NCBI GenBank assembly: GCA_002702725.1 | Contig: PABE01000152.1 | Location: 1 to 64,000 of the forward strand | Reading direction: 5' to 3' | Source: Porticoccaceae bacterium | GTDB lineage: Bacteria; Pseudomonadota; Gammaproteobacteria; Pseudomonadales; Porticoccaceae | DNA: 64,000 nucleotides | In this document: positions 1 through 64,000 of the stretch, piece by piece | How the letters are laid out: each line of letters opens with the position of its first letter | Numbering within the stretch: position 1 is the stretch's first letter | Translations under genes and position numbers: made by a program | Notes under the pieces: model-generated | What the model was told of the DNA's origin: nothing | The model's database searches: none | The model's input: the letters and a program-made list of their open reading frames with translations, nothing else

Positions 1-1754
1 TTTTCGAAGAACAGGCCGGTGTCCAGGCTGGTCACCGGAACCAGAATATCGGGGCTTTCGTCCGTCTGTCCGGCCAGTGGCGTATCCAGGTCGTATCGTA
101 TCGCCTTGACTTTGGCAGAGGGCTTGAAGAATCCCCATAACCACTCCTTATCCCAGGTAATACCGTAATCGGCCCTCAGGCGACTGCCGGTGACGGTGGT
201 GTTGTCGGCATCCCGGGTCAGCGGCGTGCCCGACCCGAACACATCGTCCTCACTGTGGTCGAAGGCGACGAAGTGTTGACGCAGGCTGAGGATAAGATCG
301 TGGCCGAACCGATAGCGGCCGTTGGCGTCTATTCGGGGTAGCTGTTTGTATTGTTCCAGGCCATCACGGATGATGGTCTCGAATTCCTGGGCCTTGACAC
401 CGAGCCGCCAGTGCCGGGTGGTGTAGCCTGCGGCAATTTCCTGATTCAGGTGGCTCTGGCTGTTCACTTCAAGGGTAGTGGTATCCAGGTCGCGAAAGTA
501 ATCGATATCGCTGACGTCGTTATAATCGATATAGGTGTCCCAGGCATGGCCCATGCCGCCCTTGTGGCCGACGCCTATCAGCCAGCGGTCTTCGCCCTCA
601 TAGGGAAGCCGCTCGCCGCTCGCGGTTGTTTCCTTGCCGACATCCCCGCCGTCATCGTCCCACAGATAGCCCCCGGAGACGGTGGTTGTGCTCCAATCGT
701 TCAGGTAGCGGGCTTCGGCTTCCATCATGGCGCCGCGGTATTGGATAAAGCGCGGTGTCAGTGTGGCATCGTAATTGGGCGCCAGATTCAGGTAAATTGG
801 CTGCGAATAATCAATACCGTTGTCGTTGCCCGCAACAAGCACGGGGAAGAGCAGTCCAGTGGCGCGGTTATCGGAGGTGGGGAATCGAATCCAGGGGATA
901 TACAGAACCGGGATGTCCTTTACCTCCAAACGCACATTGCGCGCCACCGCCATATTGCGAATGGTATCGATGTCAACATCCGATGTTTTCAGTTGCCAGG
1001 CATTGTTATCGGGTTCGCAGGTTGTGTAGGTGGCGTTGTCGATGTAGATGACGTCGTCCTGGCCTTTTTGCAATGTCTTGGCGCTACCCCTTACACCGCT
1101 GTCGTGAAGCACGAACCCGGCGTCTGTAAGCCGGGCTTCTCTGGAATCCATGTCCAGCCGCGCTTCCTCGCCGGTGATCAACACGCCGGGTTCGCGGTAG
1201 TTGATATTGCCCATCAGTTCGATGATGCGCTTTTCCTGATCGACAACGGCCTTATTGCTGCGAACCTGGCGGTAGCCCTGGGATACCTGGACATCCCCCT
1301 CGAGGGTGGCGACGTTGCCCCGGGCCTCCGTGCTATCGGCGCTGACGCGCAGTGACGCCTCCTCTGGCGTGAGGTCGGATTCGGGATAGTTCCGCGGTGG
1401 CTCGATGTAGGCGCCGCAGCAGTTGGGTCGAACCCGTTCCTGTTCATCGACGCTGAGCTGTTCCAGCGGCACCCAGTCCAGGTTCCGAGTCGGGTTGATA
1501 TGGGACTCTTCATCGCTGACCTGGCCGGGGGCCGGCGCTGCAACCCGGGGCTCGGGGCGGCGGTAGGGTGTGCCGCTGATCGGCACAGTGGCACAGACCC
1601 AGTTGCCGTCGGAGTCGGCATGACAGGACCATTGGTTTTGAACATCTTCGGCCACGGCGGCGCCTGCCAATGTGGCAATACCAAAGGTGAGAAAGAGTTG
1701 CCTGCATACCGCGGTATACAGCGGCCGGCGCGTACCGACGGTGGTGTCACCCAT
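1..1754 (-). CDS. lptD: LPS-assembly protein LptD, N-terminal part (cut by window start)
   Basis: Outer-membrane beta-barrel component of the Lpt machine, which inserts lipopolysaccharide into the outer leaflet with LptE. Reading the minus strand from the ATG at 1754 gives about 584 residues before the window edge. There is a basic, hydrophobic signal sequence ending near residue 35 (AGAAVAED). A jellyroll-type region follows, with phrases typical of the family such as EARGNVATLEGDVQV, NINYREPG, DNATYTTCEPD and IPVLYIPWIRFPTSDNRATGLLFP. Barrel strands then run to the edge. The CEPDN cysteine fits the conserved disulphide region. The gene is divergent from amgK across about 135 bp. The family is usually 750-900 residues, so roughly a quarter to a third is missing. 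Confidence 0.93.
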   Translation of the reverse strand, partial: MGDTTVGTRRPLYTAVCRQLFLTFGIATLAGAAVAEDVQNQWSCHADSDGNWVCATVPISGTPYRRPEPRVAAPAPGQVSDEESHINPTRNLDWVPLEQLSVDEQERVRPNCCGAYIEPPRNYPESDLTPEEASLRVSADSTEARGNVATLEGDVQVSQGYRQVRSNKAVVDQEKRIIELMGNINYREPGVLITGEEARLDMDSREARLTDAGFVLHDSGVRGSAKTLQKGQDDVIYIDNATYTTCEPDNNAWQLKTSDVDIDTIRNMAVARNVRLEVKDIPVLYIPWIRFPTSDNRATGLLFPVLVAGNDNGIDYSQPIYLNLAPNYDATLTPRFIQYRGAMMEAEARYLNDWSTTTVSGGYLWDDDGGDVGKETTASGERLPYEGEDRWLIGVGHKGGMGHAWDTYIDYNDVSDIDYFRDLDTTTLEVNSQSHLNQEIAAGYTTRHWRLGVKAQEFETIIRDGLEQYKQLPRIDANGRYRFGHDLILSLRQHFVAFDHSEDDVFGSGTPLTRDADNTTVTGSRLRADYGITWDKEWLWGFFKPSAKVKAIRYDLDTPLAGQTDESPDILVPVTSLDTGLFFE

Positions 1755-1888
1755 TGAGTTATCTGCTCTGCATAAATGTGGCGGTTCTGCGTGGACAGGG
1801 GATTTTACAGCAAGTTTAACCATCTGCGACCCCCGCGGCCAATATTGCGGCCACTTGCGGTAGTATCGCGCTTTTCCGAGGGTGGAAT

Positions 1889-2932
1889 ATGCCAGATTTG
1901 ACGACCTTGTGTGCCTGGGTGAAGACCTGCTTGCCGTCGAATGTCACTGCGCCGAAGGGGCTTGTCGCGACTCCGATTGCCGGTGACGCGGGCTTTCGCA
2001 CCTACTACCGGCTTAACACGTCGCCCAGTCTGGTGGCGGTGATTGCTCCTCCGGAGCATGAAAACAACCCCGGTTTTGTTCAAATCGATCTGTTTCTGCG
2101 AAAGTCGGGTGTTCATGTACCTGAAATCCACGCGGTTGACTTCCTGCAGGGTTTTTTGTTGCTCGAGGACCTGGGCGATGGGCTTTTGCTGCCCCGCCTC
2201 AATAGCGCCAGCATGCCGCAGTTGTACGACCTCGCGGAACGGGTGCTGGCGATGATGCAGGCTGCGCCGCCGGACGAGGCGGTTTTCCCCGGATACGACC
2301 GGCAACGGCTGGAACAGGAAATGGCACTATTCCCTGAATGGTTCGTTGAAGGGCTGCTGGATCACCGTTTGGCCGCGGACGAGCGGCAGATGATCGAATC
2401 AATGTGTCAGCGACTCGCCGACAGTGCATTGATGCAACCGCAGGTGGTTGTTCACCGGGACTTCCATTCGAGAAACCTGCTGTGGATTGCCGACGATGAC
2501 CTTGGTGTCGTGGACTTTCAGGACGCGGTCGTCGGTCCGTTCACATACGATCTGGTATCCCTGCTAAAGGATTGCTATATTCGTTGGCCCGCTGAACAGG
2601 TGCGCGAGCGGGCGCTGATGTTTTTGCGGCGGTCCTATGGTCGCCTGTGCGCGGATTCAGCGCTGCCAATGGACGGGCAATTGCTGGCCTGGTTCGACTG
2701 GATGGGCCTGCAGCGTCACCTCAAGGTGTTGGGCATTTTTGCCCGGCTGTCACTGCGGGATGGCAAGCATCGATACCTGCAGGATCTGCCGCTGGTACTG
2801 AGGTATACCCTCGAGGTGACGTCGACATATGACGAGTTCAACCCATTCGACGAGTGGTTCAGGGGGCGCTTGATGCCCTTGATTGTCCAACAACCCTGGT
2901 ACCAAGCCTGGCAACAGGCAGGAGACGAATAA
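1889..2932 (+). CDS. amgK: N-acetylmuramate/N-acetylglucosamine kinase AmgK (aminoglycoside phosphotransferase fold)
   Basis: A 347-residue APH-fold kinase. Family members phosphorylate MurNAc (and GlcNAc) at C1 so that MurU can convert the product to UDP-MurNAc, bypassing de novo synthesis. The catalytic loop HRDFHSRN is at residues 189-196 and the metal-binding DFQDA aspartate is at about 209. The N-terminal GDAGFRTYYRL segment matches the nucleotide-binding loop. A purine-rich GAGGGTGG precedes the ATG. murU starts one base after the stop, so the two genes form a tight operon. The same pair next to lptD is seen in Pseudomonas. Function is inferred from family and operon partner; an unspecific APH annotation is possible but less likely. 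Confidence 0.88.
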   Translation: MPDLTTLCAWVKTCLPSNVTAPKGLVATPIAGDAGFRTYYRLNTSPSLVAVIAPPEHENNPGFVQIDLFLRKSGVHVPEIHAVDFLQGFLLLEDLGDGLLLPRLNSASMPQLYDLAERVLAMMQAAPPDEAVFPGYDRQRLEQEMALFPEWFVEGLLDHRLAADERQMIESMCQRLADSALMQPQVVVHRDFHSRNLLWIADDDLGVVDFQDAVVGPFTYDLVSLLKDCYIRWPAEQVRERALMFLRRSYGRLCADSALPMDGQLLAWFDWMGLQRHLKVLGIFARLSLRDGKHRYLQDLPLVLRYTLEVTSTYDEFNPFDEWFRGRLMPLIVQQPWYQAWQQAGDE

Positions 2933-2933
2933 T

Positions 2934-3665
2934 ATGCGCGCGATGATCTTGGCGGCCGGATTCGGCGAGCGGTTGCGTCCACTGACCGAAACCACACCCA
3001 AGCCCCTGTTGACGATTGCCGGCAAGCCGCTTATTCAGTATCACGTAGAACGCCTGGCAGCCGCCGGTATTTCCGAAATCGTCGTCAATACCTCCTGGCT
3101 CGGAGAACAAATCGAGGCGTTCCTGGGAGATGGCGGGCGTTTTGGCGTGCGAATTTCCTGGTCGCGGGAGGCATCACCCCTTGAGACCGGCGGTGGAATC
3201 CGGCGCGCGCTGCCATTGCTCGGGCCCGAGCCATTTCTTGTCGTCAATGGCGACGTCTGGACCGACTATCCGCTATCCTCTCTCGTTGACAGACAGTTGC
3301 CTGAGGACATTGATGCCCATCTGGTGCTGGTTCCGAATCCCCCGTTCAAGGCGAGCGGCGATTTCCTGTTGACCGACGACGGCATGGTGGCCTACCCCGG
3401 AAATTCGACTTCGACCTATACGTTCAGTGGAATCAGCGTCATGCGGCCTGAACTTTTTGCGCTGTACCCTGCGGCTTCCGAGCGTTTTGCGCTGCGCGAC
3501 GTGCTTGACAGCAGTGTCCGTGCGCTCAGTATCAGTGGCGAGGTTTTTGATGGTCAATGGTGGGATGTGGGCACAGTGGAGCGTCTGAATTTGCTCAACA
3601 GCCTGCTGTCGGGAAAGCCCCTGGATGTATCAAAAAAGCCCCGCATGAGGGCTGAAATGGCCTGA
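2934..3665 (+). CDS. murU: N-acetylmuramate-1-phosphate uridylyltransferase MurU
   Basis: A nucleotidyltransferase of 243 residues that joins UTP and MurNAc-1-phosphate to make UDP-MurNAc in the cell-wall recycling shunt. The start is MRAMILAAGFGERLRPLTE, with the LAAGxGxRLxPLT nucleotide-binding signature. KPLLTIAGKPLIQYHVERL follows, then VVNGDVWTDY with the metal-binding aspartate. WWDVGT near the C-terminus is typical of sugar nucleotidyltransferases. The ATG at 2934 is chosen because it directly follows AGGAGACGAATAAT and keeps the family N-terminus; a longer frame beginning inside amgK is not needed. It is co-transcribed with amgK. Confidence 0.9.
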   Translation: MRAMILAAGFGERLRPLTETTPKPLLTIAGKPLIQYHVERLAAAGISEIVVNTSWLGEQIEAFLGDGGRFGVRISWSREASPLETGGGIRRALPLLGPEPFLVVNGDVWTDYPLSSLVDRQLPEDIDAHLVLVPNPPFKASGDFLLTDDGMVAYPGNSTSTYTFSGISVMRPELFALYPAASERFALRDVLDSSVRALSISGEVFDGQWWDVGTVERLNLLNSLLSGKPLDVSKKPRMRAEMA

Positions 3666-3768
3666 TAAATTTTCCCATCTCCTCTACAATTCCTTTCTGG
3701 TGCCGGCGCCAGGTGCGCGGGCGACCATGGTTTTTTAACCATTAATCCAACCCCTGTTGAGAGGATCT

Positions 3769-4962
3769 ATGTTTACCATTTTGGAAGCACTCCCCCCTGA
3801 CCCCATTCTTGGCTTGAGCGCTGCGTACCGGGCCGATACCCGCGACACAAAAATTGACCTCGGGGTGGGTGTTTACAAAACGGAAACCGGCCAGACGCCT
3901 GTCATGCGCGCGATCAAGGCGGCGGAAAAGCAGTTGTTTGAAGAGGAAAACAGTAAGTCCTACATCGCTCAGGTTGGTGTTGAGGCCTACAATGAGGGCA
4001 TCATCCGCCTGATGCTCGGCGACGATCACGATGCTGTCCGCAGCGGGCGGGTGCGTTCAGTGATGACACCCGGTGGAACAGGCGCATTGCGTATTGCCAG
4101 CGAGCTGATCAAGCGCATGAACGGGGATGCCACCGTCTGGCTCGGGGATCCGACATGGGCAAACCATTACCCGGTCATCCGTGGCGCAGGACTGTCCATC
4201 GAAACCTATCCTTACTACGACAAGGACAAAAGCCAAATTCTGTTTGATGCCATGATGGCAACCCTGGACAAGGCGCGCGAGGGCGATGCCGTCCTCTTGC
4301 ATGGCTGCTGTCACAATCCCTGTGGTGCCGATCTCAGTGCCGAGCAGTGGCAGGCCATTGCCGAACTCGTCGAGCGCAAGGGGATTCTGCCGTTTGTGGA
4401 TCTTGCCTATCAGGGATTCGGCACCGGACTCGAGGAGGATGCCTATGGGGTTCGTCTGTTGGCGGATAAGGTGCCCGAAGTTCTGGTGGCCAGCTCCTGT
4501 TCAAAGAATTTTGGCCTGTACCGGGAGCGCACCGGCAGTATCACGGCCATTACTGCCAGTGCCGAAGCGGCGTCGGTCGCCGAGTCACATATGACCAACA
4601 TTGCCCGCGCCATTTACTCCATGCCCCCGGCCCACGGCGGCTTTCTGGCCGGGCTGGTGATGCAGGACCAGGCGCTGCGCACAGACTGGATCGGCGAGCT
4701 GACCGAGATGCGCAACCGCATGAATGCATTGCGCGGATTGTTTGTACGGAAAATGAAAGCCACCGGCGTGGATCAGGACTTCGCCTTTATCGAGAACCAA
4801 TTTGGCATGTTCTCGTTTCTCGGTATTACGCCCGACCAGATAAAGCGGCTGCGCGACGAATTCGCCATTTATATCGTCGGTTCGAGCAGGATCAATGTGG
4901 CGGGCATCAGCGAGGCCAATATTGATTATCTGACGACCTCACTGGCGACGGTGCTGAAATAA
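3769..4962 (+). CDS. Aspartate/aromatic aminotransferase (class I PLP enzyme, TyrB/AspC type)
   Basis: A 397-residue class I aminotransferase of the AspC/TyrB subfamily that interconverts aspartate or aromatic amino acids and their oxo acids with 2-oxoglutarate. The N-terminus MFTILEALPPDPILGLSAAYRADTR and DLGVGVYKTE are diagnostic of this subfamily. PLP-binding lysine 246 lies in SSCSKNFGLYRER, and GCCHNPCGADLS carries the asparagine that contacts PLP. The ATG at 3769 is used because it follows GAGAGGATCT. The gene stands alone between murU and a convergent regulator and ends in a rho-independent terminator. Sequence alone does not separate AspC from TyrB. Confidence 0.92.
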   Translation: MFTILEALPPDPILGLSAAYRADTRDTKIDLGVGVYKTETGQTPVMRAIKAAEKQLFEEENSKSYIAQVGVEAYNEGIIRLMLGDDHDAVRSGRVRSVMTPGGTGALRIASELIKRMNGDATVWLGDPTWANHYPVIRGAGLSIETYPYYDKDKSQILFDAMMATLDKAREGDAVLLHGCCHNPCGADLSAEQWQAIAELVERKGILPFVDLAYQGFGTGLEEDAYGVRLLADKVPEVLVASSCSKNFGLYRERTGSITAITASAEAASVAESHMTNIARAIYSMPPAHGGFLAGLVMQDQALRTDWIGELTEMRNRMNALRGLFVRKMKATGVDQDFAFIENQFGMFSFLGITPDQIKRLRDEFAIYIVGSSRINVAGISEANIDYLTTSLATVLK

Positions 4963-4985
4963 AGCGGACGGGCCTGACGGAAGAG

Positions 4986-5011
4986 CCGGCGTTTAATCGC
5001 CGGTTTTTTTT
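4986..5011 (+). terminator. Rho-independent terminator after the aminotransferase
   Basis: The stem CCGGCG / CGCCGG with a TTTAAT loop is followed directly by eight T residues. It lies 23 bp after the aminotransferase stop. It overlaps the stop codon of the convergent XRE-type gene, so the same hairpin may help end both transcripts, though only the plus strand has the T tract. Confidence 0.85.
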
Positions 5012-5658
5012 GGTTGCGATTTTTTTGGTGGTTTTCGGGGTTTGGCGGGCTCCCGTTGGATTTCGTCATCGGAAGTGAGCGCAAGTGCCATGTCAAAGGC
5101 CTGGTCCATGAACGCCAGAATACGATCAAACTGTTCATCACTGAGCTGGCGCGCCCGGTCCCTCGAGCGATAGATATTGATGAACTTCACTTCCCGCTCG
5201 ACACTGATCAGTAGTTTGTCCATGCCGGTCATTTTCAGCATTTGCCATTGCAGTGGCGCGTACTCCCGGGTGAAATTCATGATAAATCCAAGGGGGTCAT
5301 GGCGGGCGTGGAATGATGCGAGGCGATAGAGAATATCCAGTGTAACCGGCTTTCTGCCTTCCTCGATGGCGCGCAAAAGGTCGGGATTTTCGAGGTTGAT
5401 CGTGCTCGCCAGGTCGTCGATGCTCAACCCGGCCACTTCCCGCAGGTCCTTGAGGTAGCGGCCGGCTTTGCCCATCTGGATCATATAGTCCGGCGTGCGC
5501 ATCATCATGTCCATCAGGTTACCCGAGTACTGGCTCGCGGTTTTGGACAGTGTTTGCGTGGTCAGTCCCTGCAGGCTGCGGAACAGTGCGTCAAACGAGG
5601 AGGCGCCTTTTTCATTGTTGCCATCCTTGTTGCCGTTGTCGTCGCTTTTGGCTGTCAT
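4993..5658 (-). CDS. XRE-family helix-turn-helix protein with extended flanks
   Basis: A 221-residue cytoplasmic protein. The hydrophilic N-terminus of about 20 residues (KSDDNGNKDGNNEKG) precedes a helical stretch. A lambda-repressor-like HTH lies at about residues 68-115 (GRYLKDLREVAGLSIDDLASTINLENPDLLRAIEEGRKPVTLDILYRLA, described in pieces: recognition region around DDLAS-TINLENPDLLRAIE). A helical C-terminal half ends in a lysine/proline-rich tail (KPRKPPKKSQPKK). The ATG at 5658 is preferred over an upstream GTG because GGAG lies just before it. It is divergent from the DUF815 ATPase, sharing about 100 bp. I do not know its target. It may act as a DNA-binding regulator, or the HTH may serve protein contacts. 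Confidence 0.75.
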   Translation of the reverse strand: MTAKSDDNGNKDGNNEKGASSFDALFRSLQGLTTQTLSKTASQYSGNLMDMMMRTPDYMIQMGKAGRYLKDLREVAGLSIDDLASTINLENPDLLRAIEEGRKPVTLDILYRLASFHARHDPLGFIMNFTREYAPLQWQMLKMTGMDKLLISVEREVKFINIYRSRDRARQLSDEQFDRILAFMDQAFDMALALTSDDEIQREPAKPRKPPKKSQPKKTGD

Positions 5659-5757
5659 GTCATAATCTCCGTTTTCTGGTTTCACTCTACGCTTGAGGCA
5701 ATAAAAACGCCAGATTCCCCGGTTTTACCGACATTTTGAAAATGCACAGGAGCGACA

Positions 5758-6513
5758 ATGATTGACTGGAACGAAACCCATGCAGCCGTGTGGCGCCGCC
5801 GCAATGGAACCCTCAGGCCGGTTCGGCGAATTGATCATGTTCAATTGGATGATCTGCTCGGCATCGACCGGCAAAAGCGCGCACTGGTGGCCAATACCGA
5901 ACGGTTTCTCCACCGTCAACCAGCGAACAACGTGTTGCTATGGGGCAGTAGAGGCACAGGAAAATCTTCACTTATCAAGGCGTTACTGAATGCCTATGCC
6001 AATCAAGGTCTGCGGGTTATCGAAATTGATAAGGACGATCTGGTTGATTTGCCCGAGATAGTTGACGATATTCGGGAACTCTCTCACCGGTTCATTATTT
6101 TTTGTGACGATTTATCGTTTGAAGAAGGAGAGACCACCTACAAGCATCTGAAAAGCGTGCTCGAAGGTTCGATTGAGTTGCCGCCGGAGAACGTGCTTGT
6201 CTACGCAACATCCAACCGCCGTCATCTTATTCCGGAGCGACAGTCGGAAAACCAGGACGTGAAAATCGTTGACGGTGAGCTTCACTATGGCGACACGGTG
6301 GAGGAAAAGCTATCCCTCGCCGACCGGTTTGGCCTATGGTTATCGTTCTATCCGTGCACCACGGGGCAGTATCTGGCGATCGTCGATACGCTCTTTAGCC
6401 AGTATCAGGGCGACCGGTCTGAGCTCCATGGCAAAGCCAAGCAGTTTGCCATGGAGCGGGCCTCGAAAAGTGGTCGAACTGCCAAGCAGTTCTTTCTCAC
6501 CTATCACGGCTGA
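5758..6513 (+). CDS. DUF815 family AAA-type ATPase
   Basis: A 251-residue P-loop ATPase of the DUF815 family. Walker A GSRGTGKSS is at residues 63-71. The Walker-B-like FIIFCDDLSFEEGE (near 115-128) and the sensor stretch VLVYATSNRRHLIPE (near 148-162) are characteristic of the family. GDTVEEKLSLADRFGLWLSFYP, also a family hallmark, follows. The start ATG follows AGGAG with good spacing. Members are related to DnaC/AAA loader proteins, but their role is unknown. It is divergently paired with an XRE-type gene. Confidence 0.88.
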   Translation: MIDWNETHAAVWRRRNGTLRPVRRIDHVQLDDLLGIDRQKRALVANTERFLHRQPANNVLLWGSRGTGKSSLIKALLNAYANQGLRVIEIDKDDLVDLPEIVDDIRELSHRFIIFCDDLSFEEGETTYKHLKSVLEGSIELPPENVLVYATSNRRHLIPERQSENQDVKIVDGELHYGDTVEEKLSLADRFGLWLSFYPCTTGQYLAIVDTLFSQYQGDRSELHGKAKQFAMERASKSGRTAKQFFLTYHG

Positions 6514-6525
6514 CGTTGTCGGCCG

Positions 6526-6777
6526 TCAGTCGAGTGCTTCGGAGGCGGAAACGACGGGGCGGCTCTCTCGGGTGCCGCGCATGCGCCGATCAGGGTCGCT
6601 CGGGTCGTTGGCTGAAATGATGACGTAATCATTCCCGACTTCGAGCAGTGTGCCGACGAAGGGCATATCATCAAAGACTTCCGGTACACGGTAGCTGATG
6701 GTGTCGCCGACCTTGAAGGTGGTTTCGTCAAAATTGAATTCAAAAGGACAGGGTTCAGAAGAGTTGGGGTTTTGCAT
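6526..6777 (-). CDS. Small conserved-looking protein of unknown function
   Basis: An 83-residue acidic protein (MQNPNSSEPCPFEF... ending SASEALD), not recognised as a named family. It reads as a small beta-rich domain: VGDTISYRVPE, FVGTLLEVGNDYVIISAND and RRMRGTRESRPVV look like successive strands, in a way that recalls SH3-like or PilZ-like barrels. This is only an impression. GGAG precedes the ATG by a normal distance and codon use matches its neighbours, supporting a real gene. It ends 12 bp from the convergent DUF815 gene and lies upstream of the cytochrome c gene on the same strand. Confidence 0.6.
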   Translation of the reverse strand: MQNPNSSEPCPFEFNFDETTFKVGDTISYRVPEVFDDMPFVGTLLEVGNDYVIISANDPSDPDRRMRGTRESRPVVSASEALD

Positions 6778-6824
6778 GGCAAACTCCGGTAGTCACAATA
6801 AGCAAGGTCGGAAGAGAAGAATAC

Positions 6825-7172
6825 TCACCAGACCGGACTGTGTCGAGTCACCTCGTTGAGCAGGAAGGTGGCAAGCTGCTTTTCCTGTTTCTCCGAGAAG
6901 TGGTCAAAATTCGGCATTTCCCGGTGCCGTTCACTGCCGCGGATCCAGCCGATCAGCTCGGTGTCAGACCGTCGGTTGAGGACAGTGACCGGAATCCGCT
7001 TCAGATAGTCTCCCCGCCCGCTGCGGGGATGGCATTGGGCGCAGTATTGCGCGAATAGCTTCTCTCCGGCGGCAAGGTTTTCACTATCGGCGGCCCGGAT
7101 GTCTTCCCGTTGACGATCACAACCTGCCACGGCCGCTGCCGCCATAAGGAGCATCAAGATCTGCCATTTCAT
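6825..7172 (-). CDS. Monohaem cytochrome c lipoprotein
   Basis: A 115-residue class I c-type cytochrome, likely anchored as a lipoprotein. The signal sequence MKWQILMLLMAAAAVAGC carries lipobox VAGC with Cys18. The haem site CAQCH is at residues 44-48. The probable axial methionine is in REMPNF near residue 85. The ATG at 7172 is chosen over a longer frame because it yields the signal peptide and has AGGAAAGTGCG before it. It would carry electrons in the periplasm; the partner is unknown. It follows dxs on the same strand after about 120 bp with no obvious shared function. Confidence 0.85.
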   Translation of the reverse strand: MKWQILMLLMAAAAVAGCDRQREDIRAADSENLAAGEKLFAQYCAQCHPRSGRGDYLKRIPVTVLNRRSDTELIGWIRGSERHREMPNFDHFSEKQEKQLATFLLNEVTRHSPVW

Positions 7173-7292
7173 ATCGCACTTTCCTGTTGCAGCGCAATTG
7201 CAGTTAATTAGTCTGCGTCCGCGGGCCATACGCGGCATGCCCGCAGAATGAAGTATCGTGCCCACATTCCCCGCCCGAAACAATGACACCAA

Positions 7293-9218
7293 TCAGCTTT
7301 CGGCCACATGGGTCGATGGTCTGGGGTGCCCCAGACGTTCGAGGATGGCGTTGATTATGCCCGTGCTGTCGAGTCCGGCCATGGACAACTGGACGTCCCG
7401 CGATGCATGGTCAATGAACCGGTCCGGCAGGCCAAGCTGGAGCAGGTTGCAACCGCGTCCCGACCTGAAAATGTGCTCGCTAACGGCTGAGCCGGCGCCG
7501 CCCATAACCACATTATCCTCGAGAGTTACAAGCAGATCGTGGCTGGCGAGCAGTTCGGTCACCAGGGCTTCGTCCAGGGGTTTGACAAAACGCATGTCGG
7601 CGACAGTGGCGTTGACAGCCTCGGCGGCAACCATTGCCTGGGGCAGCAGAACGCCAAAATTTAGAATGGCCACATTGGCTCCCCGGCGTTTTACGACGCC
7701 CTTGCCAATGGGAAGCGGCTCGAGCGCCGGTTCCGGCGTTGCGCCAGGCCCCGTACCCCGGGGATAGCGCACTGCGGCGGGACCCGGGTACCGGTAGCCG
7801 GTGGCGAGCATCTTGCGGGCTTCCCGTTCGTCTGAGGGCGTCATGATGATCATATTGGGTATGCAGCGCATAAAACTGATATCAAAGCTGCCGGCATGGG
7901 TGGCGCCGTCTTCACCCACCTGGCCGGCGCGGTCGAGGGCAAACAATACGTCCAGGTTTTGCAGCGCCACATCGTGGATCAACTGATCATAGCCCCTTTG
8001 CAGGAAGGTTGAGTAAATGGCGACTACCGGCTTCTTGCCTTCACAGGCCAGGCCCCCAGCCAGGGTCACGGCATGTTGCTCGGCAATGGCGACATCATAA
8101 AACCGGTCGGGGAAGCGTTCTGAATACGATTTCATCCCCGATCCTTCGCACATGGCGGGGGTGATCGCAACCAGCCTGGGATCGGCGCTGGCGGTATCGA
8201 TCAGCCACTGTCCAAAGATATCCTGATACTTGGGCAGCGCCGGGGTAGAGGGTTTCTTGACCGAGGGTGGCGCTTCTTTGGGTTCAATTTTGTTGAGTGC
8301 GTGGTAGCCGATGGGGTCTTCTTCTGCGGGCACGAATCCGTTTCCCTTCCGGGTAATGGTGTGCAGTAACACCGGTTCCTTGAGGTCTTTCAGGTTGCTG
8401 AGGGTCTGGACTAGCAGCGGCAGATCATGGCCGTCAATTGGGCCGATGTAGTTAAACCCGAGCTCCTCGAAAACAATCCCCGGCGCCACCATTGCTTTCA
8501 GGTGCTCCTCGGTTTTGCGGACAAAGGCGGCCGCGGAGGGAATGGCTTTGAGCGCCTTTTTGCCGCCTTCGCGGATGGAGTTGTAGACCCTGCTCGCCCA
8601 CAGTTTGGAAAAATATGTTGCCAGTCCGCCCACGTTCCGGGAAATCGACATGTTGTTGTCGTTTAGCACCACCAGCAAATTGGCATCGGTGTGGGCGGCA
8701 TGGTTCAGGGCCTCGAAGGCCATGCCGGCGGTCATTGCGCCATCGCCGATTACCGCCACGACCCGTCTGTCCAGGTTGTCCATGCGGGCGGCGAGCGCCA
8801 TGCCGAGTGCAGCACTGATTGATGTGCTCGAATGTCCGACGCCGAAGGTGTCGTATTTGCTTTCACTCCGTTTCGGGAAACCTGAAATGCCGTCCTGCTG
8901 GCGCACTGATAGCAATGCATCGCGGCGACCGGTAAGGATTTTGTGGGGGTAGGTCTGATGGCCGACATCCCAGACCAGCCGGTCGGTCGGTGTGTTGAAC
9001 ACGTAATGCAGAGCAATGGTCAGCTCGATAACCCCGAGCCCGGCGCCGAAATGACCGCCCACACGACCCACGGAGTAGAGCAGGTAGGCGCGCAGCTCAT
9101 CGGCGAGTTCGAGCAATTGCGCATCGTCGAGCCCGCGCAATTCGGCGGGGCTCGCCACTTTGTCCAGGAGCGGCGTCACTGGACGTTCACGCGGGATGTT
9201 GGTGAATTTCTTTGACAT
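7293..9218 (-). CDS. dxs: 1-deoxy-D-xylulose-5-phosphate synthase
   Basis: A thiamine-diphosphate enzyme of 641 residues that condenses pyruvate and glyceraldehyde 3-phosphate, the first step of the MEP isoprenoid pathway. The ThDP motif runs from GDG at 158-160 to DNN at 187-189 ([28 protein letters not shown]). [17 protein letters not shown] is the usual N-terminal signature. [18 protein letters not shown] and [18 protein letters not shown] lie in the pyrimidine-binding domain. It is transcribed in the same direction as xseB-ispA, 148 bp downstream of ispA, the standard gammaproteobacterial order. Length and motifs are complete. Confidence 0.97.
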
Positions 9219-9366
9219 GGTTCAGCGAATGACAGGCTTGAAGTGAATGGTACACCAAAACGGGCCCTTTCTCTGAACGGCAGGCCTGTGCGCCGTCGTG
9301 GCGATAAACATTGGATGTAGAGGGCAAGTCGGGGTGCTACAGGCTGTCAACCGGGGCTGCGGACCC

Positions 9367-10245
9367 TCAATGATCGCGGGAGACAATGAAATGGGCGATT
9401 TCCGTCAGACAGTCGGCACGACTGCCAAAGATTTCCAGGGCCTGAAGACTCTGTTCGTGCAGTTCGTCCAGTTTTGCTTTGGCGCCTGCGAGACCCAGCA
9501 GTGATGTGTAGGTGGGCTTGTTGAGTGCGTTATCAGCACCCTGGCGTTTGCCGAGCACCTCGGTGCCGCTCTCAACGTCAAGAATGTCGTCGCGCACTTG
9601 AAAAGCGAGGCCAATGCTTCGGCTGTAGTCCCGCAAAGCGGATAGTTGGGGCGCCGTCGCTGATCCGGTGGATAGGGCGCCGAGTTCGATGCTGGCATCG
9701 ATGAGGGCACCGGTCTTGGCCCGATGCATCGCTTCAAGATTCGATAACTCGAGGTGGCGGTTAACGGCAGCGAGATCCAGGGCCTGGCCGCCCACCATCC
9801 CTGATGGTCCCGAGGCGCGGCTGAGGCATGCGAGCATTGAGAGTTGCAGGCCGGGGTTGAACGTGCCATTGCTCAGGACATTGAATGCCAGCGCCTGCAG
9901 ACCGTCGCCGGCCAAAATGGCCGTGGCTTCGCCAAAGGCGATATGGCATGTCGGTTTGCCTCGGCGCAGGTCATCGTTATCCATGGACGGCAGGTCATCA
10001 TGGATGAGTGAATAGGCGTGAATCATTTCCACCGCGCAGGCGGCCCTGTGGGTAAGGGGGCTGGGTGTTCCGATCAGTTCCGCTGCGGCATAGCACAGGG
10101 CCGGTCGTATGCGTTTGCCGCCGTTAAACAGGCTATAGCGCATGGCCCGGTGGAGTGAGGTATCGCCCTCGGGAAGCAGTTGTTCCAGATACTCGTCGAC
10201 TTGCCCCTGGCAGCGCTTTAGGAAAGCAGTCAGCCCCGTCGCCAT
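9367..10245 (-). CDS. ispA: Farnesyl/geranyl diphosphate synthase
   Basis: A trans-prenyltransferase of 292 residues that condenses DMAPP/GPP with IPP to farnesyl diphosphate, feeding quinone and undecaprenyl synthesis. The first aspartate-rich motif DDLPSMDND is at residues 83-91. The second (QVRDDILDVESG) is near 220. NGGKRIRPAL at 41-50 binds IPP. Its start codon overlaps the xseB stop by one base, so it is translationally coupled. dxs follows downstream. Confidence 0.95.
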   Translation of the reverse strand: MATGLTAFLKRCQGQVDEYLEQLLPEGDTSLHRAMRYSLFNGGKRIRPALCYAAAELIGTPSPLTHRAACAVEMIHAYSLIHDDLPSMDNDDLRRGKPTCHIAFGEATAILAGDGLQALAFNVLSNGTFNPGLQLSMLACLSRASGPSGMVGGQALDLAAVNRHLELSNLEAMHRAKTGALIDASIELGALSTGSATAPQLSALRDYSRSIGLAFQVRDDILDVESGTEVLGKRQGADNALNKPTYTSLLGLAGAKAKLDELHEQSLQALEIFGSRADCLTEIAHFIVSRDH

Positions 10246-10517
10246 TAATCGTTTTCCGGGGCGTCGAAGGGTTGCGTTTGCCGATCGCCGTCCTGGTTGC
10301 GCGTGAGTATCTCAACCCGCTGTTCCGCCTGGCTTAATGCTTCCTGGCACTGGCGGGTAATCCTGATGCCTTCCTCGAAGGCCTTGAGGGAGTCTTCCAG
10401 GCTCAGGTTCCCTGATTCCAGGGCAGTGACCAGTTTTTCCAGTTCAGCGAGGTCGCGCTCGAAGTCAGGGGATTTTTTTCGCGTGGCCAAGGATGGTGTC
10501 TCCGGGTTGAGGTGCAA
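10245..10517 (-). CDS. xseB: Exodeoxyribonuclease VII small subunit
   Basis: A 90-residue small subunit of exonuclease VII, which with XseA degrades single-stranded DNA from either end. [43 protein letters not shown] is the classic two-helix hairpin with the LExGxLxLExSLxxFExG pattern at about residues 19-60. The tail is hydrophilic and variable. It is first in the xseB-ispA-dxs operon; xseA is not in this window. The small RNA locus lies immediately upstream on the other strand. Confidence 0.95.
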
Positions 10518-10555
10518 CCCTATACCGCATTCACGTTTCGGTCAAAGGCTGGCTA

Positions 10556-10573
10556 TGTAGGAAATATCCTACA
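10556..10573 (+). promoter_or_regulatory. GacA-type upstream activating palindrome
   Basis: TGTAGG-N6-CCTACA, with perfect arms extending to 7 bp (TGTAGGA / TCCTACA). It resembles the TGTAAG-N6-CTTACA upstream element bound by the response regulator GacA ahead of RsmX/Y/Z RNAs in Pseudomonas. Its centre lies about 65 bp before the expected RNA start, the spacing known for those promoters. A -10-like TATCTT is at 10618-10623. Assignment to GacA is by similarity. Confidence 0.78.
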
Positions 10574-10628
10574 AGAAAAGGAGATTTCTCCCAATAGGCG
10601 GGGAGGCTGCACTAGCCTATCTTAGACA

Positions 10629-10784
10629 CTGCAAGGATGCAGAAGCGCAAGGATGTGCACCACCCTCAGGGACCGAAACGGATTTCGAGACCAAGGACGA
10701 AGGTGGAATCGCTTATCAGGAAGATCAGCAATCTACACTGCTTTTTGCGCCCTGGCACATGATGTGCAGGGCGCTTGTTTTTTT
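10629..10784 (+). ncRNA. RsmY/RsmZ-like small RNA (CsrA/RsmA-sequestering)
   Basis: A likely 150-nt RNA starting about 6-8 nt after TATCTT and ending at the terminator T tract. In the stretch before the terminator I count seven GGA motifs, at 10635, 10651, 10670, 10680, 10695, 10705 and 10719. Several sit in the AAGGA or CAGGA context favoured by CsrA/RsmA (GCAAGGATGC, GCGCAAGGATG, CCAAGGACG, TCAGGAAG). Together with the GacA-type palindrome and the strong terminator this matches the RsmX/Y/Z class, which titrates RsmA to free target mRNAs under GacS/GacA control. There is no plausible protein in it. Exact ends and the protein partner are inferred; gacA and rsmA are not in the window. Confidence 0.78.
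10747..10784 (+). terminator. Rho-independent terminator of the RsmZ-like RNA
   Basis: GCGCCCT (10747-10753) pairs with AGGGCGC (10768-10774), with an inner GCACAT/ATGTGC extension after a one-base bulge. The run TTGTTTTTTT follows. It is among the strongest terminators in the window and faces away from xseB, confirming a plus-strand transcript. Confidence 0.9.
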
Positions 10785-10833
10785 GGCCGTTGGTTGTCCT
10801 TTCCCTTCACCTGATTTTTTCACCCGATTATTC

Positions 10834-10861
10834 TTGACCGGCCGCCCGGCCGGAGTAATAT
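10834..10861 (+). promoter_or_regulatory. Sigma-70-like promoter with a palindrome in its spacer
   Basis: -35 TTGACC (10834-10839) and -10 TAATAT (10856-10861) are separated by 16 bp. The palindrome CCGGCCG-CC-CGGCCGG (10838-10853) fills the spacer, a position where a bound repressor or activator could control the promoter. It drives the RNA region that ends at 11020 and possibly the HNH gene beyond it. Confidence 0.6.
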
Positions 10862-10866
10862 GTTTC

Positions 10867-11020
10867 CGGTATGGTTTTTCCGGTGAGGTCCGTCTTCAAC
10901 CCGCTGATTGGATTTAATTTGTTGAAGTACCGCGCACTCCAGCTTGAGTTTGTCGCCTGGAGAGTGGGCGAGTCACCCCGGAATTTGAAAGCCCTGTGGT
11001 CGTTGGACGCAGGGTTTTTT
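10867..11020 (+). ncRNA. Candidate structured RNA or HNH-gene leader, family unknown
   Basis: About 150 nt between a good promoter and a rho-independent terminator. It folds by eye into successive hairpins: CCGG/CCGG (10866-10883), CTTCAAC/GTTGAAG (10894-10900 with 10921-10927, a 20-nt loop containing GGA), CTCCAG/CTGGAG (10937-10942 with 10957-10962) and the terminator stem. A 61-codon reading frame crosses it (10871-11056), but it has no convincing ribosome binding site and runs through the terminator. It could be a free small RNA or an attenuated leader of the HNH gene, which begins 33 bp after the T tract. I do not recognise the family. Confidence 0.5.
10992..11020 (+). terminator. Rho-independent terminator before the HNH gene
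   Basis: CCCTG...CAGGG (10992-11014) extends by a T-G wobble and a G-C pair to a 7-bp stem and is followed by six T residues. It lies ahead of, not after, a coding gene, so it terminates a short upstream RNA or attenuates transcription into the HNH gene. Confidence 0.75.
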
Positions 11021-11052
11021 GCTTTGACGTTGGCAAAACGGAGAGTCTGGAC

Positions 11053-11619
11053 GTGACGCCGCTTATATTGCGATTGAACGCGGCAGGCCAGCCCATAGAG
11101 TGGTTGGAGTGGCAGGAAGCGGTTTGCCTGCATGCCCGCGACCTCGTCATTTGGACCCTGGGGGACGTGGTTCACCGCGTTCGTGGCGGCTTCTCGCGTT
11201 TTACCGGGCGCCAGTCGACCATCGAGTTGTCGAGTATCATAGCCTGCGGCGGGGAGCGCCTTGCAAAACCCCGGGTGCGGTATCCGTTATCGAATCCCAC
11301 GCTGTTTGCCCGCGACCAGCATACGTGTATGTATTGCGCCAATCGATTTCACTCCAAACAGCTTACCCGGGATCATATTGTGCCCCTGTCACGGGGTGGT
11401 CTCGACCGGTGGGAAAATGTCGTCGCAGCCTGCAGGCGATGTAATCAGCACAAGGCGGACCGCCTGCTTGAAGAGATCAGCATGCAGCTGGTGGCGCTGC
11501 CCTACCGGCCAAATAATGCCGAGTACCTGGCGCTGCTCAATTCACGTCGGATTCTCGGTGACCAGATGGCATTCTTGCGCAATCAGTTTTCCAGGAATGG
11601 GGCCCGCCAGTTTTCCTGA
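11053..11619 (+). CDS. HNH endonuclease family protein
   Basis: A 188-residue protein with a C-terminal HNH nuclease domain. CMYCANRFHSKQLTRDHIVPLSRGGLDRWENVVAACRRCNQHKADRL holds the paired CxxC zinc ligands and the HNH residues (DH, N, N-H-K) at about residues 94-140. The N-terminal half (LILRLNAAGQPIEWLEWQEAVCLHARDLVIWTLGD) matches the stand-alone gammaproteobacterial type. I chose the GTG at 11053 because GGAG lies 9 bp before it; a longer frame from 10996 would start inside the terminator. The biological role of this family is not established. Confidence 0.85.
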   Translation: MTPLILRLNAAGQPIEWLEWQEAVCLHARDLVIWTLGDVVHRVRGGFSRFTGRQSTIELSSIIACGGERLAKPRVRYPLSNPTLFARDQHTCMYCANRFHSKQLTRDHIVPLSRGGLDRWENVVAACRRCNQHKADRLLEEISMQLVALPYRPNNAEYLALLNSRRILGDQMAFLRNQFSRNGARQFS

Positions 11620-11632
11620 TGCGGTCTTCGGT

Positions 11633-12982
11633 CTATTGGATGATGGATTGAAGGAATGCGGCGCCAATGAGCAACGGGCAGATGACCCGCACATAGAACG
11701 GCCATATCTTCCAGAACAGGCTTTGCTCCACACCATCGAAACCGGCACGAATTTCCGCCAGTAACCGATCACGGTGCAAGACCCAGCCGGCAAACATGCA
11801 CAGGGCAATGCCGAGTAATGGTTGGCTGTATTCCGTGGTGAGCGTTACCACGAGGCTGAACAGCGTGTCGAAGTTGGCGGCAATCCCGGCACTGGCGCCA
11901 AAGACCAGGCTGCCCGCCAGCCAGCTGGCTGTCACCCGGCTTAATGGTGTTTTTTCCGCGATCAGCGCGACGGGCACTTCAAGCATCGAAATCGAGGAGG
12001 TCAACGCGGCAATGGTCATGAGCAGGAAAAAAGCCAGCGCGACGACTGTGCCGTTGGCCCCCATTGAATCGAACAGGGTTGGCAGAACCTGGAAAATCAG
12101 GTCCGGACCGGCAATAAGGGAGCCGTCGCGATAAATCGTGATGCCCAGTTCCTGGGCGACAAACAGCGCGGGGATAATGAGCAGGCCGGCGAGAAACGCC
12201 ACTGAGGTGTCAACCAATGTCACCCAGGCTCCGAGGGCCGGGAGATTATCTTCCCGGCGAACATAGGAGCCGTAGATCAACATTGTCCCGACCCCGAGAG
12301 ACAGGGAGAAGAAGGCCTGTCCCAGGGCGCTTAGCAATAGTGATGGGTGGAAAACCTCGGAAAAATCGGGCAGCAGGTACAGCGAAAGTCCGGTCATGGC
12401 GCCGGGCTGCTGTAATACATAGATGATCAATACAATCAGTAATAACAGCAGGGCAGGCATCAGTCTTTCCGACCAGCGCTCGATACCACGCTGCACGCCG
12501 TGACTGACTACCGTGACCGTCAGGATAGAAAACACACCTGCACAAAGCAGATTGCGCGCCAGTGACGCCCGCTCGAGCCAGTTCTGGACAGCGGTGTTGC
12601 CGGCCAATTCGCTGGCGGAGGCCAGAAGATGGGCCAGCATCCATCCGGCCACGAGGCTATAAAAACTCAGGATAGCCGTCGCAACTGCGATGGCATAGGC
12701 GCCAATACAACGTCCCGACCAGCGGGAGAGAGGGGTCGCGCTGATATTTTCAAGCGCGGAGTAAATGTTGGCGCGGGTACAGCGCCCGATCACCAGTTCG
12801 GCCATCAGCGCAGGGTAGGCAAGTAAAAACGCCAGGAAAAAATAGGTAACGACAAAGGCGGCTCCTCCATTGCTCGCGGTATTGGTGGGGAACCCCCAGA
12901 CGTTACCCAGGCCTACCGCTGAACCGGTGGCCGCGATGATAAACCCTAGGCGGGAGGAGAATTCGCCGCGCTTTTCTTTCAC
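11633..12982 (-). CDS. Neurotransmitter:sodium symporter (NSS) family transporter
   Basis: An inner-membrane transporter of 449 residues and about 11 hydrophobic helices. The N-terminus FSSRLGFIIAATGSAVGLGNVWGFPTNTASNGGAAFVVTYF contains the NSS unwound TM1 (GSAVGLGNVW) that binds Na+ and substrate. Bacterial members import amino acids with sodium; the substrate here cannot be read from sequence. It is convergent with the HNH gene (13-bp gap) and transcribed in the same direction as the usp gene upstream. Confidence 0.9.
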   Translation of the reverse strand: MKEKRGEFSSRLGFIIAATGSAVGLGNVWGFPTNTASNGGAAFVVTYFFLAFLLAYPALMAELVIGRCTRANIYSALENISATPLSRWSGRCIGAYAIAVATAILSFYSLVAGWMLAHLLASASELAGNTAVQNWLERASLARNLLCAGVFSILTVTVVSHGVQRGIERWSERLMPALLLLLIVLIIYVLQQPGAMTGLSLYLLPDFSEVFHPSLLLSALGQAFFSLSLGVGTMLIYGSYVRREDNLPALGAWVTLVDTSVAFLAGLLIIPALFVAQELGITIYRDGSLIAGPDLIFQVLPTLFDSMGANGTVVALAFFLLMTIAALTSSISMLEVPVALIAEKTPLSRVTASWLAGSLVFGASAGIAANFDTLFSLVVTLTTEYSQPLLGIALCMFAGWVLHRDRLLAEIRAGFDGVEQSLFWKIWPFYVRVICPLLIGAAFLQSIIQ

Positions 12983-13007
12983 GTAAGCTTTTCAGTCGGG
13001 GAAAGCG

Positions 13008-13027
13008 GCCCCGGCGAGCGCCGGGGC
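13008..13027 (-). terminator. Strong G+C hairpin between usp and the NSS transporter
   Basis: The perfect 9-bp inverted repeat GCCCCGGCG / CGCCGGGGC with a 2-base centre lies 7 bp after the usp stop. On the minus strand it is followed by CGCTTTCCCC, a poor T tract. It may act as a terminator, an RNA 3'-end stabiliser or a REP-like element. Confidence 0.5.
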
Positions 13028-13033
13028 GTCCGA

Positions 13034-13837
13034 TCAGACGATAACGAACAGATCGTGCTCAATGGTCATCAGGATATCACCGAGCTTGCGACCCCTGAGT
13101 GCAGCGCGGATGCCAGTGCGGCGGGAGGCGCCAACAATGAAAAGGTCCGGGTCCAGTTCCCGAGCCACTTCACCCAATGCCTGATCCGGCTCGCCCGCTT
13201 TGAGGTGAATCCGTTCATTGGGTATACCGGTGTTCTCGACCAGTTTGGCGCGGTCAGGGTAATTCATGGAGTCCTGGTAGGCGTGGGCCAGATGCAATTC
13301 CGAGCCGTACATTTTCGATGCCACCTGGCCCGCCGTGAGAATGCGTTTGTTGAGCTCGGTAATATTCTTGTCGCTCAGGTCCATGGATACGACTACGGGT
13401 CGGCCCGCCGGAGCCCGGGTGGACTGAACCACGCACACTGGAATCGGGGAATTGCGCACCAGATACCAGAATTCATCGCTGAAGCTGCGGTTGGCGCTTT
13501 TGCCGGGGTGGGAAATGACAATGGAGCTGGCGCCGACCTTGCTCGCGGAAAAAAGGATGGCATCCGCCCATTCGCGACTCCACGATATTTCTATCGAGGG
13601 TTGAATGCCCAGGGTGTCAAAACGGTCATAAAGGTCCTTGATCCATTGGCCATTGCGGTAAACCGCGTCGTTGTCGGCTCGCGAATCGGTGGTGCTTTGA
13701 TCCACGAGGATCAGCAGGTTGAGTTCGGGAACAAAGTCCTCGGCACCCTGTCGGGCGATGTTGATCGCGCGTTCGACAGCGGGTTGCCGGGAAGCCGCAG
13801 GGTTGACCACGATTAACAGTTTGTCTTCCAACGCCAC
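13034..13837 (-). CDS. Universal stress protein, tandem two-domain (UspE-like)
   Basis: A cytoplasmic protein of 267 residues with two Usp folds in tandem. The first covers about residues 1-135 (KLLIVVNPAASRQPAVERAI... SSIVISHPGK... PVCVVQS). The second covers about 145-267 (RPVVVSMDLSD... DPDLFIVGASRRTGIRAALRGRKLGDILMTIEHDLFVIV) and keeps a GxxxxxG-type nucleotide-binding strand-loop. UspE-type proteins respond to stress and starvation; the exact role is unknown. It appears to be a single gene, with a strong hairpin after it. Confidence 0.85.
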   Translation of the reverse strand: MALEDKLLIVVNPAASRQPAVERAINIARQGAEDFVPELNLLILVDQSTTDSRADNDAVYRNGQWIKDLYDRFDTLGIQPSIEISWSREWADAILFSASKVGASSIVISHPGKSANRSFSDEFWYLVRNSPIPVCVVQSTRAPAGRPVVVSMDLSDKNITELNKRILTAGQVASKMYGSELHLAHAYQDSMNYPDRAKLVENTGIPNERIHLKAGEPDQALGEVARELDPDLFIVGASRRTGIRAALRGRKLGDILMTIEHDLFVIV

Positions 13838-13885
13838 AAAAATCTCCTCGTGCAGGTATTCAGCTTTTTTAGTGTAGTCTCAAGC

Positions 13886-13907
13886 GCGAGTGAATGCGTT
13901 CATTCGC
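13886..13907. repeat. Inverted repeat upstream of usp
   Basis: GCGAGTGAA-TGCG-TTCATTCGC has 9-bp arms with one G-T mismatch and a 4-base loop. It lies between the purK 5'-facing end and the usp start region, about 50 bp upstream of usp. It could be an operator for usp or a hairpin formed in RNA. Confidence 0.4.
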
Positions 13908-13955
13908 AACAGCATCTTAACGCCACGCCACCCAATTAGAAAGCGATGCCGAGGC

Positions 13956-15047
13956 TTATTGACGACCGGCGGCGATCTGGGTCTGGGCCCATTGGATAAT
14001 CGCGTCGTAGTGTTCCGGCAGTAACGGTTTTAGATCTTCCAGGGCCTTGCTTACCTGTTCGGGATCGGTCCCGCATAGATTGATATGACCCACCTTGCGG
14101 CCCGGGCGCACCTCCTTGCCGTACCAGTACAACGCGGCCTCCGGAATCGCTAACCACTGGTTGTTCCTGTCGATCCCGACCAGGTTGACCATGGCCGTCA
14201 AGCCCCGGGTTTTTGGGGGGGCTAGCGGCAGTCCTGTAACCGCGCGCAAATGGCTTTCGAACTGGCTGCAGGCGGTCCCCGCCTGGGTCCAGTGCCCACT
14301 ATTGTGCACGCGGGGAGCGAGTTCATTGATAAGCAGTTTGTCGCCAACCCGAAAACACTCCATGGCCATGACGCCGATATAGTCGAGCTCGTCGAGCAGC
14401 GCGCCGAGCATGCACTCGGCCTGGGCCTGCAACGGTGTCAGGCGGGCCAGGGGTGCAAGGGACGCGGTAAGAATACCGTCGGTATGCAAGTTCAGTGTCA
14501 GCGGGTAGAAATAGTGCTGCCCGTTTCGGTCGCGCACGCCGACCAGTGATAGTTCTTCATTAAAATCGATCGCCGCCTCGGCAATGCCCTCGCCAATCCA
14601 GGCGTCGGGGATGGTTGTTGCGTGCGGTTGTTTCAACCAGTGCTGTCCACGCCCATCGTATCCACCCCGGCGGCGTTTCAGCAGCACTCGATCGCCCAGC
14701 AGGGCAAATAGGTTGTCGGCGGTGGACTCGGTGGTCACGTTGCACCAGGGCGCCGTAGCGAGGTTGAGGTGGTCGATCAGTTGCTTCTGGGTGAGTCGGT
14801 CGGCGAGCCGGTCGAACACATGGGCATTCATGAAATTGGGATGGTTGGCCAGTGCCTGATTGGCCGGGGTTTGTGGCCAGTGTTCAATTTCGGGTGTCAC
14901 GACGGCGTTGGGCGGAACCGCAGGGATGGTATCGCTGTCCAGCGGCACTGGATAGACCTCGATGGCCAGCGGCATACCCGCATGGCGCATCATGGCGCCG
15001 AGCTGCCCGGCGCCCAATACCCAGACCTGATGGTTGGCGTTGGCCAT
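13956..15047 (-). CDS. purK: N5-carboxyaminoimidazole ribonucleotide synthase PurK
   Basis: An ATP-grasp enzyme of 363 residues that carboxylates AIR with bicarbonate and ATP to N5-CAIR in purine synthesis. The N-terminus VWVLGAGQLGAMMRHAG is the PurK dinucleotide-like loop. LLKRRRGGYDGRGQHWL is the ATP-binding stretch, and INELAPRVHNSGHWTQAG holds the metal and substrate residues. Its start overlaps the purE stop by one base, so the pair is translationally coupled in the usual order. A bicarbonate-transporter-type gene precedes purE in the same operon, which is notable because PurK consumes bicarbonate. Confidence 0.96.
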   Translation of the reverse strand: MANANHQVWVLGAGQLGAMMRHAGMPLAIEVYPVPLDSDTIPAVPPNAVVTPEIEHWPQTPANQALANHPNFMNAHVFDRLADRLTQKQLIDHLNLATAPWCNVTTESTADNLFALLGDRVLLKRRRGGYDGRGQHWLKQPHATTIPDAWIGEGIAEAAIDFNEELSLVGVRDRNGQHYFYPLTLNLHTDGILTASLAPLARLTPLQAQAECMLGALLDELDYIGVMAMECFRVGDKLLINELAPRVHNSGHWTQAGTACSQFESHLRAVTGLPLAPPKTRGLTAMVNLVGIDRNNQWLAIPEAALYWYGKEVRPGRKVGHINLCGTDPEQVSKALEDLKPLLPEHYDAIIQWAQTQIAAGRQ

Positions 15048-15541
15048 TACCCGGCGATCCGTGGATCAGGGTTGTCCAGCACATCGTCGCACTGACGGCG
15101 GCGGAAGTCATCGAGGCGCTGCGCCAGTGCCGGATCACGCAGGCTGAGGATCTGACAGGCGAGCAGGCCTGCGTTGAACGCACCGGCGGAGCCGATGGCC
15201 AGGGTTCCGACGGCAATGCCCTTGGGCATCTGGACGATGGACAGCAGGCTGTCGAGCCCGTTCAGGGTTTTGCTCTGTACCGGAACGCCGAGCACTGGCA
15301 GTCGGGTTTTCGCCGCAACCATGCCGGGCAGGTGCGCAGCGCCACCGGCGCCAGCGATGATGACTTCATAACCATTGTCGACTGCAGCGTCGGCAAAGCT
15401 GAATAGCTTGTCCGGCGTGCGGTGCGCGGAGACTACTTCCACATGGTAGGGGACCTGCAAGGCATCCATGATCTCGGCGGCCGCCGACATCGTCGGCCAG
15501 TCACTTTTCGAGCCCATGATGATGGCCACTTTTTCTGTCAT
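15047..15541 (-). CDS. purE: N5-carboxyaminoimidazole ribonucleotide mutase PurE (class I)
   Basis: A 164-residue mutase that converts N5-CAIR, made by PurK, to CAIR. The phosphate-binding GSKSDWPTM is at residues 10-18. [12 protein letters not shown], with the catalytic histidine near residue 40, and [25 protein letters not shown] are family signatures. Pairing with PurK shows the class I (mutase) type. It starts 14 bp after the sbtA-like stop with a GAG-rich ribosome binding site, which suggests a three-gene operon. Confidence 0.97.
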
Positions 15542-15555
15542 TTAACTCTCCCGCC

Positions 15556-16503
15556 TCAAAACAGGCCAGCTCCGCCCATCCAGTCGACGAGCCGATGATA
15601 AAAGGGGATGCCCAGCGTCACGTTGAGGGTAAAAGTGATCCCCAGTGAAACAAACATGGCGAGGCCAATATCGGCTTCCGGTATCGCCCCGCGTATTGCG
15701 GCGGGGGCGGCAATGTAGGAAGCGCTGGCAGCCAGTGTTGCCAGAACCAATACCGAACCTGCGGGCAACCCCATTAGGTGGCCCATCGCAGCACCGGCGA
15801 AGGCTAAAGCAAAAGGCATGCACAGGGCAAATACAATTAGCCGCCACTGACCCCAGGGGAACGGTTGCATGCATTTTGCCGTGCACAGGCCCATTTCGAG
15901 CAAAAACAGGGCCAGCAGACCCTTGAAAGCAGTCATAAAGAGCGGTGCAACGGTTTCCGCCCGTTCGGCACCGTAGAGGTAACCGATAATGACGCCGCCG
16001 GCGAGCAGTATAACACCTCGACCGGTAAGGGCTTCGTGAACGAGATGCCCGACATTGCCGGTAGCGCCGCTGAGGCGGCGATAGAGAATGATGGCCACGA
16101 CAATGGCGGGAAGCTCCATCAGCACAAGGTACAGGGTTGCCTGGGGCGAGTAGGTGATGCCGCGGGATTCCAGATAGGCAAGAACGACGGCAAAGGTCCC
16201 GGCGCTGACCGAGCCGTAGTGGGCGGCAATACTCGCACTATTGGCGTTGTCCAGCTTCACGATTCGGCGCAGGAGGGGATAGCAAACCAGTGGTATCACT
16301 CCGCCGAGCAGGGCGGCAGCCAGTAATTCCGGTACCAGGGCCAGACTGAGTTGGCCGTGAAGGGCGAGGCCACCCTTAAGGCCAATGGTCAACATCAACA
16401 GAATGCTGAGAGTGTCATAGGTGGCTTTGGGTACTTGCAGGTCGGATCGGGCGAGGCCTGCGATTACGCCGAGGGCGAAAAAGGTAACAACAATGTCTGG
16501 CAT
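15556..16503 (-). CDS. SbtA-type sodium-dependent bicarbonate transport family permease
   Basis: An inner-membrane protein of 315 residues and about 10 hydrophobic segments. The N-terminus IVVTFFALGVIAGLARSDLQVP and YDTLSILLMLTIGLKGG, and DNANSASIAAHYGSVSAGTFAV in the middle, match the DUF897/SbtA family, whose cyanobacterial founders import bicarbonate with sodium. It is the first gene of a tight cluster with purE and purK, which use bicarbonate, so supply of HCO3- for purine synthesis is an attractive inference. No SbtB-type PII partner gene is adjacent. Confidence 0.82.
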   Translation of the reverse strand: MPDIVVTFFALGVIAGLARSDLQVPKATYDTLSILLMLTIGLKGGLALHGQLSLALVPELLAAALLGGVIPLVCYPLLRRIVKLDNANSASIAAHYGSVSAGTFAVVLAYLESRGITYSPQATLYLVLMELPAIVVAIILYRRLSGATGNVGHLVHEALTGRGVILLAGGVIIGYLYGAERAETVAPLFMTAFKGLLALFLLEMGLCTAKCMQPFPWGQWRLIVFALCMPFALAFAGAAMGHLMGLPAGSVLVLATLAASASYIAAPAAIRGAIPEADIGLAMFVSLGITFTLNVTLGIPFYHRLVDWMGGAGLF

Positions 16504-16756
16504 GAAAAGCCTTCTCTGGTCAGCGAGCGAGTTCTAATGCTATCAACGATTGTGATTAACAAATATCATGGACTTACAGCATAGATAGAAATCGGTATGA
16601 CGTTTCGCAACGCCGCTTCGCACCCATGGCGGGTCCATGCGACCTCTATAGGAGCAGGGATCATTATCTGCCGAGGCAACCCCTTAACTGTTAACAACGG
16701 TCGTCGGCTTTTTAACGCTGTAACGCCTTTCCTAGGCCGCCGGCCCTGATCTCGCA

Positions 16757-17413
16757 ATGGATGCATCGTTCTGGCTTCAACGTTGGCAAGCGGGCCAAAT
16801 CGGTTTCCATCTGCCGGTGGTCAATCCGCTTCTGACGCGTTTTTGGAACACCTTGGCCGTCGCCGAAGGGACTCCTGTCTGGGTTCCCCTGTGCGGCAAG
16901 AGTCAGGATATGGCCTGGCTGCACGATCGGGGCCACCCGGTGATCGGCGTCGAGATTTCCCGCACCGCTATTGAGGGCTTCGACCGTGAGCAGGCGTTGA
17001 AACTGCACTGGCAGGACATGCCGCCGTTCTCGCTGGCAACAGGTGATGGTTACCAACTGTATTGTGGCGACTATTTTGCCGTGACCCGCGGAATGCTCGA
17101 AGGGGTCGGCGCGGCGTATGACCGGGCGGCGCTGATCGCCATGCCCTCTTCGTTGCGCCGTGAGTATGTGGACCGATTCAACCGTTGCCTTGCTCCCGGT
17201 TGGCGTCTGCTGCTGATTACTCTGGACTATCCCCAGCACCAGCGTGCCGGTCCACCGTTTAGTGTCGACGATGCCGAGGTGCGGGAACTGTTCGCCGGTT
17301 GTGCAATCGAGCTGCTCGGTGATGAAGATGTGCTGCCCGATCATTCCCATTTTGCCGCCCAGGGGGTGACGGTGCTGAGGGAGCGGGTCTACGCCATCAC
17401 CGATCGCGGTTAG
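16757..17413 (+). CDS. tpm: Thiopurine S-methyltransferase
   Basis: A SAM-dependent methyltransferase of 218 residues in the bacterial TPMT family, linked to methylation of thiopurines and of selenium or tellurium compounds. It opens FWLQRWQAGQIGFHLPVVNPLL, then VWVPLCGKSQDMAWLHDRGHPVIGVEIS forms the SAM-binding strand-loop-helix (residues about 40-70). YDRAALIAMPSSLRREYVDRF and LLLITLDYPQHQRAGPPFSV complete the usual order. It stands alone after a 253-bp intergenic stretch in which I see no gene. Confidence 0.93.
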   Translation: MDASFWLQRWQAGQIGFHLPVVNPLLTRFWNTLAVAEGTPVWVPLCGKSQDMAWLHDRGHPVIGVEISRTAIEGFDREQALKLHWQDMPPFSLATGDGYQLYCGDYFAVTRGMLEGVGAAYDRAALIAMPSSLRREYVDRFNRCLAPGWRLLLITLDYPQHQRAGPPFSVDDAEVRELFAGCAIELLGDEDVLPDHSHFAAQGVTVLRERVYAITDRG

Positions 17414-17711
17414 TAATGGCTGAGGATGCCAATGGAGTTGTGATTTTGCCCATTGTTGTCTTGGGGCGTAGAGGAGGGCCAGCCCGGCCGTGGATGAACG
17501 CGGTATTAGGGCAAGACCGGCGGCTGGCGAAAATCATTAGACTTATCGCTCCCGGTCCTGTTAAAGTACGGCCTCCACGGCGCCCTTTCGGTCGGCGCCA
17601 ATGTGTCATCGGTAGTTCCTCGATCTTTCCCCTCGACACCTTTTTAACGTCTCGCCAGCGACCGTAACTGGGTATTGCCCAGGGCCGGCGGGAATCGGAG
17701 TATTTATTCAT

Positions 17712-19025
17712 ATGTCATTTCAAGACCTCGGCCTTCGCGCCGAACTGCTTCGCGCTGTGTCTGAACAGGGCTACAGCGAAGCCACCCCCATTCAGGCCCA
17801 GGCCATCCCCGTGGTACTTAAAGGTGGTGATGTACTCGCCGGTGCCCAGACCGGTACCGGCAAGACTGCCGGGTTTACCCTGCCGCTACTACAGCGGCTG
17901 AGCGAAAAACCCGCCACCGGAGGGTCGCGTCCGGTGCGTGCCCTGGTGCTGACCCCGACCCGCGAACTCGCCGCCCAGGTTGGCGAGAGCATCGATACCT
18001 ACGGCAAATACTTGCCCCTGCGTTCGACGGTGATTTTTGGCGGCGTCAATATCAATCCGCAGATCACTCAGTTGCGCAAGGGCGTCGATATACTGGTGGC
18101 GACGCCGGGGCGCCTGCTCGATCACGCCGGTCAAAAGACCGTCGACCTGTCCGGGGTGGAGATTCTGGTACTCGACGAAGCGGACCGCATGCTCGACATG
18201 GGGTTTATCCACGATATTCGCAAAGTGCTGGCGCTGTTGCCGAAAAACCGCCAGAACCTGCTGTTCTCCGCGACGTTCTCCGATGAGATCAAGCAACTGG
18301 CCGATCGCCTGCTGCGTGCCCCGGTGCTGATCGAAGTGGCCCGTCGCAACACCGCATCGGAACGGGTCGACCAGGTGGTGCATCCGGTGGACAAGGCCCG
18401 CAAGCGGGAACTGCTGTCCTACCTGATCGGCAACGGCAACTGGCAACAGGTGCTGGTCTTTACCCGCACCAAGCACGGCGCCAACCGGCTGGCGGAACAG
18501 CTCGACAAGGACGGCCTGCCCGCCGCGGCCATCCACGGCAACAAGAGCCAGGGGGCCCGCACGAGAGCACTGGCGGAATTCAAAAGCGGCAGACTGCGGG
18601 TGCTGGTGGCGACGGATATCGCCGCCCGGGGACTGGATATCGACCAGCTGCCCCATGTGGTCAATTTCGAGCTGCCCAATGTGCCGGAAGACTATGTGCA
18701 CCGCATCGGTCGCACCGGTCGCGCCGGCAACGAGGGTGAGGCGATCTCACTGGTTTGTGTCGATGAGCACAAGCTGTTGAGGGATATCGAAAACCTGCTC
18801 AAGAGGGCGGTGCCCAAGGTGGTGATCGACGGTTTTGAACCCGATCCATCCATCAAGCCGGAACCGATTCAGAACGGCCGCCGCAATGCTGGTGGCAACG
18901 GCGGTCAGCGCCGTCGCGGTTCCGCCCCCGGACAAGCCAGGGACGGAGCTCGCCAGAACCGGGCTCCAAGGGGCGACGCCGGCCGGGGTAACCGGGACCG
19001 CCAGCGCAGTGCCCGCTCCCGGTAA
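17712..19025 (+). CDS. rhlE: DEAD-box ATP-dependent RNA helicase, RhlE type
   Basis: A cytoplasmic RNA helicase of 437 residues, likely acting in ribosome assembly or RNA decay. The Q motif is near residues 22-35 ([13 protein letters not shown]). Motif I AQTGTGKT is at 45-52, PTRELA at 82-87, TPGRLLD at 131-137, DEAD at 155-158, SAT near 180, ARGLD near 302 and HRIGRTGR near 329-336. An arginine/glycine-rich basic tail of about 60 residues ([23 protein letters not shown] and so on) matches RhlE-like proteins that bind RNA. The 298 bp before it hold no gene; a weak promoter and a long 5' leader, as often seen for cold-responsive helicases, could lie there. Confidence 0.92.
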
Positions 19026-19093
19026 AACCCGGTATAGCGGTTGCCTGTCAACGCCGGGACGCCCATCGGGCCCCGGCATTGGGCCATCCCGCA

Positions 19094-19447
19094 TCAGTGG
19101 AAGTAGCGCACCAGCAGTTTGCCATCCTCGAAGGTGTAGGTCTCCAGGCTGGGCAGGGTTTTTACCCCGTCCGGTGTCTGCAGGTGGTTGTGTATATAGG
19201 TCGCGGCCTCATTGCCGTTGACCAGTAACTGGATCACTTCGGTGGGGCACTTGTTGCCGTACTGTTCCCACATTTCCTGTAGTTCCTGCCAGCCGTCCTT
19301 CGCCTCTTTGCCGACGTACTGAATAGTCAGGCCATTGGGAGCAATTTTGCGGAATTCCTCCAGCATTTCCTCAAACTTGCCTTCACTCCAAAGCCGGTAC
19401 TGGGTGCGGAGGAACGTTTCGATGGTCTTCGGATCGGGATTGTTCAT
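19094..19447 (-). CDS. NTF2/SnoaL-like domain protein
   Basis: A 117-residue single-domain protein with the cone-shaped NTF2-like pattern. An N-terminal helix (TIETFLRTQYRLWSEGKFEEMLEEF) leads into strands (GLTIQYVGKEAKDGWQELQEMWEQYGN... EVIQLLVNGNEAATYIHNHLQTPDG... LPSLETYTFEDGKLLVRYFH). Such proteins are small-molecule isomerases, hydrolases or binding proteins; the ligand cannot be told. It is convergent with rhlE and divergent from the SDR gene that heads the sulfotransferase group, about 235 bp away. Confidence 0.75.
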   Translation of the reverse strand: MNNPDPKTIETFLRTQYRLWSEGKFEEMLEEFRKIAPNGLTIQYVGKEAKDGWQELQEMWEQYGNKCPTEVIQLLVNGNEAATYIHNHLQTPDGVKTLPSLETYTFEDGKLLVRYFH

Positions 19448-19681
19448 TGCCGTTTTCCTGGGGATATTATTGTGAGGGGTAAAGGCGCGGCACCTGGCTG
19501 CGAGGGCAGTCCGTGGTGCGGACAGTCAACGGATAGTAAAGTGCCCTCCAGGTGAATTCAATCGGCGCCTTGTCTGTTATTGGAGTCCTGCTGAAAAGGA
19601 ATTATGCGGTGTACTGTACGGGCTTGCCCCATTGGGGTACTGTTTGACGATAACCATAATCAGAGCTTTCGTGGAGTCGTC

Positions 19682-20623
19682 ATGTTATCCGGAGAAAAAA
19701 TTCTCGTAACCGGTGCCAGTGGGCTGGTAGGTCTGCAGGTTGCCCGATTTCTGGCGGCGGAAAATGAGGTCTGGGGGCTGGCCCGTTTCGCCAATGCCGA
19801 ACAGCGAGCCGGTGCGATAAACAGCACTGCCGGTAGCCGTGATGATGTCGACAATACCGGTATCCACGCCGTCCCCTGTGACCTTGAAAGTGGCGATTTC
19901 AGTCAGGTTCCCGATGATTTTACCTACGTACTGCACCTGGCCCACACACGCCGTGGGCTGAATGACTTTGTCGGTGCCGTACAGGTGAATGCCGTGGGTG
20001 CCGGCCACCTGTTGCATCACTGTCGCAAGGCAAAGGGAGCCCTGGTGGTATCTTCCACCGCGGTGTACTCGCCGCCGGCCGATGTCTTCCAGCCGGCGAA
20101 GGAAGACGGCGATATCGGTCGCGCTTTTGCCCCCTGGGCGCCGACCAGTCCGGTGTCCAAGGTGAGTCTTGAGGCGGTGGCCCGGTTTTGTGCCGAGGCC
20201 TTTAATCTGCCCGTCGCCCTCATGCGCCTCAATACCGTCTACGGGCCCATGGGTGGATTGCCGATAATGGATATGGACACGGTGGCGGGGGGCGGTGTCG
20301 TCAATACCTTCGCCGACCCTTATCCCCATACTCCGATTCATATCGACGACATGTGCCACCAGTTGGAAGCCTTGTTGGAGGCGGCCTCGACGCCGGCGAA
20401 TATCATCAACTGGTGCGGTGATGACGTGGTTACCCAGCGGCAATGGTGTGAATACGCAGGGACACTGTCGGGTCAGCCGGTGAATCTCGCCGTGCACCCG
20501 ATCCCCGGGGCGCCGGACGGCAATGTCAGTGACAACCAAAAACGTCTGTCCCTTACGGGTCCGGCTCGCCACCGGTTCAAAGAGGCCTTCGAGGCCATCT
20601 ATCGAGAGCGGCGCGGTGGCTAG
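19682..20623 (+). CDS. NAD-dependent epimerase/dehydratase (extended SDR), catalytic Tyr replaced
   Basis: A 313-residue extended SDR. The Rossmann motif VTGASGLVGLQVARFL is at residues 8-23. VVSSTAVYSPPADVF and VALMRLNTVYGPMGGLPIM match the family core. In the position of the usual YxxxK pair it reads APTSPVSKVSLE, so lysine is kept but serine stands four residues before it instead of tyrosine. The ATG at 19682 follows GGAG; an upstream in-frame ATG at 19604 lacks one. It is followed after 38 bp by the two sulfotransferase genes and probably belongs to that operon. Substrate unknown; the missing tyrosine suggests altered chemistry or a binding role. Confidence 0.8.
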   Translation: MLSGEKILVTGASGLVGLQVARFLAAENEVWGLARFANAEQRAGAINSTAGSRDDVDNTGIHAVPCDLESGDFSQVPDDFTYVLHLAHTRRGLNDFVGAVQVNAVGAGHLLHHCRKAKGALVVSSTAVYSPPADVFQPAKEDGDIGRAFAPWAPTSPVSKVSLEAVARFCAEAFNLPVALMRLNTVYGPMGGLPIMDMDTVAGGGVVNTFADPYPHTPIHIDDMCHQLEALLEAASTPANIINWCGDDVVTQRQWCEYAGTLSGQPVNLAVHPIPGAPDGNVSDNQKRLSLTGPARHRFKEAFEAIYRERRGG

Positions 20624-20661
20624 TTTGCCCGCTGGCCGATCACGGTAAAGGCGGGGCGCCG

Positions 20662-21864
20662 GTGATCATTCCTGCACATGCAGAAGTGCATTTGCCGTTG
20701 ACCGTCGAGGGTGTGTTACGAACGGCGGAGCATCACGCCCGGCTCAGCGACTGGGGCCGGGACCAATCCTTTCTGCTCGGCCTTGAGCGACTGGTGGCGG
20801 CAGCGGAAGCCTTTGGGCCGACCCCCGCCTTGCGCGCCGCTGCCCACAACTGGATCGTTGAGCTGCTGGTGATGCGTCTGCACATGGTGCAGGATGAGAA
20901 CCGACACCCCGAGATTCTCGCCCAGCAAATAGAAAAACCGCTGGTGGTGCTCGGGCTGCCCCGTGCCGGCACCACCATACTCTATGATCTTCTCAGTCTC
21001 GATCCTGATTCCCGCGCCCCCCGGGAATGGGAAATCGTTCGGCCATGGCCGGCGCCGGAGGTGGAATCCTTTGGCACTGACCCGCGCATCGGACAGTTGC
21101 AGGACAGCTACGACAGCATTCTGGCCATCTCGCCGGAAATGAACGATATCCACCGCCTGGACGCCACCCAGCCGGGGGAGTGCAATTCGATCATGGTGCA
21201 CCATTTCGCCAGCCCCAATTTTGCGGCGCTCCTGGCTGTGCCCGATTATGATGAATGGCTGATCAGTCTGGACAGGGTTCCCGGCCGCTATCCGGCCCAT
21301 AAACGCATTCTCCAGCAACTTCAGTGGCGCGGCCCGAAGGGGCACTGGGTGATCAAGGCGCCCGTGCACCTCCTCGACCTGGAAGGCCTGCTGGAAACCT
21401 ACCCCGACGCCCAGATGGTCTGGACCCACCGGGATCCTGTCCTCACCATGTCGTCCATTTCCAGTCATATCTACGCCCTGCAAAAGGCTTTGGGCTCGGG
21501 TATGGAGAAAGCCGACATTGGCGCAGCCCAATGGCGCAACTGGCGCAAGGCACTGCTGGCGGGGACACGCACCCGCACCGAGATTCCAGCGGTTGAACAG
21601 GCGATTCTGGATATTTCCAACCGGGACGTGATAGTCGATCCCGTCGGCACTGTAGAGCGCATCTACGCCCATTTCGACCGGCCTTTCAGCGCAGAGTTTG
21701 CCGAGGGCATCCGGCATTTTGTCCGCCACCACAAGGGCGCAGCCCGGCGCGGAAAACACCGGCACTCCCTGGAGGAATATGACCTGAATGGCGAGGTGAT
21801 CCGCCGGGAACTGGATGAGTATTATCAACGCTTTGGCCATCTGTGCCAAACCCTGGACAGATGA
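20662..21864 (+). CDS. Sulfotransferase family protein, copy 1
   Basis: A 400-residue sulfotransferase (Sulfotransfer_3-like) expected to move sulfate from PAPS to an acceptor. The 5'-phosphosulfate loop LGLPRAGTT is at residues 97-105. The 3'-phosphate region is in YPDAQMVWTHRDPVLTMSSISSHIY, with RDP and a later serine. PREWEI and RYPAHKRILQQLQWRG are family hallmarks. The start is a GTG 38 bp after the SDR stop. The next gene is a clear paralogue starting 3 bp downstream. Substrate unknown; marine relatives often sit near steroid or xenobiotic degradation genes. Confidence 0.85.
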   Translation: MIIPAHAEVHLPLTVEGVLRTAEHHARLSDWGRDQSFLLGLERLVAAAEAFGPTPALRAAAHNWIVELLVMRLHMVQDENRHPEILAQQIEKPLVVLGLPRAGTTILYDLLSLDPDSRAPREWEIVRPWPAPEVESFGTDPRIGQLQDSYDSILAISPEMNDIHRLDATQPGECNSIMVHHFASPNFAALLAVPDYDEWLISLDRVPGRYPAHKRILQQLQWRGPKGHWVIKAPVHLLDLEGLLETYPDAQMVWTHRDPVLTMSSISSHIYALQKALGSGMEKADIGAAQWRNWRKALLAGTRTRTEIPAVEQAILDISNRDVIVDPVGTVERIYAHFDRPFSAEFAEGIRHFVRHHKGAARRGKHRHSLEEYDLNGEVIRRELDEYYQRFGHLCQTLDR

Positions 21865-21867
21865 GCC

Positions 21868-23058
21868 ATGCTCAATACCCAGGTTCAGGCAAGCACCGTT
21901 CAGGAACCGCTCAGCGAAGGAGCCGTGCTGGCCGCGGCGGAGCAGGCAGCGGGGTTGTCGGACTGGGGTGCCGACCAATCCTTTCGAATCGGCCTGAAGG
22001 AGTTGCTCCGATATGCGGAAGCGTTTCACCCTTCGCCGGAATTGCGCGCCAGGACCTACAACTGGGTGGTCCAGATTCTGGTGACAAAACTGCATCTGAT
22101 CGATGATGAAAAGATTTATCCAGAGATTCTGCAGGAGCGCATCGAAAGCCCGCTGATCGTTGTCGGGCTGCCGCGCTCGGGTACCACTATACTTTTCGAT
22201 CTGCTGGCACTGGACCCCGCCAGCCGTTCCCCCCGGGAGTGGGAAATTTCCATGCCCTGGCCGGCACCGGAACAAGCCACATTTGATACCGATCCCCGCA
22301 TTGCCGCGATGCAGGCGGCCTTCGACCAGATACTCGAGGCGGCCCCGGGCATGCGCGATATCCAGCGTCTGGATGCCCGTTTGCCCGGGGAGTGCAACGC
22401 CATCATGAGCCACCATTTTGCCAGCCTTGATTTTGCCGCATTGTTGCCGGTGCCGGGTTACGACGAATGGTTTATCCGAAACCGCGTGCCGGGTCAGTAC
22501 CCGGCGCACCGGCGAATTCTCCAGCAGTTGCAGTGGCGGGGCCCCAGGGGGCGTTGGCTGTTGAAATCACCGGTCCACCTTTTCGATCTTAACGGTCTTC
22601 TGGATACCTATCCCGATGCGCAACTGGTGTGGAGCCACCGGGACCCCACCAAAACCCTGTCGTCCATTTCCAGTCATATTCATACCCTGCACACTGCGCT
22701 GGGTTCCGGTATCGGTAAAGACGCCATTGGCGCCGAACAATGGCGAAACTGGCGCACCTGTCTGGAGGCGGGATTAAAGGCCCGGGAGGAAAACCCCGCC
22801 GTCGAGGAGGCGATTTTTGATATTGCAAACCGGGATCTGCTGCGGGATCCGGTCGCCGCCATCGCGAGCATTTACGGGCATTTCAATCGCGTCTTCACCG
22901 ACCAATTCGCGGCTCGCATAGCGCATTTCATGGCCCACCACGAGGCCGCCGGGCGGGTGGGGCGGCACCGTCACTCCCTGACGGCGTTCGGACTTGATGA
23001 AAGTGATATCCGTACAACCCTGGCGCCGTATTACCAGCGCTTCGGGCAGCTGTGCTGA
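21868..23058 (+). CDS. Sulfotransferase family protein, copy 2 (tandem paralogue)
   Basis: A 396-residue paralogue of the preceding gene, alignable over the full length with more than half of positions identical by eye (for example LSDWG-DQSF, PREWEI, YPAH-RILQQLQWRGP, GAEQWRNWR, YYQRFG-LC). The PAPS loop VGLPRSGTT is at residues 99-107, with serine where copy 1 has alanine. The 3'-phosphate region is AQLVWSHRDPTKTLSSISSHIH. Tandem duplication with retained motifs suggests two acceptors or a heteromeric enzyme. It is separated from copy 1 by 3 bp and from the NTF2-like gene by about 50 bp. Confidence 0.85.
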   Translation: MLNTQVQASTVQEPLSEGAVLAAAEQAAGLSDWGADQSFRIGLKELLRYAEAFHPSPELRARTYNWVVQILVTKLHLIDDEKIYPEILQERIESPLIVVGLPRSGTTILFDLLALDPASRSPREWEISMPWPAPEQATFDTDPRIAAMQAAFDQILEAAPGMRDIQRLDARLPGECNAIMSHHFASLDFAALLPVPGYDEWFIRNRVPGQYPAHRRILQQLQWRGPRGRWLLKSPVHLFDLNGLLDTYPDAQLVWSHRDPTKTLSSISSHIHTLHTALGSGIGKDAIGAEQWRNWRTCLEAGLKAREENPAVEEAIFDIANRDLLRDPVAAIASIYGHFNRVFTDQFAARIAHFMAHHEAAGRVGRHRHSLTAFGLDESDIRTTLAPYYQRFGQLC

Positions 23059-23109
23059 GGCGTCATAACCCCTTAGAGATTGTTCACACTAATGAAACGA
23101 GGAAAAACG

Positions 23110-23622
23110 ATGGTCGACATACATTACGGGGAAGGACGCTTTCCCAAAACCCATTGTGAAGTCACTGAGGACGCCTTGAGTGGCATCGACCGGCTGCTTG
23201 CCATCGAGCAAATCAAGCGCACCAAGGCGTTCTATTGTTTCAGCATGGATGTGAAGGACTGGGATGGCTATCAGAATGTTTTTACCGATGATGCGGTACT
23301 GGAAGTCCCCTCCCACGGGGTGGGCGACGAAGAGGCGCGGGTGCAGGGGGCGCCGGCGGTGCGCAGGCACGTTCAGGACGCGGTTGACCACGTGGTGACC
23401 ACCCACCAGTGTCATACACCGATTATCGACTTTGTCGATGGGCAAACCGCCAATGTGGTCTGGGCCATGGAGGACATGCTGCGCTTCCCGGAAGGCGGCC
23501 CGGTAAAGACTTTGCACGGCTTCGGGCACTATTTCGAAACCTACAGGAAGCAGCCGGATGGCAGTTGGCGCATTGCCCACCTGCGCCTGGAGCGCCTGAG
23601 GCTGGAAATCGACGCAGACTGA
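23110..23622 (+). CDS. SnoaL/NTF2-like protein ending the sulfotransferase operon
   Basis: A 170-residue SnoaL-like domain. LLAIEQIKRTKAFYCFSMDVKDWDGYQNVFTDDAVLEVPSHG is the typical helix-strand entry (residues about 34-75). VTTHQCHTPIIDFVDGQTANVVWAMEDMLRFPEG and GFGHYFETYRKQPDGSWRIAHLRLERLRL are the later strands. This subgroup (SnoaL_4) includes ketosteroid-isomerase-like and dehydratase enzymes. The ATG at 23110 follows GAGGAAAAACG and is preferred to two upstream in-frame starts. Its place after SDR and two sulfotransferases points to modification of a hydroxylated, possibly steroid-like compound; that is inference. Confidence 0.8.
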   Translation: MVDIHYGEGRFPKTHCEVTEDALSGIDRLLAIEQIKRTKAFYCFSMDVKDWDGYQNVFTDDAVLEVPSHGVGDEEARVQGAPAVRRHVQDAVDHVVTTHQCHTPIIDFVDGQTANVVWAMEDMLRFPEGGPVKTLHGFGHYFETYRKQPDGSWRIAHLRLERLRLEIDAD

Positions 23623-23676
23623 TCCAGCCTTCATTAATTAGCCCGGGGGATCGGGTTTCTCTGCCATGGGGGGGGC

Positions 23677-24897
23677 TCAGACTGAGGCCGGGCGGCTCCT
23701 GGATAGCTTCAGGCTCAGCAGTGCCGCCATTGCCGCCAGCAGGGCCGACAGCCACAGGCAGGCGATGAGACCCGCCACCTGGAATATCCACCCGGATAGC
23801 ACTGTACCGGCCAGGCGGCCCATGGCGTTGGCCATGTAGTAAAAACCCACGTCCAGTGAAACGCCGTCCTGTCTGGCATAGCTGACGACGAGGTAACTGT
23901 GCACCGCTGAATTCACCGCGAAAACCGCGCCAAACAGCAGCAGACCGATGATCAGGGATCTTGCCGGTTCGTCGCTCAGGCCGATCACCAGGGCCAGGCA
24001 GGCCATAATGGCGGCGAGTGCCAAGGCCCAGGCAGTGGCCGTTGCGCCGTCAGGTGGCCTTGTTCTGCCGACCAGCGCCGGGGCCAGTGCCTGTACCCCG
24101 CCATAGCCGATGACCCACAACGCCAGAAACCCGCCCACGGCGCCATGTTGCCAGCCGAGGGCGCTGGACAGATATACCGGTAATGCGACGACAAACCACA
24201 CATCCCGGGCGGCGAACAGAAACAGCCGTGCAGCTGATAGCCAGTTGATGGCGGGGGTCTTGTTCAGAAGGTGGCGGAATTTCGACTTGTGGGTGGTGCG
24301 GCCCAGGTCACGCCCCAGAAAGCAGACGCTGCCCAGCCAGACCAGGGTCAGGGCTCCTGCCAGGACCGCCACCGCGCCCTTGAATCCGAGCAGGGCGAGC
24401 AGCAGGCCACCGAGGAAAAAGCCGGCCCCTTTCAAGGCGTTCTTCGAGCCTGTAAGTACCGCCACCCAGCGGTAAAGTGAGCCCTGGGCCTCGTCGGGCA
24501 CAAGCAGCTTTACCATGCTCTTGGCACTCATCTTGTTCAGATCCTTGGCGATGCCCGACAGCGCCTGGGCCGCCATAACCCAGGGGACGGTCAGCCAGTG
24601 GGTGGGTACCAGCAGCATGGCCAGAGCAGCCACCTGTAATATCAGGCCCGCGTTCATAGTGCGATTGAGACCGATATGGGTCGCCAGCCAGCCTCCCAAC
24701 AGGTTGGTGATGACCCCGAACAGTTCGTAGAACAGGAACAGCAGCGCAATATCCAGGGGGCTGTAGCCGAGCTGGTGAAAATGCAGCACCACCAGCATGC
24801 GCAGCGCGCCGTCGGTCAGGGTAAACGCCCAGTAGTTGCCGGTGATGAGCAGGTACTGGATGGTTTGCCTGTTCAAAGACAGCGAGGCGACCTTCAT
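23677..24897 (-). CDS. arsJ: Organoarsenical efflux MFS transporter ArsJ
   Basis: A 406-residue inner-membrane MFS protein with about 12 helices. The N-terminus YLLITGNYWAFTLTDGALRMLVVLHFHQLGYSPLDIALLFLFYE and the loop SGIAKDLNKMSAKSMVKLLVP are characteristic of ArsJ. The transporter exports 1-arseno-3-phosphoglycerate made by the dedicated GAPDH, which then falls apart to arsenate outside. The GAPDH gene ends 4 bp before this start and an ArsR gene heads the operon, the canonical arrangement. Confidence 0.92.
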   Translation of the reverse strand: MKVASLSLNRQTIQYLLITGNYWAFTLTDGALRMLVVLHFHQLGYSPLDIALLFLFYELFGVITNLLGGWLATHIGLNRTMNAGLILQVAALAMLLVPTHWLTVPWVMAAQALSGIAKDLNKMSAKSMVKLLVPDEAQGSLYRWVAVLTGSKNALKGAGFFLGGLLLALLGFKGAVAVLAGALTLVWLGSVCFLGRDLGRTTHKSKFRHLLNKTPAINWLSAARLFLFAARDVWFVVALPVYLSSALGWQHGAVGGFLALWVIGYGGVQALAPALVGRTRPPDGATATAWALALAAIMACLALVIGLSDEPARSLIIGLLLFGAVFAVNSAVHSYLVVSYARQDGVSLDVGFYYMANAMGRLAGTVLSGWIFQVAGLIACLWLSALLAAMAALLSLKLSRSRPASV

Positions 24898-24901
24898 TTG
24901 C

Positions 24902-25903
24902 TCAGCCAGCGACCTTCTCCACCAGTTCCAGCACCCGGTTCACATAGCCCCACTCGTTGTCGTACCAGGCGTAGATTTTTATCTGGGTGCCGTTGATCAC
25001 CAGTGTCGAGAGGGCGTCGATCACACTTGAACGGGGATCGGTTTTGTAGTCCACCGAAACCAGGGGTCGCTCCTCATAGCCGAGGATGCCTTTCAGTGGC
25101 CCATTCGCCGCGGCTTTGAGCAAGGCGTTGACCTCCTCTGCGGTGGTGCCTTTGGTGACCTCAAACACGCAGTCGGTGAGGGAGGCGTTGGCCAATGGCA
25201 CGCGCACAGCGTGGCCGTTGAGGCGGCCTTTCAGTTCCGGAAAGATGTCGGTGATCGCGGTGGCGGAGCCTGTGGTGGTCGGAATCAGGCTGATGCTCGA
25301 CGCCCGTGCCCGGCGCAGATCCTTATGCGGCGTATCCAGAATGCTCTGGGTATTGGTGATGTCATGGATAGTGGTAATCGAACCGTGGCGGATGCCGAGG
25401 TTTTCATGGATAACCTTGACCACCGGCGCCAGGCAGTTTGTGGTGCAGGAGGCCGCGGTGACGATATCGTGCCGGTGGGGATCGAAACGGTGGTCATTGA
25501 CCCCCATGACAATATTGAGCACGCCGCTTTCCTTGACCGGTGCGGTTACCACCACACGTTTCACCCCCTGATCCAGGTAGGCCTGCAGCTGCGCCCGGGC
25601 TTTCGCTTTGCCGGAGGCCTCGATCACGACGTCGCAGGCCGCCCAGTCGGTATCCCCAATCGCGTCGTTGTCGGAGAAGGTGATCCGGTGGCCCTCCACC
25701 ATTAAACCAGCACTGTCAGCCTGCGCCTCCCGGTGCCAGCGGCCATGTACGGAGTCGAAATTGAGCAGATGGGCGAAGGTGCCGGCATCCCCGGCGGGAT
25801 CGTTAATGTGCACGAACTGCGCCCGAGGGTTGCCCCAGCCGGCGCGCAGAGCCAGCCGCCCCATGCGACCGAAGCCGTTAATGCCTATTTTGATCGGATT
25901 CAT
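24902..25903 (-). CDS. ArsJ-associated glyceraldehyde-3-phosphate dehydrogenase
   Basis: A 333-residue GAPDH. The NAD-binding start [16 protein letters not shown] and the catalytic Cys153 in ASCTTNC are intact. It uses arsenate in place of phosphate to make 1-arseno-3-phosphoglycerate, the ArsJ substrate. The ATG at 25903 follows AGGTATCGCAA; a longer proline-rich frame upstream is unlikely. It lies in an operon between arsR and arsJ. A housekeeping GAPDH role is not excluded by sequence, but the context strongly favours arsenic resistance. Confidence 0.92.
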
Positions 25904-26062
25904 TTGCGATACCTCAGGGGTTGGCGGAGGTGTTGGTGATACCACGTTTAATATCCATGCGACGCAGGGCTGCGCAGACAGGCCGATGGCTCGTCCCGTG
26001 AACGACCGACATTGCGGCTGCGTGTTGTGTCACCGCCCCGGTGTAGCGATCAACACCGGTTC

Positions 26063-26404
26063 CTAGCAGCATGATTGGCGCACCAGGTCCGGGCCCTGCC
26101 GCAAACGCAGGGTCTGGATTTCGTCCAGGTCGTCTTTCGCCGCGTAGTGCGCGTTGTCGATAATCTCGGTCGCCCATTGGGGCAACTCCGGGTTGAGCCG
26201 GTAGTACACCCACTGGCCCTGGCGTCGGTCGAGTAGCAGTCGGGCTTCCCTTAGCAAGGCAAGATGGCGGGAAATTTTCGGCTGGCTGAGCTGCAATGCG
26301 TCGGTGAGTTCGCAGACACAGAGCTCACGTTCCCGATGTATCAGCAGGACACACTTCAGGCGTGTGTCATCGGCCAGGGCCTTGAACAGGGTGAGGGGTG
26401 ACAT
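26063..26404 (-). CDS. arsR: ArsR-family metalloregulator
   Basis: A winged-helix repressor of 113 residues. FKALADDTRLKCVLLI starts the domain, and ELCVCELTDALQLSQPKISRHLALLREARLL contains the As(III) cysteine pair CVC in the recognition helix (residues about 29-31) plus the DNA-reading helix. The final CC pair at residues 112-113 may give a third thiolate. It heads the arsR-gapdh-arsJ operon and faces a short divergent region with a likely operator. The 159 bp between it and the GAPDH gene hold no convincing gene. Confidence 0.93.
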   Translation of the reverse strand: MSPLTLFKALADDTRLKCVLLIHRERELCVCELTDALQLSQPKISRHLALLREARLLLDRRQGQWVYYRLNPELPQWATEIIDNAHYAAKDDLDEIQTLRLRQGPDLVRQSCC

Positions 26405-26419
26405 GATTGGCTCCAGGAA

Positions 26420-26450
26420 ATATTCGCCAAATCATATATACGGATATTCG
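26420..26450. promoter_or_regulatory. Putative ArsR operator
   Basis: An A+T-rich patch just upstream of arsR, in an otherwise G+C-rich sequence. It holds two ATATTCG copies 24 bp apart (26420 and 26444) and a near-palindrome ATAT-ACGG-ATAT (26436-26447). This composition and place fit known ArsR sites, but the exact site is a guess. Confidence 0.45.
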
Positions 26451-26541
26451 AATGTCAATGACAGGGAGATGACACTGGGGGCAAGCCGTGGCCATTGGGA
26501 GGCTGTGTTATAGTCACCTGCGGTTTTCCGGAACACACGCC

Positions 26542-26949
26542 ATGACCCTAAAATCCTTTTTCCTGTGCTGGCTTGCGGCCCTGCCCATCTTTTTTGCAAT
26601 CGATATGCTGTGGCTGGTGGTACTGGCCCGGGATTTTTATCAACAGGTCCTCGGGCACCTGCTCGGTCCCGTTAATTGGCCGGCGGCATTGACGTTTTAC
26701 GCGATGTTTATTGCCGGCATCGTGCTCTTTGCGGTGCGGCCCGCGCGTCAGTCGGGTTCGGTAAAAGCGGCGTTGATTTGGGGGGGGGCCTACGGGTTTT
26801 TTACCTATGCCACTTACGATCTGACCAATCTTGCCACCCTGGATCGCTGGCCCGTGGCGGTGGTGGTGCCGGATATTCTCTGGGGCATCGTTCTGTCCGG
26901 CAGTGTCGCCGCCCTGACCTATCTGGCCACCCGGCGCTGGTCGGACTGA
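26542..26949 (+). CDS. DUF2177 family small membrane protein
   Basis: A 135-residue inner-membrane protein with four hydrophobic helices. FFAIDMLWLVVLARDFYQQVLGHLL near the N-terminus, GGAYGFFTYATYDLTNLATL in the middle and PDILWGIVLSGSVAALTYL near the end match DUF2177. Function unknown. The ATG at 26542 gives the usual N-terminus. It is divergent from arsR across about 137 bp and precedes an MFS gene by 67 bp, but there is no evidence that it takes part in arsenic resistance. Confidence 0.82.
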   Translation: MTLKSFFLCWLAALPIFFAIDMLWLVVLARDFYQQVLGHLLGPVNWPAALTFYAMFIAGIVLFAVRPARQSGSVKAALIWGGAYGFFTYATYDLTNLATLDRWPVAVVVPDILWGIVLSGSVAALTYLATRRWSD

Positions 26950-27016
26950 TCGCTTCCGACCACGGGATTTTTGACAACCCCGTCGATAATAATATGTCGT
27001 CAAGATAAGGAAAGTT

Positions 27017-28216
27017 GTGAGCGGTTTTTCGATACTCAAGCTAACACTGTTGCTCATTTCCATGCTCACCATCATGGCAGGGACGCCGGTGGCGCCGACG
27101 TTGCCGAAATTGGCTGCGGCCTTCGCCGGTGAGCCCCACGCCGAGTTGTTGAGTCGCCTGGTGTTGACCATGCCGGCGCTGTTCACGGTGATCGGCGCGC
27201 CCCTGGCAGGGGTGGTCGCAGATCGTTTCGGACGCCGACCGCTGGCGCTTGTGGCTCTGTTGCTCTACGCCGTGGCGGGTACCTCCGGCTTTTTTGGCCA
27301 GACCCTGACGCAAATACTGATTGGCCGAGCTTTTCTCGGCCTGGCGGTGGGGGGATGCACAACCGCGGCGACGGCGTTGATCACCGATTATTTCCGTGGC
27401 CGCGAACGGGCGGATTTGCTCGGTGTGCAGGCCGCGTTCACCACCGCTGGCGGTGTGCTTTTCATCAGCCTTGGCGGATTTCTGGCGGAATGGGGCTGGC
27501 GGTTTCCCTTCCTCATCTATCTGGTCGCCGCAGCGATATTTTTCCTGGCGCTTGGCGTTATCAGGGAACCGGTGCGCCATCAGTCATTGACCCGCGACGG
27601 CTCTGCCAGTGGTTTACCCTGGGCCTTGCTGGCGGCGGTTTATGTGGTCGGACTGGTCGGGCACATCGGCTTTTTCTCGATTCCCGTACAGATGCCCTTT
27701 TATCTGCAGCGGGATTTCGGCATCGGTGGTGTGGGGACCGGCCTTGTCCTGTCACTGGCGACGGTTTTCGCGTCGCTCACCAGTTTCAACTACGGCCGCA
27801 TTAAACGCCGGCTTAGCTATCCGGCGATCCTGACCACATTGTTTTCCCTTATGGCGGCCAGTTACGTGGTGGTCGGAACGGCGCCCGCGCTCTGGGTGCT
27901 GGTTGCCGGCATGTGTATTACCGGGATTGCCGCCGGCATGTTGATCCCGACTATCAACAATTGGGTTTCCGATGTCGCTGCCAGTCATGTCAGAGGGCGG
28001 GCATTGGGGCTGGTCACCACATCCATTTTCCTCGGCCAGTTTCTGACCCCCATTGTTATTGCGCCGGTGCTTGCCCGGGTGCCGAGCGGCACCTTTTTCT
28101 GGCTTCTGGGCTGTGTCCTGCTCGGTTTCGGTTTACTGGTTCGTTTGACAGCACCATGGCTGGTTCGTCGCACCCGGAGAGTGATGGACGGCATGGCGCC
28201 GGAGGAATACACCTAG
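27017..28216 (+). CDS. MFS transporter (drug:proton antiporter type)
   Basis: An inner-membrane protein of 399 residues with about 12 helices. The loop 2-3 motif GVVADRFGRRPLALVAL and the helix-5 region PTINNWVSDVAASHVRGRALGLVTTSIFLGQFLTP are typical MFS. The start MSGFSILKLTLLLISMLTIMAGTPVAPTLPKLAAAF resembles the YnfM/DHA-like group. The GTG start follows AAGGAAAGTT. It ends 1 bp from the convergent RND permease gene. Substrate unknown; a bicyclomycin-type or small organic efflux role is possible. Confidence 0.85.
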   Translation: MSGFSILKLTLLLISMLTIMAGTPVAPTLPKLAAAFAGEPHAELLSRLVLTMPALFTVIGAPLAGVVADRFGRRPLALVALLLYAVAGTSGFFGQTLTQILIGRAFLGLAVGGCTTAATALITDYFRGRERADLLGVQAAFTTAGGVLFISLGGFLAEWGWRFPFLIYLVAAAIFFLALGVIREPVRHQSLTRDGSASGLPWALLAAVYVVGLVGHIGFFSIPVQMPFYLQRDFGIGGVGTGLVLSLATVFASLTSFNYGRIKRRLSYPAILTTLFSLMAASYVVVGTAPALWVLVAGMCITGIAAGMLIPTINNWVSDVAASHVRGRALGLVTTSIFLGQFLTPIVIAPVLARVPSGTFFWLLGCVLLGFGLLVRLTAPWLVRRTRRVMDGMAPEEYT

Positions 28217-28217
28217 G

Positions 28218-31200
28218 TTAGGTGCCGGTTTGCGGGGCCGATGGTGCAGCCGTCGATTCAAATGGTCGCCGGCGAGCAAACAGGTAGAACACCGCCGGAA
28301 CGTAGAAAAACGACACAACCGTGGTCAGCACGGTGCCTCCGGCGATGGCGATGGCGAAAGGCGGCCAGAAATTGCCACCTGACAGAATCAGCGGCAGAAA
28401 GCCGCCGACGGTGGTTATGGTGGTGGAGCTGATATGACGGGAGCAGTTTTCAACACAGCGAACGATCGCCGGCACATCCCCGGTCACTGCCGATTGGTCA
28501 GACTTGAGCTCGGCGAGGATCACGATGGCAGCGTTGATCGCCAGGCCCATCAGGCCCAGGAGGCCCAGAATACCCATAAAACCAAAGGGAAAACCGAACA
28601 GATAGATGCTTAACAGACCGAGCCCTGCGGCCTGGATAGCGACGGTGAAAATCACGAAACTCATCCTGAATGAGTTAAAGGACAACACGATCACCAGTAC
28701 CAGAAGGGTCAGTATCAGGCCCAGGTTAGCCGTGAGATCGCCCACCGAATCGTTGCGCTTTTCCGCTTCGCCGCCGCCTTCCATCCGGTAACCCGCCGGC
28801 AGTGTAAAGCCCGCCTCGGCAATGCGTTTTGTTACCCTGGCGGCGACGGTGGCAGGCAGCAGGCCTTCCTCGATATAACCTTCGACGATATTTAACCGTT
28901 CCCCATCCCGACGGCTGATGGCACTGATAGTCGGTTTATAGCGCACCGTGCCGAGGGCCGACAGGGGAATTCCGGTATCGCCGGCAGCCTCTGACGCGGC
29001 ATCGGGGCTGACCACGGTCAGGGATTCGAGATCCGCCGGTGTCCGGCGCAGGGATTCGGGTAAACGGACCCGCACCGGCAATTCCTCGTTGGCCTCGAGG
29101 ATAGAGCCGCCGACGACGCCGTCCAGGCCGTTGCGCAATTGTTCAGACAGTCCGCGGGCGGTCAGTCCGACCTGTTGCAGGGCTTCGTCTGAGGTATCCA
29201 GCGCCATTTGCGGTACTGCGTTGGCCAGGGACGACCGGGAGTGTATGACCCCTTCGGTACCGTTGAGGATTCGCCGCAGCTCATTGCCGAGGGTCTTGAG
29301 TCGGTCGAGGTTGGGGCCGTACAGGCGAAATTCCAGGGGTGCCACGAAGGGAGGGCCCTGTTGCAGTTTGCGGACCAGCACCTGGGCCCCCGGGAATCGG
29401 TTGTCCAGTTCGATTTGCAATGCGGGTATGAGCCGGTTGGCGATGTGGAAATCCCGGACCTTGACCACCGCCTGGGCGTAACTGGGCAGGCCGTCTTTTT
29501 CCTGCAGCATGTTGTAGTAGAAGGAGGGCGCGCTGCGTCCCACATACCAGTCCAGGCGCTCGATCCCTTCATGGCGTCCGATGACGGCACCGATTTCCTC
29601 GGTGGCGGCGCGGGTGGCCTGCAGGGAGCTGCTGGTCGGCATGAAGACCTCGACATGGAACATGTCCCGATCAGCGGGGGGGAAGAATTGTTCGGTCAAT
29701 TGTCCGGCGGCGATAAACCCCATCAGCGGCAAGGCTGTGACCAGCGCGCTGGTCCGGTAGGGGTACTGAATGGACCAGAGCATGGCGTTGCGAAACAGCC
29801 GCGCCAGCGCCGGGGCGTGGATGCCGTCTTGCCACCAGGGACCTTTTACTTCCTCGCGGTGGACAAAACGCCCGGCGAGGCCGGCGATCAGCGTGTGGGA
29901 GATGAGATAGGAGCCGATCAGTGAGAAGACGACGGACAGGCCAATACCGCCGACAAACTCGCCCGCGGCACCGGGCATCAATGCAATGGGCATGAACGCC
30001 AGAATGGTAGTCAGGGTCGAGCCCAGCAGCGGCAACCACAGGTGGCGCACGGCTTTCAGCACCGCGGCCACATTGGAGCGTGTGTAACGTTTTTCCCTGG
30101 CGATGGTGTTGACCATGACAATGGCGTTGTCGACCATGATGCCAAGGGCAACCACCAGCCCGGTCACGGACATCTGATGAATGGGCAGACCAAAGGTCTG
30201 CATACAGCCAAGGGTAAACAGTACCGTCAGTGGCAACGCCATGGCCACCAGCAGCGCGGATCGCCAGCCGAGGGTCAGCAGCAGCACAATGAGGATCAGG
30301 CCAAAGCCGAGCAGGACGTTATTGAGCAGGGTGCCCAGACGCTCCTGGGTATAGCCGTTCTGGCTGAACAGGCGCGTTACTTTGACATTGGCGGGCAGTG
30401 ACCCCTGGAAGGCCTCGAGGGCGTCATCGACCCGGGCCGTCCACTGGTCGACGCGCAGATTGCCGGGAATCATTCGAACCGCGACCACCACGGCCCGCTG
30501 TCCGGCAATTATCGCCTCGTCCGACCGCGGTGTACGTTCGCTGCGGCGGACCTGCGCCAGATCGCCGACACGCAGGGAGCGACCGTCGCCATCGCTTTTG
30601 ACCGGAATCTCACGGACCCTGTTCAGCGCGTCGAGCTCGCCCGCCACCTCGACAGTGAACAGGGTGCGATCGTTTTCGAGCAGCCCTGCTGCGGTCTTGC
30701 TGTCGGCCTGCTGGAGTGCGGCGGCCAGTTGCGCCATGGTCAATCCGGCACTGGACAGGCGGTGGGGCTCGACAAGAACCTCAATTTCCTCCTTCGGTGC
30801 GCCGTAGCGGACCGCCTGTTCGGTGCCCTCAACATTGCGCATGGCGCTTTCCAGGTCCCGGGCGTGCCGTCCCAGGACGGCGATGTCCGTGGCCTCCGGC
30901 TCGCTGGATTCCACCGCCAGCAGAAGGGTATAGGCCTGATTGCGCAGATAGTCCAGGGTGGGTTCTCCGGCTCCGGGTGGGAAGCTCAGGCTGGCTTCGG
31001 CAATCATGTCCCGGGCCCGGGACCACACCAGTTCCACCTCCTCCTCGACGAACTCCTCCTTCACTTCGAGATTGATCATCGACAGCCCGAGCCGGGAATT
31101 GGAGCTGATGTGCTTGAGTTCCGGCAGTTCCCGCAGTTTGTCCTCCAGTTTCTCGGTCACCAGCGCCTCGACCCGTCCGGCGCTGGCGCCCGGGAAGTGG

Positions 31201-31340
31201 GTGATCACGGTGCCCAGGCGCAGGCCGATGGCCGGGTCTTCACTGCGGGGGAGTGTGTTCAGTGCGGCGAGACCCCAGACCACCAGAAGGGCAATGCCCA
31301 GAGTAATGATGCGGGGGTTTTCGACAAAGGGCCGAATCAC
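28218..31340 (-). CDS. RND efflux permease
   Basis: An inner-membrane pump of 1040 residues with two repeats of helices and large periplasmic loops. The N-terminus MIRPFVENPRIITLGIALLVVWGLAALNTLPRSEDP, the TM4 region GLVVALGIMVDNAIVMVNTIARE and the late helix region GLLGLMGLAINAAIVILAELKSD match the HAE-type RND family. In TM4 it has VDN, so only one of the two classic adjacent aspartates is present. It is coupled to the adaptor gene by a 4-bp overlap and is divergent from a TetR regulator. No outer-membrane channel gene is in the cluster, so it probably borrows a TolC-like protein. Confidence 0.92.
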   Translation of the reverse strand: MIRPFVENPRIITLGIALLVVWGLAALNTLPRSEDPAIGLRLGTVITHFPGASAGRVEALVTEKLEDKLRELPELKHISSNSRLGLSMINLEVKEEFVEEEVELVWSRARDMIAEASLSFPPGAGEPTLDYLRNQAYTLLLAVESSEPEATDIAVLGRHARDLESAMRNVEGTEQAVRYGAPKEEIEVLVEPHRLSSAGLTMAQLAAALQQADSKTAAGLLENDRTLFTVEVAGELDALNRVREIPVKSDGDGRSLRVGDLAQVRRSERTPRSDEAIIAGQRAVVVAVRMIPGNLRVDQWTARVDDALEAFQGSLPANVKVTRLFSQNGYTQERLGTLLNNVLLGFGLILIVLLLTLGWRSALLVAMALPLTVLFTLGCMQTFGLPIHQMSVTGLVVALGIMVDNAIVMVNTIAREKRYTRSNVAAVLKAVRHLWLPLLGSTLTTILAFMPIALMPGAAGEFVGGIGLSVVFSLIGSYLISHTLIAGLAGRFVHREEVKGPWWQDGIHAPALARLFRNAMLWSIQYPYRTSALVTALPLMGFIAAGQLTEQFFPPADRDMFHVEVFMPTSSSLQATRAATEEIGAVIGRHEGIERLDWYVGRSAPSFYYNMLQEKDGLPSYAQAVVKVRDFHIANRLIPALQIELDNRFPGAQVLVRKLQQGPPFVAPLEFRLYGPNLDRLKTLGNELRRILNGTEGVIHSRSSLANAVPQMALDTSDEALQQVGLTARGLSEQLRNGLDGVVGGSILEANEELPVRVRLPESLRRTPADLESLTVVSPDAASEAAGDTGIPLSALGTVRYKPTISAISRRDGERLNIVEGYIEEGLLPATVAARVTKRIAEAGFTLPAGYRMEGGGEAEKRNDSVGDLTANLGLILTLLVLVIVLSFNSFRMSFVIFTVAIQAAGLGLLSIYLFGFPFGFMGILGLLGLMGLAINAAIVILAELKSDQSAVTGDVPAIVRCVENCSRHISSTTITTVGGFLPLILSGGNFWPPFAIAIAGGTVLTTVVSFFYVPAVFYLFARRRPFESTAAPSAPQTGT

Positions 31341-32491
31341 GGGCGGCCGTCCACAAGGCTGACGATCTGGCCGGGCACCAGCCGTTGCAGGCCCGTGGCG
31401 GCGATGCGTTGGTCGTTTTGCAGGTCACCGGTGACATAGAGTTGCGTATCGGTGCCGTAACTGATTTGTACGTCCCGGGCCTCGAGCCGGTAGTGACCCT
31501 TGCTGTCAGGGGCTGGCTCCAGGGTGTAAACGGTCCACAGTCCCCGTACCCCGTCGGTGACGGCGGAAACGGGCACCCAAAAGCCGGTCTGGTCGACGGT
31601 TTCTTCAAGGGTCAGGATGACCAGATTATTTTGTACGGCAGGGGTGTCATTGGGCAGGGCCAGGCGCACTTGCACTGTCCGGGTCCCGGTGTCCATGGTA
31701 GTGCCGACCGTCATAACCGTTGCCTCGAGATCCTTGCCATCGATACTGACGGTGTAGTGTTGACCGGGTATGAACCGGCCCACCAGTTCGACGGGTACGC
31801 CGAGGTGGGCTTCCATGACGCCCTCCTGCTGCAGACGCACCAGGGCGACGCCGGGGCCCAGCACGGCGCCCTCGTCGGCGAAACGGTGACTGACAGTGCC
31901 TGCGAAAGGCGCGATCAGTCGGGCTTTCGCCAGGCGGTTTTGCACCGTGGTGAGGGCGGCGTTGAGGCGTTGCAGGTTGGCGGTCAAGGTGTCGCGTTCG
32001 GCATTGAGTTCGTCCATGCGCTGTTCCGAGGTGAACCCCTTGTCCTTCAGCTGCTGTTGACGCTTGAGATTGTTTTCCACCAGCGTCAGGCGAGCCTCGA
32101 TTTCCTTGAGCTGGGCATCGAGCTCCCGCTGTTCACCGGTCAGCAGGACGGTGTCCAGTTTCGCCAGAAGGGTGCCGGCGCTGACACGGTCGCCCTCGTT
32201 GACGTATATGGTGGCGACCTTGCCGCCGGCCTCAAAGCCGAGGTCGGTGCTTTGTCTTGCACGCACGGTGCCCGAAAGACGCCGGGCCACCTGATAGTGG
32301 GCAGATTCGGACAGCGTATAGGGTTCCACCCTGTGAACCGGGGGTGTTTTTGCGGATGTCTCTCCTTCGATGGCGCCGAAGGCAATCCGCAGGGCGAGGA
32401 CCGCCAGAACCACCAGGATGGCTGTAAGCCAGGGGGAAAACCCGCCCTGCTGGCGCGAAGGAATCGATGGCTGGGTGGGTGGCCTGGGCAT
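31337..32491 (-). CDS. RND periplasmic adaptor (membrane fusion protein)
   Basis: A 384-residue adaptor. The N-terminal anchor helix is at about residues 20-40 (WLTAILVVLAVLALRIAFG). The barrel-lipoyl split GTVRARQSTDLGFEAGGKVATIYVNEGDRVSAGTLLAKLD and LIAPFAGTVSHRFADEGAVLGPGVALVRL flank a coiled-coil hairpin (about residues 115-170, rich in E, L and Q). A C-terminal membrane-proximal domain follows. It links the RND pump to an outer-membrane channel. It is the first gene of the operon, starting about 80 bp from the palindromic operator. Confidence 0.92.
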   Translation of the reverse strand: MPRPPTQPSIPSRQQGGFSPWLTAILVVLAVLALRIAFGAIEGETSAKTPPVHRVEPYTLSESAHYQVARRLSGTVRARQSTDLGFEAGGKVATIYVNEGDRVSAGTLLAKLDTVLLTGEQRELDAQLKEIEARLTLVENNLKRQQQLKDKGFTSEQRMDELNAERDTLTANLQRLNAALTTVQNRLAKARLIAPFAGTVSHRFADEGAVLGPGVALVRLQQEGVMEAHLGVPVELVGRFIPGQHYTVSIDGKDLEATVMTVGTTMDTGTRTVQVRLALPNDTPAVQNNLVILTLEETVDQTGFWVPVSAVTDGVRGLWTVYTLEPAPDSKGHYRLEARDVQISYGTDTQLYVTGDLQNDQRIAATGLQRLVPGQIVSLVDGRP

Positions 32492-32573
32492 GAGGTTCCT
32501 CGAGCTTGGCGGCTGTCTTAGAGTAACTGCTTGCCCCGTTCGGGGGCTACCGGTCGGGCCAGTATATTTTTGT

Positions 32574-32594
32574 TAGACTGGACCGTCCAGTCTA
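32574..32594. promoter_or_regulatory. 21-bp perfect palindrome, likely TetR operator
   Basis: Arms TAGACTGGAC and GTCCAGTCTA flank a single C, with no mismatch. It lies in the 137-bp divergent gap between the adaptor gene and tetR, 35 bp before the tetR start. An odd-centred palindrome of this size in this place is what TetR dimers usually bind, so it should control both the pump and the regulator. Confidence 0.85.
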
Positions 32595-32628
32595 TTTTTA
32601 TTGCCGGCTCAATGCTACATTGCACCGT

Positions 32629-33303
32629 ATGACTATACCCAGTGACAACGGGGCAGCTGCCAGCCGATCGACGGATTCCCAAAGTGGCGATAAATCCCGG
32701 ACCAATCCACGCCGCCAGCGTATTATCCGGGCGGCCGCTGATTTGTTTCTTGATCGGGGCTTTGTCAACACCAGCGTCGATCAGATCGCCGATCAGGCAC
32801 AGGTATCCAAGCAGACGGTTTACTCCCACTTTGGCAGCAAGGAGAAACTGTTCATTGCCGCCGTCGAGAGCCGCTGTGTCGCCACTGGCCTGTTTCCCAC
32901 CTTTAATCGTGCCGGGGCCGATCCCCGGCGGGCACTCTATGCCATGGCACGGGATTTTGCCGGGATGCTTCTTGAACGGGACTCCGCCCGCCTGCTCCGC
33001 CTGTGCTACGCCGGGGCCGAAACCCACCCCGAGGTTTCGGCACTGTTCTTTGAGTCGGGGCCGGCGCGCCTCAGCCAGGTGCTGGAAGACTATTTGCGTG
33101 GCCTGGCAGAGGCGGGCCTGGTGACCCTGGACAACCCGCGTTTTGCCGCCCTGCAGTTTCTTTATATGGTCAACGGGGAGCCCATGTTTCGGGTCAACCT
33201 GGGACTTGAGCGGGGTTGGACGGACCGTGAGTTGGAGGACTATCTCAACAGCTGTGTCGATTTTTTCCTGCGTGGTTGTAGCTATCGCGGAGGTGCGGGC
33301 TGA
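32629..33303 (+). CDS. TetR/AcrR-family repressor
   Basis: A cytoplasmic repressor of 224 residues. A disordered N-terminal 25 residues precede the TetR HTH: RQRIIRAAADLFLDRGFVNTSVDQIADQAQVSKQTVYSHFGSKEKLF, at about residues 29-75. The C-terminal ligand domain is of the AcrR-like kind (LEDYLRGLAEAGLVTLDNPRFAALQFLYMVNGEP). It is divergent from the RND operon, with a perfect palindrome between them. The start used is ATG 32629; a TTG nine bases upstream is possible. The 3' end overlaps the convergent transporter gene by 22 bp. Confidence 0.9.
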   Translation: MTIPSDNGAAASRSTDSQSGDKSRTNPRRQRIIRAAADLFLDRGFVNTSVDQIADQAQVSKQTVYSHFGSKEKLFIAAVESRCVATGLFPTFNRAGADPRRALYAMARDFAGMLLERDSARLLRLCYAGAETHPEVSALFFESGPARLSQVLEDYLRGLAEAGLVTLDNPRFAALQFLYMVNGEPMFRVNLGLERGWTDRELEDYLNSCVDFFLRGCSYRGGAG

Positions 33304-34301
33304 ACGGCGGAACCCGAACGCGCCCAGCGACCGGCCAAAAATGACCCGGACAGGTTATGCCAGATGCTGAAAATCGCACCCGGCAATGCTGCAGCGGCGC
33401 CAAAGTAGTTGGAGGACAGCACCGCAGCGAGGCCCGAGTTCTGCATGCCGACTTCGATGGCGATAGTCCGTGCATCCCGCTCATCGCAGCCGAGCCACTT
33501 CGCCCCCCAATAACCGGCGCCCAGGCCGATCAGGTTGTGGCTGATTACGGCAATGGCCAGCAGGGGCCCAAGCATCGCCAGTTGACCGCGGTTGAGCGCC
33601 ACTATGATGGCGATCACGGTGAGGATGCAAGCCATGGCAATGCAGGCCAGCCCCTGGTGGCGTGCGGCCAGCCAGCGGTCTAGCCAGTGGTTGATTACCA
33701 GCCCCGCCAGTACCGGAAAAATCACCATGCGGGCGATGCTGCCGATCATGGCCAGCACGGGAACGTCGAGACTCTGTCCCACGTAGAGGGCGGTCAACAG
33801 TGGCGTCGCCACCACGGAGGCCAGGGTTGACCCGGCGGTCATGGCGATGGACAGCGGCAGGTTGCCACCGGCCATAAAGGCAATGACATTGGATGCCGTT
33901 CCGCCCGCGCTGGCCCCGAGCACCACCAGGCCGGCGGTCAACTCGGGGGTGAGTCCCAGCAGGTGGGCGATGGTCCAGGCCGCCAGGGGCATTATCAGAA
34001 ACTGCAGCCCCATGCCGATAAAAAGCCGTGAGGGTTTTCTGAATACGGCGATGAAATCCCGGGGGCGCAATGTCAGGCCCATGGTGAACATGATGATCAT
34101 CAGCAGCGGACCGATCAGTGCCGGCATGCCCAGGACCACCGTCCCGCCGGTCTCATCAACCAAACGAAGCACTGATAATACGTCGGCCAGGTTGTTTTCC
34201 TCGAGTGCTATACGGGCGGTAAAAACTTCCGGCGCGGCAATCGCCAGGGCAGTGATCGCCAGTGCCCAGACCGGGAACAGGGCGTTGATCCCGCGGATCA
34301 C
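33282..34301 (-). CDS. Bile acid:sodium symporter (BASS) family protein
   Basis: An inner-membrane protein of 339 residues with about 10 helices. IIMFTMGLTLRPRDF, VVLGASAGGTASNVIAFMAGGNLPLSIAMTAGSTLASVVATPLLTALYVG and ARTIAIEVGMQNSGLAAVLSSNYFG are BASS signatures and hold the sodium-site residues (E and Q in EVGMQN). It transports an organic anion such as a keto acid or sterol acid; the substrate is unknown. It overlaps the hemW stop by 4 bp, so it is the last gene of the metX-hemW operon. The location beside the sulfotransferase and efflux block may or may not be meaningful. Confidence 0.88.
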   Translation of the reverse strand: MIRGINALFPVWALAITALAIAAPEVFTARIALEENNLADVLSVLRLVDETGGTVVLGMPALIGPLLMIIMFTMGLTLRPRDFIAVFRKPSRLFIGMGLQFLIMPLAAWTIAHLLGLTPELTAGLVVLGASAGGTASNVIAFMAGGNLPLSIAMTAGSTLASVVATPLLTALYVGQSLDVPVLAMIGSIARMVIFPVLAGLVINHWLDRWLAARHQGLACIAMACILTVIAIIVALNRGQLAMLGPLLAIAVISHNLIGLGAGYWGAKWLGCDERDARTIAIEVGMQNSGLAAVLSSNYFGAAAALPGAIFSIWHNLSGSFLAGRWARSGSAVQPAPPR

Positions 34302-35455
34302 AGGATCACCTCGTTGGCGATCACCGCCAGCACCTGGTTGAGAAAGCGAAAGCCCTGGTCAGTGGTAACCAGTCGTTGCGGATCCCGGTCCACCAGGCCA
34401 CGGTCGGCCAACCTCTGCCAGCAGTCAGCGATGAGCTTTTCATCGAGGCCGGTTCTGCGAAGGAACAGTGACCGCTCGACGCCCGCCTTGAGACGCAGGG
34501 CATTCATGAAAAATTCCAGTGGCCGCTCATTGGTTGGCACTGGATGTTCCGCCGCCAGGCCGCCGTCCGACCGAGCCAGGTAGTCCGCCGGCGTGCGGGT
34601 CTTGCGGGTGCGAATGATGTCCCCGGTATGCGGGTATGTGATCTTGCCGTGTGCGCCGGGCCCGATCCCCAGATAGTCGCCGAATTGCCAGTAGTTCAGG
34701 TTATGCCGGGAAGGGTTGCCGGGTCTGGCGTAGGCGGAGATTTCGTATTGTTCGAAGCCGGCCCGATCCAGGGCCGCTGCGCCGGTGTCCTGAATATCCG
34801 CAAGGATGTCCTCCCCGGGCAGAACGGGAGGGCGCTTGTAAAATGCCGTATTGGGCTCGATGGTCAGTTGATACCAGGACAGATGCGTCGGGTCGAGCGC
34901 CAGAGCCGTGGTCAGGTCCGCCAGTGCCTGTGCCGGTGTCTGTTCAGGCAGGCCGTGCATCAGGTCAAGGTTGAAGTTGTCGAAACCGGCAGCGCGGGCG
35001 CTGGCGGCGGCGGTTACCGCCGCCGCCCGATCGTGGATGCGACCAAGGCGCTGTAAATGGCGATTGTCAAAGCTTTGAATGCCGATGGATAAGCGGTTGA
35101 CACCGGCACTGCGAAAGCCCCGGAAACGATCCTGTTCGAAGGTTCCCGGGTTGGCCTCCAGGGTGATTTCGATGTCGGGTTCAAAGCCGATGGCCCTTTC
35201 CGCATTTTTCAGGATGGCGGCAATGGTCGCCGGGGAAAGCAGGCTGGGTGTGCCGCCCCCGAAAAAAACCGCCGATAATTTTCGGCCCTGTACCCGGGGT
35301 AAGTCCGACGCCAGATCCCGCTCGAGCGCTATGAGATATTCCGCTTCGGGAATATCACCGCCCTGCGGCTCATGGGAATTGAAATCGCAATAGGGGCATT
35401 TGCGCACACACCAGGGCACGTGCACGTAGAGGGTCAGGGGCGGCAGGTGCAGCAT
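34298..35455 (-). CDS. hemW: Haem chaperone HemW (radical SAM)
   Basis: A 385-residue radical SAM protein, once called coproporphyrinogen III oxidase-like, that binds and delivers haem. The iron-sulfur motif CVRKCPYC has cysteines at 16, 20 and 23. VFFGGGTPSLL and EITLEANPGTFE are HemN/HemW signatures. The fourth cysteine position next to the motif is occupied by D-F, as is usual in HemW. It overlaps rdgB by one base. The order rdgB-hemW is conserved in gammaproteobacteria. Confidence 0.93.
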   Translation of the reverse strand: MLHLPPLTLYVHVPWCVRKCPYCDFNSHEPQGGDIPEAEYLIALERDLASDLPRVQGRKLSAVFFGGGTPSLLSPATIAAILKNAERAIGFEPDIEITLEANPGTFEQDRFRGFRSAGVNRLSIGIQSFDNRHLQRLGRIHDRAAAVTAAASARAAGFDNFNLDLMHGLPEQTPAQALADLTTALALDPTHLSWYQLTIEPNTAFYKRPPVLPGEDILADIQDTGAAALDRAGFEQYEISAYARPGNPSRHNLNYWQFGDYLGIGPGAHGKITYPHTGDIIRTRKTRTPADYLARSDGGLAAEHPVPTNERPLEFFMNALRLKAGVERSLFLRRTGLDEKLIADCWQRLADRGLVDRDPQRLVTTDQGFRFLNQVLAVIANEVIL

Positions 35456-36060
35456 TAATGGTGGCGAAGCCGATCAAGTAACTGGTGCAGGGCGCGGGCC
35501 CGGTGACTTAAGGTGTTCTTCACTTCGCGGGTCAGTTCGGCGGCGGTGCAGTTCTGTTCCCGGACGAAGAACACAGGGTCATAGCCAAAGCCGTGCCGGC
35601 CCTGAGGCTTGTGGGCGATGACGCCCTCCCACGTGCCCTGGCAAATCATCGGTGTCGGATCCTCCGGGTGGCGCATATAGACCAACAGGCATTGGAAGCG
35701 GGCGCTGCGGGCATCGTCACCCACCTCGACCATTTGTTCCAGCAGTTTGGCAATATTGTCGGCGTCACTGGCCCCGGGGCCGGCGAAACGGGCGGAAAAA
35801 ACCCCGGGGGCGCCGTTGAGTGCATCGACTTCCAGGCCGGAATCATCGGCAATGGCCGGCAGGCCGCTCAGGCTGCTGGCATGGCGGGCCTTGAGAATGG
35901 CGTTTTCGACAAAGCTGAGTCCCGACTCCTCGGCGTCGGTGATGTCGAAGACCGATTGCGGATCCACCTTCATGCCGGCGCCGTCGAACAAGGCGCGAAA
36001 CTCGCGCAATTTACCGGCGTTGCCGCTCGCCAGTACAACGTGTTCCGGTACTCTGGTCAT
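35455..36060 (-). CDS. rdgB: dITP/XTP pyrophosphatase
   Basis: A house-cleaning pyrophosphatase of 201 residues that hydrolyses dITP, XTP and related non-canonical nucleotides. VVLASGNAGKLREFRALF is the N-terminal phosphate loop, then GLSFVENAILKARHASSLSGLPAIADDSGLEVDALNGAPGVFSARFAG is the catalytic core. HGFGYDPVFFV ends it. It starts 4 bp after the DUF4426 stop, inside the met operon. Confidence 0.96.
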   Translation of the reverse strand: MTRVPEHVVLASGNAGKLREFRALFDGAGMKVDPQSVFDITDAEESGLSFVENAILKARHASSLSGLPAIADDSGLEVDALNGAPGVFSARFAGPGASDADNIAKLLEQMVEVGDDARSARFQCLLVYMRHPEDPTPMICQGTWEGVIAHKPQGRHGFGYDPVFFVREQNCTAAELTREVKNTLSHRARALHQLLDRLRHH

Positions 36061-36063
36061 GGC

Positions 36064-36501
36064 TTATTTGTTGTCGTGGTAAAACGTGCGCTGGAAGGTG
36101 ACGTTGTAGGGTTTGTCACCGGCGTTGTTGCGTACCTGCACTTTAAACGTCAGAGGGTCTTCATGTTCAAATTCGAAGGGCGCCAGGTAGTAGACAGCGT
36201 CGCCTTCCCGCACTTCAAAGAAATCCAGGGTCTGTTGCTGGGCAAAAATATTCGATACGGAACCTTCCACCACGGCGGTTCTGCCCGTGGATGAACCCTT
36301 CTCGACGACGGCGATATTGACCAGCCCTTTGTCCACGCCACGGGTGATGTTGTAGGCGCTCGCCACCTCGGGCTTGATAAAACTGCTGTTGAAGGCACTG
36401 AAATAGACGGTGGTATCGCCGAAGGCCTTGGCGTTGGTGGTGTCCGCCTGGGCAAACAGGGGGGAGAGCATCATCATTGCGGAAATGAGAAAAACCTTCA
36501 T
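36064..36501 (-). CDS. DUF4426 secreted protein
   Basis: A 145-residue protein with a signal peptide (MKVFLISAMMMLSPLFAQA). A beta-rich domain then begins TTNAKAFGDTTVYFSAFNSSFIKPEVASAYNITRG, matching DUF4426, and KVQVRNNAGDKPYNVTFQRTFY closes it. Function unknown; the location is probably periplasmic. It overlaps metW by 4 bp and lies 4 bp before rdgB. The same position is found in Pseudomonas, which suggests conserved co-expression. Confidence 0.85.
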   Translation of the reverse strand: MKVFLISAMMMLSPLFAQADTTNAKAFGDTTVYFSAFNSSFIKPEVASAYNITRGVDKGLVNIAVVEKGSSTGRTAVVEGSVSNIFAQQQTLDFFEVREGDAVYYLAPFEFEHEDPLTFKVQVRNNAGDKPYNVTFQRTFYHDNK

Positions 36502-37118
36502 CGCGTATCTCCTGTGTTGTTCTGGTGTTTGCTCAAATGGTAAATCGCCGTCTCTGCAAAGAGATTAGGCCAAATTCCACTGAGTTGCCTCTCTATGGCT
36601 GTGCTGGCCACCGTGGCGCGGTCCAGGATACGAATCGTCTTCTCCCGGCAAAGGGCCTCGAAATCCCGGACGGTGCAAAAGTGGATATTGGGGGTATCGT
36701 ACCACTGGTAACTGAGTTGCTTGGTAACCGGCATCCGGCCCCGGGCGGCAAGGTAGAGACGCGTCCGCAGGGCGCCGAAGTTCGGGAAGGTGACCACGCA
36801 CTCCTTGCCGATGCGCAGCATCTCGTCGATGGTCAGATCCGGGCGTTTCAGGGCCTGCAGGGAGTTGGTCATCACCACCGTGTCAAAGCTGTTGTCGGGG
36901 AAGTGCGCCAGTCCCTTGTTGATGTCGGTTTCGATAACGTTCACACCGCGGGCAATGCAGGCGGTGATCCGTTCAGGGTCAATTTCAAGACCGTAACCCT
37001 CGACGTTGAGGCTCTCGCGGAGGCGTTCCAGCAGGGCGCCGTCGCCACAGCCCAGGTCCAGTACCCGGCTGTCGGGTGCGATCCACTTTTGAAGAATTTC
37101 CAGGTCGACGCGCAGCAT
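36498..37118 (-). CDS. metW: Methionine biosynthesis protein MetW
   Basis: A 206-residue protein with a class I SAM-methyltransferase-like fold. VLDLGCGDGALLERLRE is the SAM loop at residues about 19-35. FDTVVMTNSLQALKRPDLTIDEMLRIGKECVVTFPNFGALRTRLYL is diagnostic of MetW. It is required with MetX in some proteobacteria for homoserine acylation. Its ATG overlaps the metX stop, and its own stop overlaps the DUF4426 start, so all three are translationally coupled. Confidence 0.94.
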   Translation of the reverse strand: MLRVDLEILQKWIAPDSRVLDLGCGDGALLERLRESLNVEGYGLEIDPERITACIARGVNVIETDINKGLAHFPDNSFDTVVMTNSLQALKRPDLTIDEMLRIGKECVVTFPNFGALRTRLYLAARGRMPVTKQLSYQWYDTPNIHFCTVRDFEALCREKTIRILDRATVASTAIERQLSGIWPNLFAETAIYHLSKHQNNTGDTR

Positions 37119-38287
37119 CAGTTACCCCTCGCCAGTTTGTCGGCCTCATCGGCCACTTTGGCCATGTAGGTGCGAAACACGGACTCGTAACGGGGATTGG
37201 GCAGCAGGAAAGCGTCGTGGCCCATCTCCGATTCGATGTTGGCGTAGACCACGTCGCGGTTGGCGCCAATCAAGGCGTCGACAATTTCCTCGGACCGTTT
37301 TGGCGAGAATCGCCAGTCGGAGGTAAAGGAGATCACCAGGAACTTGCACAGGGCGTGTCCAAAGGCCTTGACGGGATTGTGGTCGTATTCCCGTGCCAGA
37401 TCAAAGTAGTCGAGTATCTTGGTCATGAGCAGGTAGGTGTTGGCGTCGAAGCTGCCGGAGAAAGAATCGCCCTGGTGGCGCAGGTAACTTTCCACCTGGA
37501 ATTCGATCGGTGCTTCCAGGCCGCGCTCAAAGGTGCCCCGGCGCAGCTCGCGGCCAAAGCGGGTGCCCATCAGCTCGTCGGACAGATAGGTGACGTGTCC
37601 GATCATGCGGGCCAGCGCAAGACCATTGCGGGGCAGGGTCTCACGGCTGAGGTAGTCGCCCTGGTGGAACTCCGGATCAGACTGGATTGCCCGCCGGGCG
37701 ATTTCATTGAACGCGATATTCTGGGCGCTCAATTTCATGGCCGAGGCGATCACCACGCAGTGGCGCAGTCGGTCCGGGTATTCCAGGGCCCAGCGCATGG
37801 CGTTCATGCCGCCCAGGCTGCCACCGACCACGGCCGCCCACTGGCCGATGCCCATCTTTGCGGCCAGGCGAGCCTGGCTGTGAACCCAGTCCCGGGCCCG
37901 CAGGGGAGGGAAGTCGCGACCCCAGGGTTTGCCGGTGGCGGAGTTGATGGAACGCGGGCCGGTGCTACCGTGGCAACCGCCGATGTTGTTCAGGGCGACG
38001 ACGTAAAACCGGTTGGTATCGATGGGTTTGCCGGGACCGATATAGGCGTCCCACCAGCCGGGCTTTTTGTCCTCCGGGCTGTGGTAGCCGGCGGCGTGGT
38101 GGTGTCCGGACAGGGCGTGGCAAATCAGTACGGCATTGCTGGCTGTGCGGTTCAGCTCCCCGTAGGTTTCGACCACCAGCTCGTACCGGGGCAGTATCCG
38201 GCCGCAGGCGAGCTCCAGTGGCTCGTCAAAGACATAGGTCTGCGGTTTGACCAGGCCGACCGAGTCGGAAGGAAATGAACTGTTCAT
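37118..38287 (-). CDS. metX: Homoserine O-acyltransferase MetX (probably succinyl type)
   Basis: An alpha/beta hydrolase-fold enzyme of 389 residues that acylates homoserine in methionine synthesis. Nucleophile Ser157 lies in [30 protein letters not shown] and [24 protein letters not shown] are signatures. An aspartate and a histidine ([13 protein letters not shown]) complete the triad. MetX enzymes paired with MetW in gammaproteobacteria are usually succinyltransferases (MetXS); that reading is by group. It heads a long operon running to the BASS gene. Confidence 0.93.
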
Positions 38288-38373
38288 AGGGTTCTTATTC
38301 TACACAGTTTGGCGATAACGCCGGCCGCTGGTGGCCGAGTGTCGCAAGCGCTGGACAGGGCAGACGTTTGCTT

Positions 38374-39813
38374 TCATTCCGGCACGGTGATGATTTTGAG
38401 GGTGTTTGTCTCGCCCATCTTGCCAAAAACGTTGCCGTAGGTGGTCAGCACCTGGTCGCCGGCGGACAGCGAGCCTTCCTGCTTCAGGGCGTGAATGGCC
38501 GCTTCCAGAGAGCTTTGGATGGCACTGGCGCCCTCCGCCATCGGCATGGGAATCACACCCCGGTAAAGGCACATGGCGCGCAGGGAGCGCACCTGTTGTG
38601 AGATTCCGTAAATGGGGATGCCGGAACGGATACGGGACATCCACAGGGGCGTGTTGCCGCTCTCTGTCAGGCACAGTATGGCTTTGACGGAGCCGAGGTG
38701 ATTGGCGGTGTACATCGCGGCCATGGCGATGGCTTCGTCGGTGCGTTCGAACATGCGATCGAGGCGATGGCCCGAATGGCGGTTGGCCGGTTGCTTCTCG
38801 GCACCGGTAATAATCCGTGCCATGGCCTCGACGACTTTGACCGGATGGTTGCCGGTGGCGGTCTCCGCAGACAGCATCACCGCATCGGTGCCATCGAGCA
38901 CGGCATTGGCGACATCAAATACTTCGGCACGGGTTGGCAGGGGGCTTTCGATCATGCTTTCCATCATCTGGGTGGCGGTGATCACAATCCGGTTGAGTTG
39001 CCGGGCGCGGAGGATCATTTTTTTCTGGATGCCGATCAGTTCCGCATCGCCAATTTCCACTCCCAGGTCGCCACGGGCCACCATGACCGCGTCCGAGGCA
39101 ACAATGATATCGTCCAGTGCATCGTCGCTGGCTACGGCTTCGGCCCGCTCCACTTTGGCGACAATGCGGGCCTGGCAGCCGGCCCGTTCGGCGGCGGCAC
39201 GGGCAAAGCGAACGTCGTCACCTGTGCGGGGAAAGGAGACAGCGAGAAAGTCCAGTTCCAGTGCCGCAGCCAGCTCGATGTCCGCGAAATCTTTCTCGGT
39301 CAGGGCGGGCGCTGACAACCCGCCTCCCTTGAGGTTAATGCCTTTGTTTGAACTCAATTGCCCGCCTACCAGGACACGGGTGTGGATGCAGCCGTCGGCG
39401 ACGTCCTGTATACCGAGCTCCAGCCGGCCATCGTCCAGCAGTAGCACCTGACCGGGTCGGCAGTCCTCGATCAGCTGTGGGTAGGTGACACCGACGGCTT
39501 TGACATTGCCGTCCCGGCTTGCCATTCGGGTGTCGAGTGTGAAGGTGTCGCCTGCCTTCAGTTGGACGGGACCACCGGCAAAGCCGGCAATACGGATTTT
39601 TGGTCCCTGCAAGTCGCCAAGAATGCCGACTTCGGCCTTGCATCGGGCGGCGGCGGCGCGGATATCGACGCAACGCTGGCGGTGCTCGTCGGCACTGCCG
39701 TGGGAGAAGTTGAGGCGAAAAACGTTGGCGCCAGCACGTATCAGCGATTCGATAATGGCGGGTTCAGCGCTGGCTGGACCCAGGGTGGCGATGATCTTTG
39801 TGCGCTTTTGCAT
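38374..39813 (-). CDS. pyk: Pyruvate kinase
   Basis: A 479-residue glycolytic enzyme that makes ATP and pyruvate from phosphoenolpyruvate. MQKRTKIIATLGPASAEPAIIESLIRAGANVFRLNFSHG is the usual start. VAKVERAEAV and MVARGDLGVEIGDAEL hold the metal and catalytic residues, and ATQMMESMIESPLPTRAEVFDVANAVLDGTDAVMLSAETA is the family signature. The ATG at 39813 is used; a longer frame adds non-homologous residues. The 275 bp upstream to yggU contain no gene I can support. Whether it is PykA or PykF type cannot be told here. Confidence 0.95.
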   Translation of the reverse strand: MQKRTKIIATLGPASAEPAIIESLIRAGANVFRLNFSHGSADEHRQRCVDIRAAAARCKAEVGILGDLQGPKIRIAGFAGGPVQLKAGDTFTLDTRMASRDGNVKAVGVTYPQLIEDCRPGQVLLLDDGRLELGIQDVADGCIHTRVLVGGQLSSNKGINLKGGGLSAPALTEKDFADIELAAALELDFLAVSFPRTGDDVRFARAAAERAGCQARIVAKVERAEAVASDDALDDIIVASDAVMVARGDLGVEIGDAELIGIQKKMILRARQLNRIVITATQMMESMIESPLPTRAEVFDVANAVLDGTDAVMLSAETATGNHPVKVVEAMARIITGAEKQPANRHSGHRLDRMFERTDEAIAMAAMYTANHLGSVKAILCLTESGNTPLWMSRIRSGIPIYGISQQVRSLRAMCLYRGVIPMPMAEGASAIQSSLEAAIHALKQEGSLSAGDQVLTTYGNVFGKMGETNTLKIITVPE

Positions 39814-40088
39814 CCTTATCCGGCCTTGGTTGAAGGTGGTCGCATTGTAATCAAATTGGCACCTGAAGTGCGGTGTCAAAGGCCCTCACAACGCCAAATC
39901 GAGCTGTTTTTTCGAGCCAGACTCAACGACAGAGATCGTTGACAAAGCGACAGCCCGCTTGCGCAGACAGTTCCCTGTCTCTGCCGCGGCGGAAAGGCTG
40001 TCAGTCCTCGCAGGGTGGCGGTCGGCGCCAGCTCGGTTGTGTTTGAGGGTATGACGCCTGTTGCGCATGGGCGCGGGTCACGTGCGGA

Positions 40089-40394
40089 TCAGTGTGCGGT
40101 TTCCTGACTCAGCAGAGACGTCAATGCTTTCGGCAGGGCACTGGCACCGTCGATAAACAGGGTTTTTTGCCGGCTTCCCGCGCCCCGCACAACGGCAACG
40201 CGGCTCTTCGCCACGCCAAATGTTTTGGCGATAAATTTAATCAGCCTTTCGTTGGCTTTGCCGTCAATGGGGGGTGAGGATACCTGAACTTTTACCCGCC
40301 CGTCGTGCAGCCCGGCGAGGCCGTCCCGGCTGGCATTGGGTTGAACGACACAGAATAGCGTGAGGCCATTTGTTTCCCGGCGAAAGAAATCCAT
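40089..40394 (-). CDS. yggU: DUF167 family protein YggU
   Basis: A 101-residue protein. LTLFCVVQPNASRDGLAGLHDGRVKVQVSSPPIDGKANERLIKFIAKTFGVAKSRVAVVRGAGSRQKTLFI is the complete DUF167 domain with the PxDGKAN motif near residue 42. Function unknown. It is last in the yggS-proC-yggT-yggU run, 12 bp after yggT. Confidence 0.9.
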   Translation of the reverse strand: MDFFRRETNGLTLFCVVQPNASRDGLAGLHDGRVKVQVSSPPIDGKANERLIKFIAKTFGVAKSRVAVVRGAGSRQKTLFIDGASALPKALTSLLSQETAH

Positions 40395-40406
40395 AAAGGT
40401 GGTTCT

Positions 40407-40994
40407 TCAGATACCCGGCACCGCCCAGGTGGGCAGGCGTGCGGCGCTGGCAGCGTGACCGACAAATATCCGCAGCATATTGAGCACCAGGAAGACCAGG
40501 ATGGGGGACAAATCGAGCATGCCGATATTGGGCATGAGTTTGCGGAACGGCGCCATGACGGGTTCCATCAACTGCCAGAGCAGGGCAACCGCCGGGTGGG
40601 GGTTGTGGGGCGCGACCCAGCTGAGAATGATCGCCGCCAGGAGTCCATAGATGTAAATATTGATCAGCATCGACACCAGGCCGAGAACACCCCACCAGAG
40701 CACGTAGAAGATATTGATAAGCGGGTTGCCGTTCAGGGATGCGGTGACCTGTATGGCCACCCACTGTAGCAACAGGGCCAGGACAAGACTGGCGAAATCA
40801 ACCCTTCCCAGGGGCGGAAACAGTTTGCGCAGCGGCGCCAGCAGGGGAACCGTCGCCCTGTGGGCGAATTGTGATACGGGATTATAAAAATCTGCCTGGC
40901 AGAGTTGCAGCAAAAAGCGCAGCAGGATGATGACCAGGTAAATCGAGGCCAGGGATTGAATCAGAAACGTACCGGCATCGGTAAATGCATTCAT
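40407..40994 (-). CDS. yggT: YggT family membrane protein
   Basis: A 195-residue inner-membrane protein with two tandem YggT repeats, each a pair of hydrophobic helices and a proline-bearing loop: FYNPVSQFAHRATVPLLAPLRKLFPPLGRVD in the first and HNPHPAVALLWQLMEPVMAPFRKLMPNIGMLD in the second. The family is linked to osmotic balance and cell envelope, but its activity is unknown. It is 9 bp from proC in the same operon. Confidence 0.92.
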   Translation of the reverse strand: MNAFTDAGTFLIQSLASIYLVIILLRFLLQLCQADFYNPVSQFAHRATVPLLAPLRKLFPPLGRVDFASLVLALLLQWVAIQVTASLNGNPLINIFYVLWWGVLGLVSMLINIYIYGLLAAIILSWVAPHNPHPAVALLWQLMEPVMAPFRKLMPNIGMLDLSPILVFLVLNMLRIFVGHAASAARLPTWAVPGI

Positions 40995-41003
40995 GTCGTG
41001 CCC

Positions 41004-41825
41004 TTAAATGCTGAATTCGGCGGCCATTTCCCGGGCTCTGTCCCGGGCCGCAGTCATGGCCCGGGCGACCAGCCCCGGCAGATCGCCGTCAATGAAGGTG
41101 TTGATGGCTTTTTCCGTGGTTCCCGCCGGGGAGCTCACCCGTCGGCGCAGTTCGGCGGCGTCGACATCGCTGTCCATCGCCATCCGGGCCGCGCCGAGTG
41201 CAGTTTGCAAGGTCAGGGTTCGCGCCGCCTCCGGGGTGAGTCCCAGATCGACACCGGCTTTTTCCATGGTTTCCATCAGTAAAAAGAAATAGGCGGGGCC
41301 ACTGCCGGAAACCGCGGTGACGGCGTCGATATCGGCTTCGCTGTCGAGCCAGAGGGCGCTGCCAATGGCACTGAACAGGCTTTCGACCAGGGATTTCTGC
41401 GCGCCGTTGACCGCTGGCGAGGCGAACAGACCGGTGGCCCCGGTATGGACCAGTGCCGGTGTATTGGGCATGGCGCGCACCAGTGGTGTGCCCTTTCCCA
41501 GCCATGTTTCCAGCGCCGCGACGGGGATGCCGGCGGCTATGGAGACGACAACCGGTTTGTGGCCGAGGGCATCGGACAGGTCGCATGCGACCGGCTTCAT
41601 GATTTGGGGTTTCACCGCCAGGACCACGACATCGGCGTTCATGCAGGCCGAATGGTTGTCGTCGGTAACCGCGACTCCGAATCTCGCCGTAAGCTGTTCC
41701 CTGGCCTCGGCGACCGGTTCGCTGACCCGCACCGACGCGGCGGGAAAGCCCTTCTCAACGATGCCGCCTATCAGGCTGGTGGCCATGTTGCCGCCGCCAA
41801 TAAAGGCTATGGTCGCATTCTTCAA
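41004..41825 (-). CDS. proC: Pyrroline-5-carboxylate reductase
   Basis: A 273-residue enzyme that reduces pyrroline-5-carboxylate to proline with NAD(P)H. The N-terminal Rossmann IAFIGGGNMATSLIGGIV is at residues 5-22. VRAMPNTPALVHTGATGLF and VTAVSGSGPAYFFLLMETMEKAGVDLGLTPEAARTLTLQT are the substrate-binding signature. RRRVSSPAGTTEKAI is at the C-terminus. It is 46 bp after yggS. Confidence 0.96.
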   Translation of the reverse strand: MKNATIAFIGGGNMATSLIGGIVEKGFPAASVRVSEPVAEAREQLTARFGVAVTDDNHSACMNADVVVLAVKPQIMKPVACDLSDALGHKPVVVSIAAGIPVAALETWLGKGTPLVRAMPNTPALVHTGATGLFASPAVNGAQKSLVESLFSAIGSALWLDSEADIDAVTAVSGSGPAYFFLLMETMEKAGVDLGLTPEAARTLTLQTALGAARMAMDSDVDAAELRRRVSSPAGTTEKAINTFIDGDLPGLVARAMTAARDRAREMAAEFSI

Positions 41826-41871
41826 AAGCGGTATCTCCGGTTATAACTGATATCTGTTCGGGGCACTCAAA

Positions 41872-42564
41872 TCAGGTGCGCTTGCCAAAAATTGCGGTAC
41901 CGACCCGAACAATGGTGGCGCCCTCTCTCACCGCCTCTGCCAGGTCCGCTGACATGCCCATTGACAGGGTGTCGAGACCGGCGAGCCGTGGGTCCGCCCG
42001 GCGAAGGGATTCCAGCAACCGGGCCAGTCGGGTAAATGGTGACGGCCGTTCGGTATCCGGGGACGGATCCGGTATCGCCATCAGGCCCCGCAGGCGGACA
42101 TTGTGCAGTTCGGCCATGTCCAGCGCCAATGGTAGCACGTCTTTTGGAGCCACTCCGGCCTTGCTGGTCTCGTTGTCGATGTTGACCTGGATGCACAGAT
42201 TCAGTGCCGGCAACGCCGCCGGGCGCTGTTCGCTGAGCCGGCGGGCAACTTTCAAACGATCGATACTGTGCACCCAGTGGAAGTGGCTGGCCACGGGCTT
42301 TGTCTTATTCGACTGGAGGGGGCCGATGAAATGCCACTGGATGTCATCGAGCCTTGAGAGTGTGGCGATTTTATCCATCGCCTCCTGAAGATAGTTCTCC
42401 CCGAAATCCCGCTGCCCCGCTTCGTAGGCGATGCGGAGTTTTTCCGCAGGCTGGCCTTTGCTGACCGCCAAAAGGCGAATGTCATCCGCTTTTCGCCCGG
42501 CATCACGGGCAGCGCTGGCGATCTGCCGGTGGACAAGCGTCAGGTTCTCGGCGATAGTCGGCAT
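41872..42564 (-). CDS. yggS: PLP-binding homeostasis protein YggS
   Basis: A 230-residue single-domain alanine-racemase-fold protein that binds PLP without known enzyme activity and maintains PLP and amino-acid balance. PLP lysine 36 is in LLAVSKGQPAEKLR. GQRDFGENYLQEAMDKI, WHFIGPLQSNKTK and RLRGLMAIP are family hallmarks, with MGMSADLAEAVREGATIVRVGTAIFG at the C-terminus. It heads the yggS-proC-yggT-yggU operon, divergent from pilT by 96 bp. Confidence 0.95.
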   Translation of the reverse strand: MPTIAENLTLVHRQIASAARDAGRKADDIRLLAVSKGQPAEKLRIAYEAGQRDFGENYLQEAMDKIATLSRLDDIQWHFIGPLQSNKTKPVASHFHWVHSIDRLKVARRLSEQRPAALPALNLCIQVNIDNETSKAGVAPKDVLPLALDMAELHNVRLRGLMAIPDPSPDTERPSPFTRLARLLESLRRADPRLAGLDTLSMGMSADLAEAVREGATIVRVGTAIFGKRT

Positions 42565-42660
42565 TATAGGCAGTGGCTCATAGTAGTATGCTCATTCACT
42601 CTGAGAGTGTGAGGATGCGGGGACAACGGGTTTGACGACAAAAATACACGGGAATCGATA

Positions 42661-43695
42661 ATGGATATCACGGAACTACTGGCGTTTAGCGTCAAGCAAG
42701 GGGCATCTGACCTGCACTTGTCTGCGGGATTGCCTCCCATGATCCGCATCGACGGCGATATTCGCCGCATTAACCTGCCTCCCATGGAGCACAAGGAGGT
42801 TCATAGTCTGATCTACGAGATTATGAATGACAAGCAACGCCGCGATTACGAGGAGTTTCTCGAGACGGATTTCTCCTTCGAAGTGCCCGGTGTTGCGCGC
42901 TTCCGGGTAAACGCCTTTAACCAGAACCGTGGTGCCGGTGCTGTGTTCCGGACCATCCCGTCGAGGGTGTTGTCCCTTGAGGACCTGGGCCTCGGCTCAA
43001 TCTTCAAGGAAGTTGCCATGCTCCCCCGGGGTCTGGTGCTGGTGACCGGGCCCACGGGTTCCGGTAAAAGCACGACGTTGGCGGCGATCATTGATTACAT
43101 CAATCAGCAGCGCTACCAGCACGTGCTGACCATCGAGGACCCCATCGAATTTGTCCATGAGAGCAAGAAATGCCTGATTAACCAGCGCGAGGTGCACAAG
43201 GATACCCATGGCTTCAATGAGGCGCTGCGCTCGGCCCTCCGGGAAGACCCGGACATCATCCTGGTCGGCGAGATGCGCGATCTGGAAACCATTCGCCTGG
43301 CGCTTACCGCGGCGGAAACCGGGCACCTGGTGTTTGGCACCCTGCATACCACGTCGGCGGCAAAAACCATCGACCGTGTGATCGATGTCTTTCCGGCTGC
43401 GGAAAAGGATATGGTACGGTCGATGCTGTCGGAGTCCCTGCCGGCGGTCTTTGCCCAGACGCTTATGAAGAAGATTGGCGGCGGGCGTGTGGCGGCCCAC
43501 GAAATCATGATCGGCACCTCGGCGATCCGCAACCTTATACGAGAGGACAAGGTTGCGCAGATGTACTCGGCGATCCAGACCGGCTCGTCCTATGGTATGC
43601 AGACAATGGATCAGTGCCTGCTGAAACTGGTTAAGCAGAAGGTTGTTGCCCGCGACGTCGCCCGGGAAAAAGCCAAAATTCCCGATGATTTCTAG
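42661..43695 (+). CDS. pilT: Type IV pilus retraction ATPase PilT
   Basis: A hexameric cytoplasmic ATPase of 344 residues that powers pilus retraction and twitching. Walker A TGPTGSGKSTT has Lys136. ILVGEMRDLETIRLALTAAETGHLVFGTLHT contains the Walker B and His boxes. Near the C-terminus the AIRNLIREDKVAQM motif is required for retraction in PilT. It is followed by pilU after 47 bp. Confidence 0.97.
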   Translation: MDITELLAFSVKQGASDLHLSAGLPPMIRIDGDIRRINLPPMEHKEVHSLIYEIMNDKQRRDYEEFLETDFSFEVPGVARFRVNAFNQNRGAGAVFRTIPSRVLSLEDLGLGSIFKEVAMLPRGLVLVTGPTGSGKSTTLAAIIDYINQQRYQHVLTIEDPIEFVHESKKCLINQREVHKDTHGFNEALRSALREDPDIILVGEMRDLETIRLALTAAETGHLVFGTLHTTSAAKTIDRVIDVFPAAEKDMVRSMLSESLPAVFAQTLMKKIGGGRVAAHEIMIGTSAIRNLIREDKVAQMYSAIQTGSSYGMQTMDQCLLKLVKQKVVARDVAREKAKIPDDF

Positions 43696-43742
43696 GCGGC
43701 GACTCGCGGCGAGAAAATATGGCTCCGGAAGAGGAAATACCC

Positions 43743-44888
43743 ATGGAATTCGATAACCTCCTCAAGTTGATGGTCGATAAAGAAGCCTCGGACTTGTTCG
43801 TCACCGTGGGTGTTCCGCCCTCCATCAAAATTAACGGCAAGGTCTATCCCGTCGGCAAGGTGGCGCTGACAGAGGACGCCTCGCGGGCGCTGGTGGAAGG
43901 TGTGATGGATGAGCCCCAGAGGGCCGAATTCAATCAGAAGAAGGAACTGAACTTCGCCATCAGTTCCCAGTGGGGTGCGCGTTTCCGCGTCAGCGCCTTC
44001 TATCAGCGCAATGACGTGGGGATGGTCCTGCGCCGAATCGAGGACCGGATTCCCACGGTTGATGAGCTCAATCTGCCACCGATCCTGAATGATCTGGTGA
44101 TGACCAAGCGCGGCATCATTATCTTTGTCGGCGCCACCGGTACCGGTAAGTCGACATCCCTTGCCGCCATGATCGGACACCGCAACCGCAACTCCAAAGG
44201 CCACATCATTTCCGTCGAGGACCCCATCGAATTTGTGCACCAGCACGAGGGCTGCATCATTACCCAGCGGGAAGTGGGCGTGGACACCGAATCATTTGAA
44301 GTGGCTCTGCGCAACACCCTGCGACAGGCTCCGGATGTGATTCTGATCGGCGAGATCCGGACCCGGGAAACCATGGAGCACGCCATCACCTTTGCCGAAA
44401 CGGGGCACCTGGTGCTGGCGACGCTACACGCCAACAACGCCAACCAGGCGCTGGACCGTATACAGCACTTTTTCCCCGCTGAACGTCATACCCAGCTGTG
44501 GATGGATCTGTCGTTAAACCTGCGGGCGATGATCGCCCAGCAATTGATTCCCACTATCGATGGCAAGGGGCGTCGGGCGGCAATCGAAATATTAATCAAT
44601 ACGCCACTGGTCTCCGATCTGATCCGCAAGGGCGAGGTCCACAAGCTGAAAGAGTTGATGACGAGGTCCCGGGAGCAGGGCATGCAAACCTTCGACCAGG
44701 CGCTTTACGATCTCTACAACGAGGGTATTATCAGTTACGAGGATGCCCTGGCGTCGGCGGATTCGAAAAACGATCTGCGGCTTCTGATCAAGCTCCAAAA
44801 CGAGACCGACACCAACAAGCTGGAGGGTTCCACCGACGATCTGCTGGTGTCGGAAGAGGATCCCGGCCAGAATTTTTTCAGGCCCTGA
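43743..44888 (+). CDS. pilU: PilT-like accessory retraction ATPase PilU
   Basis: A 381-residue paralogue of PilT that assists retraction under load. Walker A GATGTGKSTS has Lys136. DVILIGEIRTRETMEHAITFAETGHLVLATLHANNANQALDRI holds the Walker B and His boxes. The C-terminal extension (LEGSTDDLLVSEEDPGQNFFRP) is typical of PilU. The ATG at 43743 follows GAGGAAATACCC. Genes pilT and pilU are co-oriented and likely co-transcribed. Confidence 0.95.
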   Translation: MEFDNLLKLMVDKEASDLFVTVGVPPSIKINGKVYPVGKVALTEDASRALVEGVMDEPQRAEFNQKKELNFAISSQWGARFRVSAFYQRNDVGMVLRRIEDRIPTVDELNLPPILNDLVMTKRGIIIFVGATGTGKSTSLAAMIGHRNRNSKGHIISVEDPIEFVHQHEGCIITQREVGVDTESFEVALRNTLRQAPDVILIGEIRTRETMEHAITFAETGHLVLATLHANNANQALDRIQHFFPAERHTQLWMDLSLNLRAMIAQQLIPTIDGKGRRAAIEILINTPLVSDLIRKGEVHKLKELMTRSREQGMQTFDQALYDLYNEGIISYEDALASADSKNDLRLLIKLQNETDTNKLEGSTDDLLVSEEDPGQNFFRP

Positions 44889-44931
44889 GCCATTGTTGTC
44901 GCCGGGCGAGTTTTGTTACTAGGCTCGCATT

Positions 44932-45366
44932 TCAGGGGTCGACGGCGATTGATGGGTCTGTGAGCCAGCCCTCGAGTATGATTTGGGCGGCAAGGTCATC
45001 GATGGGGTCCTCACGGTAACTGTCCCGTGGGCCGACGCGGGATTTGGCCTCCCGGGTCGAAAGCCGTTCGTCAACCATCTTCACGGCGACGCCGAAACGG
45101 CCGTGTAGTCGACGGGCAAATTTTCGTGCCCGTGCGCTCAGTTCACTTCCTGTGCCGTCCATGTTGAGCGGCAGCCCGACAAGCACGATGTCGGGCCGCC
45201 ACTCATCGATCAACTGCCGGACGATTTCCCAGTCTGGCTGCCCGTCGCGGGCACGCAGTATCCCCCTCGGTGTCGCCCCGCTGAGCTTGTTGCCTGTGGC
45301 GATACCGATTTGGCGGAGTCCGTAATCGAAAACCAGAGCCGAGGTGATTCCATTTCCCTCAGGCAT
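44932..45366 (-). CDS. ruvX: RuvX/YqgF family nuclease-like protein (pre-16S rRNA processing)
   Basis: A 144-residue RNase H-fold protein linked to 16S rRNA 5'-end maturation. The first acidic residue Asp14 is in ALVFDYGLRQIGIATG. VLVGLPLNMDGTGSELSARARKFARRL and VKMVDERLSTREAKSRV are family motifs. EDPIDDLAAQIILEGWL is at the C-terminus. It overlaps yqgE by 8 bp. This yqgE-ruvX pair is very widely conserved. Confidence 0.94.
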   Translation of the reverse strand: MPEGNGITSALVFDYGLRQIGIATGNKLSGATPRGILRARDGQPDWEIVRQLIDEWRPDIVLVGLPLNMDGTGSELSARARKFARRLHGRFGVAVKMVDERLSTREAKSRVGPRDSYREDPIDDLAAQIILEGWLTDPSIAVDP

Positions 45367-45928
45367 GGCCGGCCTGGGAACTCAGGCGGTCGATGTCGAC
45401 ACCGATCTTGGCGGCAGTGGCGCGGGCTCGCTGGTCAAACGGTATGGAAAAGATGATGTCGGGATCAGCGGGTATGGTCAGCCAGCTGTTGTTGGCCAGT
45501 TCCTCTTCCAGTTGCCCCGGGCCCCAGCCCGCGTAGCCCAGGGTGATGTAGCTGTCCTCGGGGCCTTTTTCGCTGGCGATATCGCAGAGTATGTCCCGGG
45601 AAGCGGTAATGCTGACGTCCGGGGAAATTTCCATGGTCGATTCCCAGTGTCCGGCAGAGGTCTTGTGCAGGATAAAGCCGCGCTCACGCTGAACCGGGCC
45701 GCCGCAAAGCAAGGGCCTTTTGCCGAGCCGGGAAGGGTAGGCGAGTTGCATTTCCTCGAAAACCCGGCTCATCGGTACATCGATAGGATGATTAATGGCC
45801 AGACCCATTGCCCCCTCTTCGCTGTGTTCGCAAATGTAGATCACAGCCTGAGTGAAATTGGGGTCCTGAAGACCGGGCATGGCGAGAAGAAAGTGATTTT
45901 TCAAGCTGGTAAATTTTTGCGCTGACAT
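45359..45928 (-). CDS. yqgE: YqgE/AlgH family protein
   Basis: A 189-residue DUF179 protein. The start SLKNHFLLAMPGLQDPNFTQAVIYICEHSEEGAMGLAINHP is the family signature, and LLCGGPVQRERGFILH and LGYAGWGPGQLEEELANNSWL follow. In Pseudomonas the homologue was named AlgH, but the biochemical role is unknown. It lies upstream of ruvX. Confidence 0.94.
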   Translation of the reverse strand: MSAQKFTSLKNHFLLAMPGLQDPNFTQAVIYICEHSEEGAMGLAINHPIDVPMSRVFEEMQLAYPSRLGKRPLLCGGPVQRERGFILHKTSAGHWESTMEISPDVSITASRDILCDIASEKGPEDSYITLGYAGWGPGQLEEELANNSWLTIPADPDIIFSIPFDQRARATAAKIGVDIDRLSSQAGHA

Positions 45929-46032
45929 GTGTTTCTCCGGTGACGGGACAGTCCAGAGTGAAACCTTTCGCTCCCTTCAGTATTGGGGTGAAAGCACGCA
46001 ATTACAAGGTTGCGGTGTCCGCCGGAAGGCCG

Positions 46033-46896
46033 TTATTCAACGTCGGTGTCAAACAGATTGTCAGGGCTAAAACGCCAGGTGCGAATCACCTCCAGCCGTT
46101 CTACGGACAGGGCTTTGGGGATCGGCGCAAAGGGTGAGGCCAGACGAACAATCCGGATTGCCGCCTGATCCAGCACCCGTATCCCGGAGCTTTTCAGGAT
46201 CTCGACACCCTCGACATTGCCGTCCCGGCCGATCGCAACCAGCAGCTGTAACTCACCGAAAAGCGCGTTGCGTCGCGCTTCTTCGGGGTAGTTCTCGTTG
46301 CCGATTTTTTCCACCCATTGAACCCATTGATAGAGATAATCTGCCTGATCGGACGCCTTGGCACTCATCGCGGTGAGGACCAGGGTTCTCGGGATCTTGC
46401 TGTAGGCCGCTTTCTGGGTGTCAAGTCTGGCCTGCAGACTGGCAATTTCCCGTTGCAGTTGCAGACTCTGTAGTGCTGTATCACCCGGTTTGCTGATCTT
46501 CGGCGCCGGGCCGCGGTCGCTGTCGCTGGTCAGCCACTGGGCGGATTTCTCGGCCGGATCGCCCTGTTTTTGGGCGGACTCGGCCAGAGGCGATGTCTCG
46601 TTCAGCTTGCGCGCCGCCAGTTCGGCGAGGCGATCGGTCGTCAGCCGGTTCTCGCTATCAGTGTTACCACTGCCGGTTTGTGACTGTTGCGCAATGAACT
46701 CGGCTTCGTTGTCCGGCTCTGAACTGGCTTTGCGAACCAGGGTGATGTCCAGTTGCGGGGTGCGATCAGGTTGGTTGCTCAGGGCCAACCCTATACCGAA
46801 TAGCAGTATCAGGTGGAAAAGGATCGCCACCGCAAGCGGCAGCTGCAGGCCTGGCTCCCCGTACGGGCGGTCCATTGCAGGGGAGAAAAAAATCAC
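46033..46896 (-). CDS. TonB-like energy-transducing protein
   Basis: A 287-residue envelope protein. A single N-terminal membrane helix (LQLPLAVAILFHLILLFGIGLAL, about residues 19-41) is followed by a periplasmic linker rich in charged and coiled-coil residues (LQLQREIASLQARLDTQKAAY). The C-terminal TonB domain reads NYPEEARRNALFGELQLLVAIGRDGNVEGVEILKSSGIRVLDQAAIRIVRLASPF. It resembles the TonB3 protein next to gshB and pilG in Pseudomonas aeruginosa, where it affects twitching. The start is a GTG overlapping gshB by 4 bp; an ATG at 46875 is an alternative. Confidence 0.85.
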   Translation of the reverse strand: MIFFSPAMDRPYGEPGLQLPLAVAILFHLILLFGIGLALSNQPDRTPQLDITLVRKASSEPDNEAEFIAQQSQTGSGNTDSENRLTTDRLAELAARKLNETSPLAESAQKQGDPAEKSAQWLTSDSDRGPAPKISKPGDTALQSLQLQREIASLQARLDTQKAAYSKIPRTLVLTAMSAKASDQADYLYQWVQWVEKIGNENYPEEARRNALFGELQLLVAIGRDGNVEGVEILKSSGIRVLDQAAIRIVRLASPFAPIPKALSVERLEVIRTWRFSPDNLFDTDVE

Positions 46897-47855
46897 TGGA
46901 GGCGCCGGGCGATTGCCGTCATCAGCCGGTGTCCGATGCCGATCTGTCGTTCCCTGTCGATTTCCCGGACACAGGTGGGGCTGGTGACATTGATCTCGGT
47001 GAGATAGTCGCCGATGACATCCAGCCCGGCGAACAGGATACCTTTGTCTTTCAGTACCGGGCCAACGGTATCGGCGATTTCCCAGTCCCGTTCGCTCAGC
47101 GCCTGCACCACACCTCTACCGCCGGCGGCGAGATTACCGCGACTTTCCCCGGCAGCGGGAATCCGTGCCAGGCAAAACGATATTGGCTCGCCGTCAACCA
47201 CCAAAATGCGCTTGTCCCCGGCGGTGATTTCCGGAATGTATTGCTGCGCCATGATGGTTTTTGTGCCATGGGCCGTCAGCGTTTCGATAATGACGCTCAG
47301 GTTCGAGTCGCCGGGCTTAACGTGAAAGATTGCCGAACCGCCCATGCCGTCCAGGGGCTTATAGATAACATTGCCCTGAACGGCATGGAAGTTGCGTAGC
47401 TTGGCGGGGTCGCGGCTGACCAGCAGGGGCGGGGTGAATTGACTGAACTGGGTGGCAAATACCTTCTCGTTGCAGTCGCGAAGGCTCTGGGGCTTGTTGA
47501 CGATGAGTACGCCGTCCCGCTCGGCCGTCTCCAGGATATAGGTGGAGTAGATGTACTCGCTGTCGAAGGGCGGATCTTTGCGCATCAAGACGGCGTCCAG
47601 GGTCGTCAGGGGCCTGGCCTCCGGGGCGCCCATTTCGAACCACAAATCCGGCGAGTCAAAGACCTTGAGCGGCGCCATTGTCGCCATGGCTTTGCCGCCA
47701 TCGAGGTAAAGGTCCTTCTGCTCCATATAGTAGAGGTGCCAGCCCATTTCCTCCGCTGCAAGCATGAGGGCGAGGGTGGTGTCTTTCTTGAAACTGATGG
47801 CCTGGATCGGGTCCATAACCACGCCTATTGCGTAGGTCATATTGTCTGTGTCCAT
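46893..47855 (-). CDS. gshB: Glutathione synthetase
   Basis: A 320-residue ATP-grasp enzyme that adds glycine to gamma-glutamylcysteine. AIGVVMDPIQAISFKKDTTLALMLAAEEMGW is the usual start. NVIYKPLDGMGGSAIFHV is the ATP-binding loop and GDKRILVVDGEPISFCLARIP the active-site strand. FAGLDVIGDYLTEINVTSPTCVREIDR holds the metal ligands. It precedes the tonB-like gene with a 4-bp overlap. It is divergent from pilG by about 200 bp. Confidence 0.96.
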   Translation of the reverse strand: MDTDNMTYAIGVVMDPIQAISFKKDTTLALMLAAEEMGWHLYYMEQKDLYLDGGKAMATMAPLKVFDSPDLWFEMGAPEARPLTTLDAVLMRKDPPFDSEYIYSTYILETAERDGVLIVNKPQSLRDCNEKVFATQFSQFTPPLLVSRDPAKLRNFHAVQGNVIYKPLDGMGGSAIFHVKPGDSNLSVIIETLTAHGTKTIMAQQYIPEITAGDKRILVVDGEPISFCLARIPAAGESRGNLAAGGRGVVQALSERDWEIADTVGPVLKDKGILFAGLDVIGDYLTEINVTSPTCVREIDRERQIGIGHRLMTAIARRLQ

Positions 47856-48052
47856 AGAAAGGAATCTGGTTGGTTATGGTTAAGCATAACATTCATTCCA
47901 TCAAGATCATGGCGCAGTTATCCTGATACATTTGTCCCAGTATTTCAGTGGGGTACGAGCCAGTCATAGAAGTTGACTTGACATTGTGTTACAACCTTTG
48001 TGGTTGGTTGAATATGCGCATCCTGAATAACGAGCAAGGCGGTGAAAATCTG

Positions 48053-48457
48053 ATGGAAACGAGCCTCGACGGACTCAAGGTAATGGTCATCGACGATAGC
48101 AATACGATTCGCAAGACAGCGGAAACGTTGCTGTCGAAGGCGGGCTGCCAGGTTGTCACCGCGACCGATGGTTTTGATTCGCTGGCAAAAATTGCCGATA
48201 ACGAGCCCGACGTCATTTTTGTCGACATCATGATGCCGCGTCTCGACGGCTATCAGACCTGCGCCCTGATCAAGAACAACAGCCAGTTTCAGTCTACTCC
48301 GGTAATAATGCTGTCGAGTAAGGACGGCCTTTTTGACAAGGCCAAGGGGCGCATAGTGGGTGCGGATGACTATCTCACAAAACCCTTCAGCAAAAGTGAA
48401 TTGTTCGATGCGCTGGCCAGGCACTCCGGCAGAGATGTTGGCGCCGAGCCGCAGTGA
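48053..48457 (+). CDS. pilG: Twitching motility response regulator PilG
   Basis: A stand-alone receiver of 134 residues. Phosphoacceptor Asp58 is in VIFVDIMMPRLDGYQT, with VMVIDDSNTIRKTAE near the start and the conserved lysine in DYLTKPFSKSELF. In the Chp system it is phosphorylated by ChpA and promotes pilus extension and cAMP synthesis. The ATG at 48053 matches the usual length; an in-frame upstream ATG adds 35 non-homologous residues. First gene of the Chp cluster. Confidence 0.93.
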   Translation: METSLDGLKVMVIDDSNTIRKTAETLLSKAGCQVVTATDGFDSLAKIADNEPDVIFVDIMMPRLDGYQTCALIKNNSQFQSTPVIMLSSKDGLFDKAKGRIVGADDYLTKPFSKSELFDALARHSGRDVGAEPQ

Positions 48458-48516
48458 CATTGCTGGCGGCTTCGCTGTTTGTTAATGAAAACAGGTGATT
48501 ACAAGAAGGAAGCTCA

Positions 48517-48876
48517 ATGCCGAAAATTCTCATCGTGGACGATTCCCCCACTGAGGTCCACAAGCTCACGAATATCCTCGCCAAGCATGGACATCAGGTT
48601 ATCGTTGCCCAGTCCGGCGAGTTGGGTGTCTCACTGGCCAAGCGTGAGATGCCGGATGTTATTCTGATGGATATTGTGATGCCGGGTATGAATGGCTTTC
48701 AGGCCACAAGGCAGTTGACTAAAAACAAGGATACCAGCCATATCCCGGTAGTGATGGTCACGACCAAAGACCAGGAAACCGATCGTATGTGGGGAACCCG
48801 TCAGGGTGCGAAAGCCTACCTCACCAAGCCGGTTACCGAGCAACAGCTGTTAAACACGATCGGTGAACTTGTCTGA
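48517..48876 (+). CDS. pilH: Twitching motility response regulator PilH
   Basis: A 119-residue receiver with Asp52 in VILMDIVMPGMNGFQATRQL. ILIVDDSPTEVHKLTNIL precedes it and AYLTKPVTEQQLL contains the conserved lysine. PilH acts with PilG downstream of ChpA and is thought to favour retraction or to drain phosphate. It begins 59 bp after pilG with AGAAGGAAG before the ATG. Confidence 0.94.
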   Translation: MPKILIVDDSPTEVHKLTNILAKHGHQVIVAQSGELGVSLAKREMPDVILMDIVMPGMNGFQATRQLTKNKDTSHIPVVMVTTKDQETDRMWGTRQGAKAYLTKPVTEQQLLNTIGELV

Positions 48877-48893
48877 CAGCACAGGAGCAGATC

Positions 48894-49442
48894 ATGGCGA
48901 CATCCAACACCGTTGATGGCTACGCCCTGCTGGTTGAAATGTCCCGGCGCTACGGTGAAAAGGGGCTTCCCTTGCCGGCACAGCGGGAGGTGATACCCAC
49001 CCGGACTGTGCTTTGTTTCCATCTGCTCAATGCCCCCGTCGCAGTGATTCTCGAAGAGGTGAGTGAGTTATTTGAGGTACCTCACTGTACTCGTCTGCCC
49101 CGGGTGAAGCCCTGGGTCAAAGGCGTCGCCAATGTGCGCGGAAAGCTGACGACAATCGTTGATTTTGCCGCTTTTTTAGGGGGCAAGCTCTGTGCGGCCC
49201 CCAAACGCCAGCGGGTAATCATGGTCGAGCGGGACGGTGTCAGTGCCGGCCTGATCGTGGATGACGTCGCCGGGATGAAGCATTTTCGTGTCGATGCCTA
49301 CTCGGAATCCCGGCGCGATAAAATCCCGGTTCCCCTGGCCCCGTTTGTTTCCGGTACATTTTTCAGCGAGGGTGAGTGCTGGTCATTATTTCGTCCGGAA
49401 GCGCTGTTGATGAGCAGCGACTTCCAGGCGGTGGCGGCCTGA
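48894..49442 (+). CDS. pilI: CheW-like coupling protein PilI
   Basis: A 182-residue CheW-domain protein that couples the receptor PilJ to the kinase ChpA. CFHLLNAPVAVILEEVSELFEVPHCTRLPRVKPWVKGVANVRGKLTTIVDFAAFLGG is the first half of the SH3-like pair. VIMVERDGVSAGLIVDDVAGMKHF and the C-terminal hydrophobic strand complete it. It follows pilH by 17 bp and precedes pilJ by 48 bp. Confidence 0.92.
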   Translation: MATSNTVDGYALLVEMSRRYGEKGLPLPAQREVIPTRTVLCFHLLNAPVAVILEEVSELFEVPHCTRLPRVKPWVKGVANVRGKLTTIVDFAAFLGGKLCAAPKRQRVIMVERDGVSAGLIVDDVAGMKHFRVDAYSESRRDKIPVPLAPFVSGTFFSEGECWSLFRPEALLMSSDFQAVAA

Positions 49443-49490
49443 GCCGCGAACCACAAAAAAATAGCGGCAGCTACATGCCGGGAGAGAGAC

Positions 49491-51923
49491 ATGACGAAAG
49501 GAACCAACAAACTCAGTAACCGTAAGCCGGTGTTTATTCTGTCAATTGCATTTATCGCTCTGGTGATATTTGTGGTGTTTAACCTGGTTGTGGTGTTCAT
49601 TGATGCGGCGAGAGATCGCAACAATCTGGACCTTGTATCCGAATTGCGCGCGTTGTCCTACCGGGTTTCCGGATTGTCGCGGGACGCCACTGACGGCGAA
49701 GCGGAGGCGTTTGGCGAGCTCGAGGGCGTGCTCAGTCAGATGTCCTCTTCCTGGGATCAGCTCAAAGCGTCCGGAACCGAGTTGCCCGATCAGGCGCTGG
49801 CGCGTTATGAGGACGTTCTGGAAGATATCCGTCGGCAGGGAGAGCTGATTCTCGGCGACAAGGAAACCATCATCTTTCTGCACCAGGTGGTCAATACCCT
49901 GAATGAGCGTCTGCCGCGGTTGCAGGAAGAGCACACCCAGGTGGTCGAAACCCTGCTCGACCGCCGTGCCCCTGCTGATCAGGTGGCCGTGGCCCAGGCC
50001 CAATCCTGGCGTGCCGAACGTATCGGCCGCAATGTCGACAAGATGCTGGCCGGTGGGGAAGATGCCGAATCCGCGGCCGACCAGTTCAACCGCGACGCCA
50101 ACCTTTTTGGCCGGGTTCTGGAAGGAATGAGAAGCGGCGATGTGGCTCTGGGTATCAGTCGTGTGACGGACACCCGTGCCCGCAATAGCCTTGAAGAAAT
50201 TGCCAGCCAGTTTGAGTTTGTCAGCAACTCGATTCAGGAGATATTTGATGCCACCCCGGCCCTGTTCCGGGCGCGCCAGGCAACCGATACCATTCTGGAT
50301 AAAACACCCGAGCTGTTGGAGGCCGGTGCAGGGCTCTCCGATGAAATTACCGGCCTGCCCGCCCACAGGACCCTGTCTAATGGCTCGGCACTGGTGGCCG
50401 GTATTATCGCCGCGATTTTGCTCGCCATTATCGGTCTGCTGGTATACGCCAGTACCCGTCGAAGCTTGCAGGAAACCGCCGAGGCCAATGAAAAAAACCA
50501 ACAGGCGATTCTCCGCCTGCTGGACGAAATCGAGGGCCTTGGCGACGGTGACCTGACCGCCGAAGCGACAGTCACAGAAGATTTTACCGGCGCAATTGCC
50601 GACGCCATCAACTTCGCCATTATCCAGCTTCGGGATCTGGTGGCGCGAATTCAGGATACCGCCGAGAACGTGTCGGCCGCCGCAAACGAAACCCGTGCCA
50701 CTGCATTGCAACTGGCCGAGTCTTCCCGTCACCAGGCGGGTGAGATTGCCGAGGCCTCTGAAGCCGTCAACGATATGGCGATCACAATCGACAAGGTATC
50801 GGCCAATGCTTCCGAGTCTGCTTCGGTGGCCCAGCGCTCCGTGTCGATCGCCACCAAGGGGTCTGATGTTGTCCAAGGCAATATCATGGGCATGGATACC
50901 ATTCGAGAACAGATCCAGGACACCTCCAAGCGCATCAAGCGTCTGGGTGAGAGCTCGCAGGAAATTGGCGATATCGTGTCGCTGATTTCGGATATTGCCG
51001 ATCAGACCAATATCCTGGCATTGAACGCCGCGATTCAGGCATCAATGGCCGGTGATGCGGGCCGCGGTTTTGCGGTTGTTGCCGACGAAGTGCAGCGGCT
51101 GGCGGAACGCTCCGCGGGTGCCGCCAAGCAGGTGGCCAGCCTGGTCAAGGCGATCCAGACCGATACCCACGAAGCGGTCACCTCCATGGAGCAGACTACC
51201 TCCGAGGTGGTAAAAGGTGCCCAGCTGGCCCACGACGCGGGTTCGGCCCTGGACGAAATTCAGACCGTCTCGACGTCGCTGGCACAATTGATCCAGGACA
51301 TTTCCACCGCTGCGAAACACCAGGCCGCCAGCGCCGGTCAGATTTCGCGCACCATGAGTGTTATTCAGGGCATTACCTCTCAGACGACTGCCGCCACCAA
51401 CAGTACGGCCGAATCCATCGGTGAGCTGGCGGAGATGGCAGTCGAATTGCGCGAATCGGTGGCCGGCTTCAAGTTGCCCGGCAATCTGACTGCCTTCGCC
51501 ACCACTGAAGCCTCCAGCCTCATTCTGCAGGATGCCCTGGGTGACACCGCAATGGGAGCATCCGACGTCGAGGATGAGATGGAGGATGAAACCGACCCGC
51601 GACCCGATGCAGTCCGTGCCGGGCCGGATCTGGAGGAAGAACTGAAGTCCCATGTCTTCCCCGGCAGGGATGTCGCCGATCCGGCACCCGATCGGGAAAC
51701 AGCCGACCAGGTTGCCGCTGGTCCGATGCAGGCGGAACTTGAGGAGGACATGGCCCGGGTCGCCGGTGCTGATCGCGAAGCGGAATCGAACAGCGACCGG
51801 GAGTTGACCTTGGACGAGGCCGAGTCGGCGACACAATCAGCCTCTATGGATACCGACATGGTTTCCGTCGACCTCGACGAGTTCAGTATCGATGAACCTG
51901 AGGTGGAAGAACGCCGTGGCTGA
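49491..51923 (+). CDS. pilJ: Pilus chemoreceptor PilJ, with a long acidic tail
   Basis: An 810-residue methyl-accepting chemotaxis-type protein. TM1 is at about residues 13-36, a periplasmic PilJ-type region lies between, and TM2 is at about residues 302-326 ([22 protein letters not shown]). A HAMP-like region and the signalling helices follow, with hairpin [40 protein letters not shown] near residue 500-540. The canonical part ends about residue 664 ([11 protein letters not shown]). About 145 residues rich in Asp and Glu follow. The Pseudomonas protein is close to 680 residues, so the tail is an addition. It starts after GGGAGAGAGAC. Confidence 0.9.
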
Positions 51924-52054
51924 TAATGCCGCTTTTGAGTGATAGGTGATGCGACGGGTGACTCGCTACCGATTGGTATTGTTGGCGAAGCCCGGCTTTT
52001 CCCCTCACATTCAATTGGCGTTCATGATCTCTGAAGCACTGAGCGGGTGATCGG

Positions 52055-55000
52055 GTGCATCAGCAACGACGCATGCAGGGACTTGGCTGGTTACTGGGGG
52101 AAATCCAGTCCAGCCTGTCGATGGCGCAAGACGACCTCGATCATTATCGTCGATGTGGTGGTGCAAATCAGCTGTTGGACTGTTTAGGTCATCTGCATCA
52201 GGTTGGAGGAGCCCTGATGCTCGGCGAGTGCCCGGCAGGTAGCGAGCTGGTCATCGATATGGAGAAAGCCATTGAGGACGTGATCGTTCTGGGTGGTGAT
52301 TCAGTCGGCGATGCCAGTGCCGTGCTGTCACAGGCGATTACTGTGTTGACGGCCTATCTGGATTGTCTGATTGCCGGAGGCACCGACGAAGAGGCGCTGC
52401 TCATCCCTCTGCGCAATGACATTCGGGCACTGAGAGGACAGCCCCTCGTCACTGAAAATATCACCGGTATGCCCGATATAAGCCCGGTAGTGGCGGGTGA
52501 TTTCAGTGCCGTTTGCGATGATGCTCATGCCCGCCGACGACTCGAGAAGCTTGGCCATAACTACGGTTCTGCGCTGCTCAGGTCGACGGAAGCGGATGCC
52601 GGGAACGACGACCTGGCGGTGGTCGAAAAAGTATTCCAGTATCTTGAAACCCTGTGCCAGGGTTCCACCCTGTCTCTCTTGTGGCGGGTCGCCGGGGCCT
52701 ATATTGAAGCGCTTATACAAAGCGATATTCCCTGGACACTGGCCAGTAAAAGTATCATCCGGGAACTCGATCGGGCGATCCGCGGACTGATCAATGGCGA
52801 GCCAGAGCTCCCCGAGGGCTTGTTGAAAAACCTTCTCTACTATGTCGCGCTGTCCCGGTCCGATTCCCCGAAGGCGAAGGCTGTTCTGGAAAATTTCGAC
52901 CTGTCATTGCTGCCGCTGCCGGCGGGACGAAACCCCCTGTTGGGTCGCGAGCAGCGGCGGCAGTTGGTGGTAAAGCTCCATCAGGAGCTCGATTCAAGTC
53001 GTGAGCTCATCGCGGAATATCTGGGTATTCATCCTCGTCAACCCGGCACATTGACGATACTCGAGGACCATCTGCTCAAAATCGCCGCACTATTGTCGCC
53101 GGTGTTCGATTACCAGTTATCGCACCAGGCATCGGCTTTGCGTGAATATGCGGTGTCAATGCTGGCCTCCGAGCCGTCGCCGGCCTCTTTCGAAGAACTG
53201 ATCGAAAAACTGCTGGTGCTGGAGAGCACACTCCATGAGTGGCAGATACCATCGTCATTGTTACCCGCACCCTTTGGTGAATCTCCGGTTCCGAAAGGTG
53301 AACTGAGCATGGCGATGGCCAGTGTCTTGGCATCGGTTGGGGATGACATCGGAAAGGTCAAGCATTCGTTGTCCGCCTATTGCCGGGCGAAAAGGGATCC
53401 TGCCTTCCTGGATGGTGCGCCAGAATACGTCGAGCGGCTCGCGCGGGTTCTGCAATTTGTTGGTTGGGGGCGTTGCGCCGGCCTTCTTTTCGCCCTGTCG
53501 ACATATCTGTGCGAGCGAATCACCGCTAGCGACAGCGATCCGCCATGGTCGGAACTCGACCGGCTGGCGGAATCTATAACCTGCCTCGAGGATCACCTGG
53601 TGCTTTGCCAGGATTTTGGCGTCGACATGGCAGCGCCACTGTTGATGCGCGCGGAGCGCTGTCTGGATGCCCTTGGCTACCGTTCACCAAATGCTCCTGA
53701 TGAGCCCGAAGTCGAATGCGGACCAGCCGTCGGTGAAACTGACCCTGTGTCGACACAAGCGGAAAAACCCGCCCCTGTAACGAAAGAGGCGAAGGAGATA
53801 AGAAACATGGACAACGATATGATTGATCCGGAGATCAGGGAAGTGTTTCTCGAAGAGGCCCACGAAGTCCTCGACGCCCTGCATGCTGTCGTACCCCGCT
53901 GGCTGCAAGACAATGACGATAGCGAAGCGCTGGTCGAAATGCGCCGGGCGTTTCATACCCTCAAGGGCAGTGGTCGTATGGTCGGTGCAAACCAGATTGG
54001 AGAGTTTGCCTGGGCTATTGAAAACATGCTGAACCGCCTTATCGAGGGGCGGATTGAGTCTGGGAAAACGTTACAGGAGTGCGTCACGGATGCTGTCGCA
54101 CTGTTGCCGGAAATGCTTGCGGACTTCGAGCGGGACAACCACGCTGTCGATGGCGACAGGGTTGCGGGGTTACGGGAACTGGCCGGGGCTATCGCCAACA
54201 ACGACACAGGTCTGTTGACGTCGCTGAGACAGCCATCCGCCGGTGACGGCGGTGCGCCCGGTCAGGAGAACGATCAGGAACTGTGGGCTATCTTTGCCGG
54301 CGAGGTCCAGGGTCATCTCAAAATACTGTTGAAATTTGTTCAAAGTCAGCGCAAAAAGGCGCCGTTTTATGAGCCTCCTACGCCGGCTTTGCAAAGCGCG
54401 TTGCACACCCTGAAGGGCAGTGCCTACATGGCGGGTTTGACGACATTTGCAGACGTCATGGCGCCTCTGGAAGGTTTCGTACGGGAATTGCTGAATTTTC
54501 AGATACCGGCAGAGAGCCCGGTACTGGACCTTCTCGAAGAGGCCATAGAAATCAGCCAGCGGTATATTTCAGGGGCCGATAGCGACATTATCGAGGTCGA
54601 CTACTCCGCCTTCCTTTCACACCTGAGCAGTGTCCGCGAGCAGTTCATTGCTCCCCATATGGGGCAAGAGAAGCCCGACACGGTAACTGATCCGTCGGCG
54701 CTTCACGATTTGATGGCCAATGGACTGGAGGCTGTGCTCGACGCGGATGAGATACTTCGGGCCGCACTGGGTTCTGGGGCATGGGATCCGGTGGCAGTGT
54801 CGCAACTGCAGGCGGAACTGGACAGCTTGATCGCCGCCGCCGGCCGGGCCGGTGTGCCGCCGCTGGTGAAATTGTCGGCGTTGTTGTCATCCTTGTATGG
54901 CAGTCTCGACGGGTCACCCACTGCCGAGTTGGTTGCCAATCTGAGTACCGGGCACGAGGCATTGCTCGACATGATTGATGCCCTTGCCGCACATCAGGAG

Positions 55001-57454
55001 GTAATGCCTGTGCCGGCGAAGCTGGTCAGTGCATTGACCCTCGACGGCGAGACCGCTGTCACCGAAGGTGACCGATCCGAGCCGATCGACAATGACGCGG
55101 AAGAACCAGTTGACTGGCTTCCCGAAGAACCTGACTGGGAGATTCTCGAGTTGTTTCTCGGGGAGGCCGATGAACTGCTCGAGACCCTGGAGCAGGGCTT
55201 CCAGCGCTGGCGTGAAGCGCCGAAAAGCAGCCAACACCCCGATGCGATCAAGCGCGCCCTGCATACGTTCAAGGGCGGGGCGAGAATGGCGGTGCTAAAC
55301 CGCCTCGGGGATATCAGTCACGACCTCGAAACCCGGGTCATCGCCAGCGAGAAGGCAATAGCCGGGGGTGACAACACCTCTCTCGCCGAGCTTCTGGGCG
55401 GTTTCGATCTTCTGGTTGAGGGCGTGGACGCGGTGCGGCAGGCCCATCGTACGGCCGGCCGGGGCCCGAAAGTGGCGACTGAGGCGGCGGAGCCGGAGAT
55501 CAGTGCTGAACCCGTCGGTATCGAAACGCAGGCCGGAGCCCAGATAATTCCTTTTACCGGTACCTACCGTGGCTTGGAGCCCGCACCTTCCGGTAACCAA
55601 TCCGGGGGTGAAGAAAGTGAATCCCAGGAGATGGTTCGCGTCACTGCGCCGGTCCTCGAGACCCTGGTGAATCTGGCCGGCGAGACGAGTATTTCCCGCA
55701 GCCAGGTCGAGCAGCAGATCAGTCAGTTCATGTTTTCCCTCGACGAGATGGGTGCCGCCATCCGTCGTATCCAGGATCAGGTCAGGTTGCTTGGCATCGA
55801 AACCGACGCTCAGGTCATGTTTCGCCGGGAACAGATCGAAGCGTCGGAGTCGTCCGAGGGATTCGATCCGTTGGAAATGGACCGCTATTCGCTCCTGCAA
55901 CAATTGTCCCGGGGGCTTCTCGAATCCTCATCGGATCTTCAGGACCTTCGTGAAACCCTGCTGGAGAATGCCAGGAGCGCGGAATCCCTGCTCGTCCAGC
56001 AGTCCCGTATCAATACGGACCTCCAGGAAGGACTCATGCGCACCCGCATGGTCCCGTTTTCCCGCCTGGTACCCCGCATCCGGCGAATTGTCCGTCAGGT
56101 TGCCGCCAGCGTCGGCAAGGATGTGGCGCTGAAACTGGAGAGTGTCGACGGGGAAATGGATCGCACTGTGATGGAGCGCATCGTGCCTGCCCTCGAGCAC
56201 ATGGTCCGGAACGCCATTGATCATGGCATTGAGCCGGCATCGGAGCGTGAACAATCGGGCAAGCCGGCACAGGGAACGCTATCGCTCAGTTTCGCTCGCG
56301 AGGGCGCCGATGTTTTGATCCGCCTCGCCGACGACGGCCGGGGGTTGGATGTCGATGCCATCCGCCGCAAAGCGCTGGCACAGGGACTGATCTCCGAGCA
56401 GGCCAACCTTTCCGACAACGAGCTTCAGCAGTTCATCTTTACCCCGGGGTTTTCCACCTCTGCGGAGGTGACCCAGATTTCCGGCAGGGGGGTCGGTATG
56501 GATGCCGTCAACAGCGATGTGCGGATGCTCGGCGGCGCTATATCCATTGTGAGCCACCGTGGCGCGGGTACGGAATTCACGGTTCGCCTGCCGTTTACGG
56601 TGTCGGTGAACCGGGCGTTGATGATTGAAGTCGGCGAGGATTTATATGCCATTGCCTTGAGTTCCATCACCGGGGTGACGCGAATAGGGCGCGAGCAGTT
56701 GAGGCATTTCTACCACCATCCCGAAGAGCGTTTTCAATACGGTGACGAGGATTATTCCGTGCGTTATCTGGGTACGCTCCTGTCCACCGAATGGCGGCCT
56801 ACGCTCGATACCGCACTTGACCAGTTGCCGGTGTTGTTGGTTCGCAGCGAAGGGCGTTATTTTGCGCTGCAGGTAGACGGGTTAATCGGCAGCCAGGAGG
56901 TGGTGGTGAAGTCCCTCGGCAAGCAATTCAACATGGTGCCAGGCCTTTCCGGCGCAACGGTACTGGGCGACGGCCGGGTGGTGGTGATTCTCGATCCGCA
57001 GGCGCTACTGCGGCATCCAGACGAGTCCCTGGTGTTGCCGCCGCTGGAAGAGAAGATAGAAGTTCAAACCAATGGTATCCCCACTATCATGGTGGTCGAT
57101 GATTCGGTGACGGTGCGCAAGGTCACAGGCAGGGCTTTGGAGCGGCAGGGTTTCCGGGTGATTACCGCCAAGGATGGCGTCGATGCCATGCGCATGCTCC
57201 AGGACAATACGCCTGACGCCATGTTGCTGGATATCGAGATGCCCCGGATGGACGGTTTTGAGGTGGCCCGCCTGGTGCGTTCCACCCAGCGACTGAAGGA
57301 TATGCCCATCGTGATGATTACCTCCAGAACCGGGAGCAAGCATCGCCAGCGCGCCTTGTCCATGGGGGTCAATCGTTATCTGGGCAAGCCCTATCAGGAA
57401 GACGTGTTGCTCAATACCCTCGATGAACTGCTCAACCGCGCGGCGGTGAGCTAG
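52055..57454 (+). CDS. chpA: Chemotaxis hybrid histidine kinase ChpA/PilL
   Basis: An 1799-residue kinase. The N-terminal region of about 560 residues resembles PilL_N/FimL and has a degenerate phosphotransfer-like LHQVGGAL at His48. Three canonical Hpt domains have His634 (AFHTLKGSGRMVG), His784 (ALHTLKGSAYMAG) and His1070 (ALHTFKGGARMAV). The CheA dimer and ATPase domain follows (LVNLAGETSISRSQ, then RNAIDHGIE, GRGVGMDAVNSDVRMLGG). A CheW domain and a C-terminal receiver with Asp1726 (MLLDIEMPRMDGF) end it. The Pseudomonas aeruginosa protein is about 2470 residues with eight phosphotransfer-type domains, so this is a shorter architecture. The GTG is the first start after an in-frame stop. 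Confidence 0.92.
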   Translation: MHQQRRMQGLGWLLGEIQSSLSMAQDDLDHYRRCGGANQLLDCLGHLHQVGGALMLGECPAGSELVIDMEKAIEDVIVLGGDSVGDASAVLSQAITVLTAYLDCLIAGGTDEEALLIPLRNDIRALRGQPLVTENITGMPDISPVVAGDFSAVCDDAHARRRLEKLGHNYGSALLRSTEADAGNDDLAVVEKVFQYLETLCQGSTLSLLWRVAGAYIEALIQSDIPWTLASKSIIRELDRAIRGLINGEPELPEGLLKNLLYYVALSRSDSPKAKAVLENFDLSLLPLPAGRNPLLGREQRRQLVVKLHQELDSSRELIAEYLGIHPRQPGTLTILEDHLLKIAALLSPVFDYQLSHQASALREYAVSMLASEPSPASFEELIEKLLVLESTLHEWQIPSSLLPAPFGESPVPKGELSMAMASVLASVGDDIGKVKHSLSAYCRAKRDPAFLDGAPEYVERLARVLQFVGWGRCAGLLFALSTYLCERITASDSDPPWSELDRLAESITCLEDHLVLCQDFGVDMAAPLLMRAERCLDALGYRSPNAPDEPEVECGPAVGETDPVSTQAEKPAPVTKEAKEIRNMDNDMIDPEIREVFLEEAHEVLDALHAVVPRWLQDNDDSEALVEMRRAFHTLKGSGRMVGANQIGEFAWAIENMLNRLIEGRIESGKTLQECVTDAVALLPEMLADFERDNHAVDGDRVAGLRELAGAIANNDTGLLTSLRQPSAGDGGAPGQENDQELWAIFAGEVQGHLKILLKFVQSQRKKAPFYEPPTPALQSALHTLKGSAYMAGLTTFADVMAPLEGFVRELLNFQIPAESPVLDLLEEAIEISQRYISGADSDIIEVDYSAFLSHLSSVREQFIAPHMGQEKPDTVTDPSALHDLMANGLEAVLDADEILRAALGSGAWDPVAVSQLQAELDSLIAAAGRAGVPPLVKLSALLSSLYGSLDGSPTAELVANLSTGHEALLDMIDALAAHQEVMPVPAKLVSALTLDGETAVTEGDRSEPIDNDAEEPVDWLPEEPDWEILELFLGEADELLETLEQGFQRWREAPKSSQHPDAIKRALHTFKGGARMAVLNRLGDISHDLETRVIASEKAIAGGDNTSLAELLGGFDLLVEGVDAVRQAHRTAGRGPKVATEAAEPEISAEPVGIETQAGAQIIPFTGTYRGLEPAPSGNQSGGEESESQEMVRVTAPVLETLVNLAGETSISRSQVEQQISQFMFSLDEMGAAIRRIQDQVRLLGIETDAQVMFRREQIEASESSEGFDPLEMDRYSLLQQLSRGLLESSSDLQDLRETLLENARSAESLLVQQSRINTDLQEGLMRTRMVPFSRLVPRIRRIVRQVAASVGKDVALKLESVDGEMDRTVMERIVPALEHMVRNAIDHGIEPASEREQSGKPAQGTLSLSFAREGADVLIRLADDGRGLDVDAIRRKALAQGLISEQANLSDNELQQFIFTPGFSTSAEVTQISGRGVGMDAVNSDVRMLGGAISIVSHRGAGTEFTVRLPFTVSVNRALMIEVGEDLYAIALSSITGVTRIGREQLRHFYHHPEERFQYGDEDYSVRYLGTLLSTEWRPTLDTALDQLPVLLVRSEGRYFALQVDGLIGSQEVVVKSLGKQFNMVPGLSGATVLGDGRVVVILDPQALLRHPDESLVLPPLEEKIEVQTNGIPTIMVVDDSVTVRKVTGRALERQGFRVITAKDGVDAMRMLQDNTPDAMLLDIEMPRMDGFEVARLVRSTQRLKDMPIVMITSRTGSKHRQRALSMGVNRYLGKPYQEDVLLNTLDELLNRAAVS

Positions 57455-57522
57455 GTCGTTTTACAGCCAAAGTATCATTGGCGTTGGTGGCAGACACCGG
57501 CGTGCAGTGCGGAGGAAAATAT

Positions 57523-57987
57523 ATGGCCAGTGCGTCTGCAATAGAGTTACCGGGTCGCCTCAGCTGCCTTCTTCTCAGCTTGTCGGATCGCAAGCTGCTG
57601 GTACCGATAACCGTTATCGCGGAAGTGATCAACAGTACCGAAGCGCTGCAGGTCGCTGAAACCGGTGGGCCCGTATATGGTTGGTTCCATTGGCGGGGCC
57701 AGCGGTTGCCCCTGCTCTCCTACGAAGCCTGTGTGGGTGCATCGCGTCCCCCCCTCGGGGGCGGTTATCGCATTGCCGTTATCAACGCGATCAGTGCGGC
57801 GGCGGGTACGGGCTTCTATGGGCTGCTGCTTCAGGAAATGCCCCATTCCATTCAGGTCAGCGGTGAGCACGACCTGAGCGAAGGGGACGATGACTGGATT
57901 TACCTGAAAGCGAATGTCGGTGAGGTTTCCGCTCAGGTGCCACGACTGGAAAAGGTGGAGCAACTGGTGGCCGGGCTGGCTGGCTGA
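57523..57987 (+). CDS. chpC: CheW-like coupling protein ChpC
   Basis: A 154-residue CheW-type protein. RLSCLLLSLSDRKLLVPITVIAEVINSTEALQVAETGGPVYGWFHWRGQRLPLLSYEACVG is the domain entry. It starts at the ATG at 57523 because GGAGGAAAATAT precedes it; an upstream in-frame start lacks a site. It lies 68 bp after chpA. The symbol is given from position and type. The Chp cluster ends here; no chpB, chpD or chpE follows. Confidence 0.75.
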   Translation: MASASAIELPGRLSCLLLSLSDRKLLVPITVIAEVINSTEALQVAETGGPVYGWFHWRGQRLPLLSYEACVGASRPPLGGGYRIAVINAISAAAGTGFYGLLLQEMPHSIQVSGEHDLSEGDDDWIYLKANVGEVSAQVPRLEKVEQLVAGLAG

Positions 57988-58025
57988 AAGGAGCGAATTC
58001 AGCTCCCCCGCCAGGTTCCTTGCCA

Positions 58026-58331
58026 TCACTTGAGGGAGCTGTAGTATTCCGCCAGGTTTTCAATATCCGCATCGCTGAGCGGCGCCGCCATGGGTGACAT
58101 GGAAGGCTCGTTTCGGGTGCCGTCCCGGAACGCCCGCATTTGCTTGATCAAATAGCCTTTTTTCTGACCGGCGAGATTGGGCCAGAGATCCATCTGACTG
58201 ATGCCCTGGGGGCCATGGCAGGCGGCGCAGACAGCGGCCTTCGCCTTGCCTGCTTCAATATCGCCGGCGAAAACGGGCGAACCGGCGAGTAGGGTGGCGG
58301 CAATGGCGCCGCAGACGAGTAACGACTTCAT
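58026..58331 (-). CDS. Small periplasmic class I cytochrome c
   Basis: A 101-residue protein. A signal peptide ends near Ala22 (SPVFAGD), followed by the haem motif CAACH at residues 35-39. [24 protein letters not shown] and the axial methionine in [21 protein letters not shown] match the short cytochrome c553/c5 type. It shuttles electrons in the periplasm; the partner is unknown. It is convergent with chpC and divergent from nothing nearby. Confidence 0.9.
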
Positions 58332-58431
58332 GTACTTTCCTCTCAGCTGTTAGTAGCAAAATCATAAACGACCCGCAAAGGCAGACCAATTGCCTTTCTT
58401 GATCAGGCCCATAGGCTGGGCAAAACCACGC

Positions 58432-59733
58432 CTACAACTGTTTGACGAAGATCTTTGAATTGCGCTGAAAGTTGTACAGCTCCTTTCTCTCTGCGGGCAG
58501 TGCTGAAAGATCCGCGGAAACAAAGCCGTGTTCGAGAAACCAGTGCGCAGTTTGCGTGGTGAGCACAAATAACTGTTCAAGTCCCTGATGCTTTGCCTGG
58601 CTTTCGATATCGTTGAGCAACCGGGAGGCCAGTCCCCGGTTGCGATAATCGGTGTGGGTGGCGACACAGGCGAGTTCCGCCGATTTGTGGTCGGCAAAGG
58701 GATACAGGGCGGCACAGGCAACAATGACCTGCTCGGCGTCGACGACCAGCCTGAAGCGGCTGATCTCCGTCTCCAGCAGTTCCCGGGAACGCTTGACCAG
58801 AACACCTGTTTCTTCCAGTGGGCCAATAATATCGAGCAGTCCCGGGATGTCTTCAATACCGGCACTGCGGACGATCAGGTTGCCATCGTGCAACAGTAGT
58901 GTACCTTCGCCGTCCCGTGTAAATAACTCGTTGAGCAGTGCGCCATCCCGTTCGTAACTGATGTAGTGGCACCGGGGTACTCCGCCCTGGCATGCCAGAT
59001 GGCCGGCCTTCAGCAGATTTCTCAAGCCCATGTCATCGAGTTCACTGAGGCAGTTCTCCACCTCCGGGAGGGAAATCATGCGCCGCAGCTCGCCGGCACT
59101 ATTGTTAATCCCCCTTGAGCCACAGAAAAATACCAGTTTTTCCGCTGACAGGGCGGTCGCTGTTTTTGTGGCGACCTCCTCGAAGGTGAGATTGAACGCC
59201 TCGCCGGTGGCGGAATAGCCGAGGGAGGAGAGCAGTACCATGGCACCATCATTCAGTTGCCGCTCGATGCCGGCGCGGTCGATCTTGCGCACTTCGCCGG
59301 TGTGATGGAAGTCAATGCCATCGCGCACGCCAACGGGCCTGGCGGTGATGAAGTTGCCGCCGATAACGCGGATACGGGCACCGTGCATGGGTGAGTTCGC
59401 CAGCCCCATGGACAGCAACCCCTCTATGTCGACCCGGGTATGGCCCACAGCTTCTTTGACACAGTCCATGGCGCGGGTGTCGGTAATCCGGGTCTGGCCC
59501 TGGAATTGCGGGCGAATGTCGTGCTCCGCCAGCCGCTGTTCGATTTGCGGGCGGGTGCCGTGAACCAGGACAATACGAATGCCCAGGGAATGAAGCAGGG
59601 CAATATCCTGGATGACATGGGGGAAATTTCCATGCATGACGCCGTCGCCGCTGATGGCGATAACGAAGGTCTTGCCCCGGTGCATGTTGATGTAGGGACT
59701 GGTTTGCCGAAAAAATTTGACGTGATCCACCAT
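58432..59733 (-). CDS. argA: N-acetylglutamate synthase ArgA
   Basis: A 433-residue enzyme for the first step of arginine synthesis. An N-terminal amino-acid-kinase-like domain covers about residues 1-285 (FRQTSPYINMHRGKTFVIAISGDGVMHGNFPHVIQDIALLHSLGIRIVLVHGTRPQIEQRL). A C-terminal GNAT acetyltransferase covers about 295-433 (VVDAEQVIVACAALYPFADHKSAELACVATHTDYRNRGLASRLLNDIE, with the acetyl-CoA loop RNRGLA). Length and order match the gammaproteobacterial ArgA type. In relatives the kinase domain is the arginine sensor. Confidence 0.95.
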   Translation of the reverse strand: MVDHVKFFRQTSPYINMHRGKTFVIAISGDGVMHGNFPHVIQDIALLHSLGIRIVLVHGTRPQIEQRLAEHDIRPQFQGQTRITDTRAMDCVKEAVGHTRVDIEGLLSMGLANSPMHGARIRVIGGNFITARPVGVRDGIDFHHTGEVRKIDRAGIERQLNDGAMVLLSSLGYSATGEAFNLTFEEVATKTATALSAEKLVFFCGSRGINNSAGELRRMISLPEVENCLSELDDMGLRNLLKAGHLACQGGVPRCHYISYERDGALLNELFTRDGEGTLLLHDGNLIVRSAGIEDIPGLLDIIGPLEETGVLVKRSRELLETEISRFRLVVDAEQVIVACAALYPFADHKSAELACVATHTDYRNRGLASRLLNDIESQAKHQGLEQLFVLTTQTAHWFLEHGFVSADLSALPAERKELYNFQRNSKIFVKQL

Positions 59734-59843
59734 GGGTGCTCAAACTCACTTTTCACTGGTGACCGGGTTCTGGCAGGAGATCGGGAGACTTCCTGCCATG
59801 AAGGGGCCTGACCGGCAACCAATCCAATAACAAGGCATCTACT

Positions 59844-60830
59844 ATGAGCAAAATCATACGTTTTTACCAGCCGGGCGGTGCCGAGGTGCAGCGACTGGAG
59901 GATATCGATCCCCCGAACCCGGGACCTGGCGATGTGCGGGTTCGGGTCCAGGCCATCGGTATGAATCGCTCAGACCTGATTTTTCGCTCCGGACTTCACC
60001 CCATGAAACCACCGGTGCCCGCCTGCAACGGCGCCGAGGCCGCCGGTGTGGTCGAGGTGGTCGGTGAGGGGGTCACCGCTTTTGCCCCCGGCGACGCGGT
60101 GGTCGTGGTGCCGCACATGAATCCCGAGCGGGGCACCTACGCGGAGCAGATACTGGTCGCCGAAGACCGGTTAATGCCAGCTTTCCAGGGGCTATCGGCG
60201 CTTGAAAACGCCGCCTTCTGGGCCAGCGCGTTTACCGCCTACGGCGGCTTGATCCAAACGGGCCACCTGATGGCCGGGGACGCGGTGGTGTTGCCGGCCG
60301 CATCCAGCAGTGTCGGTATCGCCGCCATTCAAATCGCCAATCTTGTCGGCGCAACCCCCATCGCACTGACCCGGAGTGAAGACAAGGTGGAGCGTCTGCG
60401 GGCAGCGGGAGCCGCAGAGGTGTTCCTGGCCAGTGATGACCAGCTAGCCGAAAAAATTCTTGCCTTTACCGCGGGCAGCGGTGCCCGCGTGGTATTCGAC
60501 CCGGTCGGCGGCGAACAGACGCAGACCCTCGCCAAATCCCTGAGGGGGCGGGGAACCTATGTGCTCTATGGCGTTATGGCCCCTGCTATCACACCGTTCC
60601 CGGTGCAGGCGGCGTTTGAGAACCTGCTGACGATGACCGTCTACCGGCTCGACTTTATCAATCGCCCCGAGGAGTTGCCGGCTGCCAGGGCATTTCTCGA
60701 TAACGGGTTGCGCAAGGGGCTGCTGTCGCCGGTGATCGACCGCGTCTTTCATCTGGACGAGGCCATTGACGCGCACCGTTACATGGAGGCGAACCGCCAG
60801 TTTGGCAAGATCGTGCTCACTGTGCCCTAG
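59844..60830 (+). CDS. Zinc-type/quinone oxidoreductase-like MDR enzyme
   Basis: A 328-residue medium-chain reductase. FRSGLHPMKPPVPACNGAEAAGVVEVVGEGVTAFAPGDAVVVVP is the GroES-like half. VVLPAASSSVGIAAIQIANLVGATPIALTRSEDKVERLRAAGA is the NADPH Rossmann half (residues about 150-195). The zinc-binding cysteine cluster of true alcohol dehydrogenases is absent, so a quinone or enone reductase is more likely. Substrate unknown. It is convergent with argE, overlapping by 14 bp. Confidence 0.88.
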   Translation: MSKIIRFYQPGGAEVQRLEDIDPPNPGPGDVRVRVQAIGMNRSDLIFRSGLHPMKPPVPACNGAEAAGVVEVVGEGVTAFAPGDAVVVVPHMNPERGTYAEQILVAEDRLMPAFQGLSALENAAFWASAFTAYGGLIQTGHLMAGDAVVLPAASSSVGIAAIQIANLVGATPIALTRSEDKVERLRAAGAAEVFLASDDQLAEKILAFTAGSGARVVFDPVGGEQTQTLAKSLRGRGTYVLYGVMAPAITPFPVQAAFENLLTMTVYRLDFINRPEELPAARAFLDNGLRKGLLSPVIDRVFHLDEAIDAHRYMEANRQFGKIVLTVP

Positions 60831-61980
60831 GGGCAACCGGGACCGGGTCAGGTGCAATACAGTAACGGCCGATCAGGCGCTTCAGGGTGTCCACCATGGG
60901 GTTGATACGTTCAAGGCCCAGGTACTCGTCCGGTTGATGGGCCTGGTCGATATCCCCCGGTCCCATCACGACAACGTCCATACCGAGTTCCGTCAGGTAA
61001 GCGGCTTCCGTGGCAAAGGCGACAGCTTCTGCCCCGTGGCCGGTCAGCTTTTCGCACTCGCGCACCAGGTCGCTGTTGTCCGGCGCGGAAAACGCCGGTA
61101 CCGCGTAATGGCTGAGTTCAATGGGCGTGCCGTCCGGCTCGCCCAGGGGCAGCAGCCGGCGTTCCAGCAGTGACTGAAGCTCCGCCATGTCCATGCCCGG
61201 CAACGGGCGAATCTCGAAGCCCAGCTCACAGTTACCGCAGATGCGGTTGAAGTTATCGCCGCCGTGGACACAACCGAGGTTCAGGGTGGGATAGTCGACG
61301 GCAAAAAGGGGGTTTTGGTAGGTGTTCTTCAGCTCCTCGCGGATAGCCATCAGTTCCGTCAGTACCCGGTTGAGGCTGTGCATGGCGTTGTTGCCCAACG
61401 CCGGATTGCTGGAATGGCCGGAACGGCCGGCGATGACCAGTTTCTCGATCATGATGCCCTTGTGACTGCGAATGGGCTTGAGACCGGTGGGTTCGCCGAT
61501 GACCGCATAGCGGGCCCTGGGTTTGCCCGCCGCCGCCAGGGCCTTGGCCCCGGCCATTGAGGATTCCTCGTCGGCCGTGGCGAGTACAATCAATGGCTGC
61601 TTCATCGCCTGGCCCCGACAGGCGCGCACCGCCTCCACCACCAGGGCAAAAAAACCTTTCATATCCGACGTGCCAAGACCGTAAAAACGGTTGTCCCGCT
61701 CGGTGAGAGCGAAAGGGCTGGACTGCCAAAGACTCTCGTTACAGGGCACCGTATCGGTGTGTCCGGCCAGGACCAGCCCACCGGGACCGCTGCCCAGGGT
61801 GGCAATCAGATTGGCTTTTCGCGGATCCGCAAGGGGCATGATTTCGACACGAAAACCAAGATCGGCCAGCCATACCGCCAGCAATTCAATAACGTCCCGG
61901 TTACCGTGGTCGATATCGGGAATGATGCTGCTGATGGAGTTGGTGCCGATCAGGGCCTTGAGCATTTGCTGGATGGTCAT
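60817..61980 (-). CDS. argE: Acetylornithine deacetylase ArgE
   Basis: An M20-family metallo-deacetylase of 387 residues that releases ornithine from N-acetylornithine. LVLAGHTDTVPCNESLWQSSPFALTERDNRFYGLGTSDMKGFFA has zinc ligands His74 and Asp with Asp76. LATADEESSMAGAK holds the catalytic glutamate pair. The dimer domain (SGHSSNPALGNNAMHSLNRVL) and the C-terminal histidine region are present. It works with ArgA, which is 1 kb away, in the same pathway. Confidence 0.93.
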   Translation of the reverse strand: MTIQQMLKALIGTNSISSIIPDIDHGNRDVIELLAVWLADLGFRVEIMPLADPRKANLIATLGSGPGGLVLAGHTDTVPCNESLWQSSPFALTERDNRFYGLGTSDMKGFFALVVEAVRACRGQAMKQPLIVLATADEESSMAGAKALAAAGKPRARYAVIGEPTGLKPIRSHKGIMIEKLVIAGRSGHSSNPALGNNAMHSLNRVLTELMAIREELKNTYQNPLFAVDYPTLNLGCVHGGDNFNRICGNCELGFEIRPLPGMDMAELQSLLERRLLPLGEPDGTPIELSHYAVPAFSAPDNSDLVRECEKLTGHGAEAVAFATEAAYLTELGMDVVVMGPGDIDQAHQPDEYLGLERINPMVDTLKRLIGRYCIAPDPVPVAPRAQ

Positions 61981-62080
61981 GCCCGGAGTTTACGTTTCGT
62001 CCCGGTAAAAGCCAATCGGCACTGCGCACACCTTTGTCTTTAGTGGCTTGTGCCCTACAATCGAGCGCAAAGGGGGAGCT

Positions 62081-63865
62081 ATGACATTCCATCATCCGCC
62101 CCAGGCCGATCGGCGCCTGGATCTGGCCTCGGTGCTTGCCGACCTGACCGCCGACGGCTTTCTCGATAGAGGGACCGCCAATCAGATACTGGGGCAAAAC
62201 CGCAGTCGCGAGCAGTCAGCGATGCATCCGCTGGTATACATCGCCGGTCAGCAGCTGGAAAACCGCTTGCAGCCGGGACGCAAGCTCGACGCTGAAACAC
62301 TGACCCGCTGGCTGGCGGAAAAAAGCGGGTTGCCGGTTTGGCATATCGACCCCCTCAGGGTTAATGTGCCCGCGGTCACCGCCGTGATGTCCTATGAATT
62401 TGCCCGCCGCCACCAGATCCTTTGCCTTGCCGCGGACCGGGACCGGGTGGTCATCGCCACGGCGCAGCCCTTCGCCACGGGCTGGGTCGAGGGGCTCGAA
62501 CAGGCGACCCGTAAACCCATAGAGCGCGTCGTGGCCAATCCCGCGGATGTGGAAAAGTACACCGTCGAGTTTTATACCCTGTCGCGGTCTGTGATGGGGG
62601 CGGGCCGGGCCCAGATGGGGACCTCGCGCCCGGCCCTGACCAATGTCGAACAGTTGTTCGAGGTGGGCGGTCTTCAGGATCCCGACGCCCAGGACCAGCA
62701 TATCGTCAACATTGTCGACTGGTTGTTGCAGTATGCCTTCGACCAGCGGGCCAGCGATATTCATCTGGAGCCCCGCCGGGACAAGGGGCGTATCCGGTTT
62801 CGCATTGACGGGGTGTTGCATCAGGTCTATGAGCTGCCGCCGCAGGTCATGACAGCCATGGTCAGCCGCCTTAAGATCCTGGCACGAATGAACGTGGCGG
62901 AAAAGCGCAAGCCCCAGGACGGTCGCGTCAAGACGAAAAGCCCCGACGGGGATGAAGTGGAGTTGCGGCTGTCGACCCTGCCCACCGCCTTCGGCGAAAA
63001 GCTTGTCATGCGGATTTTCGACCCGGAGGTGTTACTGCGCAGTTTTGGCGATCTCGGGCTGACCGGCGGCGACCATGAACGGTGGCAGTCCATGACGTCC
63101 CGTTCCCATGGCATTGTATTGGTCACCGGGCCCACCGGCTCGGGCAAAACCACCACGCTCTACTCGACCCTGAAGTACCTGGCCACGGAGGCGGTCAATG
63201 TCAGTACGGTGGAGGACCCCATAGAAATGGTCGAGGCGGCGTTTAACCAGACCCAGGTCAACCCGGCCATCGATTTCGATTTTGCCGCCGGTATCCGCAC
63301 CCTGATGCGCCAGGACCCGGACATCATCATGGTCGGTGAAATCCGCGATCTGGCGACTGCGGAAATGGCCACCCAGGCGGCTCTGACGGGACACCTGGTG
63401 CTGTCGACCCTGCATACCAACGACGCCCCCACCGCCATTACCCGTTTGCTGGATCTTGGCGTGCCGGGGCACCTGATCCGGGTTACCCTGAATGGCGTGA
63501 TGGCACAGCGGCTGGTCCGGGTGTTGTGCCCGCAATGCAAGGAAAGGACCACCGTCGACCCCGATGTGTGGCAGGAGCTGGTCTCCCCCTGGCAGGCCGC
63601 GGCGCCGTCCCATGTCTATCAGCCCGTGGGTTGCCTGGATTGCCGCAATACCGGGTATCTCGGTCGAATCGGCCTTTACGAGATCATGGTCATCGGTGAT
63701 TCATTGCGGGCATTGGTCAATGACCAGTGCGATACCGCGCAGTTGCGTTTGCGGGCGATGAAAGAAGGGATGCGCACCCTGCGGTTAAACGGGGCTCAAA
63801 AGGTGGCGGCGGGCGTTACCTCCGTTGAAGAAGTGTTGCGAGTGACCCCACAGCATGAACATTGA
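62081..63865 (+). CDS. GspE/PilB/MshE-type secretion or pilus-assembly ATPase
   Basis: A 594-residue ATPase. The N-terminal MshEN-like domain covers about residues 1-170. The ATPase has Lys356 in Walker A TGPTGSGKTTT. Also present are the Asp boxes around DIIMVGEIRDLATAEMATQAALTGHLVLSTLHTNDAPTAI and a four-cysteine zinc knuckle (VLCPQCKE and GCLDCRNTG). SDIHLEPRRDKGRIRFRIDGVLHQV is the family entry. No GspF/PilC or other secretion component is next to it, so it is a stand-alone homologue. The ATG at 62081 follows GGGAG. A similar gene lies near argE in Pseudomonas. Confidence 0.9.
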   Translation: MTFHHPPQADRRLDLASVLADLTADGFLDRGTANQILGQNRSREQSAMHPLVYIAGQQLENRLQPGRKLDAETLTRWLAEKSGLPVWHIDPLRVNVPAVTAVMSYEFARRHQILCLAADRDRVVIATAQPFATGWVEGLEQATRKPIERVVANPADVEKYTVEFYTLSRSVMGAGRAQMGTSRPALTNVEQLFEVGGLQDPDAQDQHIVNIVDWLLQYAFDQRASDIHLEPRRDKGRIRFRIDGVLHQVYELPPQVMTAMVSRLKILARMNVAEKRKPQDGRVKTKSPDGDEVELRLSTLPTAFGEKLVMRIFDPEVLLRSFGDLGLTGGDHERWQSMTSRSHGIVLVTGPTGSGKTTTLYSTLKYLATEAVNVSTVEDPIEMVEAAFNQTQVNPAIDFDFAAGIRTLMRQDPDIIMVGEIRDLATAEMATQAALTGHLVLSTLHTNDAPTAITRLLDLGVPGHLIRVTLNGVMAQRLVRVLCPQCKERTTVDPDVWQELVSPWQAAAPSHVYQPVGCLDCRNTGYLGRIGLYEIMVIGDSLRALVNDQCDTAQLRLRAMKEGMRTLRLNGAQKVAAGVTSVEEVLRVTPQHEH

Positions 63866-64000
63866 TTTGCCCCCCAGACTTGTCGCGGTGCTGGATGGCC
63901 AGGCGCTACCGAGCACTGTTACCTCCTCCGCCAGCCATGGCCTTGTCCGCTATCTGGACGCCGTCGGCGACGACAGCGAGTGGTTTCTCGCCCAGATTGA
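63855..64000 (+). CDS. Unidentified protein, N-terminal fragment (cut by window end)
   Basis: An open frame of 48 codons from an ATG that overlaps the last codons and stop of the ATPase gene (63855 against 63865). It begins MNIDLPPRLVAVLDGQALPSTV and continues through LVRYLDAVGDDSEWFLAQI to the edge. I do not recognise the family. The overlap with the ATPase start-to-stop region suggests translational coupling and a shared function. Confidence 0.55.
   Translation, partial: MNIDLPPRLVAVLDGQALPSTVTSSASHGLVRYLDAVGDDSEWFLAQI

Follow-up and report, generated by a model that had tools for sequence, protein, structure and literature searches.

What is encoded in the gap between xseB and an HNH endonuclease gene, in a 64-kb stretch of DNA from a member of the Porticoccaceae (the window, meaning the whole stretch of 64,000 nt that was analysed)? 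No substantial reading frame covers the gap, the largest + strand frame that overlaps it being 53 aa long, and an initial annotation that had pointed this out proposed the small RNA (sRNA) of a Gac/Rsm circuit. That proposal is supported here. We conclude, with a probability of roughly 93%, that positions 10629-10784 are a GacA-activated sRNA that sequesters CsrA/RsmA. The assignment to the Gac/Rsm (BarA-UvrY/Csr) system follows from the anatomy of the locus, its conservation at the xseB flank, compensatory changes in the hairpins, a genome that encodes every protein partner, and a presence/absence pattern coupled to GacA. The features are:

10245-10490, - strand: xseB, the divergent neighbour (Pfam PF02609); likely start TTG 10490, inferred from relatives
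10556-10573, + strand: putative GacA upstream activating sequence (UAS), TGTAGG-N6-CCTACA; perfect palindrome, its position shared by 21 family genomes
10574-10598, + strand: linker from the UAS to the core promoter, AAAA ... TTTCTCCCAATAG; conserved in alignment A1
10618-10623, + strand: probable -10 element TATCTT; aligns with CATTATG in many relatives
10629-10784, + strand: predicted Rsm/Csr-type sponge sRNA (GGA motifs, hairpins, terminator, conservation); start inferred to within a few nt
10629-10642, + strand: hairpin 1, CTGCA-AGGA-TGCAG, predicted CsrA site (fold; pair covariation)
10645-10658, + strand: hairpin 2, GCGCA-AGGA-TGTGC, predicted CsrA site (fold; pair covariation)
10674-10687, + strand: hairpin 3, CGAAA-CGGA-TTTCG, probable CsrA site (fold of 10629-10745; relatives by eye)
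10747-10784, + strand: intrinsic terminator, GCGCCCTG...CAGGGCGC then a T-rich tail (fold; similar terminators in relatives)
11053-11619, + strand: HNH endonuclease-domain gene (Pfam PF14279/PF01844); likely start GTG 11053, not 10996

On the promoter side, the GacA-type palindrome described in the initial annotation is perfect: TGTAGGAAATATCCTACA spans 18 bp at 10556-10573 with no mismatch and corresponds to the equivalent GacA palindrome TGTAAG-N6-CTTACA (PMC4950607). It is the single exact occurrence of TGTARG-N6-CYTACA in the window, where approximately 0.17 occurrences are expected at up to one mismatch. Its centre lies at about -65 relative to the inferred RNA start, and the -10 element reported at a suitable distance is TATCTT. 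No recognisable -35 was found ahead of this hexamer, as expected if the promoter is activator-dependent. The linker in alignment A1 reads AAAA...CAATAG, with columns A39, T40 and G42 (numbered on the first sequence) almost invariant. The palindrome alone is not diagnostic, given that 25 of its 30 matches across the sequence collection lack a GGA cluster (at least four ANGGA downstream), which 5 possess; UAS-like palindromes are also seen in unrelated bacteria. A loose scan of the organism's whole genome (up to three mismatches) returned 448 places per strand, below the reversed control, and is by itself useless for locating the sRNA. Elsewhere, a GacA-like palindrome followed by AAAA recurs as a conserved element without a GGA cluster in several Polynucleobacter loci (e.g. 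L022, L024, L034). At two Dokdonella loci (L023, L048) the same palindrome precedes ANGGA motifs at +75, +112, +124, +136 and +148, a pattern that makes an Rsm-type sRNA probable there.

The RNA itself is approximately 156 nt long (about 10629-10784) and contains seven GGA motifs, five of them ANGGA, in agreement with the earlier description of an RNA of about 150 nt with seven GGA in a CsrA/RsmA context. Dinucleotide shuffles contain a mean of 1.0 ANGGA (p about 0.001 for five), and nowhere else in the window, on either strand, does a 117-nt segment reach five. Hairpins 1 and 2 are found in both the minimum-energy (MFE) and centroid folds, and their GGA motifs are unpaired with a probability of 0.89-0.99. 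Hairpin 3 is less stable once the full-length RNA is folded than in the fold of 10629-10745, and similar third hairpins are seen by eye in relatives; its GGA and the one at 10719 are mostly exposed (unpaired probability 0.6-1.0). The expectation that the GGA motifs lie in hairpin loops therefore holds in part: three sit in loops of 5-bp hairpins and about four of the seven are clearly exposed in this single-sequence fold, but the other three are mostly paired. GGA motifs in loops with at least five closing pairs number three, against 0.44 in shuffles (p=0.008), and the folding energy of the whole RNA is modestly unusual (z -1.9 versus shuffles). The hairpins are ACANGGAUGU-like and resemble the SELEX consensus for CsrA, RUACARGGAUGU (PMC7652899). 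The strong terminator noted earlier is likewise present in the fold, with a GC-rich, bulged stem at 10747-10774 followed by a T run; a simple terminator scan did not list this stem, probably because of the bulge. Judged from its sequence, the sRNA would be transcribed as a free, non-coding RNA that ends at a terminator of its own.

Relatives had been suggested as a place to look for a UAS and GGA cluster at the xseB flank, and the unit is indeed found there in 21 of the 37 genomes of the family Porticoccaceae; the flank was read in 30 genomes, and every one of the 21 carriers belongs to the window's own family. Because these 21 were initially chosen partly for a UAS-like palindrome, the conservation of the UAS is biased by selection, whereas the GGA spacing is unbiased: in 19 of the 21, the ANGGA of the first hairpin falls at UAS+76-79 (nt counted from where the palindrome begins). 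The conserved parts of alignment A1 are the palindrome, the linker, the -10 region (CATTATG in many) and the two GGA hairpins. In these hairpins 79% of the alignment cells are paired and 21 cells have changes on both sides, giving a stem covariation score of 0.262 against a shuffle mean of 0.129 (0 of 500 shuffles reach 0.262); shifting the partners by one to three columns makes the score collapse. The 21 RNAs together contain 118 ANGGA, against 26 in shuffles (maximum 39); of these, 47 occupy loops with four or more closing pairs, against 4.3 in shuffles (maximum 10). The sequence between the hairpins is strongly divergent across genera, and the GGA hairpins are retained. As the RNA diverges fast, plain DNA similarity recovers only 5 genomes, own included, compared with 21 by reading the xseB flank. 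A covariance model, R1, was trained on the 21 family copies and is therefore bound to match them; its informative results are that only one real copy exists in the organism's own genome, the absence of matches in genomes that lack GacA, and matches in other families.

The gene neighbourhood matches the earlier statement that the sRNA adjoins isoprenoid genes and not rpoS or fdxA: one flank is always dxs-ispA-xseB, and in most genomes the opposite flank has the HNH gene. In other families of the same taxonomic order, G170, G051, G252 and G047 have model matches near xseB or ahead of the HNH gene, which makes it probable that the location is older than the family. A literature search by title and abstract found no relevant paper tying xseB to CsrA sRNAs. 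For the HNH gene, GTG 11053 is the likely start in place of 10996, given that the alignment with most relatives begins at residue 19-24 of the longer frame. The stretch that separates this gene from the sRNA contains a second conserved non-coding unit, 10834-11020. This unit comprises a sigma-70-like promoter (TTGACC-16-TAATAT at 10834), a leader of 100-200 nt with a CYTTCAA-like conserved motif whose TTC does not vary among nine aligned genomes and, immediately ahead of HNH, an intrinsic terminator. An Rfam search of this unit gave no match, and its layout suggests an attenuator leader for HNH or else another sRNA.

The 21 RNAs differ widely in size, with lengths taken from an automatic terminator search in which some of the longer RNAs may end at an early T run. 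The smallest are approximately 124-125 nt with 4-5 GGA (G011, G029, G021), three are approximately 245-260 nt with 12-14 GGA (G018, G007, G034), and the largest is approximately 340 nt (341) with 19 GGA (G002). These long members are near the size of enterobacterial CsrB/CsrC (CsrB, RF00018), and three long family members match the CsrB model below threshold; the window copy, with 7 GGA, is less than half that size. With the RsmX, RsmY and RsmZ RNAs of Pseudomonas (RsmY, RF00195, and the RsmZ family) the sRNA shares an 18-bp GacA palindrome and a short GGA-rich RNA with some GGA in hairpin loops, the Pseudomonas RNAs having 6-10 GGA with a subset in loops (PMC4950607, PMC7911923). It differs from them in its half-sites (TGTAGG/CCTACA, not TGTAAG/CTTACA), in lacking an Rfam match and in lying between dxs-ispA-xseB and the HNH gene instead of beside rpoS or fdxA. 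A further CsrA-type sRNA of a marine gammaproteobacterium, CsrR2 of Alcanivorax dieselolei, has six unpaired GGA (PMC9788540) and adjoins a ferredoxin gene like rsmZ, unlike the window sRNA beside xseB.

The Rfam search recommended earlier did not bear out a family assignment: neither at the gathering threshold nor at E<=10 did the window copy give anything relevant, and no RsmX/Y/Z or CsrB family recognises it. Searching 20 related loci (19 relatives at the xseB position and the paralogue locus L125) at E<=1 gave four matches, all in the CsrB/RsmY clan. CsrB matched three times, at the sRNA position of L096, L093 and L101, and RsmY once, at L125. Scores were 22-27 bits against gathering cut-offs of 57-71, and none passes. 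Since no score exceeds its cut-off, membership in the Rfam CsrB, RsmY or RsmZ families (clan CL00106) does not follow, and the sRNA is placed in a functional class and not in an existing family. On sequence grounds it is very probably an uncatalogued addition to the well-known class of GacA/UvrY-controlled RNAs that sequester CsrA/RsmA.

All protein partners are encoded in the genome. The GacA/UvrY orthologue lies directly upstream of uvrC and shares 43% identity with UvrY of E. coli; a BarA/GacS-type kinase has the order sCache_4-HAMP-HisKA-HATPase-REC-Hpt (the Hpt match is just sub-threshold); and there are two CsrA proteins. A third CsrA-domain protein is a CsrA-receiver fusion (PF02599 + PF00072; L012:1501-2079, G000:C79), and the next gene encodes a membrane protein resembling, by eye, a HAMP/SpoIIE-type phosphatase. 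Counting as GacA orthologues matches at E 1e-59 or better, and classing weaker matches (26-34% identical; genus g10 and others) as other response regulators, 20 of the 37 family genomes have both sRNA and GacA, 15 neither, 1 the sRNA only and 1 GacA only (Fisher 2.6e-8, a test that ignores shared ancestry). The sRNA-only genome, G016, in which GacA was not detected, is a fragmented assembly of 580 contigs, and the GacA-only genome, G022, is also missing the xseB region. Several genomes with neither GacA nor the sRNA, e.g. in genus g10, keep CsrA, so the loss there is specific to the Gac-sRNA arm.

Additional GacA-type loci occur in relatives. Genus g11 has an extra paralogous UAS plus GGA-cluster sRNA elsewhere in the genome (L122, L125, L133; G011, G029, G021), and G012 carries a second, tandem UAS-like element and GGA-rich RNA after the xseB-flank sRNA (L129, G012:C2:40147-40260). 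In G011 and G029 a gene for a protein that looks ComEA-like by eye (L123, L126) has a GacA-like palindrome and the same linker ahead of it, and its leader carries AAGGA/ATGGA motifs; the arrangement suggests a direct protein-coding GacA target. A TGTAAGATATWTCCTACA palindrome adjoins gacA on its upstream side in G011, G029 and G021 (L124, L127, L128), and possibly serves autoregulation or control of the divergent gene.

Three other explanations were weighed, each of which we regard as very improbable. The sRNA lies on the same strand as and upstream of the HNH gene, an order kept in most relatives, and might be a cis-acting 5' leader whose GGA motifs place the HNH mRNA under CsrA control, with no free sRNA. 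However, the RNA stops at a strong terminator at 10784, HNH seems to be served by a promoter of its own and preceded by a leader with a further terminator, and in five genomes (G002, G007, G018, G026, G034) the RNA adjoins xseB and the region examined yielded no HNH gene. The RNA is thus not part of the HNH gene, which from the sequence appears not to be its partner.

It is just as improbable that another regulator binds the palindrome to serve xseB or both flanks, the GGA cluster being incidental. The 25 collection palindromes without such a cluster would fit this idea, but the conserved bases reach toward the sRNA side, the spacing from palindrome to GGA is fixed, and the unit is missing where GacA is missing. 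Nor is there much to be said for a base-pairing (Hfq-type) sRNA that happens to contain GGA motifs: the Rho-independent terminator with a U tail would suit one, and some sRNAs are bifunctional, but the GGA hairpins persist between genera while the sequence around them diverges, and the length ranges from about 125 to about 340 nt.

For the GacA-activated, CsrA-sequestering sRNA, we infer transcription, GacA binding at the palindrome and CsrA sequestration from a mechanism modelled on RsmX/Y/Z and CsrB (PMC4950607, PMC7911923, PMC7652899). A stimulated BarA/GacS kinase would phosphorylate GacA, which would then bind the palindrome and turn on the weak promoter that lacks a good -35. The resulting transcript of about 155 nt would display several ANGGA motifs, of which no fewer than two, and probably three, lie in tetraloop hairpins matching the CsrA site, and by binding CsrA dimers through these hairpins would free CsrA-repressed mRNAs.

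In this family, whose members are mostly uncultured gammaproteobacteria, the sRNA would supply the RNA component still missing from the Gac/Csr circuit, at a locus where annotation that relies on Rfam sees nothing and where the xseB flank provides an anchor for locating it in relatives. We raise tentatively, as somewhat less probable than its contrary, that within this one family a single orthologous locus has shifted between RsmZ-like (about 125-160 nt, 4-9 GGA) and CsrB-like (about 340 nt, 19 GGA) sizes, so that sponge capacity may evolve not through gene duplication alone but also through the gain of hairpins at one locus, and that in one genus GacA also gained paralogous sRNAs and possibly direct protein-coding targets. 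The size range of the family offers a natural series for testing how the number of GGA motifs sets CsrA titration.
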